This document shows positions 1 through 64,000 of a stretch of 64,000 bases of DNA, piece after piece (positions within the stretch are counted from its first letter, which is position 1; each line of letters begins with the position of its first letter). The translations under genes and the position numbers were made by a program. This stretch comes from Helicobacteraceae bacterium (GTDB lineage: Bacteria; Campylobacterota; Campylobacteria; Campylobacterales; Sulfurimonadaceae), in contig CANMJR010000013.1 in NCBI GenBank assembly GCA_947498025.1, positions 1-64,000 of the forward strand, read 5' to 3'. Under the pieces are notes generated by a model. That model ran no database searches. It saw only the letters and a program-made list of their open reading frames with translations, and was not told the origin of the DNA.

Positions 1-510
1 AGCAAACAACAGCTGAAAATACAGCTGCAGAAGTAGCAGAAAATACGGTTGCTGAGAATACAGCTGATGAAGTTGCAGAAAACACTGTTGATGAAGATAC
101 AGTCGCAGAAACTCCTGAATCAACAGTTGATGAAGATACTGTTGATGCAGTTACTGAAGATACAAAAGATATCGTTAATATAGAAGCGGTGGCTGAAAAT
201 ACAACTGAGGAAGTTGTAAATGTAGCAGCTGTGGCAGAAGATACTGCACCTGAAGATACGGTTGATGCAGTAGCAGAGAATACTGTTGATGGCGTAGAAG
301 TGACTCCGGCAAGCGATGAACAAACTACTGATGAAGTGGTAAATACTCCGGCAAGTGACGAAGATACTGCAGCAGAAAATACCATTGATGCAGTTGATGA
401 AGATACAGACGCAGAAGATACTATTGATGCGGTTGCAGAAGATACAGACGCAGAAGATACTACCGATGCAGTTGACGAAGAGACAACGGACGAAGTAGTC
501 AATACAGAAG
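1..510 (+). repeat. Degenerate tandem coding repeats (VAENTVDEDT / DAVAEDTDAEDT)
   Basis: Repeated gatgcagttgatgaagatacagacgcagaagatact-like units visible at DNA and protein level. Confidence 0.7.
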
Positions 511-881
511 CAGCAGATGCAGTTGTTGAAAGTAATGGAAACACAGACTTAAATATTGACGGTGAAATTCAAATCGACTTTGGTGCAATAGAAGGAGCTG
601 ATGCTCAAGGTCTTGATGCAATTAATCTCGGAGACGGCGCTCAAAATATTGCAATATCTTTAGACGATGTGATGGCAACATCGGATGACACAAGTGGCAA
701 TATAGAAATCACAATTGAAGGAGATGCATCAGATACAGTGAGCCTAAGCAGTGAAGAATTTGTCTTAGGTGCAACAGATATTGCTGTTGATGATACGGCT
801 ACAACATATGATGTTTATTCAAGTGTTGATGAAACGGTTACCCTCAATATTGATACTCAGATACAAGTGGAACAACACTAA
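1..881 (+). CDS. C-terminal part of acidic Ala/Glu/Asp/Thr/Val-rich repeat protein, probable type I secreted adhesin or surface protein (truncated at window edge)
   Basis: Frame 3 is open from the first bases (QTTAENTAAEVAENTVAENT...) into the listed ORF 189..881; degenerate ENT/EDTVDAVAEDTDAEDT repeats then a non-repetitive C-terminus; T1SS genes lie nearby. Confidence 0.65.
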   Translation, partial: QTTAENTAAEVAENTVAENTADEVAENTVDEDTVAETPESTVDEDTVDAVTEDTKDIVNIEAVAENTTEEVVNVAAVAEDTAPEDTVDAVAENTVDGVEVTPASDEQTTDEVVNTPASDEDTAAENTIDAVDEDTDAEDTIDAVAEDTDAEDTTDAVDEETTDEVVNTEAADAVVESNGNTDLNIDGEIQIDFGAIEGADAQGLDAINLGDGAQNIAISLDDVMATSDDTSGNIEITIEGDASDTVSLSSEEFVLGATDIAVDDTATTYDVYSSVDETVTLNIDTQIQVEQH

Positions 882-899
882 GATCTCTTATAAACAAGT

Positions 900-926
900 C
901 AAGCCCTCTTCATTGTGGGGGGCTTG
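900..926 (+). terminator. Hairpin terminator candidate after the repeat protein
   Basis: CAAGCCC tcttcattgtggg GGGCTTG stem shortly after the stop codon. Confidence 0.5.
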
Positions 927-1002
927 CAATAATTTCTTATGTGCTTATGATACAATTCTCACAATCCATATCTATTGAAACAACGCTTTAATAAGGTTTA
1001 CA

Positions 1003-2109
1003 ATGAACAACAATATAAAAAAATCAATTATTTCACTTGATGTAATGCCAAGAGATGTTTATGATAAATTTACTAAATTTGGAAATTTAGCAAATATGAC
1101 ACCGGATGAGATTTGGAGTCATTACCCAAAAACAGGAACAGGCACTTTTAACCCAAATACTATGGTGAAAGAAACTTCTATTATTGAGCCATACTTGATG
1201 GTTCATTATCTTAAACAAAAAGGGATAGAAACCAGATTCTGGTACAACAATGCACTCTTCACCTTTAATGAAAAACTTTTTAGAATTGCTGCGGGCAAAG
1301 TAATAGAAGTAGATATTACTAATCTCTATTTTATATCTTTTAGAGAATCTTTCGCTCACCCTTTTTATAAGATTTTAGAAATAGTTTTAGAAAAAAATGG
1401 TGGCAAACTCGTAAAGCCAAATATGCTCACCATGGCAAATACGGGATGCATGAATAAGCTTTATGCCCTAGCAGAACTCTATCACAGAAGAGAAGAGCTT
1501 TTTGGTGATGTAATCATCCCATTTAATATTACAGCTAGAGATTATCCCGCATTAATTGAGTTTATGAAAGAGAACATGGGTGACAAGGTTGTGTTTAAAA
1601 TAGATTGTGTTCAGGAGGGGCAGGGCGTTATATTTAAAGATTTATCCAAAGAGAACCAACTCGAATCAATTGCAAAAATTTTAAATGCTCATAAAGTAAA
1701 AGGCAAAGAAGTTTTTATAACTGCTGCCGTAGAGATTCTCAATGAGTATAGATGTTATTTTACCAATCATGGTCGTACAAAAACTGTATTTTCAATAAAA
1801 CAGCGTGTAAATAGCGATGAGATAAATGTGTATGAAAGAGATAACATACATATATATAAAAACATATCTGTTAAATGGCTGGAAGTTAAAACAGATTCTA
1901 AAGTATTTTCAGATGCTTCAAAAATAGCAAAATCGATTATGAAAGATATGAGTTACGACACAGGTTGTTTGGAATTTGCACACACAAAAGATGGAAAAAT
2001 AGTATTTTTTGAAGTAAACCAAATGGCCGGACCCCTCCCTTTTGATGGCGAAGACACTACAAACATGACACGCTATTACCATTCGATGTTTGACAAAATG
2101 ATGAATTAG
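1003..2109 (+). CDS. ATP-grasp-like enzyme
   Basis: VVFKIDCVQEGQGVIFKD, EYRCYF and C-terminal CLEFAHTKDGKIVFFEVNQMAG resemble the ATP-grasp lysine/glycine loop and metal-binding E-x-N. Confidence 0.6.
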   Translation: MNNNIKKSIISLDVMPRDVYDKFTKFGNLANMTPDEIWSHYPKTGTGTFNPNTMVKETSIIEPYLMVHYLKQKGIETRFWYNNALFTFNEKLFRIAAGKVIEVDITNLYFISFRESFAHPFYKILEIVLEKNGGKLVKPNMLTMANTGCMNKLYALAELYHRREELFGDVIIPFNITARDYPALIEFMKENMGDKVVFKIDCVQEGQGVIFKDLSKENQLESIAKILNAHKVKGKEVFITAAVEILNEYRCYFTNHGRTKTVFSIKQRVNSDEINVYERDNIHIYKNISVKWLEVKTDSKVFSDASKIAKSIMKDMSYDTGCLEFAHTKDGKIVFFEVNQMAGPLPFDGEDTTNMTRYYHSMFDKMMN

Positions 2110-2133
2110 AACTGTTTCGTAAAAGGATAACAG

Positions 2134-3222
2134 TTGCAGATATTAAAATGGTTTATTCAAAAATTTCCAGAGTATGTAAAGCAAATGAGAGAGTGTAGTT
2201 ACCATTATGATTACACTCATTTAAATCTTCATCATATAGAGGGCGATATTTGGAGTCATACTGTTTTGGCTTACAATAATGCCATAAAATCAAATGCTTC
2301 AGAGCCTCTGAAATGGGCAATACTTCTTCATGATATAGGTAGAATTTTTACAAGACGCGAAAACAGCAAAGAGTCCGAAGTGAGTTTTGGTGAGTTTGAG
2401 GGCATCTCTTGTTTTGTAGCATTAGAAATTTTAAACAAAAGCGATTTATCCGCAAACAAAATAAGCAGAATTCTAAAAATAATATCGTATCAATATACCG
2501 TTATTGACCATATTAAATATGACAAACCCTCTTTTAATGAACTTCTTGAAAAATTTAAGTATGAAAAAGAGTTGTTGAGCGATTTATCGTACTATGTGGA
2601 GTATGATCTCTTTGGAAGAATAGTGGATGAAAGTAGAGTTGAACTCTATGACTACAAAAGAGTAGAAGCTCTACAAAAACATGGTAAAAATGCAGATAAT
2701 TTTAAAAAAGCAAAATCATTAAAACAAAACACACTCTATCTTTTAGTAGGTCCTCCATGCTCCAGAAAAAGCAGCTGGATAGCAGAACAAACTGGAGATT
2801 TCATCGTAGTAAATCGTGATAGCTGTGTCGAGGAAATAGGCAAAAAATATGGAAAAAACAGTTATAACGAAGCCTATGATTTAATGAACGAAAATGAAGA
2901 GATTAAAAAAGAGATAGATGCACTGGAAAAAGAGAGAGAAAATTTTGCGAAAAATTCTCAAAAGAGAGACATTATAATCGACAATCCAAATTTAAGCCTT
3001 AAAAACAGAAAAGAGCAGATTGAAGCATTCTCAAAAACACATAAAATAGAAGTTTTACTCTTCTTAACACCCTTTGATGAATTGGTTGCATGTAACAAAA
3101 AAAGAGAAGAGAATATAAACAAATCCGTTTCTCAAAATGGTCTTATAAACAAATTAGAAACATTTACCTATCCTCTGTTAAATGAAGGAATTAATGAAAT
3201 CTTAATAAAGTTCAATGATTGA
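2134..3222 (+). CDS. HD-domain phosphohydrolase fused to P-loop polynucleotide kinase-like domain (HD-Pnk-like)
   Basis: N-terminal HHIEGDIWSHT...LLHDIGR (HD); C-terminal LLVGPPCSRKSS (Walker A), VVNRDS, IIIDNPNLSLKNR as in Pnk kinases; TTG start. Confidence 0.65.
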   Translation: MQILKWFIQKFPEYVKQMRECSYHYDYTHLNLHHIEGDIWSHTVLAYNNAIKSNASEPLKWAILLHDIGRIFTRRENSKESEVSFGEFEGISCFVALEILNKSDLSANKISRILKIISYQYTVIDHIKYDKPSFNELLEKFKYEKELLSDLSYYVEYDLFGRIVDESRVELYDYKRVEALQKHGKNADNFKKAKSLKQNTLYLLVGPPCSRKSSWIAEQTGDFIVVNRDSCVEEIGKKYGKNSYNEAYDLMNENEEIKKEIDALEKERENFAKNSQKRDIIIDNPNLSLKNRKEQIEAFSKTHKIEVLLFLTPFDELVACNKKREENINKSVSQNGLINKLETFTYPLLNEGINEILIKFND

Positions 3223-4212
3223 GTCAATAAAACTTTGATCAATGCTTTTTTCTTCAGATATATATTTTGCCACATGTGGATAGATTTTTTTTGCAAAAGC
3301 ATCATACTCTTGATTGTTATACCATTTGCCGTTTGAGTGCAATCCACCGCTTACTTTATAAAATGCCCAACCTGCTCCTATGGCAGTAGCAGTTGATTCA
3401 TTGAAAATATTTTTTACTTTCCCAGTTGATGCATGTTTACTGTTTTTAAAATAACTCGTTATCTGTTCTTTGTTTTTATCATAAATCGTATGAGCAATTT
3501 CATGAAAAATAGTAGCGCTTAACAGCCAAGCTATATTTGATTTTGGTTTATTGACTAAGACTCCTATGGATTCTACATCTCCAAGCATAAAAGCGAGCGT
3601 TTTGTCTCCGTCCGGAATCGGATAGAGTACCAAGTATATTTTATCGATATTATTTTTTTTGACGCCATAAAAATGAGCAGCTTTTACGATTAGCTGATCA
3701 TAATCGGCACTCTCCATGGCTTTTTTTATCTCTTGGCTCTTAAGTTTTAATTTCTGCTCATTTGAGTTCCAAATTAACTCCTCATAAATAGGCAAAAAAT
3801 ATTTAAGCATTTCAAAATAGGTATATGTACTGTTATCATCCACGCTATTTTTATAAGAAATTGAAATCTTTTTCAATTCATCCAAATTTTCAGCTACTAC
3901 ACTTTCTATTTTTATCATATTGTAAAAATTGATATTTTTTTTGTATTCATATACTCTTTTAGTTTTTATAGAATCGTAACTTTTAGTAAGTTCAAATAAT
4001 TTTTCTTGTGAAAGTTTATTGTTGCCATATTTTTGATTGTAGATATTTTGAAAAGATTTTAAAGAGTAGGGGGTTTTCATAATTGATTCGCCAAAACTGA
4101 TTAAACCATGCAATTTACTGATTTTAATCTCTACATACTCACTTGCGGATAGGTTAAAAAATTGTAAAAGAAATAGAAATAAAAAAATTATTTTTTTCAA
4201 ACTACTACTCAT
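3202..4212 (-). CDS. Secreted or periplasmic HEXXH metalloprotease-like protein
   Basis: Signal peptide-like N-terminus; ATIFHEIAHTIYD (HEIAH) and downstream NESTATAIG glutamate. Confidence 0.6.
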   Translation of the reverse strand: MSSSLKKIIFLFLFLLQFFNLSASEYVEIKISKLHGLISFGESIMKTPYSLKSFQNIYNQKYGNNKLSQEKLFELTKSYDSIKTKRVYEYKKNINFYNMIKIESVVAENLDELKKISISYKNSVDDNSTYTYFEMLKYFLPIYEELIWNSNEQKLKLKSQEIKKAMESADYDQLIVKAAHFYGVKKNNIDKIYLVLYPIPDGDKTLAFMLGDVESIGVLVNKPKSNIAWLLSATIFHEIAHTIYDKNKEQITSYFKNSKHASTGKVKNIFNESTATAIGAGWAFYKVSGGLHSNGKWYNNQEYDAFAKKIYPHVAKYISEEKSIDQSFIDSIIELY

Positions 4213-4285
4213 AGTTCACAAATAAGATTTTAGAAATTAATGACTTATGCATACTATCATTTCTTGTAGCTTCAAAGTAATATGA

Positions 4286-4912
4286 TTATTTTAACAAAAG
4301 TACGAGTGACACTCTGTCGTTAACATGCAGCTTTGAAAAAATTGAGCCAACATGTGCTTTTACTGTTCTTGTAGTTATCTCAAGCGCCGAGGCAATTGCA
4401 TCGTTTGTGTAGCCTCCGAGAATCAGTTTTACAACTTCAATCTCTTTTGCAGTAAGTCTGTTGTTTAGGAGAGATTCTGACTCCTCTTTTAAGGGTTCAT
4501 CTTTTGAAATTTTAGAGAGAGCGGCTGTCAGTTCAGGGTAGGTCCATATTTTGTCATCCAAAATCGTTTGAAGCATCTGTATAAAGTGAACTGTGAGCAT
4601 TCTTGCATTTCCATAAGCCTTTACATTATGGGCAATAAGCATCTTCCCCGTTGCAATTTCAGGTTCTCTTTCCAAAATAATCATATTTTTTGGTACAGAG
4701 TTTGACGTAATCATTTTATTAATATCACCGGCAACACTATCGTAGTCGGCTATTAAAATGTAATCTGACAGCTCTGCTAGTACATTTTTTAGGGAGACTA
4801 AATCATAGCAGGTGATAGAGTGCTCTATATCATGTTTTACTCTCCACTCCTTAACTATCTCCATGTTCGCACTAAAAAATATAATTTCCATGTTATTTCT
4901 CCGTAAAGACAT
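4286..4912 (-). CDS. LuxR-family (GerE-type HTH) transcriptional regulator with atypical receiver-like N-terminus
   Basis: LTAKEIEVVKLILGGYTNDAIASALEITTRTVKAHVGSIFSKL. Confidence 0.8.
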   Translation of the reverse strand: MSLRRNNMEIIFFSANMEIVKEWRVKHDIEHSITCYDLVSLKNVLAELSDYILIADYDSVAGDINKMITSNSVPKNMIILEREPEIATGKMLIAHNVKAYGNARMLTVHFIQMLQTILDDKIWTYPELTAALSKISKDEPLKEESESLLNNRLTAKEIEVVKLILGGYTNDAIASALEITTRTVKAHVGSIFSKLHVNDRVSLVLLLK

Positions 4913-6239
4913 ACTGCTTTGTTTTTAAGATAGGTTTTAGAATATACTGCATTACCGTTTTCTTGCCCGTAACTATATCAACACTCACCTGCATTCCTGG
5001 GATGATTTTAAGTGGCTTGTCCTCTGTGCCTAAATAACTTTTATCTGTCACAACATGTATAAGATAAAAGGTTTCCTCTTTTTTATCTGTAATAGTGTCC
5101 GGTGAAATAGATTCAACTCTTCCGGTAAGACCGCCATGAATATTAAAAGGGTAGGCCGAAACTTTTACCATAGCCTCTGCATCCGGATGGATAAATGCTA
5201 TGTCAGCGGGCTTTATTTTTATCTCTAAATAGAGTTTTTTACTAGAGGGAACAACCTCTACTAAGTCAGCACCGGGTTTGATGACACCGCCGACGGTATT
5301 TACATAAAGTTTTTGAATAATGCCTGAAACAGGCGACTTAACAACCGTTCTGTCAACTTGGTCGCTTAACTCCACCTGCTGAGTGCCAGTTCTTCCTAGT
5401 TCTGCTGTTACTTTGTTTAACTCCTCTTTAGCAGTGCTTATAAAGAGTTGTTTTGCTGCACTTCTATTGCCTTTGAACTCTTCTACTAGGGATGCTAAAC
5501 GAGGTAAAGAGAGTTTTGCAGCCTCAATATCATTTTCAATTGCACTCGCCTCTCTTTTGAGCTTTAAGAAGTCAACTTTTGATTTTACGCCCTGTGTTAC
5601 CATGGGTTCCGTCATGGCTATCTCTTCTGTTACAAACTCCAGAGATTTTTGTAGTGATGATATTCTGGCTCTTGCTTCTGTTAGTGCCTGTTTTTTTTGA
5701 CTTATCTGCTCCACAATTGAACCGTCTTTCGCTTCAAACTCAAGTTTATTTGAATCATAAAGCTTTTTTGCAAGGGAGAGTTGTTCGTTTAGCTCTTGGC
5801 TATCCGTTGGAACTATTACAAATTGAATATCATTTGCCTCTGCCTCAAGTCTCTGTCTTTGTGCTTCTAGCTCTTCATACTTCATCTGATTTGTAAGAGA
5901 GGTTGACACAGATTTAGCATTGCTGATTTTTAATATATCCTGCCCCGCTTCAACTCTTTCTCCTTCGTTTACAAGGATTGCTTCAACTATTCCACCCTCA
6001 AGGTTCTGAATAACTTGGTTTTTTCCATAGGGAACGACCTCTCCGTCCCCCTTTGTAATCTCATCAATCTCTGCAAAAGATGCCCATATAATAGATACAA
6101 AAATAGTAATAAGCCAAATTTTTATAACTCTGCTTGTTTTAGAAGGGGTAACTTGCAAAATAGCCGCACTTAGGCTATTCATAAATTCATAGTCTTTTTC
6201 AGTATATTCTAATGGTTTTGGTTTGTCAACTTTCTTCAA
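4893..6239 (-). CDS. HlyD-family type I secretion periplasmic adaptor
   Basis: Single N-terminal TM, GDGEVVPYGKNQVIQNLEGGIVEAILVNEGERV biotinyl-lipoyl motif, T1SS HlyD C-terminus. Confidence 0.9.
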   Translation of the reverse strand: MKKVDKPKPLEYTEKDYEFMNSLSAAILQVTPSKTSRVIKIWLITIFVSIIWASFAEIDEITKGDGEVVPYGKNQVIQNLEGGIVEAILVNEGERVEAGQDILKISNAKSVSTSLTNQMKYEELEAQRQRLEAEANDIQFVIVPTDSQELNEQLSLAKKLYDSNKLEFEAKDGSIVEQISQKKQALTEARARISSLQKSLEFVTEEIAMTEPMVTQGVKSKVDFLKLKREASAIENDIEAAKLSLPRLASLVEEFKGNRSAAKQLFISTAKEELNKVTAELGRTGTQQVELSDQVDRTVVKSPVSGIIQKLYVNTVGGVIKPGADLVEVVPSSKKLYLEIKIKPADIAFIHPDAEAMVKVSAYPFNIHGGLTGRVESISPDTITDKKEETFYLIHVVTDKSYLGTEDKPLKIIPGMQVSVDIVTGKKTVMQYILKPILKTKQYVFTEK

Positions 6240-8397
6240 TTTTTTTGCCGCCGCTTTGTAATTTTTTGAGTGCTATATCTTTTTGAGCATCAATGAAAAC
6301 TTTTCCTTCATTCATAACTATGATTCTTGTGACAATTTTTAGCAGATTCATTTTTTGCGTTACTAATAGAGCAGTTTTTCCTTTCAAATTTTCACCCAAG
6401 CTGTCAATAAGTCTAGACTCCGATAACTGATCCATGGCATTGCTAGGCTCATCCATGAGCATAATAGGAGAGTCAAGTAAAAATGCACGAGCAATCCCGA
6501 TACTCTGTTTCTGACCGCCGGATAATCCCTGTCCTCTCTCGCCTATCGGCATTTCATACCCTTTGGGATGTTTTTTTACAAACTCAGAGGTTCCGCTGAT
6601 AATGGATGCTCTTAGCATGTCACTATCAGAACAGTGTGAAGCACGGTAGGTAATATTATCTTTCACAGTTCCGCGAAAGAGCATAATGTCTTGAGAAACA
6701 TAACCGATATTTTTTCGAAGATCCGCAGGGTCGATTTGGTTGATATCTATGCCATCTATTAAAATTTGTCCTGAGTCCGGCTCATAAAGTCCTAGAATAA
6801 GCTTTTGAATCGTACTCTTTCCTGAGCCGATGCGACCGATTATCGCTACATGCTCTCCCGGCTCTATCGTGAACGAGACATTTTTTAGTATCTGAAACCC
6901 TGTTTTTGGGTATGCAAATGTTACATCTATAAACTCGATTCTGCCGCTGAAATCCGGTCTTTTTACAAATTTTTTGCCGGCAGGTCTCTCGCTCGGTTGA
7001 GATAATATGTCGTTTATAGCGGAATAGGATGCTTTTGTGTTCTCATAATTGGTAAGTATTCCGGCAACTTGTCCCATAGGTCCAAGCACCCTCCCTGTTA
7101 AAATATTAATAGCTATTAAAGCACCCATAGAAAGCTCAAAGGCTTGAATGAGATAAACCCCATAAACTATTATCATAACTGTGTTTAATTGAATCAAAAA
7201 TTGAGTAATTGTCGGAATAGAAACGGATAACAGGCGAGTGGACATGCTTTTTGTAGCTATTTCACCGGTTGACTCTTCCCATTTCCACTGCGCCTGGTTG
7301 AGAGTACCAAGAGTTTTGAGTGTTTCAATATTGTTGAGTGTTTCAATTAAAATAGAACTTTTTATAGCACTTGCTTCTTTCGTATTGTCTATGCTGGCTC
7401 TTAATGGCTTTTTTATAAATATTGCGTAACCTATAATTAAAAACATAGTTACTAAAGGAATAGCAACTATCGAGCCACCGATATACCAAATAATAACTAA
7501 GAATATAACTGCGAATGGAAGGTCAATTATAGCGGCCATTGTAGCATTTGTTAAAAAGCTTCTTATATTATCAAAATCTCTTAAGTGATTAGAAAATGCA
7601 CCTACGGATGTTGGAATGTGTGACATTTTTAAGTCAAGTACTTTTTCAAAAATAATGGATGCCATGATAACATCACTCTTTTTTGCGGCACTCTCTAGTA
7701 AGTTGGTTCTTGTAAATTTTAAAAATGTATCAATAATATAGATAATAATAATACCGATTGAAAATACCCAAAGTGTTTCTATCGCATTATTTGGAACAAC
7801 CCTGTCGTAAATATTCATAGTAAAGAGAGGAGAAGCAACAATAAAAAGGTTTATTAGGAGAGATGCATATAAAACATCTTTATAAATGCCCAATGACAAT
7901 TTTAGAGTACTCCAAAACCAATGTTTCTGGTCTAAATGAAGAGATCTTGTGTTGTCATCTACATGTTCAAAAGCTTTTTTTATCATAAAGCCAAAGCCGA
8001 TATACTCATCTTTTAGTATATCTATATCAACCCACTGTTCAACAGCATCTTCAGTCGGCATGATTATTTTAGCTTCTTGCCCATCATCACTAAATCTATC
8101 GAGAATGCATGAGCCTTGATTGGAGAGTAGAATTATCATAGGGAGTTGGAGCGGAGAGATTTGTTCAAGAGGTCTTCTTAAGATGCTCGATTTTAGTCCG
8201 GCTCTTTCAGCTGCACGAGAGAAGAGACCTTTTGCATTATTTATTGAAAATAGCTCAGGCGTTTCTCTTCCCACCTCTATAGGTAACCCCGCAGTTAAAG
8301 CCTCTGCGGAGAATGGTTTATGATAAAGTTTTGTAAATAGAACCAAGCAGTCAAGCAAGGAGTCTATTTTCAAATTATCAACTCTTGTTACAAACAT
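6226..8397 (-). CDS. Type I secretion system ABC transporter/permease (LapB/HlyB-like, with N-terminal peptidase-like domain)
   Basis: IIGRIGSGKST Walker A, LSGGQKQ signature, ABC membrane domain, C39-like N-terminal region. Confidence 0.9.
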   Translation of the reverse strand: MFVTRVDNLKIDSLLDCLVLFTKLYHKPFSAEALTAGLPIEVGRETPELFSINNAKGLFSRAAERAGLKSSILRRPLEQISPLQLPMIILLSNQGSCILDRFSDDGQEAKIIMPTEDAVEQWVDIDILKDEYIGFGFMIKKAFEHVDDNTRSLHLDQKHWFWSTLKLSLGIYKDVLYASLLINLFIVASPLFTMNIYDRVVPNNAIETLWVFSIGIIIIYIIDTFLKFTRTNLLESAAKKSDVIMASIIFEKVLDLKMSHIPTSVGAFSNHLRDFDNIRSFLTNATMAAIIDLPFAVIFLVIIWYIGGSIVAIPLVTMFLIIGYAIFIKKPLRASIDNTKEASAIKSSILIETLNNIETLKTLGTLNQAQWKWEESTGEIATKSMSTRLLSVSIPTITQFLIQLNTVMIIVYGVYLIQAFELSMGALIAINILTGRVLGPMGQVAGILTNYENTKASYSAINDILSQPSERPAGKKFVKRPDFSGRIEFIDVTFAYPKTGFQILKNVSFTIEPGEHVAIIGRIGSGKSTIQKLILGLYEPDSGQILIDGIDINQIDPADLRKNIGYVSQDIMLFRGTVKDNITYRASHCSDSDMLRASIISGTSEFVKKHPKGYEMPIGERGQGLSGGQKQSIGIARAFLLDSPIMLMDEPSNAMDQLSESRLIDSLGENLKGKTALLVTQKMNLLKIVTRIIVMNEGKVFIDAQKDIALKKLQSGGKKIEES

Positions 8398-8434
8398 ATC
8401 TTACCTCTAATATTTTACTTTTTATACAAATCAT

Positions 8435-10282
8435 TTAGTTATTTGCCGCATTCGTACTAGGCATCTTAAGTTTTCTTACAGCTATATCTACTCTGTTATT
8501 TAACTCAAGACCTTCGTTTTCAAATAGACTGTTTGTAAACATAGGCGCTTTGTTTGACTGCGCATGAACCGTTATATTTTCCTCTTTTGCTCCGGCTTCT
8601 ATTAGCTTTTCTTTAACTACGCTGGCTCTTTGCGCAGAGAGGAGAAGCATTTTTGCTTCATTCAGATTCTCATCGTCAACATTTCCGAAAACTTCAAATT
8701 TCATATTATCAAAGCCATACGGTTTAATCTGATCAATTAAATCATTAAGTTTCTTCTGACCTTTGTGAGTTAAGTCAGCATCTCTTGTTCCAAATAAAAA
8801 TCCGCTGTATCTCTCAATTTTCAGAGTATCATCATAGGTAAGCTCACATCCATAAGTGCTTCTCATTTTGTAGGTGAGTGAGTTGTTACATATATCCTGC
8901 TCATCAACAATTAAATCTTTATCCCCGTCAAGCATTATAGGGAGAGCATCGTTGTTTGAAGGGGCGTCCCCTTTTAATCCTACCTTTTCATACTCTATAT
9001 CTTCGCTGCCGATTACTGAGGGTACAAGTGTACCGAGAGCATCTAATATTCGGTACTTAGCAAAAAGAGCACTATACTCCGTATTGATAATTTGTGATTT
9101 TGAATTACTAAAATCACTCTGAGCAGACAGAAGATCCAAAAGTGTGCGGCGCCCCAAGTCATACTCTTTTTTATAAAGGGTAAGTGTTTTTTCCGAAAAT
9201 TCTCTATACCTCTGAAGGTGAACCATCTGTTGATTTAACTTTTCATAAGCTGCCCATGCTAAATTCAGATCTTCTATTGTATTGCGTCTAAGTTTATTTT
9301 TTATTTGAACTTCTTTATGAACTTCGCTTACACTTTTTTGTAGGGCTGCGGTATCGGCAAAACCGTTAAATAGATTGTATGAAAGATACGCCATTGCTCT
9401 GAAAGCATCACTCTCTCCTTCGGTTGCACTTAAATTTTTACTCATAGATTGGGACACTTCAACATCTACTTTAGGATAAAAAGGCGCCTTACTTTTATGA
9501 TTTGTCGCTTCTGCTAATCCAATATTGTATTTACTAACCAACAGGGACGGATTGTTTTGCATTGCAAATTGTGCTGCATCTTCAACTGTCTGGGGAAATC
9601 TAATCTCTTCGGTCGGTTTTTCCATACTTTCAATATCAAGATATCTTCCTAAAACAGCGTGCATGTTATATGTGACATCAAGGAGTGTATTCTCTTGAAC
9701 CACATAGTTTGATTTTGCCAACGCCAAAGATGACTCAATTTTATTTACCTCAGAGAGAGTTGTTAATCCGGAATCGTAGAGCTTTTGAACTTTAGCAATA
9801 ATCTCTTCGTTTATATCAATAGTTTCTTTAGCATTATCAAGTAACTCTCTTTGTCTTAGCACCTGCAAATAGGTATTTACCATGGCAAAAGAGATAGCAT
9901 TTACCTGTTCTATATATTTGTAGGCGGCGGAGAGAGTTCTATTTTCATTCTCTTTAATCTGATATGTAGTCTCAAACCCTTTAAAAATATTTTGCGTATA
10001 TTTTAAAGAGTTGTTATACACATTGTAATCAAAAGATTGATTTGCTACCCCAAGAGGACGATTATTCCTCTCTGTATGCTCATATCCAACACCAACCGAT
10101 ACATCGAGCTTTGGATAGTAGCCGGCCTGAGCAATCGTTACATCCTCTTTTGTAGAGTTGTAGTTTTTTAGCTGCTCCAAGATGGTTGGGTTTGTTGATA
10201 AAACTTCTTCTACAGTGGTTTTAAGATTTTGTGCATTAAGCAGCGTGCATAAAGATAAAGATAATAATATTTTTTTGTTCAT
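8435..10282 (-). CDS. TolC-family outer membrane protein fused to C-terminal OmpA-like domain
   Basis: TolC repeats (QNIFKGFETTYQIKENEN..., YNLFNGFADTAALQKS) followed by DGDKDLIVDEQDIC and an OmpA-like region ending LNNRVDIAVRKL. Confidence 0.85.
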   Translation of the reverse strand: MNKKILLSLSLCTLLNAQNLKTTVEEVLSTNPTILEQLKNYNSTKEDVTIAQAGYYPKLDVSVGVGYEHTERNNRPLGVANQSFDYNVYNNSLKYTQNIFKGFETTYQIKENENRTLSAAYKYIEQVNAISFAMVNTYLQVLRQRELLDNAKETIDINEEIIAKVQKLYDSGLTTLSEVNKIESSLALAKSNYVVQENTLLDVTYNMHAVLGRYLDIESMEKPTEEIRFPQTVEDAAQFAMQNNPSLLVSKYNIGLAEATNHKSKAPFYPKVDVEVSQSMSKNLSATEGESDAFRAMAYLSYNLFNGFADTAALQKSVSEVHKEVQIKNKLRRNTIEDLNLAWAAYEKLNQQMVHLQRYREFSEKTLTLYKKEYDLGRRTLLDLLSAQSDFSNSKSQIINTEYSALFAKYRILDALGTLVPSVIGSEDIEYEKVGLKGDAPSNNDALPIMLDGDKDLIVDEQDICNNSLTYKMRSTYGCELTYDDTLKIERYSGFLFGTRDADLTHKGQKKLNDLIDQIKPYGFDNMKFEVFGNVDDENLNEAKMLLLSAQRASVVKEKLIEAGAKEENITVHAQSNKAPMFTNSLFENEGLELNNRVDIAVRKLKMPSTNAANN

Positions 10283-10303
10283 TTGGTGTTCCTAATCAAT
10301 ATG

Positions 10304-11383
10304 CTACTGTTTTGTAGCAGACGGTTTTAACTCAACTTCTATACGGCGGTTTTCTGCACGACCATCTCTGAGCAGGTTATCTGCAACAGGTCTATTTTCA
10401 CCCTCGCCGATAGCACTCAATCTGCCTGCCTCAATACTCTCTTGAATTAAAGATTTCATGACAGCATCTGCGCGATTTTGAGAGAGAAGCATATTCTCTT
10501 CACTGCTACCGATGGCATCTGTGTGACCGGAAATCAGAGCGTTATAGCCGCTATTATCTTTTAAAAACTGAGCAAACTTTTTTATATCTTCAGAGTAGTT
10601 GTCTTTTATATCATATTTATTTGTCTCAAAATTTACTTTTAATATTGCAGTTTGCGGACAGCCGACACCATCAACTTTAAATAATTTTGGAGTATCTGGA
10701 CATTTATCGTCTCTATCAAGAACGCCGTCTTCGTCGCTATCAGGCTCGCAACCATCTGCATTCACAGCTTTGCCCTCGGGAGTAGTCGGGCATTTGTCTA
10801 TGGAGTTTGCAATGGCGTCATGGTCATCATCGCCATCAATGCAGCAACCGGTAGCATCCACTTTTTTATTAAGTGGTGTTGTAGGACATTTGTCTATGGA
10901 TGTCGGAACCCCGTCATGGTCATGGTCGGCTTCCTCTGCTGCAATGGGAAGTATGCGCTTAAACTCGCCCTCGTTTATCTCTTTATTGTAGTTAGCATCC
11001 TCTGTTCTCATGCCGTTTGTAGCTGCTCCAACTGCAACATTATTGGTTTCCCAATCTTTCGGTGCGGCAACGGAACTTTTTTTGACCGCTTCAACTTCCG
11101 CCGCATTTCTAGCAGCTGCAGCTATTTCTGCTTTTTGAATCATCTCTTCTTTGGCTTTTTTAGCTGCTATTGCTTCAACTCTCTTCATTGCCGCTTTTTG
11201 CTCTGCATCAACTTTTGCTACTCCAATTGTTGCACCCTCTTCTTGTATCGGAGTTTCTGTTGTTGCAGTGGATGATGGAGTTGCTGATTTTTCTAGTTCT
11301 TCTGCGACAGAAGGCGGAATATTCCACCCGGCACTCAGTGTCGTTGCTAAAATCGTTAATGCCACTGCTATTTTTAATCTCAT
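10304..11383 (-). CDS. OmpA-family protein with thrombospondin type 3-like Ca-binding repeats
   Basis: DHDHDGVPTSIDKCPTTP / DDDHDAIANSIDKCPTTP / DSDEDGVLDRDDKCPDTP repeats and OmpA C-terminal motif SGHTDAIGSSEENMLLSQNRADAV...ENRRIEVEL. Confidence 0.92.
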   Translation of the reverse strand: MRLKIAVALTILATTLSAGWNIPPSVAEELEKSATPSSTATTETPIQEEGATIGVAKVDAEQKAAMKRVEAIAAKKAKEEMIQKAEIAAAARNAAEVEAVKKSSVAAPKDWETNNVAVGAATNGMRTEDANYNKEINEGEFKRILPIAAEEADHDHDGVPTSIDKCPTTPLNKKVDATGCCIDGDDDHDAIANSIDKCPTTPEGKAVNADGCEPDSDEDGVLDRDDKCPDTPKLFKVDGVGCPQTAILKVNFETNKYDIKDNYSEDIKKFAQFLKDNSGYNALISGHTDAIGSSEENMLLSQNRADAVMKSLIQESIEAGRLSAIGEGENRPVADNLLRDGRAENRRIEVELKPSATKQ

Positions 11384-11561
11384 TTTCTACTTTCCTTCAT
11401 CTGGGCAATACTTAACTTAACTAATATTATGTTATAAAGGGTGATTATAACAGATAAAAACTGAATAATGAGCGAGCTCGATATACAAAAGCAAATCACC
11501 ATTCTCATGTTTCTGTTTATGCTACAATATCGACCTTAAAATCACAAACTAAAGCGGGCTT

Positions 11562-14500
11562 ATGCGTTCATCTGACTTAGACTCTATCATCAACAATAAA
11601 GAAAAATTTCTCACTCAAACCTACTTTGATTTGCAGAGATATTTTGAAGAAAAGTATGGAAAAGATACTGTTGTTTTTATGGAAATCGGAACTTTTTTTG
11701 AAGTTTATGAGGTAAATAACGATGATGAACAGATAGGTAAGGCAAAAGAGATAGCCGAACTTTTAAATATTCAGCTTACCAAAAAAAATAAAAATATTGT
11801 AGAGAACTCAGACAAAAATCCGCTTCTGGCAGGTGTTCCTGCCGTTTCTTTTGAGAGGTACTTAAGCCGTATAATCTCAGAACAAAAATATACCGTAATC
11901 GTCGTAAAACAAAAAGGCAACCCTCCCAATGTTAGCCGTTATATCTCGCAAATTGTCTCTCCCGGCACAAACTTTGACCATATCATTGATAACGACGATA
12001 ATTTTATCGTCTCAATATTGGTGGATAAACACAGAGATATTTATAACATCGGTTACTCCGCCATAGATGTAACAACGGGAAAAACATGGCTTTATGAGAC
12101 ACATGGAACAAGTGAAGACCCATCGTATGCGCTTGATGAAGTCTTTAACCTCTTAAATATTTACAGAACTTCAGAGATTGTTGTTACTTTTTTAGAGGGT
12201 GTTGAGAACCAAAAACATGTGATGCAGTATCTTGAAATTGCTGAACACTATCACTACAGCGTAAATAATGACAGACCTAAAATAGAGTTTCAAAATGAGC
12301 TTTTTCGTGAAGTGTATCAGATAAAATCTCTTCTCTCTGCCATAGAGCATCTGGATTTAGAACGATCTCCCATGATTACCGAATCTTTGGCTATTTTGAT
12401 TCATTTTATCGTAGAGCATGACATTCATATAGTGCAAAAACTCGATTTACCTCGCACCATAGACAACCGCCGTTTTATGTATTTGGGTAACAATGCGCTG
12501 GAGCAAGTCGGAATAATCTCAAAAGATAACAAAGAATTCACGCTCTTAAGAATGATGGATAGAAGCGCTACCGCTATAGGAAAAAGACTTTTAAAAGAGA
12601 GACTTTTAAACCCGATTATAGAAAAAGAGGAGCTTGAGAGACGCTATAACTTAATAGAAAAAGTTGCTTCGCATGTTCGTTTTCTTGATGAGACGATGCG
12701 GGGAATTTATGATTTAGAGAGACTCTCACGCCGTCTTGATTTGGCACGGCTTCACCCTTTTGAGATGAATCACATGTATGACTCCATGTTGAGTGTTAAA
12801 GAGATCATCGGATATGCAAAAAAGCATAAGATCCAAAAAAATTTATTTCATGAGACAGAAGTGGATGAGTTTTTAAGAGATATAAGTAAAAGCATAGATT
12901 TGGATATTTCTCGCCGTTTTACGCATGCAACGGTGGATGATAACTTTTTGATGAACGGGGTGGATGAAGCGGTGGATACGCTGGTGCGAGAAAACTCAGT
13001 GATGCTTGTTGCTTTTGAAGATATTATGATTCAAATTGAGAGTATGTTAGAGAGTTCTAATAGCGGGAGTTCTAGCCGTTTAGTCACTCTGGGGCTTCTT
13101 GAAAAAGAGGGCTACTATATTTCTCTTAGCAAAAACAGATTCTCTATGATTGAGGGTGTCTTTAAAAATGATGAGAATTTTGCAAAATTCAGCGTCAAAA
13201 AACTGACAAACAGTGTAAAAATTACATCTGATTTTACGGACAATCTCTCAGACAAAATTATGAAAAACCGCCGTAAAATAGTCTCACTCGTCAAAGAGAG
13301 ATTTATACAGCTCCAAGGAGTGTATGAGAGACGATACTCTCTCCTTTTTGACAGGGTAATAGCCTATATTGCAGACCTTGACGTGGCACTTAGCTCTTCA
13401 AAAGTTGCACAAATATACAACCATTCCAGACCCATGATAATCGATGCAAAAGAGGATGAAAACTTTATGCAAATCATGCAGCTCAGGCACCCGCTCATAG
13501 AGGTTCAGGAGCGAGGCGGAATCTATGTTCCAAACGATATTGTCATGGGCAATCGTGCCTACATGGATTTGCCTCATCCGAGTAGTGTAATGCTAGATGT
13601 TGCCGTACATGACGGATATCCGATAAACGGAGTTTTGCTTTATGGCATCAATTCCAGCGGTAAAAGTTCATTGATGAAAAGCATAGGAATTGCCATACTC
13701 ATGGCGCAATCTGGTTTTTTTGTGAGTGCCGCCGTTATGAAGTTTACCCTTTTTGATTCGCTCTTTACGCGCATTGTCTCGAAGGATAATCTTGCAAAAG
13801 GGCTTTCAACTTTTGCGGTGGAGATGTTGGAGTTAAAAAATATCTTCAACCGTGCCACAGTTCGCTCACTTGTCCTCGGCGATGAGATAAGCCACGGAAC
13901 AGAAACCCTCTCAGGCGTGGCAATAGTTGCAAGTGCTATCATCAAACTTGCAAAACTTCGTTCACTCTTTTTGTTCGCAACTCACCTGCATCAGCTCTCC
14001 ACCATGCAGGAAATTACAACGCTCGATTCAGTGGTAGATTTGCACCTAAGCGTGGAGTATGACGAAGAGAAGGACGCTCTTATTTTTAACCGTGTTTTAC
14101 AAGCAGGAAGCGGAAGCAGTATTTATGGTTTGGAGTTTGCAAAATCACTCCACATGGACAGCGACTTTTTAGATACGGCAAACCGCATCCGAAAAAGACT
14201 TGCAAATGATTTTGATGAGCTGGAACTTTTAGTGAAGAAAAAAACAAGCAAATACAACAAAGAGTTGTATGTAACTAAATGTATTATTTGTGGAGCTGTA
14301 GCCGAAGATGTACATCACATTTCACAACGCTCACTTGCAGATAAAGCAGGTTTTATCGGGCATTTTCATCAAAACAACAAGCACAATTTAATTCCGCTCT
14401 GTAAAGAGCATCACAACCAAATACATGACGGCAAAATCAAAGTCGATGGTTTTGTCATGACCTCAAACGGTTTGGAGCTGAAGTTTGAAGAGCAGATGAG

Positions 14501-14603
14501 TAAGCCAAAAAATGTTGAGGTTTTGGAGCCGAAAATTAATGAAGTTAAAGAGATGGAAGAGGTGAAAGTGGAGGGTAAGAAGTTTGTTTTGGATGATTGG
14601 TAA
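11562..14603 (+). CDS. MutS-family protein with C-terminal HNH endonuclease domain (MutS7-like)
   Basis: GINSSGKSSLMKSIGIAILMAQSG (MutS P-loop), ATHLHQLS; C-terminal CIICGAVAEDVHHISQRS...NLIPLCKEHHNQIHDG (HNH). Confidence 0.9.
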   Translation: MRSSDLDSIINNKEKFLTQTYFDLQRYFEEKYGKDTVVFMEIGTFFEVYEVNNDDEQIGKAKEIAELLNIQLTKKNKNIVENSDKNPLLAGVPAVSFERYLSRIISEQKYTVIVVKQKGNPPNVSRYISQIVSPGTNFDHIIDNDDNFIVSILVDKHRDIYNIGYSAIDVTTGKTWLYETHGTSEDPSYALDEVFNLLNIYRTSEIVVTFLEGVENQKHVMQYLEIAEHYHYSVNNDRPKIEFQNELFREVYQIKSLLSAIEHLDLERSPMITESLAILIHFIVEHDIHIVQKLDLPRTIDNRRFMYLGNNALEQVGIISKDNKEFTLLRMMDRSATAIGKRLLKERLLNPIIEKEELERRYNLIEKVASHVRFLDETMRGIYDLERLSRRLDLARLHPFEMNHMYDSMLSVKEIIGYAKKHKIQKNLFHETEVDEFLRDISKSIDLDISRRFTHATVDDNFLMNGVDEAVDTLVRENSVMLVAFEDIMIQIESMLESSNSGSSSRLVTLGLLEKEGYYISLSKNRFSMIEGVFKNDENFAKFSVKKLTNSVKITSDFTDNLSDKIMKNRRKIVSLVKERFIQLQGVYERRYSLLFDRVIAYIADLDVALSSSKVAQIYNHSRPMIIDAKEDENFMQIMQLRHPLIEVQERGGIYVPNDIVMGNRAYMDLPHPSSVMLDVAVHDGYPINGVLLYGINSSGKSSLMKSIGIAILMAQSGFFVSAAVMKFTLFDSLFTRIVSKDNLAKGLSTFAVEMLELKNIFNRATVRSLVLGDEISHGTETLSGVAIVASAIIKLAKLRSLFLFATHLHQLSTMQEITTLDSVVDLHLSVEYDEEKDALIFNRVLQAGSGSSIYGLEFAKSLHMDSDFLDTANRIRKRLANDFDELELLVKKKTSKYNKELYVTKCIICGAVAEDVHHISQRSLADKAGFIGHFHQNNKHNLIPLCKEHHNQIHDGKIKVDGFVMTSNGLELKFEEQMSKPKNVEVLEPKINEVKEMEEVKVEGKKFVLDDW

Positions 14604-14634
14604 TTTTTTATTTTTTTAAATACTGATTTGTTTC

Positions 14635-14667
14635 CTCGTTCCCAAGCTCCAGCTTGGGAATGCATAC
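14635..14667 (+). repeat. REP-like palindrome CTCGTTCCCAAGCTCCAGCTTGGGAATGCATAC
   Basis: Same flanks (CTCGTTCC / GGAATGCATAC) as the copies at 42-43.8 kb. Confidence 0.85.
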
Positions 14668-14751
14668 TTCAATATCACAAAATACAGGTAAGCATTCTCT
14701 CATACTTTTTTCTCCGCAAAAAAGTAAGCAAAAAGCTCTCACAACGGCTTC

Positions 14752-14774
14752 GAGTCCGACGGAGCGTCGGATTC
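14752..14774. repeat. Hairpin GAGTCCGAC ggagc GTCGGATTC
   Basis: 9-bp stem with one G-T pair, intergenic, close to the REP copy. Confidence 0.5.
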
Positions 14775-15091
14775 CCAAAAAAGAGCAAACAAACCACTAA
14801 AAACAGAAAACTCGCTTTGCTCAAACAGTTCTGTTTTCTTAACGCGATTTATTCACTCTTCTTTGGCTCTGCAGGTGTTGCGAAGTTGACTGATGCATTG
14901 ATTTATTAGAATGAGTGAAAAGTGAAAATTCACTTACTAAGAGGTGTTATTTTCAACTTTATTAGCATGATAGATGTGTGTATTTTCCACATAATGACAC
15001 TCTTGCTATAGTCTAAGGTTACAAATAGTATCATTCCGCAATTTTTTAGTTACTATCAATACAATATTTATATTTTACAAGGGAGGTAACT

Positions 15092-15283
15092 GTGAAAAAC
15101 GAAGAATTAAACCCTCTGTCAATGATTCCAGCAACCGATGACCAATATGCGAAAATAATGCTGCCTAAGAATGGCGATAAATCTTTAGATGAAGTAATGA
15201 AAGATAAAGATGCTAGCTATTTTAATGACTCATTTTATGATTTGTCAAATTTTATGGATTTAGATGAACCGACTATCTGCTAG
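15092..15283 (+). CDS. Small hypothetical protein, first gene of a two-gene unit
   Basis: ORF preceded by gggaggt Shine-Dalgarno; overlaps the following ORF by 20 nt. Confidence 0.55.
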   Translation: MKNEELNPLSMIPATDDQYAKIMLPKNGDKSLDEVMKDKDASYFNDSFYDLSNFMDLDEPTIC

Positions 15284-15767
15284 TCATATAAAAGATATAG
15301 CTATTCGTTTATGCGAGGGAGCTGTTCAAGCAAAAGCAGATGAACTTAAATTTAATAAAGAAAAACTTGATAATATTGTTTCATTATATGAGATTATGAT
15401 AGAAGAACTTAGAAATAAAATGAGAAGTAAAGATGTGCTTGATAGACATAAAATATCTGCATTGATAACAGTTTCATTTTTATATCATAGTCCATTAAGT
15501 ACAATTGGTGTCAATCCATCTTATTTTGCAAGAAATGCTAATTATATTATTGCTCTTAAAATTTCAACAGCTATTCTTGCAGCTTTTGAAGAAAAAAAAG
15601 ATTTTGAAATATCAAAACAATATACAGGCGAATTTATTCGTCTTTTGGAAAATAATAAAGCAAACTTAACATATATTGCAAGTTCAGATGGTAAAAACAA
15701 CATAGAAGCAATTTTCTTTTTGTCTCATATTTATTATTTTATAGAAAAATGTGAAAAAAGACAATAG
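15264..15767 (+). CDS. Hypothetical protein
   Basis: Intact 167-aa ORF translationally overlapping the upstream small ORF. Confidence 0.6.
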   Translation: MNRLSASHIKDIAIRLCEGAVQAKADELKFNKEKLDNIVSLYEIMIEELRNKMRSKDVLDRHKISALITVSFLYHSPLSTIGVNPSYFARNANYIIALKISTAILAAFEEKKDFEISKQYTGEFIRLLENNKANLTYIASSDGKNNIEAIFFLSHIYYFIEKCEKRQ

Positions 15768-15944
15768 AACTACATTTTTGTAAATGAATTTCCATCTTTT
15801 CTAAAGTAATCTAAATTTAGATAGCAGATAATAACTTTGTTGTTATCTGTTTCCACATGCCAAATATTTTCACACTTCCATCTCATTTGTTTGATTTATT
15901 TATATTTGTGTATAATCAGCTAAATTACAGATAGGAGGGTTTAG

Positions 15945-16256
15945 ATGATAGATATTGAAGTGTTAAAGCATGAAATTGTCGAAAGACTTAAACCCCTTAG
16001 TCCAGATAAAATAATACTCTTTGGTTCTTATGCTTATGGTACTCCGAATGAGAATAGTGATATAGATTTGTTCTTGGTAAAGGATACTGAAGATAGAAAC
16101 TATGATGTTACTGCGAAGATGAAACTATTGGACTTAATCAGAAAGTATCATATTGGATTTGATATCCTCATAGCATCTAATAATTTTTTACAATCAAGAG
16201 AAGACTATTTCTACAAAGTCGATATCCTAGAAAAGGGACGAGTGATATATGAATAA
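15945..16256 (+). CDS. MNT-family minimal nucleotidyltransferase
   Basis: ILFGSYAYGTPNENSDIDLFLV (GS-x-DxD). Confidence 0.9.
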   Translation: MIDIEVLKHEIVERLKPLSPDKIILFGSYAYGTPNENSDIDLFLVKDTEDRNYDVTAKMKLLDLIRKYHIGFDILIASNNFLQSREDYFYKVDILEKGRVIYE

Positions 16257-16656
16257 AACAGCAGGTATTGAGTGGGTTGAAAAAGGATGGCATCATCTTA
16301 GTACTGCTCATATTTTACAAAACTGCAACCATTACACGGACATCATTGGTGTTGAACTTCATTACAGTATTGAAATCTTTCTAAAATCCCTATTGGCTTA
16401 CAACAATCTACAAATCAAAAAAACGCACGAACTGTATGATTTGTACACTATGGTAAATGATCATATTAATCTCAATAACGATGAAATTGAATTACTTCTT
16501 ATCGCAACCAAGTATTATATATTAGAGGCTTATCCAAATAGAAATCGAACGCTTCCACCAAGAGAGGAAATAAAAAAAGTTTTAGACTTCGCAAATGCTC
16601 TATTTATAGAAGTCTGTAGCGTACTAGATATTTCCATGGATGAGATAAAGGCTTAA
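16249..16656 (+). CDS. HEPN-domain protein paired with MNT
   Basis: Overlaps the MNT gene; HYSIEIFLKSLLAYNNLQIKKTHELYDLY HEPN-like helices. Confidence 0.8.
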   Translation: MNKTAGIEWVEKGWHHLSTAHILQNCNHYTDIIGVELHYSIEIFLKSLLAYNNLQIKKTHELYDLYTMVNDHINLNNDEIELLLIATKYYILEAYPNRNRTLPPREEIKKVLDFANALFIEVCSVLDISMDEIKA

Positions 16657-16785
16657 TAATAAGTTATTTAAGTTTTTTACCTTTATATGCATTCCAACAT
16701 CAAAGAACTAACCAAAGTGAAGCAATTCACCTCGGTATTAGCGCTCGTCCTATACCAAACATTTCTATATCTTCAGTGTTCCAAA

Positions 16786-17124
16786 CTACCTAAATTTTTT
16801 GTTATTTTCTACAAGAAGCTTATGAATAAATTCAAATTCATCACTGATGTATTCACTAAAAGTATAGGTAAAATCGAGTTCTTTTTTGATTTTATTTATA
16901 AAAGCATCAGCATCTTTACTTCCTGTGTGAGATAGATATACTACCAATAGCTCTGAAGTAAGCTGTTGAACTATATCCGTCTGTCTTGTGCGTTTATCCA
17001 ATACATCGAATGCGTTTTTATTATTTGTATTCACCAAAATAACAACCAAAGGAATCCTATATCTAGATGCCCTGTAAAATTCATCACTTCCAATATCCAA
17101 AATATTTTGTTTTATTAAATCCAC
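16786..17124 (-). CDS. Small degenerate GGDEF-like domain protein
   Basis: DEFYRASRYRIPLVVILVNTNNKNAF...QQLTSELLVVYLSHTGSKDADAFINKI resembles the GGDEF fold without a catalytic motif. Confidence 0.4.
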   Translation of the reverse strand: MDLIKQNILDIGSDEFYRASRYRIPLVVILVNTNNKNAFDVLDKRTRQTDIVQQLTSELLVVYLSHTGSKDADAFINKIKKELDFTYTFSEYISDEFEFIHKLLVENNKKFR

Positions 17125-17234
17125 AGAAGCCCCCTAATTTATTGCATATCGACTAAATTAGACCAAGACTAAATATAAAATGTATTCATAAGTTACTTTT
17201 ATGCAGGGTGGTTTATGTGATTTTTATAAAAATC

Positions 17235-18200
17235 TTAACGATCAGCAGTTCCATAATCCAAATCAGACCGCCATTTTGGATGGTGAAAATGTAATCTATG
17301 GTCACATGATTCTGAGACCATGGATTTATCTAGTGTAATAGTTCCTATTTTTTGCCACTCTTTTTCTGTTTTTGTCATCTTGTTGGCTACAAATATATTA
17401 AAAATCAATGCCTCACCATCTTTAATCTTTAGCTCATCACGAAAATCTTTAGCATCCACTTTTGTGCTATTTTTTGCTTCTATTTTCATCCATTTTGGAG
17501 TGACGATATTTTTGCTCTCACCCTCTCCTAGTTGAGAAATCTCATAGAGCTGTCTTATGTTTGGATTTTCATCTGCCTTGGCAAATGTATGAGATACTTT
17601 TAAGGCGTACAATAGATTTTTAACAACTTCAAAAGTGATACTCAGAGCCGGCTCGTTTGTAAGTTGCACATCTGTATAGTGCTTCGCATCTGTTCCTCCC
17701 AAATTATCAATAAGAAAAAAATTGGCACTCTGTTCACTGTTTTTGCTGGTTGGATTTGTTGTGGGAAAAAGCTTTCCGGCAAATCCAAACGCCCTTGTAT
17801 CGCCACTTTGAGTATTGCTCATGGCAGAGGATGCTCTTGCAATTATAAGAGCTTGGCTACTCTTTTTAAAATAACCGCTATATATATTTTCGGTATCTAT
17901 ATCCCAAATTCCTTTGAAACATATACCCTTAGGATGTGCTAGTTTTTCAAAAGGTTCTAAAATATCTGAATGATTATCTAAAGTCCTGCGGGCATCTTTT
18001 AGGAGAGTATCTTCCTTAAATGAGGAGAGTCTAAAAAATGAGACTTCATCTTGAGGTAATGTCTGAAGCTCATCCGATTCTACTTGATTCCACACTTCGT
18101 TAAAACTAACATTGTAATCATTTTTTTCACTTTTAATTTCCATTTCTGCCCCACATCCGGATAACGAGAATAGCATTACTATTATTAACAGGAGCCTCAT
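17235..18200 (-). CDS. Putative lipoprotein
   Basis: N-terminal LLIIVMLFSLSGCG lipobox. Confidence 0.6.
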   Translation of the reverse strand: MRLLLIIVMLFSLSGCGAEMEIKSEKNDYNVSFNEVWNQVESDELQTLPQDEVSFFRLSSFKEDTLLKDARRTLDNHSDILEPFEKLAHPKGICFKGIWDIDTENIYSGYFKKSSQALIIARASSAMSNTQSGDTRAFGFAGKLFPTTNPTSKNSEQSANFFLIDNLGGTDAKHYTDVQLTNEPALSITFEVVKNLLYALKVSHTFAKADENPNIRQLYEISQLGEGESKNIVTPKWMKIEAKNSTKVDAKDFRDELKIKDGEALIFNIFVANKMTKTEKEWQKIGTITLDKSMVSESCDHRLHFHHPKWRSDLDYGTADR

Positions 18201-18249
18201 TTTGAATCTATTTCTAAATCTTCAAATATAGATAGATTAGAGTGATTTC

Positions 18250-19059
18250 TTACCAAAGCAAGAAAAAGTTCAATAAAAATAGAGCACCGAGTTTGATGAG
18301 TGAGACTAGAGTTGTGCCTATAATGTTTCCAATCTGGCATGAGGTGCAGTGCTTGTACTGTTTGCCTTCGTATTGTGCATAAAAAAAGTAGATAATAAGC
18401 AACAAACTCATCAATAGCATAGTGTAATTTTCAACCGATACCAATGTACCAAGCATCTCTTGGCTTATGAAAAATTTGGATGTTACACCTAGTAGTCCGC
18501 CTACAAAAAGGTATTTAAAAAGTTGCAGAATTCTGTCTCTTTTAAAAACCGTAGGGCAGTCATTTTGCGTAATTGAGTCTGTTCCAAACTCCAGTTTTGA
18601 GTCAAAAAGTTTTTTCTCATCAGCACCTAATCTTATTCTGAAGTTTGAGCCAAACAGATAGTCTATTTTTCTTTGAATCGTTATTGATAAATCACCGTCT
18701 GCTTCAAGAAACTTCTGAGTTGCATCTCTGTCTTCATACATGACTTTGATTTTTCCATATCGTATTGTTTCTGCACTCAGTCCCGGGAAATAGGCTGTGG
18801 TTTCTGTTGGTGTTACTGTGCCTTCTCTTGTGAGAACTTTAGGATTAATTAACTCTAAATATTCGCCGTTTTCATCTTTTAAAACTAGCACACCAAGAGG
18901 AGAACCTATCTGAAACCCGGCAAGTGCATTTAAACCGTTCGCCTCCATGGTGTCTTTTAAATCCTGAATCAGATTGAAGAGTTCATCGTTAAAGTGTCGA
19001 ACATTCGCACCAAACTCTAAACTTGCGGTTGTGGGGTATTTTGTAATCTCTTTTATCAT
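18250..19059 (-). CDS. Peptide deformylase-like protein lacking catalytic motifs, with C-terminal membrane segments
   Basis: NALAGFQIGSPLGVLVL...LINPKVL...TAYFPGLS parallels Def motifs; no EGCLS cysteine and no HExxH (SITIQRKIDYLFG). Confidence 0.65.
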   Translation of the reverse strand: MIKEITKYPTTASLEFGANVRHFNDELFNLIQDLKDTMEANGLNALAGFQIGSPLGVLVLKDENGEYLELINPKVLTREGTVTPTETTAYFPGLSAETIRYGKIKVMYEDRDATQKFLEADGDLSITIQRKIDYLFGSNFRIRLGADEKKLFDSKLEFGTDSITQNDCPTVFKRDRILQLFKYLFVGGLLGVTSKFFISQEMLGTLVSVENYTMLLMSLLLIIYFFYAQYEGKQYKHCTSCQIGNIIGTTLVSLIKLGALFLLNFFLLW

Positions 19060-19068
19060 TTTATATTC

Positions 19069-19521
19069 CTAATTTAATGGCATTAAGGCATAACCTAAAT
19101 TTTGGTATTTTATAGTTTCTAAAAAACTATTTTTAGAAATTGCAACAAAAGGCAAAACATCCTCTTTCTCAATTGCATTGGCTTCGAGTGACATAGCACA
19201 AGCAATTATCTTAACACCTTTTTCCTTTGAGAGCTTTGTAATAGTCTCTTGAGCTTTTGAAATGTAAGGTAAATCTTCATCAGTAGTTGTATCTTCATAA
19301 GTCTTAGAAACCATAGGAACACAGCCTCCATGAAGAGTTAAAACAAATTTTGCTTTCTCGTTGTCTTTCTCTATCATGTTTATTGTTTTTTCTATGAGCA
19401 TCATACGGCTCGCTATGTATTTTGGATTACTGGAACTACAGTCAAAAATAGCTTTAAACTCATGCGCTTGAGAAAAACTAAAAAGAAATATAAGTATATA
19501 AAAACTTTTTTTCATTAACAC
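19069..19521 (-). CDS. DsrE-family protein with signal peptide
   Basis: KFVLTLHGGCVPMV... KEKGVKIIACAMSLEANAI DsrE-like pattern. Confidence 0.6.
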   Translation of the reverse strand: MLMKKSFYILIFLFSFSQAHEFKAIFDCSSSNPKYIASRMMLIEKTINMIEKDNEKAKFVLTLHGGCVPMVSKTYEDTTTDEDLPYISKAQETITKLSKEKGVKIIACAMSLEANAIEKEDVLPFVAISKNSFLETIKYQNLGYALMPLN

Positions 19522-20057
19522 TATTCCCCTAATGAAAAAACATTAGAGAGAGTGTTAATGTAGTTAAAATAACCAGTGATAGCTACTGCTTCCAAAATTT
19601 GAACATCACTGAAGCCAAGCTCTTTGAGTGCATCTATATCACTTTTTAAGATTTTGTAGTTATCTTTTTGAGAAGCTTTGATACAAAATCGTAAAAGTTC
19701 TTTTTCGGCATCTGATGTTTTAATAGAATCTATACCATGTAAAATCTCTTCTATCTGCTCATCACTTAAACCAAGCATTTTTGCTATACTTTTATGGACA
19801 TCAACGCACATTTTACACCCATTTTCTTTTGAAATCAAAAGTGCGATAGCTTCTTTAATATGGTACGAGAGGGTAGTTTTATCAAGTAGGTATTTTTGAA
19901 TCATTCCATCCGTAGCAAAATAGATTTTTTCATCTATAGCCAAGAGTTTAAATATCTCACCAAGTTTTCCTGTTTTTTCTAAAATAGGTTTTGCTTTTGC
20001 TTGAATTGCCGGACTCATGTCTTCGAATTCCGGTAGTTTTATATGTGCCATGTGCAT
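19521..20057 (-). CDS. AhpD-like / carboxymuconolactone decarboxylase family protein
   Basis: EAIALLISKENGCKMCVDVHKSIAKMLG (CxxC-xxxH). Confidence 0.85.
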   Translation of the reverse strand: MHMAHIKLPEFEDMSPAIQAKAKPILEKTGKLGEIFKLLAIDEKIYFATDGMIQKYLLDKTTLSYHIKEAIALLISKENGCKMCVDVHKSIAKMLGLSDEQIEEILHGIDSIKTSDAEKELLRFCIKASQKDNYKILKSDIDALKELGFSDVQILEAVAITGYFNYINTLSNVFSLGE

Positions 20058-20149
20058 TCCTTAATTAATATGTAAAAAAAACGTTAAGTTAAACTTTACG
20101 ATAAAATTATAGGGTATAATTCTTATGAAAATATTAAAAAGAGAACAAC

Positions 20150-20827
20150 TTGGAATATAAGATATCTGAACTTGTAGAAAGAACCGGTGTACCAAAATCA
20201 ACTATATTATATTACATCCGAGAGGGTCTGTTGCCTGAGGCAAAAAAGCTTAAATCGAATGTGCATAGATACAATGATGAGCATGTGGAGCTGATTAAAT
20301 ATATCAAGTACATGCAAGGAGAGATAGGCAGTTCTAATGAGCAGATAAAGTATGCTCTGCAAAATAAGAATCAGTCCATGTCCAGCTCTTTTGCCATGCT
20401 GGAGCCACTTATGAATACACTTGGCTCGATTCCAAAAGAGGCAGTTCACTATTCAAAAGAGGAGTTTATAAAATTTTTTAGTATTGATACTGAAGTTTTA
20501 GAAGAACTTTTGAAAGATGGAATTTTAATGCCTCTAAGCAGTGATGATTTTACAGATAAGGAAGCATCGATTATTAAACTTGTTGCATATTTTCAAGAGG
20601 TGGGAGTTGAGTATGGGATACTTAAATCTTATGTGCACCATGCTCAAATTTTATGTAAACTTGAACATGAGATGCAAATACAGCTCTGTACTAAAAGAAG
20701 TGACGAAAATTTTTCTACTTTATGGAGAATCATGTTTGAGACTCTTTTTAATGCAAAAGATTATATCTTCAAAAGAAATACGTATAAAATTCTTTTAGGT
20801 GCACTTAAAAGTGAAATCTTAAAATAG
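20150..20827 (+). CDS. MerR-family transcriptional regulator
   Basis: YKISELVERTGVPKSTILYYIREGLLPEAKK; TTG start. Confidence 0.85.
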   Translation: MEYKISELVERTGVPKSTILYYIREGLLPEAKKLKSNVHRYNDEHVELIKYIKYMQGEIGSSNEQIKYALQNKNQSMSSSFAMLEPLMNTLGSIPKEAVHYSKEEFIKFFSIDTEVLEELLKDGILMPLSSDDFTDKEASIIKLVAYFQEVGVEYGILKSYVHHAQILCKLEHEMQIQLCTKRSDENFSTLWRIMFETLFNAKDYIFKRNTYKILLGALKSEILK

Positions 20828-21532
20828 TTACACTTTATTCATCTCTATAAAAAGAAAATGCGATTTTTCTAAAGCTCTAATCGATAGAGAATTTTCATCT
20901 GTAATTTCCATAGCATCCGAATCATTTAACATGGTTCCGTTTATATCTGAAGTACCTTCTATCTGAACAAAGTATATCTGTCTGTGTTCTTTCATTGAAT
21001 ACTCTAGACTTTTATCAGCATCAAGTTCACAAACATAAATATTAACATCTTGACGAATTTTGATTTTAGCACTGCCATCTTTACTGGAAACGATATTTAA
21101 GAGTCTGTTTTGCCGTTCATCCTCAGTATATAACTCCTCTCCATACATTGGCGCTAACCCTTTTTCTGGAGGCAAAATCCAGATTTGAAGAAGTCTTAAA
21201 TCCTCTTCTTTACTATGGTTGTATTCGGAGTGTAAAACACCGCTTCCGGCACTCATATATTGCACTTCACCGCGCCCCAGCGTTCTTTCGTTGCCCATAG
21301 AGTCTTTGTGTGTAATCTTACCATCGACTACATAGGAAATTATCTCCATATCTCGATGCGGATGCATTCCAAAGCCACTCTCTGGGTGGACGATATCATC
21401 ATTTAAAACTCGTAACACTCCAAAGTGCATATTTTCTGGGTTGTGATACTCAGCGAATGAAAAATGAAATCTGCTCTCAAGCCAACCCTGATTTGAGAGA
21501 TACATTGCATCTTTTGATATTTTTTTTAACAT
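20828..21532 (-). CDS. Pirin family protein
   Basis: FGVLRVLNDDIVHPESGFGMHPHRDMEIISYVVDGKITHKDSMGN. Confidence 0.92.
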   Translation of the reverse strand: MLKKISKDAMYLSNQGWLESRFHFSFAEYHNPENMHFGVLRVLNDDIVHPESGFGMHPHRDMEIISYVVDGKITHKDSMGNERTLGRGEVQYMSAGSGVLHSEYNHSKEEDLRLLQIWILPPEKGLAPMYGEELYTEDERQNRLLNIVSSKDGSAKIKIRQDVNIYVCELDADKSLEYSMKEHRQIYFVQIEGTSDINGTMLNDSDAMEITDENSLSIRALEKSHFLFIEMNKV

Positions 21533-21601
21533 TTTGAACTCCTCCTAAAGTTAAAGCAAGAAGCTTTAAGAAATATTTTCTCGTCATGGTTTATCCATGT
21601 G

Positions 21602-22171
21602 CTATTTTGCTAAAATACCTTCTAGCTCAATACTGATTTTTACTTCATCTGCAACTAGTACACCGCCTGTTTCAAGTGCTTGATTCCAATTCAATCCGAA
21701 ATCTTTTCTGTTTATTTTACCCGATAGAGATAATCCGGTTCTTGTACTTCCCCATGGGTCTTTGACTACGATACCACTTGTTTCAAGCTCCATTTTTACA
21801 TCTTTTGTAATTCCGTGCATTGTAAGTTTCAGATACGCCGTATTTCCCTCTACTTTTACAAGAACCAAGCTCATAGACGGGTATTTTGCAACATCAAAAA
21901 AATCTGCACTTTTTAGGTGTGTATCTCTTTTTTCAATTTGTGTATTTATAGAGTTTACATCCACATCGCCATGGAGTGCTACTAAAGATTTCGTTTTTTC
22001 ATCATACTCAAATGTACCGCTGAACTTGTCAAATTGACCTTTTACATTCGATATCATCAAGTGCTGAACTTTAAAAGCAACATTGGAATGTGCCGAATCA
22101 ACATTGTAATTTCCTGCAAACAGAGTCCCTGCGCTAAGCAAAGAAGCTAATACTATCGTTCTTATTTTCAT
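21602..22171 (-). CDS. YceI-family periplasmic protein
   Basis: NYNVDSAHSNVAFKVQHLMISNVKGQFDKFSGTFEYD. Confidence 0.92.
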   Translation of the reverse strand: MKIRTIVLASLLSAGTLFAGNYNVDSAHSNVAFKVQHLMISNVKGQFDKFSGTFEYDEKTKSLVALHGDVDVNSINTQIEKRDTHLKSADFFDVAKYPSMSLVLVKVEGNTAYLKLTMHGITKDVKMELETSGIVVKDPWGSTRTGLSLSGKINRKDFGLNWNQALETGGVLVADEVKISIELEGILAK

Positions 22172-22185
22172 CTTATATCCTTTAA

Positions 22186-22201
22186 ATTACTAATTAGTAA
22201 T
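22186..22201. promoter_or_regulatory. Putative MarR operator upstream of the YceI gene
   Basis: Perfect 16-bp palindrome ATTACTAATTAGTAAT. Confidence 0.6.
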
Positions 22202-22219
22202 ATTTAATTAAAAAAAAAG

Positions 22220-22672
22220 CTAATGTGACTTTTGCAGTTTTCTTAATAGGTTAAATAACGTATCCATTTCATCATCGTTTAAAACCTCAAAATAGCTTTC
22301 AAGGTTTTTAGCATGCTCCGGAAACAACTTTTCAATAACATCTTTGCCTTTTGGCGTAATAGAGAGCATTGAAGTTCTTTTATCTTTTGAATGTGGAATA
22401 ACGCTGATAAAACCGTCTCTTTTTAAGTTCCGCACAACAACAGTGACATTCCCCGGTGTTCCCATCGTAAGTTTAGTGATGGCACCGATACTTAAATCAC
22501 CTCTGTGATATAAAACCTCTAAAACCTGAAATTGGTTCATAGTCAAATCAAACGATTGAATATAAAGCGACTCTTTGGCTCTAATTTTGTTATATGACCT
22601 AAAAAGCTGTATCCAAGTTTTCATGGCTTTGTCTGTGCTCAAACCATAACTTTTAAGTTCATTTATTTTCAT
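22220..22672 (-). CDS. MarR-family transcriptional regulator
   Basis: Winged-helix pattern LSIGAITKLTMGTPGNVTVVVRNLKRDGFISVIPHSKDKRTSMLSITPKGKD. Confidence 0.9.
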   Translation of the reverse strand: MKINELKSYGLSTDKAMKTWIQLFRSYNKIRAKESLYIQSFDLTMNQFQVLEVLYHRGDLSIGAITKLTMGTPGNVTVVVRNLKRDGFISVIPHSKDKRTSMLSITPKGKDVIEKLFPEHAKNLESYFEVLNDDEMDTLFNLLRKLQKSH

Positions 22673-22699
22673 CTTATTTATTCCTCAACAGCATATTAC

Positions 22700-22716
22700 T
22701 ACTAGTTAGTAATAAT
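22700..22716. promoter_or_regulatory. Second putative MarR operator, upstream of the marR gene
   Basis: TACTAGTTAGTAATAAT matches TACTAATTAGTAATATT at the YceI site (15/17). Confidence 0.5.
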
Positions 22717-22728
22717 GTCAACTGTTTT

Positions 22729-22890
22729 TCAGTCAATAGGATTAAAGTACTCTTTTTCAGCGCCACATCCCGGGCAAACCCAACTATCAGGTAAATCTTC
22801 AAACGCAGTACCCGCCGGTATTCCATGCTTCTCATCACCAATTTCCGGGTTATAGACCCAACCGCAAAAAGCACATTTGTATTTTTTCAT
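22729..22890 (-). CDS. Rubredoxin (53 aa; absent from the ORF track)
   Basis: Reverse-strand translation [53 protein letters not shown] with two CxxCG motifs. Confidence 0.93.
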
Positions 22891-22918
22891 TTCTTATCCT
22901 TTACTATTGATTTTACTC

Positions 22919-23452
22919 TTAAAGTATCTCTTTTTTATCAGTTTTTGTGTTGGATGCACTTAGCATTTGTTCTAAAAAGTTGAGTACATTTTTAGATGTA
23001 TTTTCTGCATCTTTTGCTAGTTTAACAGTTGATAAAATGTCTGAAGTAGAGAGTGATTGTTTCGTATTGTCTTTGTGTGCTTGTTCGGCTTTTTGTGCTT
23101 CCATCAACTCTTTAATCAGTTTTTTCTTAAAATCACTCACCATCTTCTCAATATCCATCGGTTTCGTTGGATCGGCTTTTTGTTCTTCTAAAAGTTTTTG
23201 TCTGTATTTCTCAACAAGTGCATTAATCTTCTCTTCATTCAAATCTTTGAGAAATTCTGTTGCGCCTTTTGTTTTTAAATCTTTTTTAAATTGAGCCAAC
23301 TCTGGGTCACTATCATTTATTTCATCCCGTGTTTTATATGCAACGGTTGGAAATAACCTGTTCATTACTTTGAGATACTCACCGTCAACACTTTTATCTT
23401 CTTTTGAGAGTTCGACACTGTTTGTAGAGTTTAAAAGAGAGGAAACTTGCAT
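22919..23452 (-). CDS. Hypothetical coiled-coil-rich protein
   Basis: Intact 177-aa ORF, Lys/Glu-rich. Confidence 0.5.
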   Translation of the reverse strand: MQVSSLLNSTNSVELSKEDKSVDGEYLKVMNRLFPTVAYKTRDEINDSDPELAQFKKDLKTKGATEFLKDLNEEKINALVEKYRQKLLEEQKADPTKPMDIEKMVSDFKKKLIKELMEAQKAEQAHKDNTKQSLSTSDILSTVKLAKDAENTSKNVLNFLEQMLSASNTKTDKKEIL

Positions 23453-23585
23453 TTGTAACTCCTTTGGCGATACTTATGCCAAATTTAAAAGCAAAAAAAG
23501 TTCCATTGTTATATACTTAATTTGCTCTGGAACAAAAAATGCTCAGTTTAAATATATTAAATATAATTAAAGAGAGGTTGCTAAA

Positions 23586-23726
23586 ATGAGTGCTTTTGAT
23601 AAAATAGTAAAACAGATTAAAAACCCACCGCAAAGCGGACATGTTCTAGGAAATATTAAAAATATTAAGAGTTTGACACAAGCCAAAGATGAGATAGAGA
23701 AGATGTTAAAATCAAATAGTAAATAG
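23586..23726 (+). CDS. Small hypothetical protein (46 aa; absent from the ORF track)
   Basis: MSAFDKIVKQIKNPPQSGHVLGNIKNIKSLTQAKDEIEKMLKSNSK preceded by agagaggt. Confidence 0.4.
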   Translation: MSAFDKIVKQIKNPPQSGHVLGNIKNIKSLTQAKDEIEKMLKSNSK

Positions 23727-23834
23727 ATAATATCATCATTAACCCTCTATTTTTACGCAGATTTATTTGCAGCCGGTTTTTTAAAAATTTCTAAAAAACA
23801 GTATAATTCGCTCATTACAACATAGGAGCGTGAG

Positions 23835-24188
23835 TTGAAAAAATTAGTATTCATTTGTACTCTGGCTGTGGCAATTTTATTTACCGCATGTACACAAGAG
23901 ACACAAAACAAAATGGGCAGAAGCATCCAAAACTGGACTGGAACCAACGGCGTTTTAGACATTTACATGGGTGAAAAGCTCGTTCAGAGATTTATAAAAA
24001 TAGATAAACTCTCAACCGCAGATGCGACGCAGGGCGAAGGTAGCAGAGATTACCGTTACGGCTACGGGTATCTAGATTTAAACTTCAACTACAAAGTGGA
24101 TGAGAGCGAGAAAAAGCTCTATTTTGAGATTAGTGAATATTCAACTCCTTATATATTTTATGAAAATCCGGGTGTTGCCCAACAATGA
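23835..24188 (+). CDS. Putative lipoprotein
   Basis: AVAILFTACTQE lipobox; overlaps dapE by 4 nt. Confidence 0.6.
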   Translation: MKKLVFICTLAVAILFTACTQETQNKMGRSIQNWTGTNGVLDIYMGEKLVQRFIKIDKLSTADATQGEGSRDYRYGYGYLDLNFNYKVDESEKKLYFEISEYSTPYIFYENPGVAQQ

Positions 24189-25282
24189 GTGTTATTGAAC
24201 TTTTTAAATATATGATTGCCTGTAAAAGCGAAACGCCGGATGACGGGGGGCTTTTAGAATTTATAACTGATTATCTTCCAAATTTCACAGCCATTCGTGT
24301 AGATGTTGAGGATGTTAAGAACCTTTTTATCTACAAAAAATTCGGCGAAGGTGAGCATCTCTGCTTTGCCGGACATGTGGATGTTGTTCCCGCCGGAAGT
24401 GGCTGGGATACAGACCCTTACGAAGCGGTAGAAAAAGATGGGTTCATTTACGGTCGCGGCACGCAGGACATGAAAAGCGGAGTGGCGGCTTTTGTTCAGG
24501 CAGCCAAAGAGACCGAAAATTTCAGCGGAACTTTGTCGCTTTTGCTCACTTCAGATGAAGAGGGCGACGCAGTAAACGGAACTGTAAAGGTTTTGGAGTA
24601 TCTCAAAGAGAATAATCTACTTCCAGATGCCGTAGTCGTGGCTGAACCTACATGCGAAGAGGAATTTGGCGATGCAATCAAGGTGGGGCGAAGAGGCTCA
24701 ATCAACGGCTATATCACAATTAAGGGGAAGCAGGGGCATGCAGCATATCCAGAGAAAGCTGTTAACCCTGTAAACCTGATTGCTCCAAGACTTGCAGGCA
24801 TGGCCGGGGTAGATTTAGACAGCGGCGATGCGTTCTTCAGCCCGAGCAAATTTGTTATAACAGACATCAGAGCAGGGATGCAGGTCACAAATGTAACCCC
24901 GAATGAGCTGAAGATGATGTTTAATGTCCGTAATACTACTATTACTTCGCAAAAAGAGGTGAGCGAATTTGTTGCAAAGAATCTTGACGGGCTTGATTAC
25001 GAGCTCAAACTCTCCCAAGGCTCCTACACGTTTTGCACAAACACAGATACAAAACTTGTCCGCAACATCGACATGGCGATAGAAAAAGTAACAGGATTAA
25101 AACCCCGCCACTCCACCGCAGGCGGAACAAGCGATGCGAGATTTATAGCTCCGCTTGGCATCTCTGTCATAGAATTCGGCGTAAAAAACGATACAATTCA
25201 CTCCGTAAATGAGAGAACAACTCGTAAAGAGGTGGAAGATTTACATGAAGTTTTCAAAATTTTAATTGACATGTGGAGATAG
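24185..25282 (+). CDS. dapE: Succinyl-diaminopimelate desuccinylase
   Basis: FAGHVDVVPAGSGWDTDPYEAVEKDGFIYGRGTQDMKSGVAAFVQA; STAGGTSDARFI. Confidence 0.95.
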   Translation: MSVIELFKYMIACKSETPDDGGLLEFITDYLPNFTAIRVDVEDVKNLFIYKKFGEGEHLCFAGHVDVVPAGSGWDTDPYEAVEKDGFIYGRGTQDMKSGVAAFVQAAKETENFSGTLSLLLTSDEEGDAVNGTVKVLEYLKENNLLPDAVVVAEPTCEEEFGDAIKVGRRGSINGYITIKGKQGHAAYPEKAVNPVNLIAPRLAGMAGVDLDSGDAFFSPSKFVITDIRAGMQVTNVTPNELKMMFNVRNTTITSQKEVSEFVAKNLDGLDYELKLSQGSYTFCTNTDTKLVRNIDMAIEKVTGLKPRHSTAGGTSDARFIAPLGISVIEFGVKNDTIHSVNERTTRKEVEDLHEVFKILIDMWR

Positions 25283-25289
25283 GAGATAG

Positions 25290-25697
25290 ATGAAATTTTT
25301 ACTATTGGCAGCAGTGCTTATTTCGACTCTTTTGAGTGCGGAGATTGATTGGACAAACGATTACAAAAAAGCCCTCACTCAGGCAACTAAAGAGAAAAAA
25401 CAGATTTACATACTTATAACATCAAGCAGTTGCGGATGGTGTAGAAAGTTTGAAAACACAACACTCAAAGATGAGGCAGTTCTTAAACGATTGAAGCAAA
25501 AATTTGTTCTTGTGCATGTGGACAGAGACATAGATGAATTACCGGAAATGTTTAAAATGGAGAGAGTTCCGAGACACTACTTCGTGACCCAGAAAGGCGA
25601 AATTATCCACACATTTATGGGCTACTGGAGCAGCGAGGATTTTAACTCACTTTTGGATGATGTGGACAAAAAAATAATTAAAGGAAATACAATATGA
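25290..25697 (+). CDS. Thioredoxin-like secreted protein
   Basis: Signal peptide, ITSSSCGWCRKFENTTLKD (CGWC). Confidence 0.8.
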   Translation: MKFLLLAAVLISTLLSAEIDWTNDYKKALTQATKEKKQIYILITSSSCGWCRKFENTTLKDEAVLKRLKQKFVLVHVDRDIDELPEMFKMERVPRHYFVTQKGEIIHTFMGYWSSEDFNSLLDDVDKKIIKGNTI

Positions 25698-26068
25698 AAT
25701 TCGTACAAACAAACAGAGCGCCATCGGCGATAGGACCATACTCTCAGGCGGTTGTGGCAAACGGCATGGTTTACACTTCAGGACAAATTGCACTCACACC
25801 GGAAGGAATAATGCTTGAAAATGATGTTCTAATTCAGACGAAACAGGTTTTAAAAAATCTGAGCGCTGTTTTAGAGGAGGCGGGAAGTTCTTTAGGTGAT
25901 GTACTAAAAACAACCATTTTTTTAGCAGACATGAATGATTTCGCAGCGGTGAATGAAATATATGCGGAAGCTTTTGGCTCACACAAACCGGCTCGTTCAA
26001 CAGTGGCTGTAAAAACTCTGCCAAAAAATGCTTTGGTTGAAATAGACGCGGTGGCTTTGGTTCGATAG
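25694..26068 (+). CDS. ridA: RidA-family reactive intermediate deaminase
   Basis: NRAPSAIGPYSQAVVANGMVYTSGQIALTPEG; ARSTVAVKTLPKNALVEIDAVA. Confidence 0.95.
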   Translation: MKFVQTNRAPSAIGPYSQAVVANGMVYTSGQIALTPEGIMLENDVLIQTKQVLKNLSAVLEEAGSSLGDVLKTTIFLADMNDFAAVNEIYAEAFGSHKPARSTVAVKTLPKNALVEIDAVALVR

Positions 26069-26110
26069 TTTAAATAAGTTTCATTTTTATGAAACCCCAG
26101 AGGCTGCTAC

Positions 26111-27325
26111 ATGAATAAAAATATCTACTATTTAGGATTTGTCAGCCTCTTTACCGATTTAGCTTCAGCGATGATAACTCCTATTCTGCCGATTTACATT
26201 GTTTATGTTCTGCATGACTCCATTGACAAACTCGGTGTTGTCGTTGCCATGGCTACCTTTGTATCCTACTTCTTTAGAATACTCTTTGGGTACCTGAGCG
26301 ACAAATATCAAATTACAAAACCCTTTATTCTAGTTGGTTATCTCCTCTCCGCCATCACAAAACCGCTTTTTGCTTTTTCATCTTCCTTCGCGAATATCGC
26401 CATTTTACAGTCCACTGAGCGATTAGGCAAAGCAATACGAAGCGCCCCAAAAGATACATTAATCTCCTACTATGCCAAAGAAAACGAGAGCGGAAAAACT
26501 TTTGGATTTCATAAAACAATGGATATTGCAGGGGAACTCTTCGGTGCAACCCTGATTTTTCTTATATTCTATTTGTATGGCGACAGCGTAGAGGTGTTCA
26601 AAAATATATTTTTACTCACTTTTATCCCCAGTTTGCTCGGTGTTTTAATCGTCTGGTTTTTGGTAGAGGATTCAGTGCCAAAAAAAGGAGCTGTGAAATA
26701 TGAGTTTCAAAAGGCGGATTACAAACTTTTCCCTCTTTTGTTTAGCTACTTCTTCTTTATTTTCTTTATATTCAGTGATGCTTTTTTCATAATTATTGCA
26801 AAAGAGAGCGGCTATATCACGGTTTTTATTCCGCTATTTGTGATAGTTTTGACACTTACCCAAACGCTTTGCAGCTACTGTTTTGGTGTGATGAATGATA
26901 AAAAAAGCAGTGCATTTGTGCTCAAACTCTCTTACCTTTTCGGTATTTTCTCCATTGTGGCACTCATGTTCAATCTTTTATGGATAGGATTTATATTTTT
27001 GGGAATATTCACAGTCGCTTCGCTCAACGCGACAAGAAGCTACATCTCGGCAAATGCAATAAACAAAGCATCAATATACGGTATATTTTATGCAGGTATC
27101 GCACTTTTCAGCTCACTCGGCGCATTAAGTATCGGCTATATTTGGCACTATTTCGGGCAGAGTCATGCCCTCTATTTTTCACTCATCGGGATGATGATTG
27201 TATTTATAATTTCACTGCTAAAAATTGATAAGAAAAGGGATGGAACTTTAGCCCAATTAAAACATATCTATTTTCAAATGAAATTTGGAAATGAGAAAAG
27301 TGGAGATTCATTCTCAAGGGTGTAG
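26111..27325 (+). CDS. MFS transporter
   Basis: Multi-TM; RLGKAIRSAPKDTLIS MFS-like. Confidence 0.85.
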   Translation: MNKNIYYLGFVSLFTDLASAMITPILPIYIVYVLHDSIDKLGVVVAMATFVSYFFRILFGYLSDKYQITKPFILVGYLLSAITKPLFAFSSSFANIAILQSTERLGKAIRSAPKDTLISYYAKENESGKTFGFHKTMDIAGELFGATLIFLIFYLYGDSVEVFKNIFLLTFIPSLLGVLIVWFLVEDSVPKKGAVKYEFQKADYKLFPLLFSYFFFIFFIFSDAFFIIIAKESGYITVFIPLFVIVLTLTQTLCSYCFGVMNDKKSSAFVLKLSYLFGIFSIVALMFNLLWIGFIFLGIFTVASLNATRSYISANAINKASIYGIFYAGIALFSSLGALSIGYIWHYFGQSHALYFSLIGMMIVFIISLLKIDKKRDGTLAQLKHIYFQMKFGNEKSGDSFSRV

Positions 27326-27329
27326 ATAC
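27296..27329 (+). repeat. Dispersed repeat copy 1 (AAAAGTGGAGATTCATTCTCAAGGGTGTAGA)
   Basis: Shared core with the copies at 28225, 29058 and 30230. Confidence 0.75.
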
Positions 27330-27344
27330 TAATGGAGATTTTAA

Positions 27345-28127
27345 ATGTTCAAAATACTTTTATTTTTACTGCTAATTACTAACATGTCACTTTTGGCAAA
27401 AGATTATAAATTAGACTTAGGTCTTGGCGTTGGTTCGCTGTATTATCCAAATTACATCAGTTCTAAATCAACACAAATCTTAACACTTCCATTGCCATAT
27501 ATACGATATAAAGGGGATTATTTTCGTATTGACGAGAACGGAATAAGCGGAAAACTTTTTGGAATAGACGGATTGAGACTCGATTTGAGTGTCAGCGGTT
27601 CTCTGCCTGCAACCAGTGAAAAAAACGGTGTCAGAGAAGGTATGCCCGACTTAGACTTAACAGGTGAAGTCGGTTTCCAACTCACATATAAACTTTTTCA
27701 CAAGGGAGTAAGTAAATTAGAATTTGAGTTTCCACTCCGCGCTGTTTTATCTACGGATTTTACAAACATTCAATACCAAGGCATAGTCTCAAATCCTCAG
27801 TTAAAGTACTCATTAGGTTATACGCATCTTTCATGGACACTGAGAAGCGGCGTCATGTTAGCCGATGAAAATTACAACAGTTATTATTATGAAGTAGCAG
27901 ATAAATATGCAACTCCCTCAAGACCTGCATATGATGCAAAGGGTGGTTTTAGCGGTATTAGAAACAGAATAGGCATGACTTACAAAGAGGGCAATTGGTG
28001 GTATGGAGCGTTCATCTCTCACTTTAATATTAACAATGCCGTATTTAAAGATTCGCCACTCGTTCAAACATATGATGCCACATACGCAGGTGTTTCGGTT
28101 GCTTATATATTTTATACTCAGGATTAG
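27345..28127 (+). CDS. MipA/OmpV-family outer membrane protein
   Basis: Signal peptide; YKLDLGLGVGSLYYPNYISSKSTQ...LPYIRYKGDYFRIDENGISGKLF. Confidence 0.8.
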   Translation: MFKILLFLLLITNMSLLAKDYKLDLGLGVGSLYYPNYISSKSTQILTLPLPYIRYKGDYFRIDENGISGKLFGIDGLRLDLSVSGSLPATSEKNGVREGMPDLDLTGEVGFQLTYKLFHKGVSKLEFEFPLRAVLSTDFTNIQYQGIVSNPQLKYSLGYTHLSWTLRSGVMLADENYNSYYYEVADKYATPSRPAYDAKGGFSGIRNRIGMTYKEGNWWYGAFISHFNINNAVFKDSPLVQTYDATYAGVSVAYIFYTQD

Positions 28128-28224
28128 AGTTTGTTGAATTTTATTAAGTTCAGCTGCATAAACTTTTCAAAAAATACAGATAAACATTATATTGAGATGC
28201 TTTAGCAGAGGATTGAATGAGGAA

Positions 28225-28259
28225 AAAAGTGGAGATTTATTTACAGGGGAGGGTGTAAC
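28225..28259 (+). repeat. Dispersed repeat copy 2 (AAAAGTGGAGATTTATTTACAGGGGAGGGTGTAAC)
   Basis: Same core; precedes the MNT/HEPN pair. Confidence 0.75.
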
Positions 28260-28327
28260 TTCTTATAATCCTCAATTATTCTGATGTGTGTTATAATCAA
28301 AAAACAAGATTTTAAGGGGTTTTACAG

Positions 28328-28630
28328 ATGACAAAGATTCAAATTTTAGAGTATCTCAAAAGCAAAAAAGAAGAACTTTATAAAAAATATGGCGTTATAT
28401 CTTTGGGTTTGTATGGAAGTTATGCGAGAGATGAAGCTACTCAAAATAGCGATGTTGATATATTTTACGAAAGAGACAGCGGTTTTGAGCTAGAAAGCGG
28501 ATTAGAGTTTTTAAGTATTGATAAACAACTGGCAGATGATTTGCATGTCTCAAAAGTGGATTTTGTCTCACTCTCTTTTATGAACCCCATCATAAAGCAC
28601 TATGCAAAAAAAGATTTTATTTATGTATGA
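28328..28630 (+). CDS. MntA-like nucleotidyltransferase antitoxin
   Basis: LGLYGSYARDEATQNSDVDIFYE. Confidence 0.9.
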   Translation: MTKIQILEYLKSKKEELYKKYGVISLGLYGSYARDEATQNSDVDIFYERDSGFELESGLEFLSIDKQLADDLHVSKVDFVSLSFMNPIIKHYAKKDFIYV

Positions 28631-29049
28631 TGCAAAGAATCTCATCTATATCTTTAACCATGTTGGAGTGCATAGAAAAAACTTGGATTTATACAGAGGA
28701 GTTTAAAAATCCGAGTGATTTTATTTGGGCAAATGAGCAAAAAGAGTTAAATGCAACTATCTCACTTTTTATAGCCATCGGTGAAGAAGCTAAAAAAATT
28801 GACGAATCCTTAAAAGAGGCGGTAAGTTGTGATTTATCTTGGAGAGATATAGCAGGTCTTAGAGACAAAATCTCACATGATTACAGAGGTGTAGATGCCG
28901 ATATATTGTGGGCTGTAATTTATAAAGACCTACAAAAATTAAAAACAACTTTGATAGAAATGACCAATAAAATAAATCCTCCCAAAGAACTACTAAAAGA
29001 GTTTTTAGCAACCCCGCATTATAAGCACATTCAATATTTGATTTTTTAG
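28627..29049 (+). CDS. HepT-like HEPN ribonuclease toxin (DUF86)
   Basis: WRDIAGLRDKISHDYRGVDADILW contains the Rx4HxY motif; overlaps the MNT gene by 4 nt. Confidence 0.9.
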   Translation: MMQRISSISLTMLECIEKTWIYTEEFKNPSDFIWANEQKELNATISLFIAIGEEAKKIDESLKEAVSCDLSWRDIAGLRDKISHDYRGVDADILWAVIYKDLQKLKTTLIEMTNKINPPKELLKEFLATPHYKHIQYLIF

Positions 29050-29057
29050 AAATTTAA

Positions 29058-29090
29058 AAAAGTGGAGATTCATTCACAGGGGTGTGGATT
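29058..29090 (+). repeat. Dispersed repeat copy 3 (AAAAGTGGAGATTCATTCACAGGGGTGTGGATT)
   Basis: Same core; starts 9 nt after the HEPN stop codon. Confidence 0.75.
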
Positions 29091-29188
29091 TGTGAATTTT
29101 TACAGAAGGTGTAAATTAAGGAAGTCAAATTAAACCATACTTTAATACTAAAAAGATAAAATTAACTTATAAAATATAAAGGGAATGA

Positions 29189-29935
29189 ATGGTAGATAAT
29201 AATACATCATTAATAACGCTAGAAATAGCTATGAGTAGGTTAAACTGGTATATTGGTGTCAGTATTGTGGCGAGTGCTATATCTGTTATAGCGATAGTAA
29301 TTAGTTTCATATCTAGCAGAAACCAACTTAAAGCTAATCATGATTGGAACAGAAGGTCTTTTACAACTCAACAGCTAAAAGATTTTATCACAAGATTGTC
29401 TTCTATTAGAGATGAGCTTGATAGATTAACAACACCAACCATTACTACTGAATGTGTAGATGGAAAAATGATTGAAACTACAAAAAATGAAGTTATAAAA
29501 AATGATGAAGGTAAATTTATAAACTTTACGGATAGATTGTTACTATACAAAAATTTAACTTCTGATGAAGTTCATAAGTGGGTTTGTAAAGGAAGCCCAA
29601 CTAGCTCTTCAGGTTATGAAAAAACGGCTGTTGGTGATGGTAAGCCATGCAAAACTACAAATAATGGTGAAATTATAGTAAATAATTTGCTTGAATTTAT
29701 TAGCATATATGAACAGATAGCTATCGGTCTATTAAATAAAGTTTTTGATGAGAAAATTATATGTGACACTCTAAAAAGCCCTATTAAAGGAAATTATGAA
29801 TTTTATAAGGAATATATACAACACAGAAGGGATAAACATCAAGATGACAACTTTGCAGAGTCATTTAAGCAAATGTATATAAAATTTTGGGGCGAGGCTT
29901 TAACTGGGGATGAAAGAAAAAAAACAGAGGGATAA
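29189..29935 (+). CDS. Membrane-anchored hypothetical protein, DUF4760-like
   Basis: N-terminal TM, then helical region LLEFISIYEQIAIGLLNKVFDEKII...YIQHRR. Confidence 0.55.
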   Translation: MVDNNTSLITLEIAMSRLNWYIGVSIVASAISVIAIVISFISSRNQLKANHDWNRRSFTTQQLKDFITRLSSIRDELDRLTTPTITTECVDGKMIETTKNEVIKNDEGKFINFTDRLLLYKNLTSDEVHKWVCKGSPTSSSGYEKTAVGDGKPCKTTNNGEIIVNNLLEFISIYEQIAIGLLNKVFDEKIICDTLKSPIKGNYEFYKEYIQHRRDKHQDDNFAESFKQMYIKFWGEALTGDERKKTEG

Positions 29936-30229
29936 TCCCCCCTCTGCTAATTATACTCTTGTTACATCTTGCATAATTACAATCTCCAATTCTTATGAGA
30001 GCTAACTAAAACTTAGCGCATAGAACAAAACACTTCTCATTAAAATGTAGCAAAGACCATTCCAACACAAAAGAAAATATAAATTTTTCCCGGGAAAATC
30101 CTTGTTTTCGAGTCTGATTGTAACACATGTTTCTTAAATATACATAATAATTACACAATAGTTATATCATTGTTGTGTAATAGTACAATGGACTACACGT
30201 AAAAATTGTATTATATATTTGTTTGACAT

Positions 30230-30254
30230 CCCTTGTAAATAAATCTCCACTTTT
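30230..30254 (-). repeat. Dispersed repeat copy 4, inverted (AAAAGTGGAGATTTATTTACAAGGG on the minus strand)
   Basis: Reverse complement of CCCTTGTAAATAAATCTCCACTTTT. Confidence 0.75.
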
Positions 30255-30333
30255 CAAAACTTCAGAATATTCTCTCCATATTTCACAAATAAAAAATGAG
30301 ATATAATTATCAGCATATGAACGAGGAGTTTTT

Positions 30334-31302
30334 ATGAGTAAATATTTTTTAATTGTTTTGATAATTGTAACACTTGGCGGTTGTTCTAAGAAAGAGAACG
30401 GAGAGCTTAAATTTTACGGAAATATTGATGTAAGAACGGTCTCTTTGGCTTTTGAAGTGGGCGGTAAGATTAATACTGTCAACCTTGATGAGGGGCAGAA
30501 GGTTAAAAAAGGCGATACCATTGCTACGATTGATGGCGCACTTTATAAAGAGTATCTCAATCAGATAAATGCTCAAGTTGAGATGCAAAAAGCGCAGCTT
30601 CAAAAGCTTGAAAAAGGCTACAGAGCAGAAGAGATTGAAAAAGCAAAAGCTACCATGGAACAGAAAAAAGTTCTGATGCAAAATGATAAAAATGCGTATT
30701 TGAGGTACGAAAAACTTTATAAATCAAACTCCGTTTCGCAGGAAAAGTTTGATGATATAAAAACGGCATACGGGAGTTCAAACGCACTTTACATGTATGC
30801 AAAAAGCAGTTATGAACTTCTGCAAAACGGCTATGAAAAAGAGGATATTTTAGGGGCAAAAGCACAGCTCGACTCTTTAATGGCACAAAAAAATCAGAGC
30901 CAAAAACATCTTGATGATACAACTCTCTATGCACCTGCAAACGGGACACTTTTGAGCAGAATATATGAGGTTGGTTCTATCGTTAATCCTTCGCAGGTGG
31001 TTGTTGAGATTGCAAAAGAGGATGAGTATTGGGCGAGAAGTTATATCTCCGAAAAATATTTGGGATTGATAAAGCAGGGGATGAAGGCTTTGGTTTACAC
31101 GGACGGCGGACAGAGTTACGAAGGTGTCGTGAGCTTTATCTCACCTTTAGCTGAATTTACTCCAAAGAGCGTGCAGACAGAGGATTTGAGAACGGATTTG
31201 GTCTACAGATTCAGAATCATTTTAAACGCACATGACGACAGGATAAAGCAGGGAATGCCGGTGACCATCAAGTTTCCTGAACTCAAATCAGATAAAAAAT
31301 AA
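30334..31302 (+). CDS. HlyD/YbhG-like periplasmic adaptor lipoprotein
   Basis: LGGCSK lipobox, GKINTVNLDEGQKVKKGDTIATID; heads an ABC-2 exporter operon. Confidence 0.88.
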   Translation: MSKYFLIVLIIVTLGGCSKKENGELKFYGNIDVRTVSLAFEVGGKINTVNLDEGQKVKKGDTIATIDGALYKEYLNQINAQVEMQKAQLQKLEKGYRAEEIEKAKATMEQKKVLMQNDKNAYLRYEKLYKSNSVSQEKFDDIKTAYGSSNALYMYAKSSYELLQNGYEKEDILGAKAQLDSLMAQKNQSQKHLDDTTLYAPANGTLLSRIYEVGSIVNPSQVVVEIAKEDEYWARSYISEKYLGLIKQGMKALVYTDGGQSYEGVVSFISPLAEFTPKSVQTEDLRTDLVYRFRIILNAHDDRIKQGMPVTIKFPELKSDKK

Positions 31303-31311
31303 GTATTTCAG

Positions 31312-33012
31312 ATGCCCTTAGTAGTAGCGAAAAATCTGACAAAATTTTTTGAGAGTATCAAGGCTGTTGACGGCATTAATTTGAAGGTTTTGAGAGGAAA
31401 AATTACGGGGCTCGTGGGACCTGACGGCGCCGGAAAAACTACACTTATAAGGCTTATGGCAGGCTTGCTTATTCAAGACGGCGGAGAGCTGAGCGTGCTT
31501 GGTCTGCACATGCCAAAAGATACCTTTGAAGTGCAGTCGCTCATAGGGTACATGCCTCAAAAATTTGGTCTCTATGAGGATTTGAGCGTAGAGGAAAATT
31601 TAAACCTCTATGCAAACCTGCAATCCATTGACAAAAAAATCCAAGGGCATAGAATAGATGAGCTTTTGGAGTTCACTTCACTGACTCCCTTTAAATTTTT
31701 TTTGGCTGGTGAACTTTCGGGCGGTATGAAACAGAAGCTGGGATTGGCATGTGCTTTGATTAAAAAACCGCAACTTCTGCTTTTGGATGAGCCTGGGGTA
31801 GGGGTTGACCCAATCTCAAGGCGTGAACTTTGGCGCATGGTAAAAGAGCTTATAAGTGAGGATGTAGGCGTTGTTTGGAGTACCGCATATTTGGATGAAG
31901 CGTCACACTTTGATGATGTAATACTGCTGAGCGAAGGGAAGATTCTTTTTCAGGGTAAGCCGAAAAAACTGACCGATACGATGCAGGGCAGAGTATTTAA
32001 AATAGTCGGAGATATAAAAGACAAAAGAAAAACCCTGAAGCTCTCTCTTTCACATGAGAGCGTGCGAGACGGCATAATTCTGGGCAATAAAATAAAACTC
32101 ATCTGTGATGCAAAAGAGCATTTGCCGCGCCTTGAAGAGATAGAAGCGCAGAACTGCAGATACGAGGATGAAAACCCTAATTTTGAAGATGGTTTTATCA
32201 ACATACTCGGCGGAAATTTTGACGGAACTTCCGCTTTGGCAAATCAGATGCAAGAGATACTGCCCACAACTCAGTTCGTCATAGAGGCAAAAAATCTTAC
32301 TAAAAAGTTCGGTTCATTTGTAGCTGCGGAGAGTGTGAATTTTGAGATAAAGAGAGGGGAGATTTTCGGATTTCTGGGACCAAACGGAGCCGGAAAATCT
32401 ACAACCTTTAAAATGCTATGTGGACTTATGACTCCAACGAGCGGGATCTCCTATGTTTTGGGGCAAAGCCTTGAAAAATCATCCTATAAATCAAGGGCAA
32501 AAATCGGCTACATGTCTCAGAAATTCTCTCTTTACGGAGATATATCCGTACTTGAAAATTTGAGATTTTTTGCAGGTGTTTATGAATTAAAGGGAAAAAT
32601 AAAAGAGAAAAAAATAGCAGACATGTTAGATATTTTTGATTTGAAAAAGTATCAAAAAACGGCTTCAAAAAATTTGCCGCTTGGATACAAACAGAGACTC
32701 TCTTTGGCATGTGCCGTAATGCATGACCCGGCTGTTCTCTTTTTGGATGAGCCGACCTCAGGCGTTGACCCAATCACAAGAAGAGAGTTTTGGAACCACA
32801 TCTATGCCATGGTGCAAAAAGGGATGACGATTATGGTGACAACCCATTTTATGGATGAGGCTGAGTATTGCGACCGCATCGCTTTGATTTACAAAGGCGC
32901 TTCCATTGCTTTGGGAACACCGCATAGTTTGATTGAACAAGTCTCGGAAGATGCGACCATGGAAGAGGCATTTATAGAACTCATAAAAAGAAGTGACAAT
33001 GCAGAGACTTAG
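31312..33012 (+). CDS. ABC transporter with two fused ATPase domains (YbhF-like)
   Basis: GPDGAGKTT...LSGGMKQKL and GPNGAGKST...LPLGYKQRLSLA. Confidence 0.92.
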   Translation: MPLVVAKNLTKFFESIKAVDGINLKVLRGKITGLVGPDGAGKTTLIRLMAGLLIQDGGELSVLGLHMPKDTFEVQSLIGYMPQKFGLYEDLSVEENLNLYANLQSIDKKIQGHRIDELLEFTSLTPFKFFLAGELSGGMKQKLGLACALIKKPQLLLLDEPGVGVDPISRRELWRMVKELISEDVGVVWSTAYLDEASHFDDVILLSEGKILFQGKPKKLTDTMQGRVFKIVGDIKDKRKTLKLSLSHESVRDGIILGNKIKLICDAKEHLPRLEEIEAQNCRYEDENPNFEDGFINILGGNFDGTSALANQMQEILPTTQFVIEAKNLTKKFGSFVAAESVNFEIKRGEIFGFLGPNGAGKSTTFKMLCGLMTPTSGISYVLGQSLEKSSYKSRAKIGYMSQKFSLYGDISVLENLRFFAGVYELKGKIKEKKIADMLDIFDLKKYQKTASKNLPLGYKQRLSLACAVMHDPAVLFLDEPTSGVDPITRREFWNHIYAMVQKGMTIMVTTHFMDEAEYCDRIALIYKGASIALGTPHSLIEQVSEDATMEEAFIELIKRSDNAET

Positions 33013-34111
33013 AAGGTTCCGTGCACTTTTCTTAAAAGAGACTTTCCAAATCATAAGAGACCCAAGCTCGATTCTGATAGCGGTCTTTTTGCCTCTGATA
33101 CTTCTCTTTTTAATGGGGTACGCAATATCTCTCGATTCAAAAAATATACCCGTCGGCATCGTGGTGGAGCAGTCAAGCCGATATACGCAAAGTTTGGTGG
33201 ACGCATTTAAGATGTCGCCCAGTTTTCATGTATATGAAGGCAAAAACAGAGAAGTATTTAACGAGGCAATCCAAAGAGGCGATATCCGTTCCATTATCGT
33301 GATACCCTCTAGCTTTGCAAAAGATTTGCTTACCAATTCTGTGAAGATACAAATCATAGCAGACGCTACAGAGCCGAATATTGCGGGATATGTACAGAAA
33401 TACAGCAGTGAAGTGTGGCAAAATTGGCTCATGTTAGAGGAGTTTGACAAAAAAAGCGGCTCTACATTTGTTGAAGTAAACAGCCGATACTGGTTTAACG
33501 CACCGCTCTACAGTCGTTATTTTTTACTTCCCGGTTCTATCGCCATAATCCTGACTCTCATCGGCACACTTTTGACAGCACTCGTAGTCTCGAGAGAGTG
33601 GGAGAGGGGAACCATGGAGGCAATTATGTCCACTCCGATAACCATTGTCGAACTCCTTTTGGGAAAACTTTTTCCCTACTTTGTGCTTGGCATGGTATCG
33701 CTGCTAATTTGTGTGGCTATTACGATAGCTTGGTTTGAGGTGCCTTTTCGCGGCTCTTATTGGCTTTTGTTTGTCACATCGAGTCTCTATCTTTTTCCGG
33801 CACTCAGCCTCGGTCTGCTCATCTCTACTCTGGCTAAAAATCAGTTCGTAGCAGCACAGGCAGCTCTGATTGCAGGCTTTTTACCTGCATTTTTGCTCTC
33901 CGGATTTCTTTTTCAAATCAGCTCTATGCCTGTATGGTTGCAGTATATTACACATGCCATCCCTGCAAGATATTTTATAGAGATTTTACAGACGCTCTTT
34001 TTGGCAGGAGATATCTATGAAGTTATCCTTCCAAATCTTTTAGCAATGCTTTTTATAGGTTCTCTCCTCTTTACAATTATTTTGAAAATCACAAGAAAAA
34101 GGCTCGACTGA
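32993..34111 (+). CDS. ABC-2 permease (YbhS-like)
   Basis: SREWERGTMEAIMSTPITIVELLLGKLFPYF. Confidence 0.9.
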   Translation: MTMQRLRRFRALFLKETFQIIRDPSSILIAVFLPLILLFLMGYAISLDSKNIPVGIVVEQSSRYTQSLVDAFKMSPSFHVYEGKNREVFNEAIQRGDIRSIIVIPSSFAKDLLTNSVKIQIIADATEPNIAGYVQKYSSEVWQNWLMLEEFDKKSGSTFVEVNSRYWFNAPLYSRYFLLPGSIAIILTLIGTLLTALVVSREWERGTMEAIMSTPITIVELLLGKLFPYFVLGMVSLLICVAITIAWFEVPFRGSYWLLFVTSSLYLFPALSLGLLISTLAKNQFVAAQAALIAGFLPAFLLSGFLFQISSMPVWLQYITHAIPARYFIEILQTLFLAGDIYEVILPNLLAMLFIGSLLFTIILKITRKRLD

Positions 34112-35196
34112 TGTATCCACTTTTGGCACTGATTAGAAAAGAGTTTTTGGCTATCTGGAGCGATAAAAAATCAAGAACAATCATCATCATTCCTCCTCTT
34201 CTTCAGCTTATACTCTTCTCTTTTGCCGTGACGCTCGAGGTTAAGAATATTAGCATCGGAGTGCTAGACCGTGACAATACGCCGCAGAGTCAGGAGATAA
34301 TCAGAACGCTTGCCCTGAGCAATACTTTTACAACTGTTTACATGTTAAAAAGCGAGACGGAGCTTACTTCGTACATAGATTCGCAAAAAGTATTGGCAAC
34401 TCTCTACATTCCGCAAAACTTTGCACAAAAAGTGAGTGCAGGGCAGAAGACATCCCTTCAAATCATAGCTGACGGAAGAAAATCAAATACGGCTCAAATA
34501 GCAGAGTCCTACATGCGAACAGCAATATCCAAAACATTTCCTCATTCCAAGAGCATGGATACCTTTGTCGGCAGAAGCTGGTATAACCCAAACTTGGATA
34601 ACTTCTGGTGGATACTTCCAAATCTGATGGGAACTTTATCAATGACAATCGCCATACTTCTAACCTCTCTTTCGGTTGCAAGAGAGCGGGAGCTCGGAAC
34701 ATTTGAGCAGATATTGGTCTCGCCGCTTTCACCGACTATTTTGATTATCGGCAAAACAATTCCACCTCTGATTATAAGCACAGTAGAGGCAAGTTTTATA
34801 TTCTTTGCTGCGACCACTTTTTTTGGAGTCCCATTTGTCGGCTCAATATTTATTTTGTATTTTGGTTTAGTCTCTTTTTTATTCTCGATTGTTGGAATGG
34901 GACTCTTTATCTCATCCATCTCATCCACGCAGCAACAGGGAATATTAGGAGCTTTTGTTCTTCTTGTGCCCTATATTTTGATGTCAGGCTTCGCAACGCC
35001 GGTTGAGAATATGCCCTCATGGCTTATTCCTGTAACAGACTTTGTCTCTCTTAAATATTTCTTAGTGCTGCTAAAGGGAGTGTTTTTGAAAGATATCTCT
35101 TTTAGCATCGCACTGAAACTTATCATTCCAATGCTTTTGCTTGGCTTTTTTTCTCTTCTTGTCGCTTCATGGATGTTTAGGCGAAAGATAGCCTAA
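34111..35196 (+). CDS. ABC-2 permease (YbhR-like)
   Basis: ARERELGTFEQILVSPLSPTILIIGKTIPPLII; overlaps the preceding stop. Confidence 0.9.
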   Translation: MYPLLALIRKEFLAIWSDKKSRTIIIIPPLLQLILFSFAVTLEVKNISIGVLDRDNTPQSQEIIRTLALSNTFTTVYMLKSETELTSYIDSQKVLATLYIPQNFAQKVSAGQKTSLQIIADGRKSNTAQIAESYMRTAISKTFPHSKSMDTFVGRSWYNPNLDNFWWILPNLMGTLSMTIAILLTSLSVARERELGTFEQILVSPLSPTILIIGKTIPPLIISTVEASFIFFAATTFFGVPFVGSIFILYFGLVSFLFSIVGMGLFISSISSTQQQGILGAFVLLVPYILMSGFATPVENMPSWLIPVTDFVSLKYFLVLLKGVFLKDISFSIALKLIIPMLLLGFFSLLVASWMFRRKIA

Positions 35197-36306
35197 AACT
35201 TTCTGCTAGCCATTATTATGGCTTGAGGCACCTCTTCATGCGGCGGGTCGATTATGCCTACAATACCCAGTAAAATGAGCTCATTTTCAACACTCTCCTC
35301 GGATAAATTTATATCCTCAGGGAGTTTTCTAAAGGCGATAGCCAGAGTTCTCAGCCTAGCTTGATTGAGCCATGCTTTGTATGCGGCAACAACCAAAGCT
35401 GCTTCAGTCGGTTTTCCAATAACTTCTCATTCTGAATTACTTTTTTCCGGCAACTTCAAAGTGTTTGGCAGGGTCGTAACCGTTTCCCGTAACCTCAATC
35501 TCTGTATCAAGGAGCCAAATCTTTTTCACCGTCATCTGGTTTTGTGTCAGTGTTCCGGTTTTATCTGTACAAATTGTGGTTGCGGCTCCGAGAGTTTCAG
35601 CAGCCTGAAGACGCCTAAGAAGTGCCTTCTCCTTTGCCATCGCTTTTTATGCCCAGAGCGAGTGTGATAGTTACAACGGCTTTAGCACGCCCGTTTACTA
35701 TAGATGTGCCCATCTAAGCTATGTTTGACTCTTCCATGTTTGACTCTTTTGGCAGGGCGCTTTTTGAGACAGAATTTGATTCACCGGTTAAAGCAGATTC
35801 ATCCACTTTTAGATTAAAACACTCTATAAGTCTTAAATCGGCTGGAACTCTGTTTCCAATATTGAGTAAAACAATATCTCCTCTGACAAGTAGTTTTGCA
35901 TCAATTATTTTCTCATATGAGTCACGGATTACCAAACATGTTGGATGTAACATCTGTTTGAGCGCTTCAATTGCATTCCCGGCTTTAAACTCCTGAAAAA
36001 AACCAAGAAGCCCATTGAACAGAAGAATAAGTAAGATTGTTATAGCATCTCCAACCTTACCAACTGCGAGTGAAATTGCTGCAGTGATAAGGAGTATGAT
36101 GATGAGAACATCGGTAAATTACCTCATAAATACATGTACCAAGGTGCTTTATTAATACCTATAATCTCATTCTCTCCGTCTATCTCGACTCTTTTGTTTG
36201 CTTCTTTTTCACTCATGCCAATTTTTTTATCACTTCTTAGGGCTTCCAAAAGTTTTATATCATCATAACTCTGCCACTGAATACTATTCTTCATGAAATA
36301 CCCCAT
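35193..36306 (-). pseudogene. Decayed, 3'-truncated cation-transporting P-type ATPase
   Basis: Fragments in order on the minus strand: [86 protein letters not shown]; separated by stops/frameshifts. Confidence 0.9.
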
Positions 36307-36397
36307 CTTTCCAAATAAGAATTATTATATCATTGCTTTAGTTTTTAAGTATTTAAGTTAAGGATGAGTTAATAAATTAAAATATATAATCCTAGAT

Positions 36398-36414
36398 TGA
36401 CTGATAGTCGGTCA
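36398..36414. promoter_or_regulatory. Putative TetR operator downstream of a TATAAT -10
   Basis: TGACTGATAGTCGGTCA dyad; TATAAT at 36385..36390; 20 nt before the tetR start. Confidence 0.5.
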
Positions 36415-36434
36415 TTTTAAATTAGGTAGGTTGA

Positions 36435-37031
36435 ATGGCAATAATAGTTGATAAAGTGCAAAAGAGAAAAGATATAGCACTCTCATGTAAAGGGTTGTTT
36501 ATTAGAAATGGAATCAAAGATTTGACTATTTCTGAAGTTGCAAAAACTGCAGGAGTGGGGAAGGGTACGATTTATGAATATTTCAAAAACAAAGAAGAGA
36601 TAGTTTTTGAGATAGTCAATATTTTGCTTCAAGAATATAATATAGAAAAGAAATTAAGAATAGACTCTAAAAGCAGCTCAAAAGAGAAGATTATTGAGTT
36701 TTTCGGCGTATTTTACAGAGAGGAAGATGTTGAGCTGAGAGAACTATATAAGGAGTTTATCTCTATCTCACTCGCTAATCCGCTTCAAGAGATGATAGAG
36801 TTTCAAAGTACATGTTCTGCTACATATTTTAAGTGGTTTGAAGAGATAATTCAAACTGGAATTGAGAAAGGGGAACTACTTGAATGTTCCAAAAACTTAG
36901 CGAGAGGGCTTTTTGTAATGGGTGAGGGCTTGTTTGTAGCAAGCTGTACGACAACTACGATAGATAATTTAAAAAAAGAGTTAGATACTTTTTACGATAC
37001 TTTATTTGAACTTATGGAGGTTAAAAGATGA
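36435..37031 (+). CDS. TetR-family transcriptional regulator
   Basis: LFIRNGIKDLTISEVAKTAGVGKGTIYEYFKNKEEIVFEIV. Confidence 0.92.
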   Translation: MAIIVDKVQKRKDIALSCKGLFIRNGIKDLTISEVAKTAGVGKGTIYEYFKNKEEIVFEIVNILLQEYNIEKKLRIDSKSSSKEKIIEFFGVFYREEDVELRELYKEFISISLANPLQEMIEFQSTCSATYFKWFEEIIQTGIEKGELLECSKNLARGLFVMGEGLFVASCTTTTIDNLKKELDTFYDTLFELMEVKR

Positions 37032-38254
37032 AAAGATTACTGTTTCTATTGGCACCCGCTTTACTCTTTGGAGATGATTTAAAATCACTCTTAGAGTATG
37101 CAAAAAATAATAATGACCTTTTGGTTTCAAGCAAATTTGCACAAGATGCAAAAGCACAAGAAATTGAGTCAAAAAAGAGTGCCTATTTTCCAACGATTGA
37201 TGTTGGAGCATTTTATAAGAGTACTGAGGAGCGAAATCTCATGCAGGCAGGCGATGTTTACAGCGGATATGCAAAAGCCGGTTTGGATATTTACGACGGC
37301 GGCAGAAAATCATCTCTTTTAGATCAGGCTAAAAATGAGCATAAAGCGAGTGAACATGACACAAATGAGATGAAAAAGGCTCTAAGTCTGGATATAACAA
37401 AAGATTTTTATGCCATCAAAAGTTTAGAAGCCTCTTTGGTTGCAAAACAGGATGCGAGCAAATCTCTGCAAGAGCAACTCTTGCGAATCAAAAAATATTT
37501 TGAAGCCAAACTTGCAACAAGAGATGACATTGATAGACTTCAGGCAGCCTATGACACGAACATGTATGACATTGAAGCTCTAAGATTTCAGATACTCTCA
37601 ACGCATAAACTCCTAGAGTTAAAAGTTGGAAAAAATATCGATTCTCTGGATAGTTCAAACTTTAAAGAGACACTCCTGCAAAATCTGGAAAATAGTGATG
37701 CAATTGCCTCTATGATGGCAAAAGAGAGTTCACTAAGAAACGGTGCGGAATCTATAAACAGCGGTTATTATCCCCAAATTAGGGTAGAAGATAGTTATAA
37801 TATTTATGGTTACGAGAGAGCAGATGCAGCCCACTTGGCAGGTGTGGATAATCAAAATGTTCTTATGCTCAGTGCAAATATGAGAATTTTTGATTATGGA
37901 ACTCTCAGCGATGCAAAACAGGCGGTTATAGTAAACTCCTATGCACTCAAAGCGCAGGTGGCGTATAAAACAAAAGAGCAAAAAATGCAGCAAGAATTAG
38001 CTCTTTTTAGAATTGAAACAGGCGAAATAAAAATCAAAAGTGCAAAGAGTGCTTTAGTTGCGGCAACAAGTGCCTATACGACAATAAATGAGAAATACAA
38101 TGTCGGAGTGGTTGATTATATCGTTTATTTGAATGCCTTAACAGCTAAAACAGGTGCGAAAGCTTTGTATGAAACATCGCTCAATGAGCTAGAGGTAGCC
38201 TATGCTTCGTACTATTACTACAGTGGAAAAAATTTAGAGGAGTTTATAAAATGA
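37028..38254 (+). CDS. TolC-family outer membrane efflux protein
   Basis: Signal peptide and OEP pattern (LLEYAKNNNDLLVSSKFA...; IFDYGTLSDAKQAV). Confidence 0.88.
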   Translation: MKRLLFLLAPALLFGDDLKSLLEYAKNNNDLLVSSKFAQDAKAQEIESKKSAYFPTIDVGAFYKSTEERNLMQAGDVYSGYAKAGLDIYDGGRKSSLLDQAKNEHKASEHDTNEMKKALSLDITKDFYAIKSLEASLVAKQDASKSLQEQLLRIKKYFEAKLATRDDIDRLQAAYDTNMYDIEALRFQILSTHKLLELKVGKNIDSLDSSNFKETLLQNLENSDAIASMMAKESSLRNGAESINSGYYPQIRVEDSYNIYGYERADAAHLAGVDNQNVLMLSANMRIFDYGTLSDAKQAVIVNSYALKAQVAYKTKEQKMQQELALFRIETGEIKIKSAKSALVAATSAYTTINEKYNVGVVDYIVYLNALTAKTGAKALYETSLNELEVAYASYYYYSGKNLEEFIK

Positions 38255-39003
38255 TAAAAATTGTACTTGGTTTAATGAGTTTGGTTTTGGTGATGAGTGC
38301 GGATGATGTCTATGCAAGTTTTTATTGTGCTGCACAAAAAAGTGCGAATCTTGCTTTTGATGCAAGCGGAGTTGTAAAAAGTGTTTTTGTGGATGCTTCG
38401 AGTGTTGTAAAAAAGGGGGACAAACTTGTTGAGCTTTACAGCGATGATTTAAAGGCATCTTTAGAGATTGCAAAAGCCTCCGTTGTAAGTGCCGAAGTGG
38501 CTCTAAAGTTTGCTCAAAAAGATTACGATAGACAGGTAGTTATAAAACACCTTATCGATGAAGCTCAGTTTGATAAATATGCCATGAACTATGAGAGTGC
38601 AAAAGCGGCGCTTTTAGTGGCAAAAGCGAACCTTGCCTACAGACAAACTCTCTATGACAAAACAACTATTTATGCACCGTTTGATGGGGTGATTTTTGAA
38701 AAAGCTGTTGAGGTCGGTGATGTTGTAAACGGAATGGTTTTGAGAACAATCTTTAAAATTCAGAGTCAGAGTGAGAGAAAACTTGTTTTAGAATTTGACC
38801 AAAAGTATTGGAAAAGTGTTGCGGTCGGGCAAATATTCAAATATACGATTGACGGAGACAAACAAAGTTATGAGGGGAAAATAATAAATATATACCCGCA
38901 TGCGAACGATGCAAACAGAAAACTGCTCGCTGAGGTAAAAGCAAAAGATTTTATAGTAGGACTTGTGGGGAACGGCTATATAACCACAGCTGCAAAAGAG
39001 TAA
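38251..39003 (+). CDS. RND efflux periplasmic adaptor
   Basis: VFVDASSVVKKGDKLVELYSDDLKA; TTIYAPFDGVIFEKAVEVGDVV. Confidence 0.85.
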   Translation: MIKIVLGLMSLVLVMSADDVYASFYCAAQKSANLAFDASGVVKSVFVDASSVVKKGDKLVELYSDDLKASLEIAKASVVSAEVALKFAQKDYDRQVVIKHLIDEAQFDKYAMNYESAKAALLVAKANLAYRQTLYDKTTIYAPFDGVIFEKAVEVGDVVNGMVLRTIFKIQSQSERKLVLEFDQKYWKSVAVGQIFKYTIDGDKQSYEGKIINIYPHANDANRKLLAEVKAKDFIVGLVGNGYITTAAKE

Positions 39004-39007
39004 AAAC

Positions 39008-42000
39008 ATGTATAAATTAGCAATAAAAAGACCAATTACGACGCTGATGTATGTGTTGACGATGGTTATATTTGGATACATGAGTTTCAAATCTATGCCC
39101 TCGGCTCTTTTTCCAAATATAGATTTTCCGATAGTTACAATTAAAACAACCTATCCGGGTGCCGAAGCAGGCACCATGGAGTCTCAGGTAACAGATAAAA
39201 TCGAAGAGGCAATTTCAAGAATCGGCGGAGTGGACAGTATCACTTCAACGAGCGCCGACAATGTAAGTATTGTTATCGTGAAGTTCTTTTTAGAGAGAGA
39301 CATGGACGAGTGTGCCAACGATGTAAGGGACAAAGTCTCAGCGGTTGTACTTCCAAAAAATGCAGATGCACCTCTTGTGAGTAAGCTCGACATCGGCGGA
39401 GCTTCGGTTATAAATGTTTTTTTAACGGCTAAAAATGACAGCATTAAAAATCTTATGCTCTTTGCAGATGAGAAGGTAAAACCAAAGATTCAAAAAATCA
39501 ACGGCGTAGGTGCGATTAATATCATCGGATATAAAGACAGAGAGATAAAAATATTTCCACATGCAGAGGCTCTCAATAAATACGGCATTACAATCGCAGA
39601 ATTAAACTCGATAGTTGCAAAAGAAAATATAAAAATAGGCGGCGGTAAACTTATCACCTCCACGGAGGAGTTTACCCTCAAAACAAAGGCGGACGCTCTC
39701 AGTATAAGTGAACTTGAAGAGATTGAGATAAAAAGCAATGTAAAATTAAAAGATATTGCAACTGTACAAGATGGACTGAGCGATTCAAAAAGTTATGCCT
39801 CTTTTAACGGTGTTGAGGGTGTGATGCTTGAGGTTCAAAAAATCTCCGGTACGAATACGCTCGATATTGTTGACATGGTAAAAAAAGTTGTTCCCGAACT
39901 TAAAAATATGGCGGGAGATAAGTTTGATGTTCAGATACTAAGCGACACCTCTCCGTTTATTTTAGAGTCTCTTAAAAGTGTTGAGTTTGACCTTATTTAC
40001 GGAGCGATTCTGGCGGCTCTCATCGTCTTTGTTTTTTTGAGAAACTTCACAATCACGATGGTTTCGGCTCTCTCCATTCCCGCTTCCATCATGGGTACTT
40101 TCGCACTTATGGATTACATGGGCTTTGAGCTTAACAAAATGACACTCATCGGTCTTACTTTGGCTATCGGAATTATCATCGATGATGCCATCGTTGTTAT
40201 TGAGAATATCTATAAAAAGATGGAAGCCGGCATGAGTAAATACGATGCGGCATATGAGGGAACAAAAGAGATGGCTTTTACTATTTTGGCAATCTCAGCG
40301 ATGCTTCTTGCGGTTTTTATTCCTGTTTCATTTATGAGCGGAATCGTCGGGAAGTTCTTTGAGAGTTTTGCCATGACGGTCGGTTTTGCAATTATCATCT
40401 CCTACTCGATTGCTCTAAGTTTTATCCCGAGTTTGAGTGCAAGAACACTTCACAAGGGCGAGAGTAAATTTTATAATAGTACGGAGCCGATATTTAAAGG
40501 TATTGAAAAAACTTACGAGAAAACTTTAAAAGCTGTTTTGCGATTTAAAGTCATTACTCTGATTTTAGTATTTATAATCTTTTTTGCTTCTTTGAGCCTC
40601 TTTCCAAAAATCGGTATGGATTTTATCCCAAAAGAGGACAAGGGAGAGTTTGAAATATCTCTCAAAGCAAATGCAGGAATATCGCTCGAAGAGATGGTAA
40701 GAAAATCTAAGCTTGTCGAAGAGATGGTAAAGAAAAATCCTGCCGTTGAATACACAACGCTCGGCGTGGGTTACAACTCTTCACAAGAGAAACACAAAGC
40801 GACTATTTATGTAAAACTTGTAGAGAAGACAAAACGAGCGCTCAATCAGGAGCATATTATTCAAGAGCTCCGAGGAGAACTCACACCCTTTAAAAAAGAT
40901 ATGTTTATAACTGCTGCGGCAATACCAAATATCAAAGGAGCCGGAGTTTCTGTGCCGTACCAGATAGTTTTAAAATCGGACTCTTTTGAAGATTTGATGA
41001 CTGCAAAGAAAAATCTGACGGAGTATCTGGCGAAGAAAAAAGGGTTTGTGGATATTGACACAAATCTTGATGATCCAAAACCTCAGATTGACATAAAAAT
41101 ATTGAGAGATAACGCCGCTAGGTTAGGTATTTCAGCGTCACAAATAGCTGAAGCAATATCTGTTGCATTTTCAAGTGATATGGAGGTTTCCTACTTTGAG
41201 GAGAACGGAAAACAGTATGACATCACTCTAAGATTCAGTGATGAAAACAGAATGAGACTAGAGGATATTAAAAAACTTCAGTTAAGAACAAACAGCGGAA
41301 ATTTAGTGTATCTTGACGGGCTTGTTGAGTTTAGCAAAAGTACGACACTCGGTGCTATAAATCACTTTGACAGACAAAGACAGGTTATAGTTTACTCAGA
41401 CCTTTTCGGGCTTGATTTGGGTGGAGCGGTTGCCTACACAAAAGCAGAAATTGATACTCTTATGCCAAAAGGTGTTATTTACAGATTTACAGGTTTTGCG
41501 GAAGAGATGGTAAAAACAGGTAAAGCTTTCGGCACGGCGCTGAGCCTTTCCGTAATCTTGATGTTTATTATTTTGGCGATTTTGTATGAGTCTTTAATTC
41601 AGCCGATTATCATCATGGTTGCACTTCCGCTGAGCATCATCGGTGTTATGTTGGCTCTGTATCTCAGCGGATTGCAGTTTAGCTTATTTGTAATGATTGG
41701 ATTTATGCTCCTTATGGGAATGGTCGGCAAAAATGCCGTCCTGCTTGTGGACTTTGCAAACAACGCCGTAGCAAGTGGAAAGAGTGCAGATGAAGCACTT
41801 ATAGAAGCTGGAGAGAAGAGACTTCGCCCGATTCTTATGACAACAATCGCCATGGTTTTTGCCATGTTACCTCTTGCTCTTGGAACAGGTTTGGGAAGTG
41901 AAACAAAAGCTCCTATGGCAATAGCAATCATAGGCGGACTTCTAAGCTCCATGGTTCTAACGCTTTTAGTTGTTCCTGTGATGTACAAAATGATAAGCCC

Positions 42001-42049
42001 GCTCGACAGATGGCTGAGAAAGTTTTATGAGTCAAAACAGGCTGATTAA
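39008..42049 (+). CDS. RND-family efflux transporter (AcrB/MdtB-like)
   Basis: KRPITTLMYVLTMVIFGYMSFKSMPSALFPNIDFPIVTIKTTYPGAEAGTMESQVTDKIE; LAIGIIIDDAIVVIENI. Confidence 0.95.
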   Translation: MYKLAIKRPITTLMYVLTMVIFGYMSFKSMPSALFPNIDFPIVTIKTTYPGAEAGTMESQVTDKIEEAISRIGGVDSITSTSADNVSIVIVKFFLERDMDECANDVRDKVSAVVLPKNADAPLVSKLDIGGASVINVFLTAKNDSIKNLMLFADEKVKPKIQKINGVGAINIIGYKDREIKIFPHAEALNKYGITIAELNSIVAKENIKIGGGKLITSTEEFTLKTKADALSISELEEIEIKSNVKLKDIATVQDGLSDSKSYASFNGVEGVMLEVQKISGTNTLDIVDMVKKVVPELKNMAGDKFDVQILSDTSPFILESLKSVEFDLIYGAILAALIVFVFLRNFTITMVSALSIPASIMGTFALMDYMGFELNKMTLIGLTLAIGIIIDDAIVVIENIYKKMEAGMSKYDAAYEGTKEMAFTILAISAMLLAVFIPVSFMSGIVGKFFESFAMTVGFAIIISYSIALSFIPSLSARTLHKGESKFYNSTEPIFKGIEKTYEKTLKAVLRFKVITLILVFIIFFASLSLFPKIGMDFIPKEDKGEFEISLKANAGISLEEMVRKSKLVEEMVKKNPAVEYTTLGVGYNSSQEKHKATIYVKLVEKTKRALNQEHIIQELRGELTPFKKDMFITAAAIPNIKGAGVSVPYQIVLKSDSFEDLMTAKKNLTEYLAKKKGFVDIDTNLDDPKPQIDIKILRDNAARLGISASQIAEAISVAFSSDMEVSYFEENGKQYDITLRFSDENRMRLEDIKKLQLRTNSGNLVYLDGLVEFSKSTTLGAINHFDRQRQVIVYSDLFGLDLGGAVAYTKAEIDTLMPKGVIYRFTGFAEEMVKTGKAFGTALSLSVILMFIILAILYESLIQPIIIMVALPLSIIGVMLALYLSGLQFSLFVMIGFMLLMGMVGKNAVLLVDFANNAVASGKSADEALIEAGEKRLRPILMTTIAMVFAMLPLALGTGLGSETKAPMAIAIIGGLLSSMVLTLLVVPVMYKMISPLDRWLRKFYESKQAD

Positions 42050-42076
42050 ACGCTAGTTTCACATGCCAAGATTTTT

Positions 42077-42109
42077 CTCGTTCCACCTCTCCCGAGGTGG
42101 AATGCATAC
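42077..42109 (+). repeat. REP-like palindrome (+ orientation)
   Basis: CTCGTTCCACCTCTCCCGAGGTGGAATGCATAC. Confidence 0.9.
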
Positions 42110-42120
42110 TAATATTCATA

Positions 42121-42303
42121 CTACTCCGGCTGTTCACGCTGAGATATAAAATCATCAGAAAACTTTTCAAGAGAGTCAAACAAGATGTTAAATTTACTAC
42201 TTTTTGGAAGTAAAATAACAGCATCCTCCTTTTTGACAATAAACACTTCATCCTGATTCTCAACCTTGCTCTTACTATGAGGAAAGATTTTTGCAGTTGT
42301 CAT
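42121..42303 (-). CDS. Orphan VapB-type antitoxin-like protein, shortened AbrB domain
   Basis: MTTAKIFPHSKS-DEVFIVKKEDAVILLPK-FDSLEKFSDDFISQREQPE; no adjacent toxin ORF. Confidence 0.7.
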   Translation of the reverse strand: MTTAKIFPHSKSKVENQDEVFIVKKEDAVILLPKSSKFNILFDSLEKFSDDFISQREQPE

Positions 42304-42397
42304 CTTAACTCCTTTCTCAATATATATTTATGAGTATATATTATATGTGAGAATTTATCAACTTGGCATGTGGATATTATAGTATTGATTGATTTGA

Positions 42398-42430
42398 GTA
42401 TGCATTCCACCTCGGGAGAGGTGGAACGAG
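42398..42430 (-). repeat. REP-like palindrome (- orientation)
   Basis: GTATGCATTCCACCTCGGGAGAGGTGGAACGAG. Confidence 0.9.
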
Positions 42431-42514
42431 AAGAAAAAATAATAATTATTTAAGTTTAGAATTGTTAGAACAAAGGTACTATGTTGCTTAACTTTTAAAG
42501 TTGGGAGGAATATT

Positions 42515-42943
42515 GTGAAAAATATTACAATTATTGCTGTATTAGCAATATTATTTAGTGGTTGTGCTACGAAGCTGACAACATATCAAGATCATGAGTT
42601 ACAGTCTTATAAATCGAAAAATTTATATTTTGAAGAAAAATCACCAGGAGCGGCAGCAGGATTTGGGATATTACCAGGAGGTGGATCATTTTACACAGGA
42701 AATTATGGGTTAGGTGTTGTTAACTTGTTACTATGGCCTGTTTCAATATTATGGGATCCAATTAGTGGATATGATGGAGCTGAAACTATTAACTACCATG
42801 CAACAAAAGCAAATGTAAATAGACGTAAAAATCAAGATATGAAATTTATAGACAGAGAACTAGAAGATGGCAAACTTGAACGGGATATATATATAGTAAA
42901 AAAACGTGAGATTGAAGACAGATATTCTTCAGATGCATTGTAG
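42515..42943 (+). CDS. Putative lipoprotein
   Basis: IIAVLAILFSGCATK lipobox; Gly-rich GAAAGFGILPGGGSFYTGNYGLGVVNLLLWP. Confidence 0.65.
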   Translation: MKNITIIAVLAILFSGCATKLTTYQDHELQSYKSKNLYFEEKSPGAAAGFGILPGGGSFYTGNYGLGVVNLLLWPVSILWDPISGYDGAETINYHATKANVNRRKNQDMKFIDRELEDGKLERDIYIVKKREIEDRYSSDAL

Positions 42944-42985
42944 CACTAAGCAACTATTTTCGTTTCCAAGCTGGAGTTTTTCCTT

Positions 42986-43018
42986 CTCGTTCCACCTCTC
43001 CCGAGGTGGAATGCATAC
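42986..43018 (+). repeat. REP-like palindrome (+ orientation), left flank of RAYT
   Basis: CTCGTTCCACCTCTCCCGAGGTGGAATGCATAC. Confidence 0.92.
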
Positions 43019-43061
43019 TGCACACATGCGCTCTTAAGCCAAACTAAACTACAATAACCCC

Positions 43062-43595
43062 ATGGGAAGAAGCAGATATAAAATCTATGAAACGACACAT
43101 CCGCATTTTGTAACTTGCACGATACTTCATTGGTTGCCTCTTTTTACACGACAAGAAAGTGTTCAAATAATTCTAGATTGTCTGAAGTTTTTACAAGAAA
43201 AAGATAATCTAAAACTCTATGCTTATGTGATTTTGGAAAATCATTTGCACATGGTTATTTCTAGTGATGATTTACATAAAACTATGCAATCTTTTAAACA
43301 ATACACCGCAAAACAACTTCTTGAACTACTGAAAAAAGAGAATGTAACAACTCTTTTAGAGCAACTCGCTTTTTATAAAAAAGCACATCATCAAGAGAAA
43401 AGTTATCAAGTGTGGGAAGAGGGATACCAACCTAAATTGATTCAAGATGAGGCAATGATGAAAATTAAAGTGGATTATATTCATAACAATCCTGTAAAAA
43501 GAGGTTATGTGGATGAAGATATTCATTGGCGATATAGCAGTGCGAGAGATTATAATGGTATGATTGGGTTAATTGAAATTGAGAGATTATGGTGA
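43062..43595 (+). mobile_element. REP-associated tyrosine transposase (RAYT, Y1/IS200-like)
   Basis: GRSRYKIYETTHPHFVTCTILHWLPLF; AYVILENHLHMVISS (HxH); YIHNNPVKRGYV...WRYSSARDY; flanked by REPs. Confidence 0.92.
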
Positions 43596-43606
43596 TTTGA
43601 GTTGTT

Positions 43607-43639
43607 GTATGCATTCCACCTCGGGAGAGGTGGAACGAG
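43607..43639 (-). repeat. REP-like palindrome (- orientation), right flank of RAYT
   Basis: GTATGCATTCCACCTCGGGAGAGGTGGAACGAG. Confidence 0.92.
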
Positions 43640-43710
43640 ATAAAAGTAGAAGCAGTCATCGATATTTCCTTAGATTGATGGTTATTGTACCCAATTTTTT
43701 ATGTTTTTTT

Positions 43711-43740
43711 CGCTCCCAATCTTCAGCTTGGGAGTGTATA
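43711..43740 (+). repeat. Degenerate REP-like palindrome
   Basis: CGCTCCCAATCTTCAGCTTGGGAGTGTATA. Confidence 0.65.
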
Positions 43741-43776
43741 TTTATACTTATGATTGATATGCAGATGGTTATGGAT

Positions 43777-43809
43777 GTATGCATTCCCAATGAGGACATT
43801 GGGAACGAG
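43777..43809 (-). repeat. REP-like palindrome (- orientation), variant stem
   Basis: GTATGCATTCCCAATGAGGACATTGGGAACGAG. Confidence 0.88.
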
Positions 43810-43824
43810 AAATATTTCCAATTA

Positions 43825-43841
43825 CGAACGCACCGCGTTCG
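43825..43841. repeat. Perfect hairpin CGAACGC ACC GCGTTCG
   Basis: 7-bp perfect stem next to the last REP. Confidence 0.6.
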
Positions 43842-43868
43842 CAATTCAATTCGAGGATAAATAATAAA

Positions 43869-45020
43869 ATGCTTCAAATAAACAACGCAACAAAATTCAC
43901 TCTCCTGCTTATGTCCATGATGACGATGATGTCCAATGTTGCGATTGTAACAACTTTGCCACACCTTAGCTCTGTTTTTAAAGATGTAGAAAATATTGAG
44001 TTTTTATCCAGACTTATGATAACGCTTCCCTCTTTGGCGATAGCTTTTCTTGCACCGTTTTTGGGGCATGTTGTTAGTCGGTTTGGCAAAAAAAGTTCGG
44101 CGATGGTGGCTTTGGTTTTTTTCTCTGTGTTCGGGAGTGCAGGGCTCTATTTAGAAACCATCTATGAACTTTTAGCTTCAAGATTCTTCTTCGGAATTGC
44201 CATTGCAGTTTTAATGATAGTCTCAACCTCTTTAATAGGTGATTACTTCAAAGATGAGGCAAGACATAAATTTATGGGATTGCAAAGTGCTTTTATGGCA
44301 CTTGGCGGAGTTTTTTTTCTCGTTGGAGGTGGGTTTTTATCGGATTTAAATTGGAGATACCCGTTTGGAATCTATCTTGTGGGTTTTTTTATAATCATCT
44401 TTGTAGCAAAATTTTTGGTTCATAAAGAGAGTGATTTAGAGCAAGAGACAGAGATAATCCATAACCTTTTTCCCATCTACATTTTGGCCTTTTTACTCAT
44501 GATGATTTTTTATATCCTGCCGACGCAAATGCCGTTTTTGATTATTAATGTTTTTCATGCAAACGGCACACTCGCGGGCGAAATCATAGCAACAGCCTTT
44601 ATTTTCAATGCTCTGGGTGCCATGAGTTTTGTCTTTTTAAAAAAGCGATTTGATTTTAAAACTATCTACATGATAGGCATGGGCATTGTCGCGATTGGTT
44701 TTATCTTGATTGGTTTAGTAGAAAATGTCTATCTCTTCTTTGTAACATCGCCTATTATGGGCTTTGGCGGAGGAGTGCTTATGACAAATATAACTGCATG
44801 GATGTTAAGTCATGCGCACCATACAAAAAGAGTAAAATCATCAAGCTACTTAACAAGTGCGCTTTTTTTGGGACAATTTAGCTCGCCGATTGTTTTTCAC
44901 CCCTTTGTGAGCTACTTTGGAGTGGAGCACTTTTTTGAAGTTGTCGGAGTGCTTCTCCTCACAATTTTGGTAGCTCTCTATTTTTATAGACGCTCTCTTA
45001 GCCCTAACGGAGTTATATGA
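43869..45020 (+). CDS. MFS transporter
   Basis: Multi-TM; FLAPFLGHVVSRFGKKSSAMVAL. Confidence 0.85.
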   Translation: MLQINNATKFTLLLMSMMTMMSNVAIVTTLPHLSSVFKDVENIEFLSRLMITLPSLAIAFLAPFLGHVVSRFGKKSSAMVALVFFSVFGSAGLYLETIYELLASRFFFGIAIAVLMIVSTSLIGDYFKDEARHKFMGLQSAFMALGGVFFLVGGGFLSDLNWRYPFGIYLVGFFIIIFVAKFLVHKESDLEQETEIIHNLFPIYILAFLLMMIFYILPTQMPFLIINVFHANGTLAGEIIATAFIFNALGAMSFVFLKKRFDFKTIYMIGMGIVAIGFILIGLVENVYLFFVTSPIMGFGGGVLMTNITAWMLSHAHHTKRVKSSSYLTSALFLGQFSSPIVFHPFVSYFGVEHFFEVVGVLLLTILVALYFYRRSLSPNGVI

Positions 45021-45550
45021 AAACTGTTATTATCGGGGTAGGAAGTATATTGTTTCAAGATGAGGGCGTTGGTGTTTATGCCTCAAAATATCTTGATAAG
45101 AACTACACATTCAGCGGCGATGTGACGCTGGTTGACGGTGGCGTTTTAGGATTTCACTTAATTGGGTACTATCTTGATTACGATAAGGTTTTGATACTAG
45201 ATACCATAACCATGGATGATGTGGCAGGTTCCATCTACAATCTCCCCGACAGAGAGCTTTTGGGGCTTGGGAGTTACAAGCAGAGCGTACATGAGGTGGA
45301 GGTTGTCGAGATGTTGGAGATAGCTTCGCTTCATGAGAAGAGCGCCGAGGTAAATGTTATCGGCATTGTCCCGGAAGATATTAAAAACATAAATATAGGG
45401 TTGAGCGATGTGATTGTGGCAAGATTTGATGCTTTTATTGACGCAGCTTTAGATGCGCTTGAACATTTTGGTGTAAAATATACAAAAAACACAACCGAGT
45501 TCTCGCTTGAGAGTGTAATAGAGAGTTACAGGAATCCACAGAATGATTAG
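45017..45550 (+). CDS. Hydrogenase maturation protease (HyaD/HupD family)
   Basis: VIIGVGSILFQDEGVGVYASKYL...VTLVDGGVLGFHLIGYY. Confidence 0.9.
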   Translation: MKTVIIGVGSILFQDEGVGVYASKYLDKNYTFSGDVTLVDGGVLGFHLIGYYLDYDKVLILDTITMDDVAGSIYNLPDRELLGLGSYKQSVHEVEVVEMLEIASLHEKSAEVNVIGIVPEDIKNINIGLSDVIVARFDAFIDAALDALEHFGVKYTKNTTEFSLESVIESYRNPQND

Positions 45551-47774
45551 AAAAAGCTTTCTTATTTATGGAGTTGTTCAGGGCGTTGGATTTCGCCCTT
45601 TTATTTATAAGATAGCATGCAAAAATAAACTTTGCGGATTTGTGAAAAATGATAGTGAGGGAGTGGAGTTAGAAGTTGAAGGGTCTGAAGAGAATATAAA
45701 GATATTTGAAGAGCAACTCCACGCACAGCTCCCGCCACTTGCAAGAATTGACACAATCAAAACCAAAGAGTTAGAACCGCTTTATGAAAAAAGTTTTGAG
45801 ATTAGAGAGAGTTCAATTTACGCAAATAATGCAAAAACGGCTCTCATTTCACCCGACATTGCAACATGTCACGAGTGTTTGGAAGATAAAAAAAAAGAGG
45901 GCAAATACCACAACTATTTTGCCACAAACTGCACAAACTGCGGACCGAGATACAGTATTATAAAAACTGTACCCTACGACAGAAGTAACACTTCGATGGA
46001 TAAATTTGCGATGTGCGAATCTTGTCTTGAAGAGTATAAAAATCCACTCAGCAGAAGATACCATGCCCAGCCCATCTCTTGCAACAGTTGCGGGCCAAAA
46101 TTATCTCTTTGGCATGCCCAGAGTAAAACAGCAATAGATGAAACCGATATTTTTAAAAAGGTTGCCGACTTTATTGAGAGTGGCAAAATTGTAGCAATAA
46201 AAGGGATTGGCGGATTTCATATAGTTTGTGATGCCTCAAACGATGCGGTGATTTTAAAGCTAAGAGAGTTCAAAAACAGACCGACAAAACCATTGGCAAT
46301 CATGTGTAAAGATAGTGTGCAGATAAAATCTTTGGCGTGCGTGAATGAGAAAGAGGAGGAGTTGCTTACTTCAAAAGAAGCGCCGATAGTAATTTTGAAA
46401 AAAAGCCTGTTTTCCTATGTAAAACTATCGAAGTTTTTGGCTCCAAATATAGATAGAATAGGGTGTATGTTAGCCTATACACCGCTTCATCATCTATTAT
46501 TTCAATATTTAAATACTCCAATAGTTGCCACAAGCGCGAACTTGGGAGATGAGCCTATCCTAACCAAAATGGAGGATATATTCAGTAAGTTGCCGTTTAT
46601 TGATTTTGTTTTGGATTTTAATAGAGAGATAATAAATGGGGTGGATGACTCTCTGCTTCAAGTCGTGAACGGGAAAACTCAGACGCTCCGCCTTTCTCGC
46701 GGATACGCTCCGAAGGTGATAAAACTCCCATTTAAGAGTGAGAAAAAAATTCTCGCAGTCGGTGCAAATGCTAAAAACTCCATAGCTTTTGTGATGGGCA
46801 ACAATCTTATTCTCTCCCCGCATATCGGCGATTTAGACAGCCTGAAAGCCTTTGAGTATTTTGAACGCACAATAGAGACTTTCAAAAGGTTCTACGACTT
46901 TGAACCGGACATTATCGTGCATGACAAACACCCAAATTACGAAACAACAAAATGGGCGAAAAAGCAAAACAAGGAACTTGTAGAAGTCGGTCACCACTTA
47001 GCACACATCTATGCATGTAAGGCTGAATTTGGGTTGAGCGGTGATTACTTAGGTTTTAGTTTTGACGGTACAGGGTTTGGGGATGGTAAGATTCTTTGGG
47101 GCGGAGAGATTTTTGTGGGGGATGAGAGAAAATATCATTTCAAACCTATAAAACTTTTAGGCGGTGAAAAAGCGATAAAAGAGCCGAGACGCGTGGCGCT
47201 GAGCATGCTTTTTGATGCACTGAGTTTAGAAGAGGTGCAAGAGCTTGATTTGGCATGCGTAAAAGAGTTTTCACCTGAGAACTTAAAACTCCTGCACCAA
47301 AGCCACACAAAAAATTTAAACGCACCGCAAAGCTCGTCTGTCGGCAGAATGTTTGATGCTATCGTTTCATTTTCAGACATCGCTCAAACCATAAGTTACG
47401 AGGGGGAAAGTGGACTTTTATGTGAGAGCTACTATGATGAAAATAGAACTAGAAGTTTCAATTACGCCATAACGGATGGTGTTATAGATATGAAAATAGT
47501 CGAGTTTATTTTAAACAATAAGTTTGATAAAAAAGAGCTCAATAGCATGTTTATAAATACTCTGGTAGAAATTATAATAAGTATCTCAAAAAAAGAAAAA
47601 CTAAAAGTGATTCTCAGCGGTGGGGTGTTTCAGAACAAAACTCTGCTAGAACTCGCGGCATGTGGACTTGAAAAAGAAAATATCTCGTACTTTTTTCAAC
47701 AGCAAACAGCCATTAATGATGGTGGAATAGCCCTTGGGCAGGCATATTTTTGCGTGAAAAACAATATAGGATAA
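45543..47774 (+). CDS. hypF: Carbamoyltransferase HypF
   Basis: GVVQGVGFRPFIYKIA acylphosphatase; CHECL zinc fingers; YrdC-like and carbamoyltransferase regions; C-terminus NDGGIALGQAYF. Confidence 0.96.
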   Translation: MIRKSFLIYGVVQGVGFRPFIYKIACKNKLCGFVKNDSEGVELEVEGSEENIKIFEEQLHAQLPPLARIDTIKTKELEPLYEKSFEIRESSIYANNAKTALISPDIATCHECLEDKKKEGKYHNYFATNCTNCGPRYSIIKTVPYDRSNTSMDKFAMCESCLEEYKNPLSRRYHAQPISCNSCGPKLSLWHAQSKTAIDETDIFKKVADFIESGKIVAIKGIGGFHIVCDASNDAVILKLREFKNRPTKPLAIMCKDSVQIKSLACVNEKEEELLTSKEAPIVILKKSLFSYVKLSKFLAPNIDRIGCMLAYTPLHHLLFQYLNTPIVATSANLGDEPILTKMEDIFSKLPFIDFVLDFNREIINGVDDSLLQVVNGKTQTLRLSRGYAPKVIKLPFKSEKKILAVGANAKNSIAFVMGNNLILSPHIGDLDSLKAFEYFERTIETFKRFYDFEPDIIVHDKHPNYETTKWAKKQNKELVEVGHHLAHIYACKAEFGLSGDYLGFSFDGTGFGDGKILWGGEIFVGDERKYHFKPIKLLGGEKAIKEPRRVALSMLFDALSLEEVQELDLACVKEFSPENLKLLHQSHTKNLNAPQSSSVGRMFDAIVSFSDIAQTISYEGESGLLCESYYDENRTRSFNYAITDGVIDMKIVEFILNNKFDKKELNSMFINTLVEIIISISKKEKLKVILSGGVFQNKTLLELAACGLEKENISYFFQQQTAINDGGIALGQAYFCVKNNIG

Positions 47775-47786
47775 GAGAAGAGAAAG

Positions 47787-48347
47787 ATGTTTGATAAATT
47801 TATGATTTATATTAAAAGAATGAATGGGTTTGAGAAAAGTCCGCCACGAAAGCCTTTTTCAAAAATTCTTTGGTCATGGCTGGGTGCATTTTTAGGTATT
47901 TATTTAATTTCAATTTTAAATGACAGTATTCACTCCAATGTAATAGATAAGATTTTTCTGATTGGCTCATTTGGTGCATCGGCAGTATTGATATACGGTG
48001 CACCGCAAGTGGAGTTTTCTCAACCTCGGAATGTTTTAGGAGGACATGTTTTATCAGCGTTAGTAGGTGTAACGGTTTATAAATTTTTACCTTTTGATCC
48101 TTCTGTCTTAAGTGCTATTGCTGTCTCAATGGCTATTGTAGTTATGCATTTTACAGGTACTCTTCATCCGCCGGGCGGGGCTACTTCATTAATCGCAGTC
48201 ATCGGAAGTTCTCAAATACATGACATTGGATATACATTTGTTCTTCTTCCGGTCGCACTAGATGCCTTCGTGATGCTGCTTGTTGCATTACTTGTTAATA
48301 ATTTATCAAAAAATCCAAAGAGGCACTATCCGCGTTATTGGTTCTAA
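47787..48347 (+). CDS. HPP-family membrane protein
   Basis: Four-TM pattern; FTGTLHPPGGATSLIAV. Confidence 0.9.
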   Translation: MFDKFMIYIKRMNGFEKSPPRKPFSKILWSWLGAFLGIYLISILNDSIHSNVIDKIFLIGSFGASAVLIYGAPQVEFSQPRNVLGGHVLSALVGVTVYKFLPFDPSVLSAIAVSMAIVVMHFTGTLHPPGGATSLIAVIGSSQIHDIGYTFVLLPVALDAFVMLLVALLVNNLSKNPKRHYPRYWF

Positions 48348-48403
48348 ATGACGGCGGAATAGCTTTGGGACAGATTTATTACGCTTTTTTTCATAAATTT
48401 TAA
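48347..48403 (+). pseudogene. Remnant of a hypF 3' end
   Basis: Frame reads NDGGIALGQIYYAFFHKF-stop, parallel to the intact HypF end NDGGIALGQAYFCVKNNIG. Confidence 0.75.
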
Positions 48404-48446
48404 ATCTGTTTGATATAATTCCAATATTATATCAAAGGAATTTATA

Positions 48447-49112
48447 GTGATAAATGTAAAAAAAGTTTTTAATATTGCAGCTTTAGGTGTTTTTCTCGCT
48501 CTGTTTGGTGGGTGTGCAAGTCCCGTTACCAATCCACAGGTGAAATCGGAGTGTATGCAAGAGGGTGTTGGTGCACCGTCTTGGGTTTGTAAGCCACAGG
48601 TCATGAATGGGTATTCGAGCTTGGGAATAGCAGAAAACTATAAAGCTAACCCAGCTCAAACAATACATGAGGCTCTTAATAACGGCCGCACCGAGATTGC
48701 AAAACAGATACAATTGCAAGTAAAAGATAAAATCAATAATTTTTCCCGTGTAACTGAAATAAGCAGTAAAGAAAAGGTTGATAATCTTTATGCATCCATC
48801 GCAGAGGAAGTGAAGCCCATGAATATAACTCTTGAAAAAGAGATGAAATCTTGGATTTCTCCTTCGGGTAAATTGTATGTGCATGTCATAGCTCCAAAAT
48901 CAACTTCTGATGAAGAGATTAAAACAGCAGTTAAAACAAGCTATGCAAATGACAGGGTTACATGGCTCAGTTTTAAATCCAAAGAAGCATTGAATAATCT
49001 TGAAAAAGAGTTTGGTGTAACGATGCCAATACAGCAGCAGGTAACTGTGGCAGAAATGTTTCGGACAGAAAAGGTGACACAAAGCTCGGTAGGACGCAAT
49101 AGAAAAAAATAG
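48447..49112 (+). CDS. LPP20-like lipoprotein
   Basis: FGGCASP lipobox; GAPSWVCKPQVMNGYSSLGIAENYKANPAQTIHEALNNGRTEIAKQIQLQVKDKI. Confidence 0.7.
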   Translation: MINVKKVFNIAALGVFLALFGGCASPVTNPQVKSECMQEGVGAPSWVCKPQVMNGYSSLGIAENYKANPAQTIHEALNNGRTEIAKQIQLQVKDKINNFSRVTEISSKEKVDNLYASIAEEVKPMNITLEKEMKSWISPSGKLYVHVIAPKSTSDEEIKTAVKTSYANDRVTWLSFKSKEALNNLEKEFGVTMPIQQQVTVAEMFRTEKVTQSSVGRNRKK

Positions 49113-49132
49113 TGGCAAGAAATTTTATATTA

Positions 49133-49882
49133 TTAAAAATTTTGATATAAATTTATCAAAATTTTTTCCTGCAGAGACTCTTTATAATTAAACTTAAACT
49201 TAAACTCAATCTCTTTCAAATAATAGAAAAAATTCTCACCGCTCACACCCTTGTACTTCAGAATGGATTTCTCAAAAAAAAGCCAAAACTGCGTGATAAT
49301 ATTTTCTCTTTTTTTTGTTTTTGAGATTTTGTTAAACATCATAAATTTTGAGAACTCTTTGAAATAAATACTTTTCGACCCATTTTCTAAAAACTGGTTT
49401 TTGTATTTGTTCAGATTTGGCATAAGTATGTTATAAACTCTGCTTTCATAATGAAATGTTAAAAAATTCTGAGCATCAAAAATATTCTCTTTTACCTTCT
49501 TTTTACTTTTTTCCAGATAGATATATTCATCATATTCTAAAACTATTTTCTCTCTGTATTCATCCTCTAAATAGTTCGCAATTAATTGGCGAAAGAGCTT
49601 ATATCTACTTTTTACAGTCATATAATTTATGGCTAATTTTTTACTCGCTTGGTTAATTGTGAGGCTCTCACAAAAGCACTTTATAATCTCAACATCAGTT
49701 TTTATTTTTTTTGCAGAGAACTTTTTTTTGCATTTTGCACATTTGAGTTGTTCCGATTTGAGTTCATAGAGTTTTTCATGATTACAATAGATACATTTCA
49801 TAAGGAATTTTATCACAAGTTGGTGCCAAAAGTAACTAAGAAATAGAAAAATTAATAATACTTTCACACTAAAGATATACAA
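49133..49882 (-). CDS. Zinc-ribbon/HTH protein, transposase-like (possibly domesticated); true start probably MKCIYCNH
   Basis: CIYCNHEKLYELKSEQLKCAKCKKKFSAKK (CxxC...CxxC), TINQASKKLAINYMTVKSRYKLFR, EYDEYIYLEKSKKK. Confidence 0.55.
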   Translation of the reverse strand: MYIFSVKVLLIFLFLSYFWHQLVIKFLMKCIYCNHEKLYELKSEQLKCAKCKKKFSAKKIKTDVEIIKCFCESLTINQASKKLAINYMTVKSRYKLFRQLIANYLEDEYREKIVLEYDEYIYLEKSKKKVKENIFDAQNFLTFHYESRVYNILMPNLNKYKNQFLENGSKSIYFKEFSKFMMFNKISKTKKRENIITQFWLFFEKSILKYKGVSGENFFYYLKEIEFKFKFNYKESLQEKILINLYQNF

Positions 49883-49913
49883 TTGTGAGAGTTATTAATA
49901 CGATGAGGGTAAG

Positions 49914-50555
49914 ATGGAAAACTTAGGATTGGTAATTATATTCTGGTACGGCGTTTTACATGCTTTTGGAGCTGACCACCTAACTGCAATTGCAGATTTT
50001 TCTATCGGTAAAAACAAAAAAAAGACTATGCTCATTACAACTCTGTTTGCAATAGGGCATGGATTATCTCTTTTTATATTTGCAAAAATTTTAGAGAGTT
50101 ATCATATAAGTGAAACTATTTTGGGTTATGGAGATACTATCTCTTCAACTGTAATACTCGGGATGGGAGTCTATCTTCTATTTATGGTTTTTACAGACCG
50201 AATTCAGTTAAAAAAGCATATTCACCACGGCGAGGAACATGTCCACATCTGGTTTGGCAAAGAGCATACCCACAACAACACCGACACAACTTCTGCATTC
50301 ACTATCGGCGCATTAATGGGTATAGGCGGAGTTCGCGGCATGCTTATAACTCTTGGTGCGATTGAAGGGCAGAGTGTTGATTTTATGATGGTTCTTGTTT
50401 TTACTCTCGGAGTGATGAGCATATTTGTGGGCTTTGGTGCTGTGATACTCTCTATTAATAAAAATCTACTAAACTCTAAACAAAATTTAAAAAAAGTTTT
50501 CGCAGCTGCAGGAATTGTATCGGTAGTTGTCGGCTCAAGTATGTTACTAAATTAA
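49914..50555 (+). CDS. Nickel/cobalt transporter (NicO/UreH-like)
   Basis: WYGVLHAFGADHLTAIADFSIGKNKKKT...ALFAIGHG; His-rich loop; adjacent to hypB. Confidence 0.8.
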   Translation: MENLGLVIIFWYGVLHAFGADHLTAIADFSIGKNKKKTMLITTLFAIGHGLSLFIFAKILESYHISETILGYGDTISSTVILGMGVYLLFMVFTDRIQLKKHIHHGEEHVHIWFGKEHTHNNTDTTSAFTIGALMGIGGVRGMLITLGAIEGQSVDFMMVLVFTLGVMSIFVGFGAVILSINKNLLNSKQNLKKVFAAAGIVSVVVGSSMLLN

Positions 50556-50567
50556 AGGATAAATCAG

Positions 50568-51362
50568 ATGTGTAAAGATTGCGGTTGTAGTATAACAGGA
50601 CCTTCCCACGAAGAAAAGGCTCACTCCCATGAGCATCATGAAAAACATTCACATGAACACCACCATCATGGAGGTTCACATAAACATCTTCATGATAATC
50701 CTCAACTCAATGACCCTAAAACAATTTCGGTTATTACAAAGATTTTGGATAAAAATAACCAAGAAGCTGGGCACAATCGCGATCATTTTAACTCGCATGG
50801 AGTTTTGTGTATCAATCTTATGAGTAGTCCGGGAAGCGGAAAAACAGCTTTGCTTGAGGCTTTGTCAAAAATTGCAGAGTTTAAATTCGGTGTCATCGAG
50901 GGCGACTTAGAGACAAGCAAAGATGCTGACAGACTCACGGCATGTGGAATACAGGCACATCAGATTCAGACAGGTTCCGCATGTCACTTAGATGCCTTTA
51001 TGGTACACAAAGCACTGCACCATATGGATTTAGAAAACATGGATGTCTGTTTTATAGAGAATGTCGGAAACCTTGTTTGTCCGGCAAGTTATGATGTGGG
51101 AAGCCACCTCAATATTGTTCTTGTAAGTATTCCTGAGGGCGAAGACAAAATAGCGAAATATCCGGTTATGTTCCGACAGGCGGATTTGATTTTGTTTACG
51201 AAAACAGATTTGCTTCCCCATTTTGAGTACGACATGGAGAAAGAAAAAGAGATGGCAAGAAAACTCAAACCAAGTGTGGATATTTTAGAAGTAAGCACTA
51301 AAGATGAGGCATCTCTGAAAAAAGTAGCATCATGGATTAAGTTTAAAATGGAGATGAGATAA
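50568..51362 (+). CDS. hypB: Hydrogenase nickel incorporation protein HypB
   Basis: CKDCGC, His-rich metal-binding stretch, NLMSSPGSGKTALLEAL. Confidence 0.97.
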   Translation: MCKDCGCSITGPSHEEKAHSHEHHEKHSHEHHHHGGSHKHLHDNPQLNDPKTISVITKILDKNNQEAGHNRDHFNSHGVLCINLMSSPGSGKTALLEALSKIAEFKFGVIEGDLETSKDADRLTACGIQAHQIQTGSACHLDAFMVHKALHHMDLENMDVCFIENVGNLVCPASYDVGSHLNIVLVSIPEGEDKIAKYPVMFRQADLILFTKTDLLPHFEYDMEKEKEMARKLKPSVDILEVSTKDEASLKKVASWIKFKMEMR

Positions 51363-51652
51363 TGTGCCTCTCCATACCGAGTAAAGTTGTAAAAATAGAT
51401 AAAGAAAACAACATGGCAACGGTTGATACTATGGGTGTTCAAAGAGATGCAAGTTTAGTTTTAATGGGCGAAGAGGATGTAAAGATAGGCGACTATGTAC
51501 TTTTGCACATCGGGTTTATTATGAATAAGATTGATGAAGAGGATGCACTTCTCTCCCTTGAAACATACAGGCAAATCATAGAAGCGATGGATGAAGAGGA
51601 GAGGCAAAGGGCGGTTTTGGACGAAAGTGAATGTCAAAATAGGGGTGCGTAA
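51362..51652 (+). CDS. hypC: Hydrogenase assembly chaperone HypC
   Basis: MCLSIPSKVVKI...VGDYVLLHIGFIMNKID-like. Confidence 0.97.
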   Translation: MCLSIPSKVVKIDKENNMATVDTMGVQRDASLVLMGEEDVKIGDYVLLHIGFIMNKIDEEDALLSLETYRQIIEAMDEEERQRAVLDESECQNRGA

Positions 51653-52813
51653 ATGGAACTCGAACTTAAAAATCTTTATGACGATTTTAGAAATGCCAAC
51701 ACCATAAAAGCGTATGCAAAAATAATTAGAGAAGATGCTCTCAAACTTCCTCATCCGATAAATATAATGGAAGTGTGCGGAGGGCATACGCACACGATTA
51801 TGAAATACGGTATCCTCCAACTTCTGCCAGAAAATATAAAGTTTGTGCATGGTCCGGGTTGCCCGGTGTGCATCATGCCAAAAGAGCGGATTGACCATGC
51901 TTATGTTTTGGCGATGCAGAGAGATGTGATTTTGGTCACTTTAGGGGACATGATAAAAGTGCCGGGAAGCAACGGAAGCCTTCAAGATGCAAGAAGCAGA
52001 GGTGCGGATGTACGGTTTGTTTACTCTCCGCTAGATTGTCTAAAAATCGCCCATGAAAACCCACAAAAAAAAGTAATTTTCTTCGCCATAGGTTTTGAGA
52101 CCACAACCCCGATGACTGCCGCATTGCTAGATACCGTTGCAAAACAAAACAAGGTGAATGGCGAAGCCAGAGAAGGTGCCCTGGGGTATATAAAAAACAT
52201 CTTTTTTCATATAAACCATGTAACGGTTCCCGAAGCGATGGCGGCACTTATCTCAGACAAAGAGTGCAACATAGACGCATTTTTGGGACCTGCGCATGTG
52301 AGCGTGATTAGCGGAAGCAAGATTTACGAGGAGTTTCCACAGGATTTTAACAAGCCGGTTGTTGTCTCAGGATTTGAGCCTGTGGATGTCATGCAAAGTA
52401 TCAGCATGCTAGTAAAACAGTTTGCAGAGGGTAGATGTGCGCTTGAAGTGGAGTATAAAAGAGCCGTTACTCGCGATGGCAATTTAAAAGCACAAGCGTT
52501 GATAGAGAAGTACTTTGAAAAAGCGCAAAATTTCAGATGGAGAGGTCTTGGCGATATTCCTCAAAGCGGCTTAAAACTCAGAGCCGAATTTGATGGTTAC
52601 AATGCCGAAGTGATTTACAAAAATATTTTGCCGCATGAGCCAATCGACGACCACAAACTCTGCATCTGCGGAGATATACTCAAAGGCAAAGCAAACCCGC
52701 CGGAGTGCAAAATATTTGGTACTGCATGTAAGCCCACTAGTCCGATAGGAAGCTGCATGGTAAGCTCTGAGGGCGCATGTGCGGCGTATTATAAATATGG
52801 AAATCTATTGTAA
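51653..52813 (+). CDS. hypD: Hydrogenase formation protein HypD
   Basis: NIMEVCGGHTHTIMKYGI; HGPGCPVC; GFETTTP. Confidence 0.97.
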   Translation: MELELKNLYDDFRNANTIKAYAKIIREDALKLPHPINIMEVCGGHTHTIMKYGILQLLPENIKFVHGPGCPVCIMPKERIDHAYVLAMQRDVILVTLGDMIKVPGSNGSLQDARSRGADVRFVYSPLDCLKIAHENPQKKVIFFAIGFETTTPMTAALLDTVAKQNKVNGEAREGALGYIKNIFFHINHVTVPEAMAALISDKECNIDAFLGPAHVSVISGSKIYEEFPQDFNKPVVVSGFEPVDVMQSISMLVKQFAEGRCALEVEYKRAVTRDGNLKAQALIEKYFEKAQNFRWRGLGDIPQSGLKLRAEFDGYNAEVIYKNILPHEPIDDHKLCICGDILKGKANPPECKIFGTACKPTSPIGSCMVSSEGACAAYYKYGNLL

Positions 52814-52824
52814 GTAAGGATATT

Positions 52825-53523
52825 ATGAAGAAACAGCATTGCATGAAAAAATTAGAAGAGTTTAAAAAACATCTTCAAAGTTTTGTTAAGTTAGAAAAAT
52901 GCAGTAATAAAGATATTCATACTTTAAGAGTAGTAAGCAGAGATTTGTGTTCGCTGCTTAGTGCTGATGAACCTTTTTATGATAGCGTCAAAAGAGTGAT
53001 TAAAATAAGCAATAAGATAAGAGATATGGATGTTTTTTTTGAGTACTTTCTCTTATCTCTGCCAAAAAAATATCTTGCAAAATTAGATAGAGTGAGTATT
53101 GAAAAATTTACAAATGAGAGTAGAAAAAAGAAGATAAATAAGCTTCATGAATACCTAAAATCTTTAGTAATTCCCAAAAGTGTTCTGTGTAAATACGAAG
53201 AAGATATATTTAGTTTCATGGATAGTAATGAACTGATATTAAGTAAAATAGAACTGCATAAATATAGAATATATATTAAAAAAGTGTTAGCTAGAGAAAA
53301 AAACGGTGCTTCAAAAAATGAGACAAAAATAAAAACTCTTAACAAAATAAAAGATATTTTGGGAAGCATAAATGACAACTATCATGGATTGGAGAGGTTG
53401 AACAGTTATGAAATAGATGCGTCGCTATTTAAAAAAATAAAGAACTATGTACAAAAAGAGAACCTAAAACTTTTTAACCTATTTAAAAAATTAAATCAAA
53501 TATACACAAGGAGTCTTTTGTGA
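52825..53523 (+). CDS. CHAD-domain protein
   Basis: DIHTLRVVSRDLCSLLSA; KIRDMDVFFEYF; LHKYRIYIKKVLA pattern of conserved histidines/arginines. Confidence 0.8.
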   Translation: MKKQHCMKKLEEFKKHLQSFVKLEKCSNKDIHTLRVVSRDLCSLLSADEPFYDSVKRVIKISNKIRDMDVFFEYFLLSLPKKYLAKLDRVSIEKFTNESRKKKINKLHEYLKSLVIPKSVLCKYEEDIFSFMDSNELILSKIELHKYRIYIKKVLAREKNGASKNETKIKTLNKIKDILGSINDNYHGLERLNSYEIDASLFKKIKNYVQKENLKLFNLFKKLNQIYTRSLL

Positions 53524-54023
53524 AAAAAGTTTATTTAATCAGACATGCTAAATCAAGTTGGAAGGATTCTTTACAGAGTGACTTCGAGCGACCGCTGAGT
53601 AAAAGAGGCAAAGCAGATGCACCTTTGATGGGAGCTAAACTAAAGGGTAAAAAAATTGTGCCGGATATAATCTACTCAAGTCCTGCGGTAAGGGCTAAAA
53701 CTACCGCAGAGATAATTGCAAAAAAAGTAGGGTTTGAAAAAGAGATTGTATTTAAGAAAGATATTTACGAGGCAAGTGTAAGTACGCTTCACAAAATATT
53801 GACCAAAATAGCGGATAAAAAAAGTGTAGCGTTTTTGTTTGGACACAATCCGAGTTTGAACGAGCTGGCTGAAAAATATCTAAATTTTAACGAAAACATC
53901 CCGACATGCGGAGTTGTGGAGATTGAGTTTGACTGCGATAGTTGGGCGGATATAGGTGCAGAAAGTGCAAGGTTGGTCTTGTTTGATTATCCGAAAAAAG
54001 ATAGCGTAAGCCTAAAAAATTAG
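53520..54023 (+). CDS. SixA-like phosphohistidine phosphatase
   Basis: KVYLIRHAKSSWKDSLQSDFERPLSKRGKADAPLMG; LFGHNPSLNELAE. Confidence 0.93.
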   Translation: MKKVYLIRHAKSSWKDSLQSDFERPLSKRGKADAPLMGAKLKGKKIVPDIIYSSPAVRAKTTAEIIAKKVGFEKEIVFKKDIYEASVSTLHKILTKIADKKSVAFLFGHNPSLNELAEKYLNFNENIPTCGVVEIEFDCDSWADIGAESARLVLFDYPKKDSVSLKN

Positions 54024-54033
54024 GAGCAATAGA

Positions 54034-55026
54034 ATGACAAAAACAATAACCTTAGCATGTGGAAACGGTGGAGAGGAGAATAATGAACTTATCTCTCATG
54101 TGTTTTACAAAGCCTTTAAAAACGAGATTTTAGAAAAAAGTGAAGATGCGGCGATTATTCATGGTGGGGAGCTGGCATTTTCTACCGATAGTTTTACTGT
54201 TTCGCCTCTCTTTTTTGCAGGTGCTGATATAGGAAAACTTGCGGTTTGCGGAACATGTAATGACCTCGCTATGATGGGTGCGAAGCCTAAATATTTGACA
54301 TGCAGCGTAATTATAGAAGAGGGGTTTGAACTCTCGCAGCTTGAACGCATAGTCGAGAGTATGAGAAAAGAGCTTGAAATCAACGGCGCTATTGTGGTGA
54401 GCGGTGATACAAAAGTCGTGCCTCGCGGAAGTGTGGACAAGATTTTTATCAATACTACGGGCATTGGCGAAGTGTTGCAGAAGGGGATTAGTTCTAACAA
54501 TATTACTGAAGAGGATGTGATTTTGGTGAACCGTGACATCGGCTGTCATGGTGCGACTATTTTTGCTGCAAGGGAGGGGATTGAGATGAGTAGCTCCTTG
54601 CAAAGTGACTGCACTTCACTCTTTCCACATGTCAAAGCGTTACTGGATGCAAAGATAAAAATAACCGCGATGCGAGATGCAACAAGGGGCGGAGTAAGTG
54701 CTGTTTTGAACGAATGGGCGAAACAGTCAAATGTTTGCATAGAGGTCGAAGAGGAAAAAATTCCTATCAGTGATGAGGTAAATGGCATTTGTGAAATGCT
54801 TGGTTTCGAGGCTACTGCTTTGGCGAATGAGGGTACATTTGTATTGGCTATTAAAAAAGAGGATGCAGATGCGGCATGTGAAATTTTGAAAGCGTTTAAT
54901 CCACATGCCGAGATTATAGGAATCGTTACAAATAGACATGTGAAAAAAGTAATACTCAAAAGTGCTTGGGGAACCTCAAGATTCTTGGAGACGCCTACGG
55001 GTGAGCTTTTGCCTAGGATTTGCTAA
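54034..55026 (+). CDS. hypE: Hydrogenase expression/formation protein HypE
   Basis: [39 protein letters not shown]-terminal PRIC. Confidence 0.97.
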
Positions 55027-55367
55027 TGCATGAATATAGCATTGTCGGGTCTCTGATAGATGCATGTGAAGAGAATGCAAAAGCGAATGTTGCCACAAAA
55101 GTAACAAAAGTTGTGGTAAAAATCGGCGTAATGAGCGGAGTTGAACCAGAGCTTTTAAAAACAGCTTTTGATACTTTTAAAGAGCAAACTATTTGTGATG
55201 GTGCTGAATTTATTATGAATATTCAGCCGGTAGTTATAAAGTGCAATAGCTGTTTGAATGAATCAATTTTAAAAAAGTTGGAGTACTCCTGCCCAATATG
55301 CAAGAGCATAGAACTTGATATAACAGATGGCGAAGATATGTACCTTATGCAGTTGGAGTTAGAGTAA
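55020..55367 (+). CDS. hypA: Hydrogenase nickel incorporation protein HypA
   Basis: [20 protein letters not shown] zinc site CNSCLNESI...CPICKS. Confidence 0.95.
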
Positions 55368-55458
55368 ACAACAAAAAAATTACTTATTTTCTAGATATCT
55401 TGAACACTACCTAAAACTTAGAAAAACAGTGTAGTTTTTTTCTTTTTTGGATTAATAG

Positions 55459-56166
55459 TTATTCCACAATTTCACCATCTATAATTTCATCTTTAGTATC
55501 ATTTATTTCTAAAAAGTCACTATATGGAATTTGTTCATTTTTCTCTGATAATCCTGAATATTTATTTTCCATTTTATTTATAGCTTTTATTAACTCAGTC
55601 GTATCTTTTAAAATTGGTGATATTACTTCTTTTCTGCCAAAACTTAAAATATTTATTATTGACAGTGCTTTACCTTTTATTATCTCACCATCACTAATCT
55701 TTTTATCTAACTGAGCTTGCATTTCATTTAATTTTTTTAAAATTCTATCTTTATGCTCATCTTCAAGTTGCTTATTACTATGAATTTTATTTCTAAGTTC
55801 ATTTATCATATTTTGTATAGTGTTATATTCATCATCATTTATTTTGTTATTTGAAATAAATAAGTCATCTAAGTTTTCATCATATTCATCAGTTAGTAAT
55901 AACTCTAATCTAGCTTTCACTGCGTCTATAAATCCTTTACCAAGTGAACTGTATTGAATATTAGCCAAATCAATTGTTGATAATTGATTTTGTTTAGAAA
56001 ATGCATTGATAATATTTAATGATTTGATTGCTTGCAGTCTATTAACTCCACTATTCTTATATTCGACTTCCATATTACTGAGAGTGCTAGATAACAACTC
56101 CTCTAATTTTAAAGTTGCAGTTTTATATTCTTTATTAATTATATTTCTATCTATATGAGTTGTCAT
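55459..56166 (-). CDS. Hypothetical protein
   Basis: Intact 235-aa ORF, strand-opposed to both neighbouring operons. Confidence 0.55.
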   Translation of the reverse strand: MTTHIDRNIINKEYKTATLKLEELLSSTLSNMEVEYKNSGVNRLQAIKSLNIINAFSKQNQLSTIDLANIQYSSLGKGFIDAVKARLELLLTDEYDENLDDLFISNNKINDDEYNTIQNMINELRNKIHSNKQLEDEHKDRILKKLNEMQAQLDKKISDGEIIKGKALSIINILSFGRKEVISPILKDTTELIKAINKMENKYSGLSEKNEQIPYSDFLEINDTKDEIIDGEIVE

Positions 56167-56488
56167 TCATAGCCCCCAATATTTTAATGTAAACTATAAC
56201 AGAACAATGCTTAACTTAAAAGTGAAAATAATTAGATTAAAGAGCTGTACTGTTTTTGTACCTCTTTTTTTCAAGAGGTTTTCAATAAGGAGAAGAAGCG
56301 TTGTTTATAGGGAGTGCTATTTTCTTTTATTTCGTGAAATGCAAATGTAAAAATTTGCGTTTAGGTTAAACAAAACTTAAAGCTTAGATGGTTATAATTC
56401 CGGACTTTTTGTAGAAATTGGACTTCTGGGTGCGTGATTTTTCTACACTCAGAAGTTTATGTTAATATAATATATTTAAGGACTATAG

Positions 56489-56797
56489 ATGTACGCAATT
56501 ATTAAAAATGGTGGTAAGCAGTATAAAGTTCAAGAGGGTGATATCTTAAAATTTGATAACATGTCTCTTGAGCCAAAAACTATCATCGAAATCAAAGAAG
56601 TTTTGGCTGTAAATGCTGGTGAACTTAAAATGGGAACACCTTTCGTTGAAGGTGCTATTGTGACTGCTGAAGTTATCAATGAGGGTCGTGACAAAAAAGT
56701 TATTACTTTTAAAAAGCGTCGTCGTAAAGATAGTAAAGTTAAAAGAGGTTTCAGAAGAGACTTCACTCGTGTTCGTATCACGAAAATAGCTGCGTAA
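56489..56797 (+). CDS. rplU: 50S ribosomal protein L21
   Basis: [23 protein letters not shown]. Confidence 0.98.
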
Positions 56798-56817
56798 TTA
56801 AGATTAAGGAGTAAAAT

Positions 56818-57075
56818 ATGGCACATAAGAAAGGTCAAGGTAGTACACAGAATAATCGTGACTCGGCTGGTAGAAGACTTGGTGTTAAGAAGTATGGTGG
56901 CGAGGCCGTAATAGCCGGTAACATCATTATTCGTCAAAGAGGAACGAAAGTTCACCCAGGTAAAAATGTTGGTATGGGAAAAGACCATACAATCTATGCA
57001 CTTATTGAAGGTGTTGTTAAATTCGAAAGAAAAGACAAAAATCGTCAACAAGTTTCTATAGTAGCTGCTGCGTAA
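56818..57075 (+). CDS. rpmA: 50S ribosomal protein L27
   Basis: [28 protein letters not shown]. Confidence 0.98.
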
Positions 57076-57213
57076 TTCTACAATGTTTGGGCTTTGCCCA
57101 AATATTCTACTTCAATCACTAGGTTTTGCACCTAAATAAATAAAATATTTAACAGTTTACTCTTTTTAAAAATCAAGTGAATTTTTAAGTATTATCAACT
57201 AAGGATATCTACA

Positions 57214-58320
57214 ATGTTTACAGATAGTGTTGAATTAACCGTTTCATCCGGAAAAGGTGGACAGGGATGCGTTGCATTTCGTCGTGAAAAATTTGTTCTC
57301 AACGGTGGACCAAACGGCGGGGATGGCGGAAAGGGTGGCGACATTTGGTTTAAGTGTGACAACAACACACATACGCTCTCACATTTTCAAAAAAAGATGC
57401 ATATAAAAGCTGAAAACGGTGTTCAGGGGGAAGGTCGAAATATGACCGGTCGTTCCGGTGCCAAAGAGGTTATTATCGTTCCACCGGGAACACAGATTAT
57501 TGATGCAGAGAGCGGTGAAGTTCTTTTTGATATGTTGATGGACGGTCAAGAAGTAGAGTTCATTACGGGTGGAAAAGGCGGGCTTGGAAATACTCGCTTT
57601 AAGTCATCTACAAACCAGAGACCGACATATGCGCAGCCCGGTGAAAAAGGTAAGACAAGACAGATAAAGTTAGACCTGAAACTTATTGCCGATGTTGGGC
57701 TTGTCGGTTTTCCTAATGTTGGAAAGTCAACTCTCATCTCAACGGTTTCAAACGCTCGTCCAGAGATTGCAAACTACGAATTTACTACGCTAACTCCAAA
57801 ACTGGGTCAAGTAAATATAGGTGACTTTGAATCATTTGTTATGGCTGATATTCCAGGAATTATCGGTGGAGCGCATGAGGGTAAAGGTTTAGGAATTCAA
57901 TTTTTACAACACATTGAGAGAACAGAGATCCTTTTGTACATGATAGATCTGGCTTCATACCGAGATTTAAAAGAGCAGATAGAGACTCTAAAAAGTGAAA
58001 TTGCCGCATTTTCTGCAAAAATGGGTGAAAGTAGGTTTGCAATTGCTTTAACAAGAGTAGATATTGTACCACCGGAAGAAGTCCCTGAATTGGTGAATGG
58101 TTTTTTAAATCTGATTGGTGTGAGTGCAAATAAAGCAAGTGAATTTGATTTTGACCCTGAAATTCCATATTTTATTCAAGAGAGTGCTGATGAAACACTC
58201 GGATTTGATAAATCTTTACCATATTTTATAGCCGCAATCTCCTCTGCAACAAGCAAAAATATTGAAGCATTGAAGTATTCCCTATTTAATTTAGTACATA
58301 CAAATAGAAAAGTTTATTAG
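57214..58320 (+). CDS. obgE: GTPase ObgE
   Basis: FTDSVELTVSSGKGGQGCVAFRREKFV; GFPNVGKSTLISTVS. Confidence 0.98.
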   Translation: MFTDSVELTVSSGKGGQGCVAFRREKFVLNGGPNGGDGGKGGDIWFKCDNNTHTLSHFQKKMHIKAENGVQGEGRNMTGRSGAKEVIIVPPGTQIIDAESGEVLFDMLMDGQEVEFITGGKGGLGNTRFKSSTNQRPTYAQPGEKGKTRQIKLDLKLIADVGLVGFPNVGKSTLISTVSNARPEIANYEFTTLTPKLGQVNIGDFESFVMADIPGIIGGAHEGKGLGIQFLQHIERTEILLYMIDLASYRDLKEQIETLKSEIAAFSAKMGESRFAIALTRVDIVPPEEVPELVNGFLNLIGVSANKASEFDFDPEIPYFIQESADETLGFDKSLPYFIAAISSATSKNIEALKYSLFNLVHTNRKVY

Positions 58321-58330
58321 TTTTACGAAG

Positions 58331-59098
58331 ATGAAAAGAGTAGTTGTAAAAGTTGGAAGTGCAGTTTTAGCCCAAAATGGCGTTATTGCACTTGATAGAA
58401 TGAGAGCATTGGTTGATTTTTTGAGTGAACTTCAAAAAGAGAATGAAGTTATTTTAGTCTCTTCCGGAGCGGTCGCAGCGGGCTATACAAAGTTAAAACT
58501 CGATAGAAGCGTATTGAAAAATAAACAGGCACTCGCCGCGATTGGGCAACCGATTTTGATGAAAACCTATGCTAAAAAATTTGCAACACATGAGATTATC
58601 ACGGCTCAGGTTTTAGTATCCGCAGCAAACTTTAGCAAAATGGATGATATTGAGAGAATTAAAAATACCGTTGACACTCTTCTTTCTAGCGGTGTTATTC
58701 CTATCGTAAATGAAAATGATGCAACTGCAACAGAAGAGCTTGTAGTTGGCGATAACGACCAACTCTCTGCCTACATGACAAAGCACACAGATTCAAATAT
58801 TTTGATAATACTCTCAGACATAGATGCCTTCTATGACAGCGATCCGCGACAAAATCCAGATGCAAATATTTTAAAAGTTGTAAATAGTATTGATAAAAAC
58901 GAACTTGAAAAAGAGGTAAATCCAAACAATATTTTTGCAACAGGCGGCATTGTCACAAAACTAAAAGCAGCCGATTACCTCCTCTCATGTGGGATTGATA
59001 TGTTTTTGTCAAGTGGATTTGATTTGTCTAATGTAAAAAGTTTTATGTTAGATAAAAAGCATGTTGGCGGAACATTTTTTACAAGCGGAATTAAATGA
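58331..59098 (+). CDS. proB: Glutamate 5-kinase
   Basis: RVVVKVGSAVLAQNG; SSGAVAAGYTKL; NENDATATEELVVGDNDQLSA. Confidence 0.95.
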   Translation: MKRVVVKVGSAVLAQNGVIALDRMRALVDFLSELQKENEVILVSSGAVAAGYTKLKLDRSVLKNKQALAAIGQPILMKTYAKKFATHEIITAQVLVSAANFSKMDDIERIKNTVDTLLSSGVIPIVNENDATATEELVVGDNDQLSAYMTKHTDSNILIILSDIDAFYDSDPRQNPDANILKVVNSIDKNELEKEVNPNNIFATGGIVTKLKAADYLLSCGIDMFLSSGFDLSNVKSFMLDKKHVGGTFFTSGIK

Positions 59099-60003
59099 AA
59101 ATTATCTTCATGGGTACGCCTGATTATGCAAAAAAGATTTTGCAACGACTCATCGGTACAAAAGGGATGGAAGTAGTTGCTGTTTACACTCAGCCCGATA
59201 AGCCGGTCGGTAGAAAAAAAGTGATGACTGCGCCAGAGGTTAAAACCTTGGCATGCGAATTAAACATACCTGTATATCAGCCAAATAGGCTTCGTGAGAG
59301 CGAAGTTGTAAAAGAGCTTTTGAAAATAGAGTGTGATTATGTAGTTGTGGCAGCATATGGGCAGATTCTTCCAAGAGAAATTTTGGATCACGCGCCTTGT
59401 ATTAACCTTCACGCTTCAATATTGCCGCAGTATCGCGGAGCAAGCCCGATTCAGCAAACGCTTTTAAATGCAGATAAAAGAACCGGTGTTACTGCTATGC
59501 TTATGGAAGAAGGTTTAGATACGGGGGACATAATTAAGATAGAGAGTATTGAAGTCGGTGACGATGAGATGCAAGACACTCTGTTTGAGAGATTAACAAA
59601 AACAGCAGCAAATTTAACTGTAGATGTACTAGAAAATTTTGACTCATACACGCCAATAAAACAAGATAATTCGCAAGCTACGCACTGCTCAAAAATAACA
59701 AAACAAAATGGTGAAGTAAACTTTGAAAATGCGGTTGAAGTTTATAACAAATATCGCGCATTCACCCCTTGGCCAGGGATTTACTTGGCATGTGGCTTGA
59801 AGCTTAAAAAAATATCATTAGAAGAGAAAATAGGCAAAAACGAGATGGGTACAATTTTAAAAATAGACCCTTCGAGTATTGTTGTTGGATGTAAAGAGGG
59901 CAGTATTAGAATTTTCAAAGTTCAGCCAGAGTCAAAAAATGAGATGGATATAATTTCATACATTAACGGTAAAAGATTGGCTCTTGAAGATATCTTATCT
60001 TGA
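59095..60003 (+). CDS. fmt: Methionyl-tRNA formyltransferase
   Basis: IIFMGTPDYAKKILQRL; NLHASILPQYRGASPIQQTLLNADKRTGVT. Confidence 0.97.
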   Translation: MKIIFMGTPDYAKKILQRLIGTKGMEVVAVYTQPDKPVGRKKVMTAPEVKTLACELNIPVYQPNRLRESEVVKELLKIECDYVVVAAYGQILPREILDHAPCINLHASILPQYRGASPIQQTLLNADKRTGVTAMLMEEGLDTGDIIKIESIEVGDDEMQDTLFERLTKTAANLTVDVLENFDSYTPIKQDNSQATHCSKITKQNGEVNFENAVEVYNKYRAFTPWPGIYLACGLKLKKISLEEKIGKNEMGTILKIDPSSIVVGCKEGSIRIFKVQPESKNEMDIISYINGKRLALEDILS

Positions 60004-60619
60004 GAGTGTTGACTCAACGCAAAACTATTTAAAAGAGTTAGTTCGAGAAGATAGCTTAAAACTTCCACATGCAATAGTAGCTGAGATGCAAACGGATGGT
60101 ATCGGTAGCAGAGGTAACGCTTGGAGCGGAATAAGAGGCAATCTTTTTGTATCTTTTGCCATGCGTTTAAAAGATTTACCGTTTGATTTGAAACTCGAAT
60201 CGTCATCAATCTATTTTGCATATATTTTGAAAGAGAGTTTAGCAGAGTTAAATTCGCGAGTTTGGTTAAAGTGGCCGAATGATTTTTACATAGACGAATT
60301 AAAAATAGGCGGAATGATTACAAATGTTGTAAAAGAGTCTATTGTATGTGGCGTTGGATTAAATTTAGTTATAGCACCAGAGGGATTTGGAACTTTAGAT
60401 ATTGCTATTTCTAGGGAAGAGTTGCTAAAAAGATATTTTGAGAATATTGAAAAAAATATCTCATGGAAGCAAGTTTTTAGTAAATATGAGTTAGAATTTT
60501 ACAAGAACAAAAACTTTTCCACACACGCAAATAATTTAAAAATTTCATTAGCTGAGGCAACACTTCAAGGTGACGGCTCAATAATTAGCAACTCCAAGAG
60601 GATATTTAGTTTAAGATGA
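59984..60619 (+). CDS. birA: Biotin-[acetyl-CoA-carboxylase] ligase
   Basis: SVDSTQNYLKEL; QTDGIGSRGNAWSGIRGNLFVS; WLKWPNDFYIDELKIGGM. Confidence 0.93.
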   Translation: MKISYLESVDSTQNYLKELVREDSLKLPHAIVAEMQTDGIGSRGNAWSGIRGNLFVSFAMRLKDLPFDLKLESSSIYFAYILKESLAELNSRVWLKWPNDFYIDELKIGGMITNVVKESIVCGVGLNLVIAPEGFGTLDIAISREELLKRYFENIEKNISWKQVFSKYELEFYKNKNFSTHANNLKISLAEATLQGDGSIISNSKRIFSLR

Positions 60620-61398
60620 GCGAAGTAATAGTAATAGCAAATCAAAAAGGTGGAGTTGGTAAAACGACTACCGCTGTAAATTTAGCAGCCTCACTTGCAG
60701 TTGCAGAAAAAAAAGTGCTTTTGATTGACTCAGACCCTCAAGCAAACGCCACAACCTCGTTGGGCTTTCATAGAAATGATTATGAATTTAATATTTATCA
60801 TGTACTTATTGGTACCAAAAAAATTAAAGATATTATATTAAAGTCAGATTTACCGACTCTTCATTTGGCACCATCGAACATAGGTTTAGTCGGAATCGAA
60901 AAAGAGTATTATGATGCAAGTAAAACACAAGGTCGTGAACTTGTTTTAAAAAGAGCGATTGAGAGCATAAGAAAAGATTACGATTATATTATTATAGACT
61001 CACCACCGGCTCTTGGACCGATGACAATCAATGCACTCTCAGCCTCTAACTCGGTAATTATTCCTATTCAATGTGAATTTTTTGCACTTGAGGGCTTGGC
61101 ACAACTTTTGAATACTGTAAAATTGGTGAGAAAATCAATAAATCCAAAACTAAGCGTAAAAGGTTTTCTACCAACTATGTTTAGTGCACAAAATAATCTT
61201 TCAAAACAAGTTTTTGCAGATTTACGACAACATTTTAAAAGCAAACTTTTTAAAGATGAAGATGATAGATATATAGTGGTTCCAAGAAATGTCAAACTTG
61301 CAGAATCACCATCTTTTGGAAAGCCTGCTATATTGTATGATGTAAAATCGAGTGGAACTGTTGCATATCAAAATTTAGCACAAGCGATAATGAAGTAA
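60616..61398 (+). CDS. parA: ParA-family chromosome partitioning ATPase (Soj)
   Basis: IVIANQKGGVGKTTTAVNLAASLA. Confidence 0.96.
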   Translation: MSEVIVIANQKGGVGKTTTAVNLAASLAVAEKKVLLIDSDPQANATTSLGFHRNDYEFNIYHVLIGTKKIKDIILKSDLPTLHLAPSNIGLVGIEKEYYDASKTQGRELVLKRAIESIRKDYDYIIIDSPPALGPMTINALSASNSVIIPIQCEFFALEGLAQLLNTVKLVRKSINPKLSVKGFLPTMFSAQNNLSKQVFADLRQHFKSKLFKDEDDRYIVVPRNVKLAESPSFGKPAILYDVKSSGTVAYQNLAQAIMK

Positions 61399-62240
61399 TG
61401 AAATCTCAAAAGTTAGGCAGGGGCTTGGATGCACTTTTTGGTGAGATAAATGAAGCGTATGAGAATGAAGGTACCCATCAAGATGCTATATTGGAATTGT
61501 CAATTAAAGAGATTCGACCAAATCCATTTCAACCAAGAAAAACTTTTGATGAAGCTTCATTAGCAGAGTTGGCAGAATCTATTAAAAAAGATGGTTTAAT
61601 CCAGCCAATTGTTGTTACTGAAGATATGGATGGCTATATATTGATAGCCGGAGAAAGAAGGCTTCGTGCATCAAAGTTGGCTAAACTTAAAACTATTCGC
61701 TCAGTAGTTTTAAAGAGAGATGAGCAAAAAATGAGACAATTTGCTCTTATTGAAAATATTCAAAGAGAAGATTTAAACTCAATAGAACTTGCAGATGCTT
61801 ATCATGAACTTATAAAATTGCATAATATAACGCATGAAGAGTTGGCGGTTATGATAAATAAAAGTAGAACCCACATTACAAACAGTTTAAGACTTTTGCA
61901 ACTTTCTCCGAAAACACAAAAATCACTTATTGAAAAAAAAATAACTGCCGGTCATGCTAAGGTTTTGGTTGGTCTAGATGAAAAGCAGCAACAACTTATG
62001 GTGAACTCTATCATAGGGCAAAAACTAAGTGTGAGAGAAGTCGAGAGCACTATAAAAAACATAAAAGATGAAAAACAGATTCTTGGAGACAAGGAAATTG
62101 TTAAGTCATATGATTTTTTTAAGATTAAAAATGAGTTAAATTCTTTAGGTTATAAAACAAACTCTTCTAGAAATAAATTAACTATTGAGTTTGAGAGCGA
62201 AGCCCAAGTTAAACAATTTTTAAACAATTTTCTCACATAA
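61398..62240 (+). CDS. parB: ParB-family partition protein (Spo0J)
   Basis: LGRGLDALFG; NPFQPRKTFDEASLAELAESIKKDGLIQPIVV; GERRLRASKLA. Confidence 0.96.
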   Translation: MKSQKLGRGLDALFGEINEAYENEGTHQDAILELSIKEIRPNPFQPRKTFDEASLAELAESIKKDGLIQPIVVTEDMDGYILIAGERRLRASKLAKLKTIRSVVLKRDEQKMRQFALIENIQREDLNSIELADAYHELIKLHNITHEELAVMINKSRTHITNSLRLLQLSPKTQKSLIEKKITAGHAKVLVGLDEKQQQLMVNSIIGQKLSVREVESTIKNIKDEKQILGDKEIVKSYDFFKIKNELNSLGYKTNSSRNKLTIEFESEAQVKQFLNNFLT

Positions 62241-62366
62241 TACCGATATTAATATGCAGCGTTGCTAATTTTTTATAAAAAATGTAAAATTCTTTTATTT
62301 TTTTTCTTACTTTAACTATCCTTTCAATTTTCTCATAGTATAATCACGCAACTTTTAGGAGGTGCT

Positions 62367-62789
62367 ATGTTAGATATAAATCCGATACTACTTTTGGCTA
62401 CATTTGTTGTATTTCTTTCACTTATTGCCGCTCTGAACAGTTGGCTTTATAATCCATTATTCGCTTACATGAAAAAACGTGATGAAGATATCAAGAAAGA
62501 CTTGGAAAAAGTCGGTTCTAATGATGATGAAATTCATGAGTTATATTCAAAAGCTGAATCAATAATTATGAACGCTAAGCTGGAAGCTGCAGCCCTAAGA
62601 GAGAAAGTAATTGCGGATGCTAAGGAATTGGCTGATAGTAAGTTAGAAGCTAAACGAGCTGAATTAGCAAATGAGTATTTAGAGTTTGAAAAATCTCTTC
62701 ATAATTCTAGAAAGCAGTTGAATGATGAGTTAATGTCTCAAATTCCAATGTTTAAAGAAGCTGTAAAAGCTAAATTTAGTCAAATATAA
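62367..62789 (+). CDS. atpF': F0F1 ATP synthase subunit b'
   Basis: N-terminal TM plus long helix; upstream of atpF-atpH-atpA. Confidence 0.9.
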   Translation: MLDINPILLLATFVVFLSLIAALNSWLYNPLFAYMKKRDEDIKKDLEKVGSNDDEIHELYSKAESIIMNAKLEAAALREKVIADAKELADSKLEAKRAELANEYLEFEKSLHNSRKQLNDELMSQIPMFKEAVKAKFSQI

Positions 62790-62799
62790 AGGATGTAAT

Positions 62800-63318
62800 G
62801 TGAGTAGAATTTTAGTATTTATGCTAATGATATCAACTTATGCATTGGCATCTGGTGGTAGTGCAGAAGGTGCTGGTACAGATATCGTTCAAAGAACGGT
62901 TAACTTTGTACTATTTGCAGGTCTAGTTTGGTACCTTGTTGCTGAACCGGTAAAAAATTATTTTGTATCAAGAAGTCAAGCTATTGCTGATGAATTGAAA
63001 AAAGTTCAAGATAAATTGAATGAAACTATTGCTCTAAAAAAAGAGGCATTGGCTAAGATTTCTGATGCTGAAAAGTATGCGGATGGATTGGCTATTTCTT
63101 TAAAGAAAGAGAATAAAATCATAAGTGATAGTATCATAACTCAGTGTGAAGGTGAGCTGGAAACATTATCTAAACAACATGCAGTAATGAAAGAGTTCGA
63201 GCAGAGAAAAATGGTTCGTAATGTTGTAAAAGATGTGTTAAATCAAGTTTTAGCTCAAAGTAGTGATGATTTTGATATAGAAGCTATGGCTAATGTTATC
63301 TTAAAGAAGGTGGCATAG
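62800..63318 (+). CDS. atpF: F0F1 ATP synthase subunit b
   Basis: TM anchor LFAGLVWYLVAEPVKNYFVSRSQAIADELKK; operon context. Confidence 0.93.
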   Translation: MSRILVFMLMISTYALASGGSAEGAGTDIVQRTVNFVLFAGLVWYLVAEPVKNYFVSRSQAIADELKKVQDKLNETIALKKEALAKISDAEKYADGLAISLKKENKIISDSIITQCEGELETLSKQHAVMKEFEQRKMVRNVVKDVLNQVLAQSSDDFDIEAMANVILKKVA

Positions 63319-63319
63319 T

Positions 63320-63853
63320 ATGGAAAAATTAATTGCAAAACGATATATTAAAGCTTTAAAAGATGGTTCCGATGCTGAAGTTGTGGGGATAGCTACAAAT
63401 ATTTTCTCTGCTTTAGCTGAATCATTTAAAGATAAAAAGTTTGTTCAAATTATGGATAATCCAAATGTTTCTATTAGCGACAAATCAACTATTTTACTAA
63501 AAGCAGTTGAGTCTGTAAAATCTGAGAAGATTAATAATTTTATTAAACTTCTTGCTGAAAACAGACGAATTAATATCATTCCTGCAATAGCGGAAGCATT
63601 GCGAAAAGATGTTGCGTTGTCAACAAAAACTTACGAGGGTATTATTTATAGTAACAATAACATTGCTACAAAAGTAATAGAAGAGCTAAGTAGCGGTTTA
63701 AGTAAAAAATTTGATTCTAAGATATCATTAATATTTGTAAAAAATAATTTTGATGGCATAAAGGTTGATGTAGAAGACCTTGGAGTAGAGATTAATTTTT
63801 CTAAGACAAGAATTAATAATCAATTAATAGAACATATAATAAAAGCAATTTAA
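63320..63853 (+). CDS. atpH: F0F1 ATP synthase subunit delta
   Basis: LIAKRYIKALKDGSD...FIKLLAENRRINIIPAIAEALRK. Confidence 0.95.
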   Translation: MEKLIAKRYIKALKDGSDAEVVGIATNIFSALAESFKDKKFVQIMDNPNVSISDKSTILLKAVESVKSEKINNFIKLLAENRRINIIPAIAEALRKDVALSTKTYEGIIYSNNNIATKVIEELSSGLSKKFDSKISLIFVKNNFDGIKVDVEDLGVEINFSKTRINNQLIEHIIKAI

Positions 63854-63874
63854 CTTCATGAGAGGAAAACAATA

Positions 63875-64000
63875 GTGATAGCAAAAATTCAAGCTGATGA
63901 AATCAGCTCAATAATTAAAGAGCGTATCAATAACTTTGAATTAAGTGTTGATATTAATGAAACAGGTAAAATTGTTTCTTATGCTGATGGTGTTGCACAA
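63875..64000 (+). CDS. atpA: F0F1 ATP synthase subunit alpha, N-terminal part (truncated by window end)
   Basis: GTG start; [41 protein letters not shown]. Confidence 0.95.

Follow-up and report, generated by a model that had tools for sequence, protein, structure and literature searches.

A predicted ATP-grasp ligase gene (ORF1) lies beside the gene for a giant type I secretion system (T1SS) adhesin in Sulfurimonadaceae DNA, and every ORF1 homolog with adequate flanking sequence adjoins such an adhesin gene, the stalk of which carries dense E-x-T-x-D repeats. From this linkage, and from the pairing of the enzyme with the repeat, we infer that ORF1 probably acts on the adhesin repeats.

Layout of the locus

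The window, that is, the whole 64,000 nt stretch analyzed, begins with the following features. The names of the last four genes, and the signal-peptide-like N-terminus of the accessory gene product, come from reading the sequence.

3–881, + strand: giant T1SS adhesin, last 292 aa, with E-x-T-x-D repeats followed by a conserved C-terminal module
899–926, + strand: stem-loop 3' of the adhesin stop codon (-16.8 kcal/mol, z -2.6)
1003–2109, + strand: ORF1, predicted ATP-grasp ligase and proposed modifier of the adhesin repeats (alignments A1/A4, fold search, linkage, repeat statistics)
2134–3222, + strand: ORF2, HD-Pnk (Pfam, phrog_6931, profile and alignment evidence)
3202–4212, - strand: accessory gene, weakly IrrE/M78 metallopeptidase-like (Pfam)
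4286–4912, - strand: LuxR-type regulator, end of the T1SS operon
4893–6239, - strand: HlyD-type membrane fusion protein
6226–8397, - strand: T1SS ABC exporter
8435–10282, - strand: TolC-type outer-membrane factor

The adhesin gene is cut by the contig edge and its 5' part is missing. The part present has a repeat density of 11 motifs per 100 aa, and its C-terminal module is homologous to that of other Sulfurimonas adhesins. What the first-pass annotation called a repeat protein (1–881) is the tail of this truncated T1SS adhesin, and its remark that ORF1 and ORF2 are oddly placed, between that protein and a T1SS locus, was right. The stem-loop that follows is terminator-like and has no strong T tract; a terminator scan did not call it. 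ORF1 (ATG start, 368 aa) and ORF2 (TTG start, 362 aa) are both on the + strand and 24 nt apart, just as first described. Both are genuine genes, since they have homologs that align over their full length in other genomes (46–77% identity for ORF1, except L020, an ORF1-like fragment at a contig end; 41–57% for ORF2).

The accessory gene, one of those in the variable slot described below, is convergent with ORF2 and its product is probably secreted; homologs of it lie near the ATP-grasp gene in L029 and near the LuxR gene in L070. Further along the window (11562–14603) is a gene for a MutS-like protein of 1013 aa with an apparent C-terminal HNH-type motif by sequence reading, and many of the loci surveyed have a similar gene beside the T1SS operon.

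ORF1 is a predicted ATP-grasp enzyme

ORF1 gave only sub-threshold matches to Pfam and curated family models, including 12.5 bits against the graspetide ligase model TIGR04187 (cut-off 350), and no match in a PDB sequence search. Phage and plasmid relatives were sought without a match, and none was found to the RNA-ligase families of Pfam. A Foldseek search with its AlphaFold2 model (pLDDT 76.5, pTM 0.77) retrieved D-Ala ligases, RimK, synapsin, ArgX and graspetide ligases with E-values of about 1e-8 to 1e-6, the matches to VanA, RimK and synapsin being at about 1e-8 with a probability of 1.00. By its predicted fold ORF1 is thus a member of the ATP-grasp superfamily, and since the global TM values of the model are low (0.3–0.5), the match identifies the superfamily but does not reach down to the subfamily. 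Structure prediction, which had been proposed as a check, therefore bore out the ATP-grasp assignment of ORF1 at superfamily level but not at family level, while the ORF2 model was poor (pLDDT 43.9) and was left unused.

The catalytic residues of ATP-grasp enzymes, including the ExR motif of the peptide-forming ligases, have been listed (PMC4431377). ORF1 carries the linker lysine (K152), the RAGNYA lysine (K199), the glycine loop EGxGV at 205–209 (EGQGV), the ExR motif (E248-x-R250), the acidic residue of the kinase-like domain (E324) and the ExN motif (E337-x-N339). E248-Y-R250 is invariant in alignment A4, K152, K199, E324 and E337-x-N339 are invariant or conserved, and the glycine loop is conserved as well. 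Because these residues match the published list, ORF1 is probably an active member of the peptide-forming ATP-grasp assemblage and not of the R2K clade (CDC123 family). The latter is a group of predicted protein modifiers, and four of seven ORF1-family members give sub-threshold matches to Pfam R2K_2 (best 5e-4), but R2K enzymes lack the linker lysine and the ssxGbGl loop and have a second Lys/Arg in the loop (PMC4431377), whereas ORF1 keeps both the linker lysine (K152) and the GbGl loop (EGQGV), and the clade was ruled out.

ORF1 is linked to adhesins with a dense E-x-T-x-D repeat

Nine ORF1 loci had enough flanking sequence (the window, L017, L018, L019, L028, L029, L030, L038 and L039), two of which, L038 and L039, are from another family of the order. 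ORF1 is found downstream of the adhesin gene, divergent from it, between two adhesin genes, or between the LuxR and adhesin genes. A divergent ORF1-like fragment (L020/L031) has no adhesin gene on one side, and its contig is too short on the other. The ORF1 family is rare, and the adhesins beside it are 1400–2100 aa long with hundreds of Glu-x-Thr-x-Asp repeats.

The pentads form long tracts, often in 13-residue units (5+8 spacing), with the consensus [AV][VI]xE[DNSQ]T[TVI]DE[DNSQ]T[TVI]D; an example of a repeat unit is AVAEDTTDEQTTD. They are rich in Thr, Asp and Glu, contain 0–1.2% Lys and no Cys, and are extremely acidic. In the densest 100 aa there are 11–17 motifs in all nine ORF1-linked adhesins, while of 50 adhesin loci without ORF1 a single one (L120, G015) reaches 13 and none of the others exceeds 2. 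The difference in dense repeats (9/9 versus 1/50) gives a Fisher value of 8e-10 on rows that are not phylogenetically independent, with a negative set that is imperfect, as many of the 50 adhesins are partial sequences, and with a motif that was chosen after the linked adhesins had been seen.

To address some of these limits (partial sequence, motif choice and kinship), six-frame searches were run with the repeat as query. Among 135 genomes of the genus the repeat was found in five (G000, G086, G491, G015 and G047), and all except G015 are ORF1-positive. In a sample of 397 genomes of the phylum it occurred in G000, G381 and G413 only, all three of which carry ORF1, as does no other genome sampled. 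Within the genus, repeat and ORF1 fail to coincide in just two genomes, G017 and G015. G017 has ORF1, and the repeat of its locus L019 is a variant that falls below the search cut-off. As for G015, an ORF1 homolog was not found in this draft genome, in which the contig ends inside the repeat adhesin; the nearest relatives of its exporter and of its adhesin end are in G086, where ORF1 lies beyond the 5' end of the adhesin gene, and the corresponding stretch is missing from the G015 contig.

Unlinked adhesins (L103, L115, L088, L021 and L022) have N- and C-terminal modules homologous to those of the linked ones. Both ends of the L038 adhesin and the N-terminus of the L039 adhesin are unrelated to those of the other linked adhesins, and both proteins carry the repeat. 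Since the ends are common to unlinked adhesins, it is the repeat, not the ends, that tracks ORF1. A conserved N-terminal leader was sought in the linked adhesins and none was found, the N-terminal modules of L038 and L039 being unrelated to the others.

When the two traits (ORF1 and repeat) are mapped on an exporter ATPase tree, parsimony requires six changes for each. In phylogenetically independent pairs the two traits agree in four, disagree in none and tie in one; with so few pairs this is not significant (p 0.125). In several loci the repeats use a mixture of threonine codons, as selection acting on the protein might produce.

A variable accessory slot at T1SS loci

With the LuxR-type gene as anchor, 60 further T1SS loci of the genus were surveyed. 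The adhesin gene commonly converges directly on the LuxR gene, and in other loci additional genes occupy this position. In four Sulfurimonas genomes a Hanks-type Ser/Thr kinase with Sel1 repeats is encoded between the two (L074:3132-4379, L080:8418-9668, L082:10325-11569 and L106:8473-9720), assigned by Pfam in L074 and L106 and by similar N-terminal sequence and length in L080 and L082. A PF11397 GlcNAc-transferase gene lies beside the adhesin gene in three loci (L021:7625-8557, L095:10220-11131 and L111:10330-11256). Pro/Thr-rich repeats are present in two of these three adhesins, and a pairing of this enzyme with Pro/Thr stalks was dropped on that count and because L071 has such repeats with no transferase gene in view. 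The slot of L077 has a gene for an Asp2-like protein, below the Pfam cut-off.

A recurrent block beside the T1SS operon (L072:10246-16425, similar in L073, L107, L126 and L127) encodes three proteins: a member of an unassigned family (about 605 aa), a second protein (about 400 aa) and a third (about 1040 aa) that matches Mur ligases and, weakly, Fic. In the slot, the 605 aa family is often followed by the Mur-ligase/Fic-like protein, and (TD)n repeats also occur in several genomes with this block.

Judged by their sequences, several slot genes plausibly specify protein modifiers, a pattern rather than a proof, and this resemblance was counted in support of ORF1 as an adhesin modifier.

Proposed function of ORF1

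ATP-grasp enzymes in general activate a carboxylate with ATP. ORF1 would serve specifically to modify the stalk of the neighboring T1SS adhesin. Acting in the cytoplasm, either ahead of adhesin export by the T1SS (outer-membrane protein, ABC exporter and HlyD, with the LuxR-type regulator) or in the course of it, the enzyme would activate carboxylates in this way and create bonds on the Thr/Asp/Glu repeats. The likeliest bond would be an ester between the hydroxyl of a repeat threonine and a nearby Asp or Glu carboxylate, as in graspetides, and is favored over amide cross-links because threonine and acidic residues are abundant, lysine is almost absent and cysteine is lacking. By this analogy, an ester cross-link is a possible but tentative assignment for the product of ORF1. 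Equally tentative is a broader proposal, in which ORF1 would install more than 100 side-chain esters along the Glu-x-Thr-x-Asp stalk, as one case of a scheme whereby Sulfurimonas loci may swap modifying enzymes (ATP-grasp, Ser/Thr kinase, GlcNAc-transferase and HD-Pnk) together with matching stalks.

The main chemical alternative, with ORF1 still acting on the adhesin, is a RimK/TTLL-like addition of Glu, Gly or other amino acids to acidic side chains or to the C-terminus, which is somewhat unlikely. In the fold search the graspetide ligases rank no higher than RimK, ArgX and synapsin, the ExR motif places ORF1 among peptide-forming ligases, and the acidity of the repeats would suit such an enzyme. 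However, the regular threonine of E-x-T-x-D is not needed for glutamylation of acidic residues, and the fold match does not decide the matter.

An explanation that dispenses with modification is that of a recombination hot spot around the adhesin gene, where ORF1 and ORF2 would be passengers without a functional tie to the adhesin, inherited along with one of its alleles. The slot is variable and the trait patchy, and the repeat and ORF1 could have moved as one block. Against this, the pairing persists in different gene orders and on either side of the adhesin gene, it recurs with unrelated adhesin N-termini in another family, and there are at least six changes on the exporter tree with a 4:0 agreement of pairs, which together make mere co-inheritance unlikely.

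ORF2 is an HD-Pnk, and its pairing with ORF1 lacks conservation

By every sequence test made, ORF2 is an HD-Pnk. It matches the Pfam families AAA_33 (8e-10) and HD (9e-4), aligns over its full length with phrog_6931 (2.8e-37), and a profile of seven cellular homologs matches T4 Pnk (1ly1 and 1ltq; about 1e-6) and Pnkp1 (4xrp; 3e-8). The motifs reported earlier (HHIEGDIWSHT, LLHDIGR, GPPCSRKSS, VVNRDS and IIIDNPNLSLKNR) are present as quoted, and the domain assignments first made for both proteins, ATP-grasp for ORF1 and HD plus P-loop kinase for ORF2, agree with the fold, residue, Pfam and profile evidence. The HD residues (H34, H42, H66-D67 and D158) recur in the homologs from cells and phages alike, except where residues of L030 are masked, and the kinase residues (P-loop G206-S213, R228-D229, D283, R292 and R324) are likewise conserved between phage and cellular versions. 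At the position aligned with R38 of T4 Pnk, neither ORF2 nor the phage homologs have Arg.

Full-length relatives with 26–29% identity occur in Campylobacter phages (CP220 and F341); L134:3965-4996 and L135:3920-4960 are such phage homologs. Several related phage records annotate the homolog as polyA polymerase, which looks wrong. ORF2 shares its domain order, HD and P-loop motifs and full-length alignment with these phage proteins (phrog_6931) and with end-healing HD-Pnk enzymes such as that of Runella slithyformis. It differs in being encoded at adhesin loci, and in that neither a PF09414 RNA ligase nor RtcB (PF01139) was found in the seven HD-Pnk genomes searched (two of them 57% and 84% complete). 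That search was confined to the families PF09414 and PF01139.

Seven genomes of the genus were found with HD-Pnk, and in six the gene adjoins an adhesin gene, the exception being L024 (G084). At L022:8932-15349 (G062), a single adhesin gene whose product has a long (TD)n stalk lies between two HD-Pnk genes that differ from each other. A pairing of HD-Pnk with (TD)n stalks seemed strong in the surveyed loci and was dropped, as (TD)n repeats occur in eight genomes without detected HD-Pnk. ORF2 may have been recruited to the same accessory slot as ORF1, with nucleic-acid ends as its target by family and possibly the adhesin by context. In the latter case, the kinase would phosphorylate threonine hydroxyls of the Thr-rich acidic stalk and the HD domain would be the reversing phosphoesterase. 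The adjacency in six of seven genomes, the Thr/acid low-complexity stalks of the neighboring adhesins (where the stalk is visible) and the Ser/Thr kinase in the same slot elsewhere fit this idea. It is nonetheless doubtful, given the eight (TD)n genomes, the position of the G084 gene away from an adhesin, and active-site residues that match the nucleic-acid family. We know of no Pnk-type kinase that acts on protein.

The first-pass annotation had proposed that ORF1 and ORF2 form a joint module for nucleic-acid end repair, and had suggested a survey for conserved co-occurrence. Among 149 relatives, homologs of ORF1 (G017, G047, G086 and G090) and of ORF2 (G002, G032, G062, G073 and G084) are in disjoint genomes, apart from the window's own. 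A second adjacency is found in L030 (NORP168), with a 16 nt gap; its coordinates coincide with those of the ORF1 match in G491. Since there are two adjacencies only and the genes are otherwise in different genomes, the pairing is not conserved, and the module was rejected on this lack of linkage together with the absence of PF09414 ligases and RtcB from the seven HD-Pnk genomes searched. That HD-Pnk heals RNA or DNA ends (2',3'-phosphate removal, 5'-OH phosphorylation) while the ATP-grasp enzyme seals or tags them is very improbable: HD-Pnk catalytic residues are shared with phage homologs, one of which (F341) lies about 1.7 kb upstream of an annotated RNA ligase gene, but ORF1 has no RNA-ligase match, carries the ExR of peptide-forming ligases (PMC4431377) and tracks adhesin repeats, and homologs of ORF1 or ORF2 alone also adjoin giant adhesins.

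Comparison with known systems

Among the closest parallels to the proposed role of ORF1 are the graspetides (microviridin, plesiocin and thuringinin), made by enzymes of the ATP-grasp fold such as MdnC and PsnB from core peptides with Thr and acidic residues (PMC8939145). In both, an ATP-grasp ligase gene lies beside that of a substrate with a repeated Thr/Asp/Glu core (9/9 loci for ORF1), with export genes nearby, and the ORF1 fold matches PsnB, PruB, AMdnB and MdnC. Graspetides, however, derive from a small precursor peptide, whereas the presumed substrate of ORF1 is an adhesin of 1400–2100 aa; the linked adhesins share no common leader, and ORF1 has no match to a ligase model at the curated threshold. 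The RimK, LysX-ArgX and TTL-like ligases, some of which act on acidic proteins, also have the ATP-grasp fold with ExR and ExN and are among the top fold matches of ORF1; the differences are that the sequence similarity of ORF1 is below the family cut-offs, and that its presumed substrate is a repeat adhesin.

Ester cross-links of threonine are found in bacterial adhesins, where they form autocatalytically inside folded Ig-like domains (PMC12679949, PMC10619420). Cross-linking of an adhesin shaft by esters would be common to these and to the ORF1 system as proposed, but ORF1 is a separate enzyme, presumably ATP-dependent, and its substrate would be low-complexity repeats. The Asp2/accessory Sec glyco-adhesins are similar in that dedicated modifying enzymes are encoded beside one surface adhesin, while their secretion system and chemistry are unlike those of the ORF1 locus. 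A literature search found no report joining ATP-grasp, adhesin and type I secretion, nor one of a giant T1SS adhesin as an apparent ATP-grasp substrate.

These results correct the nucleic-acid-repair reading of the ORF1-ORF2 pair and suggest that sulfur-oxidizing Campylobacterota have an exchangeable repertoire of enzymes that modify adhesins. If ORF1 does act on the repeats, modification of the graspetide or RimK kind would extend from small peptides and ribosomal proteins to stalks on the Gram-negative outer surface, and the enzyme would have a naturally repetitive, easily synthesized substrate. If the cross-link scheme is also true, these adhesins would represent a new class, hardened by an enzyme.
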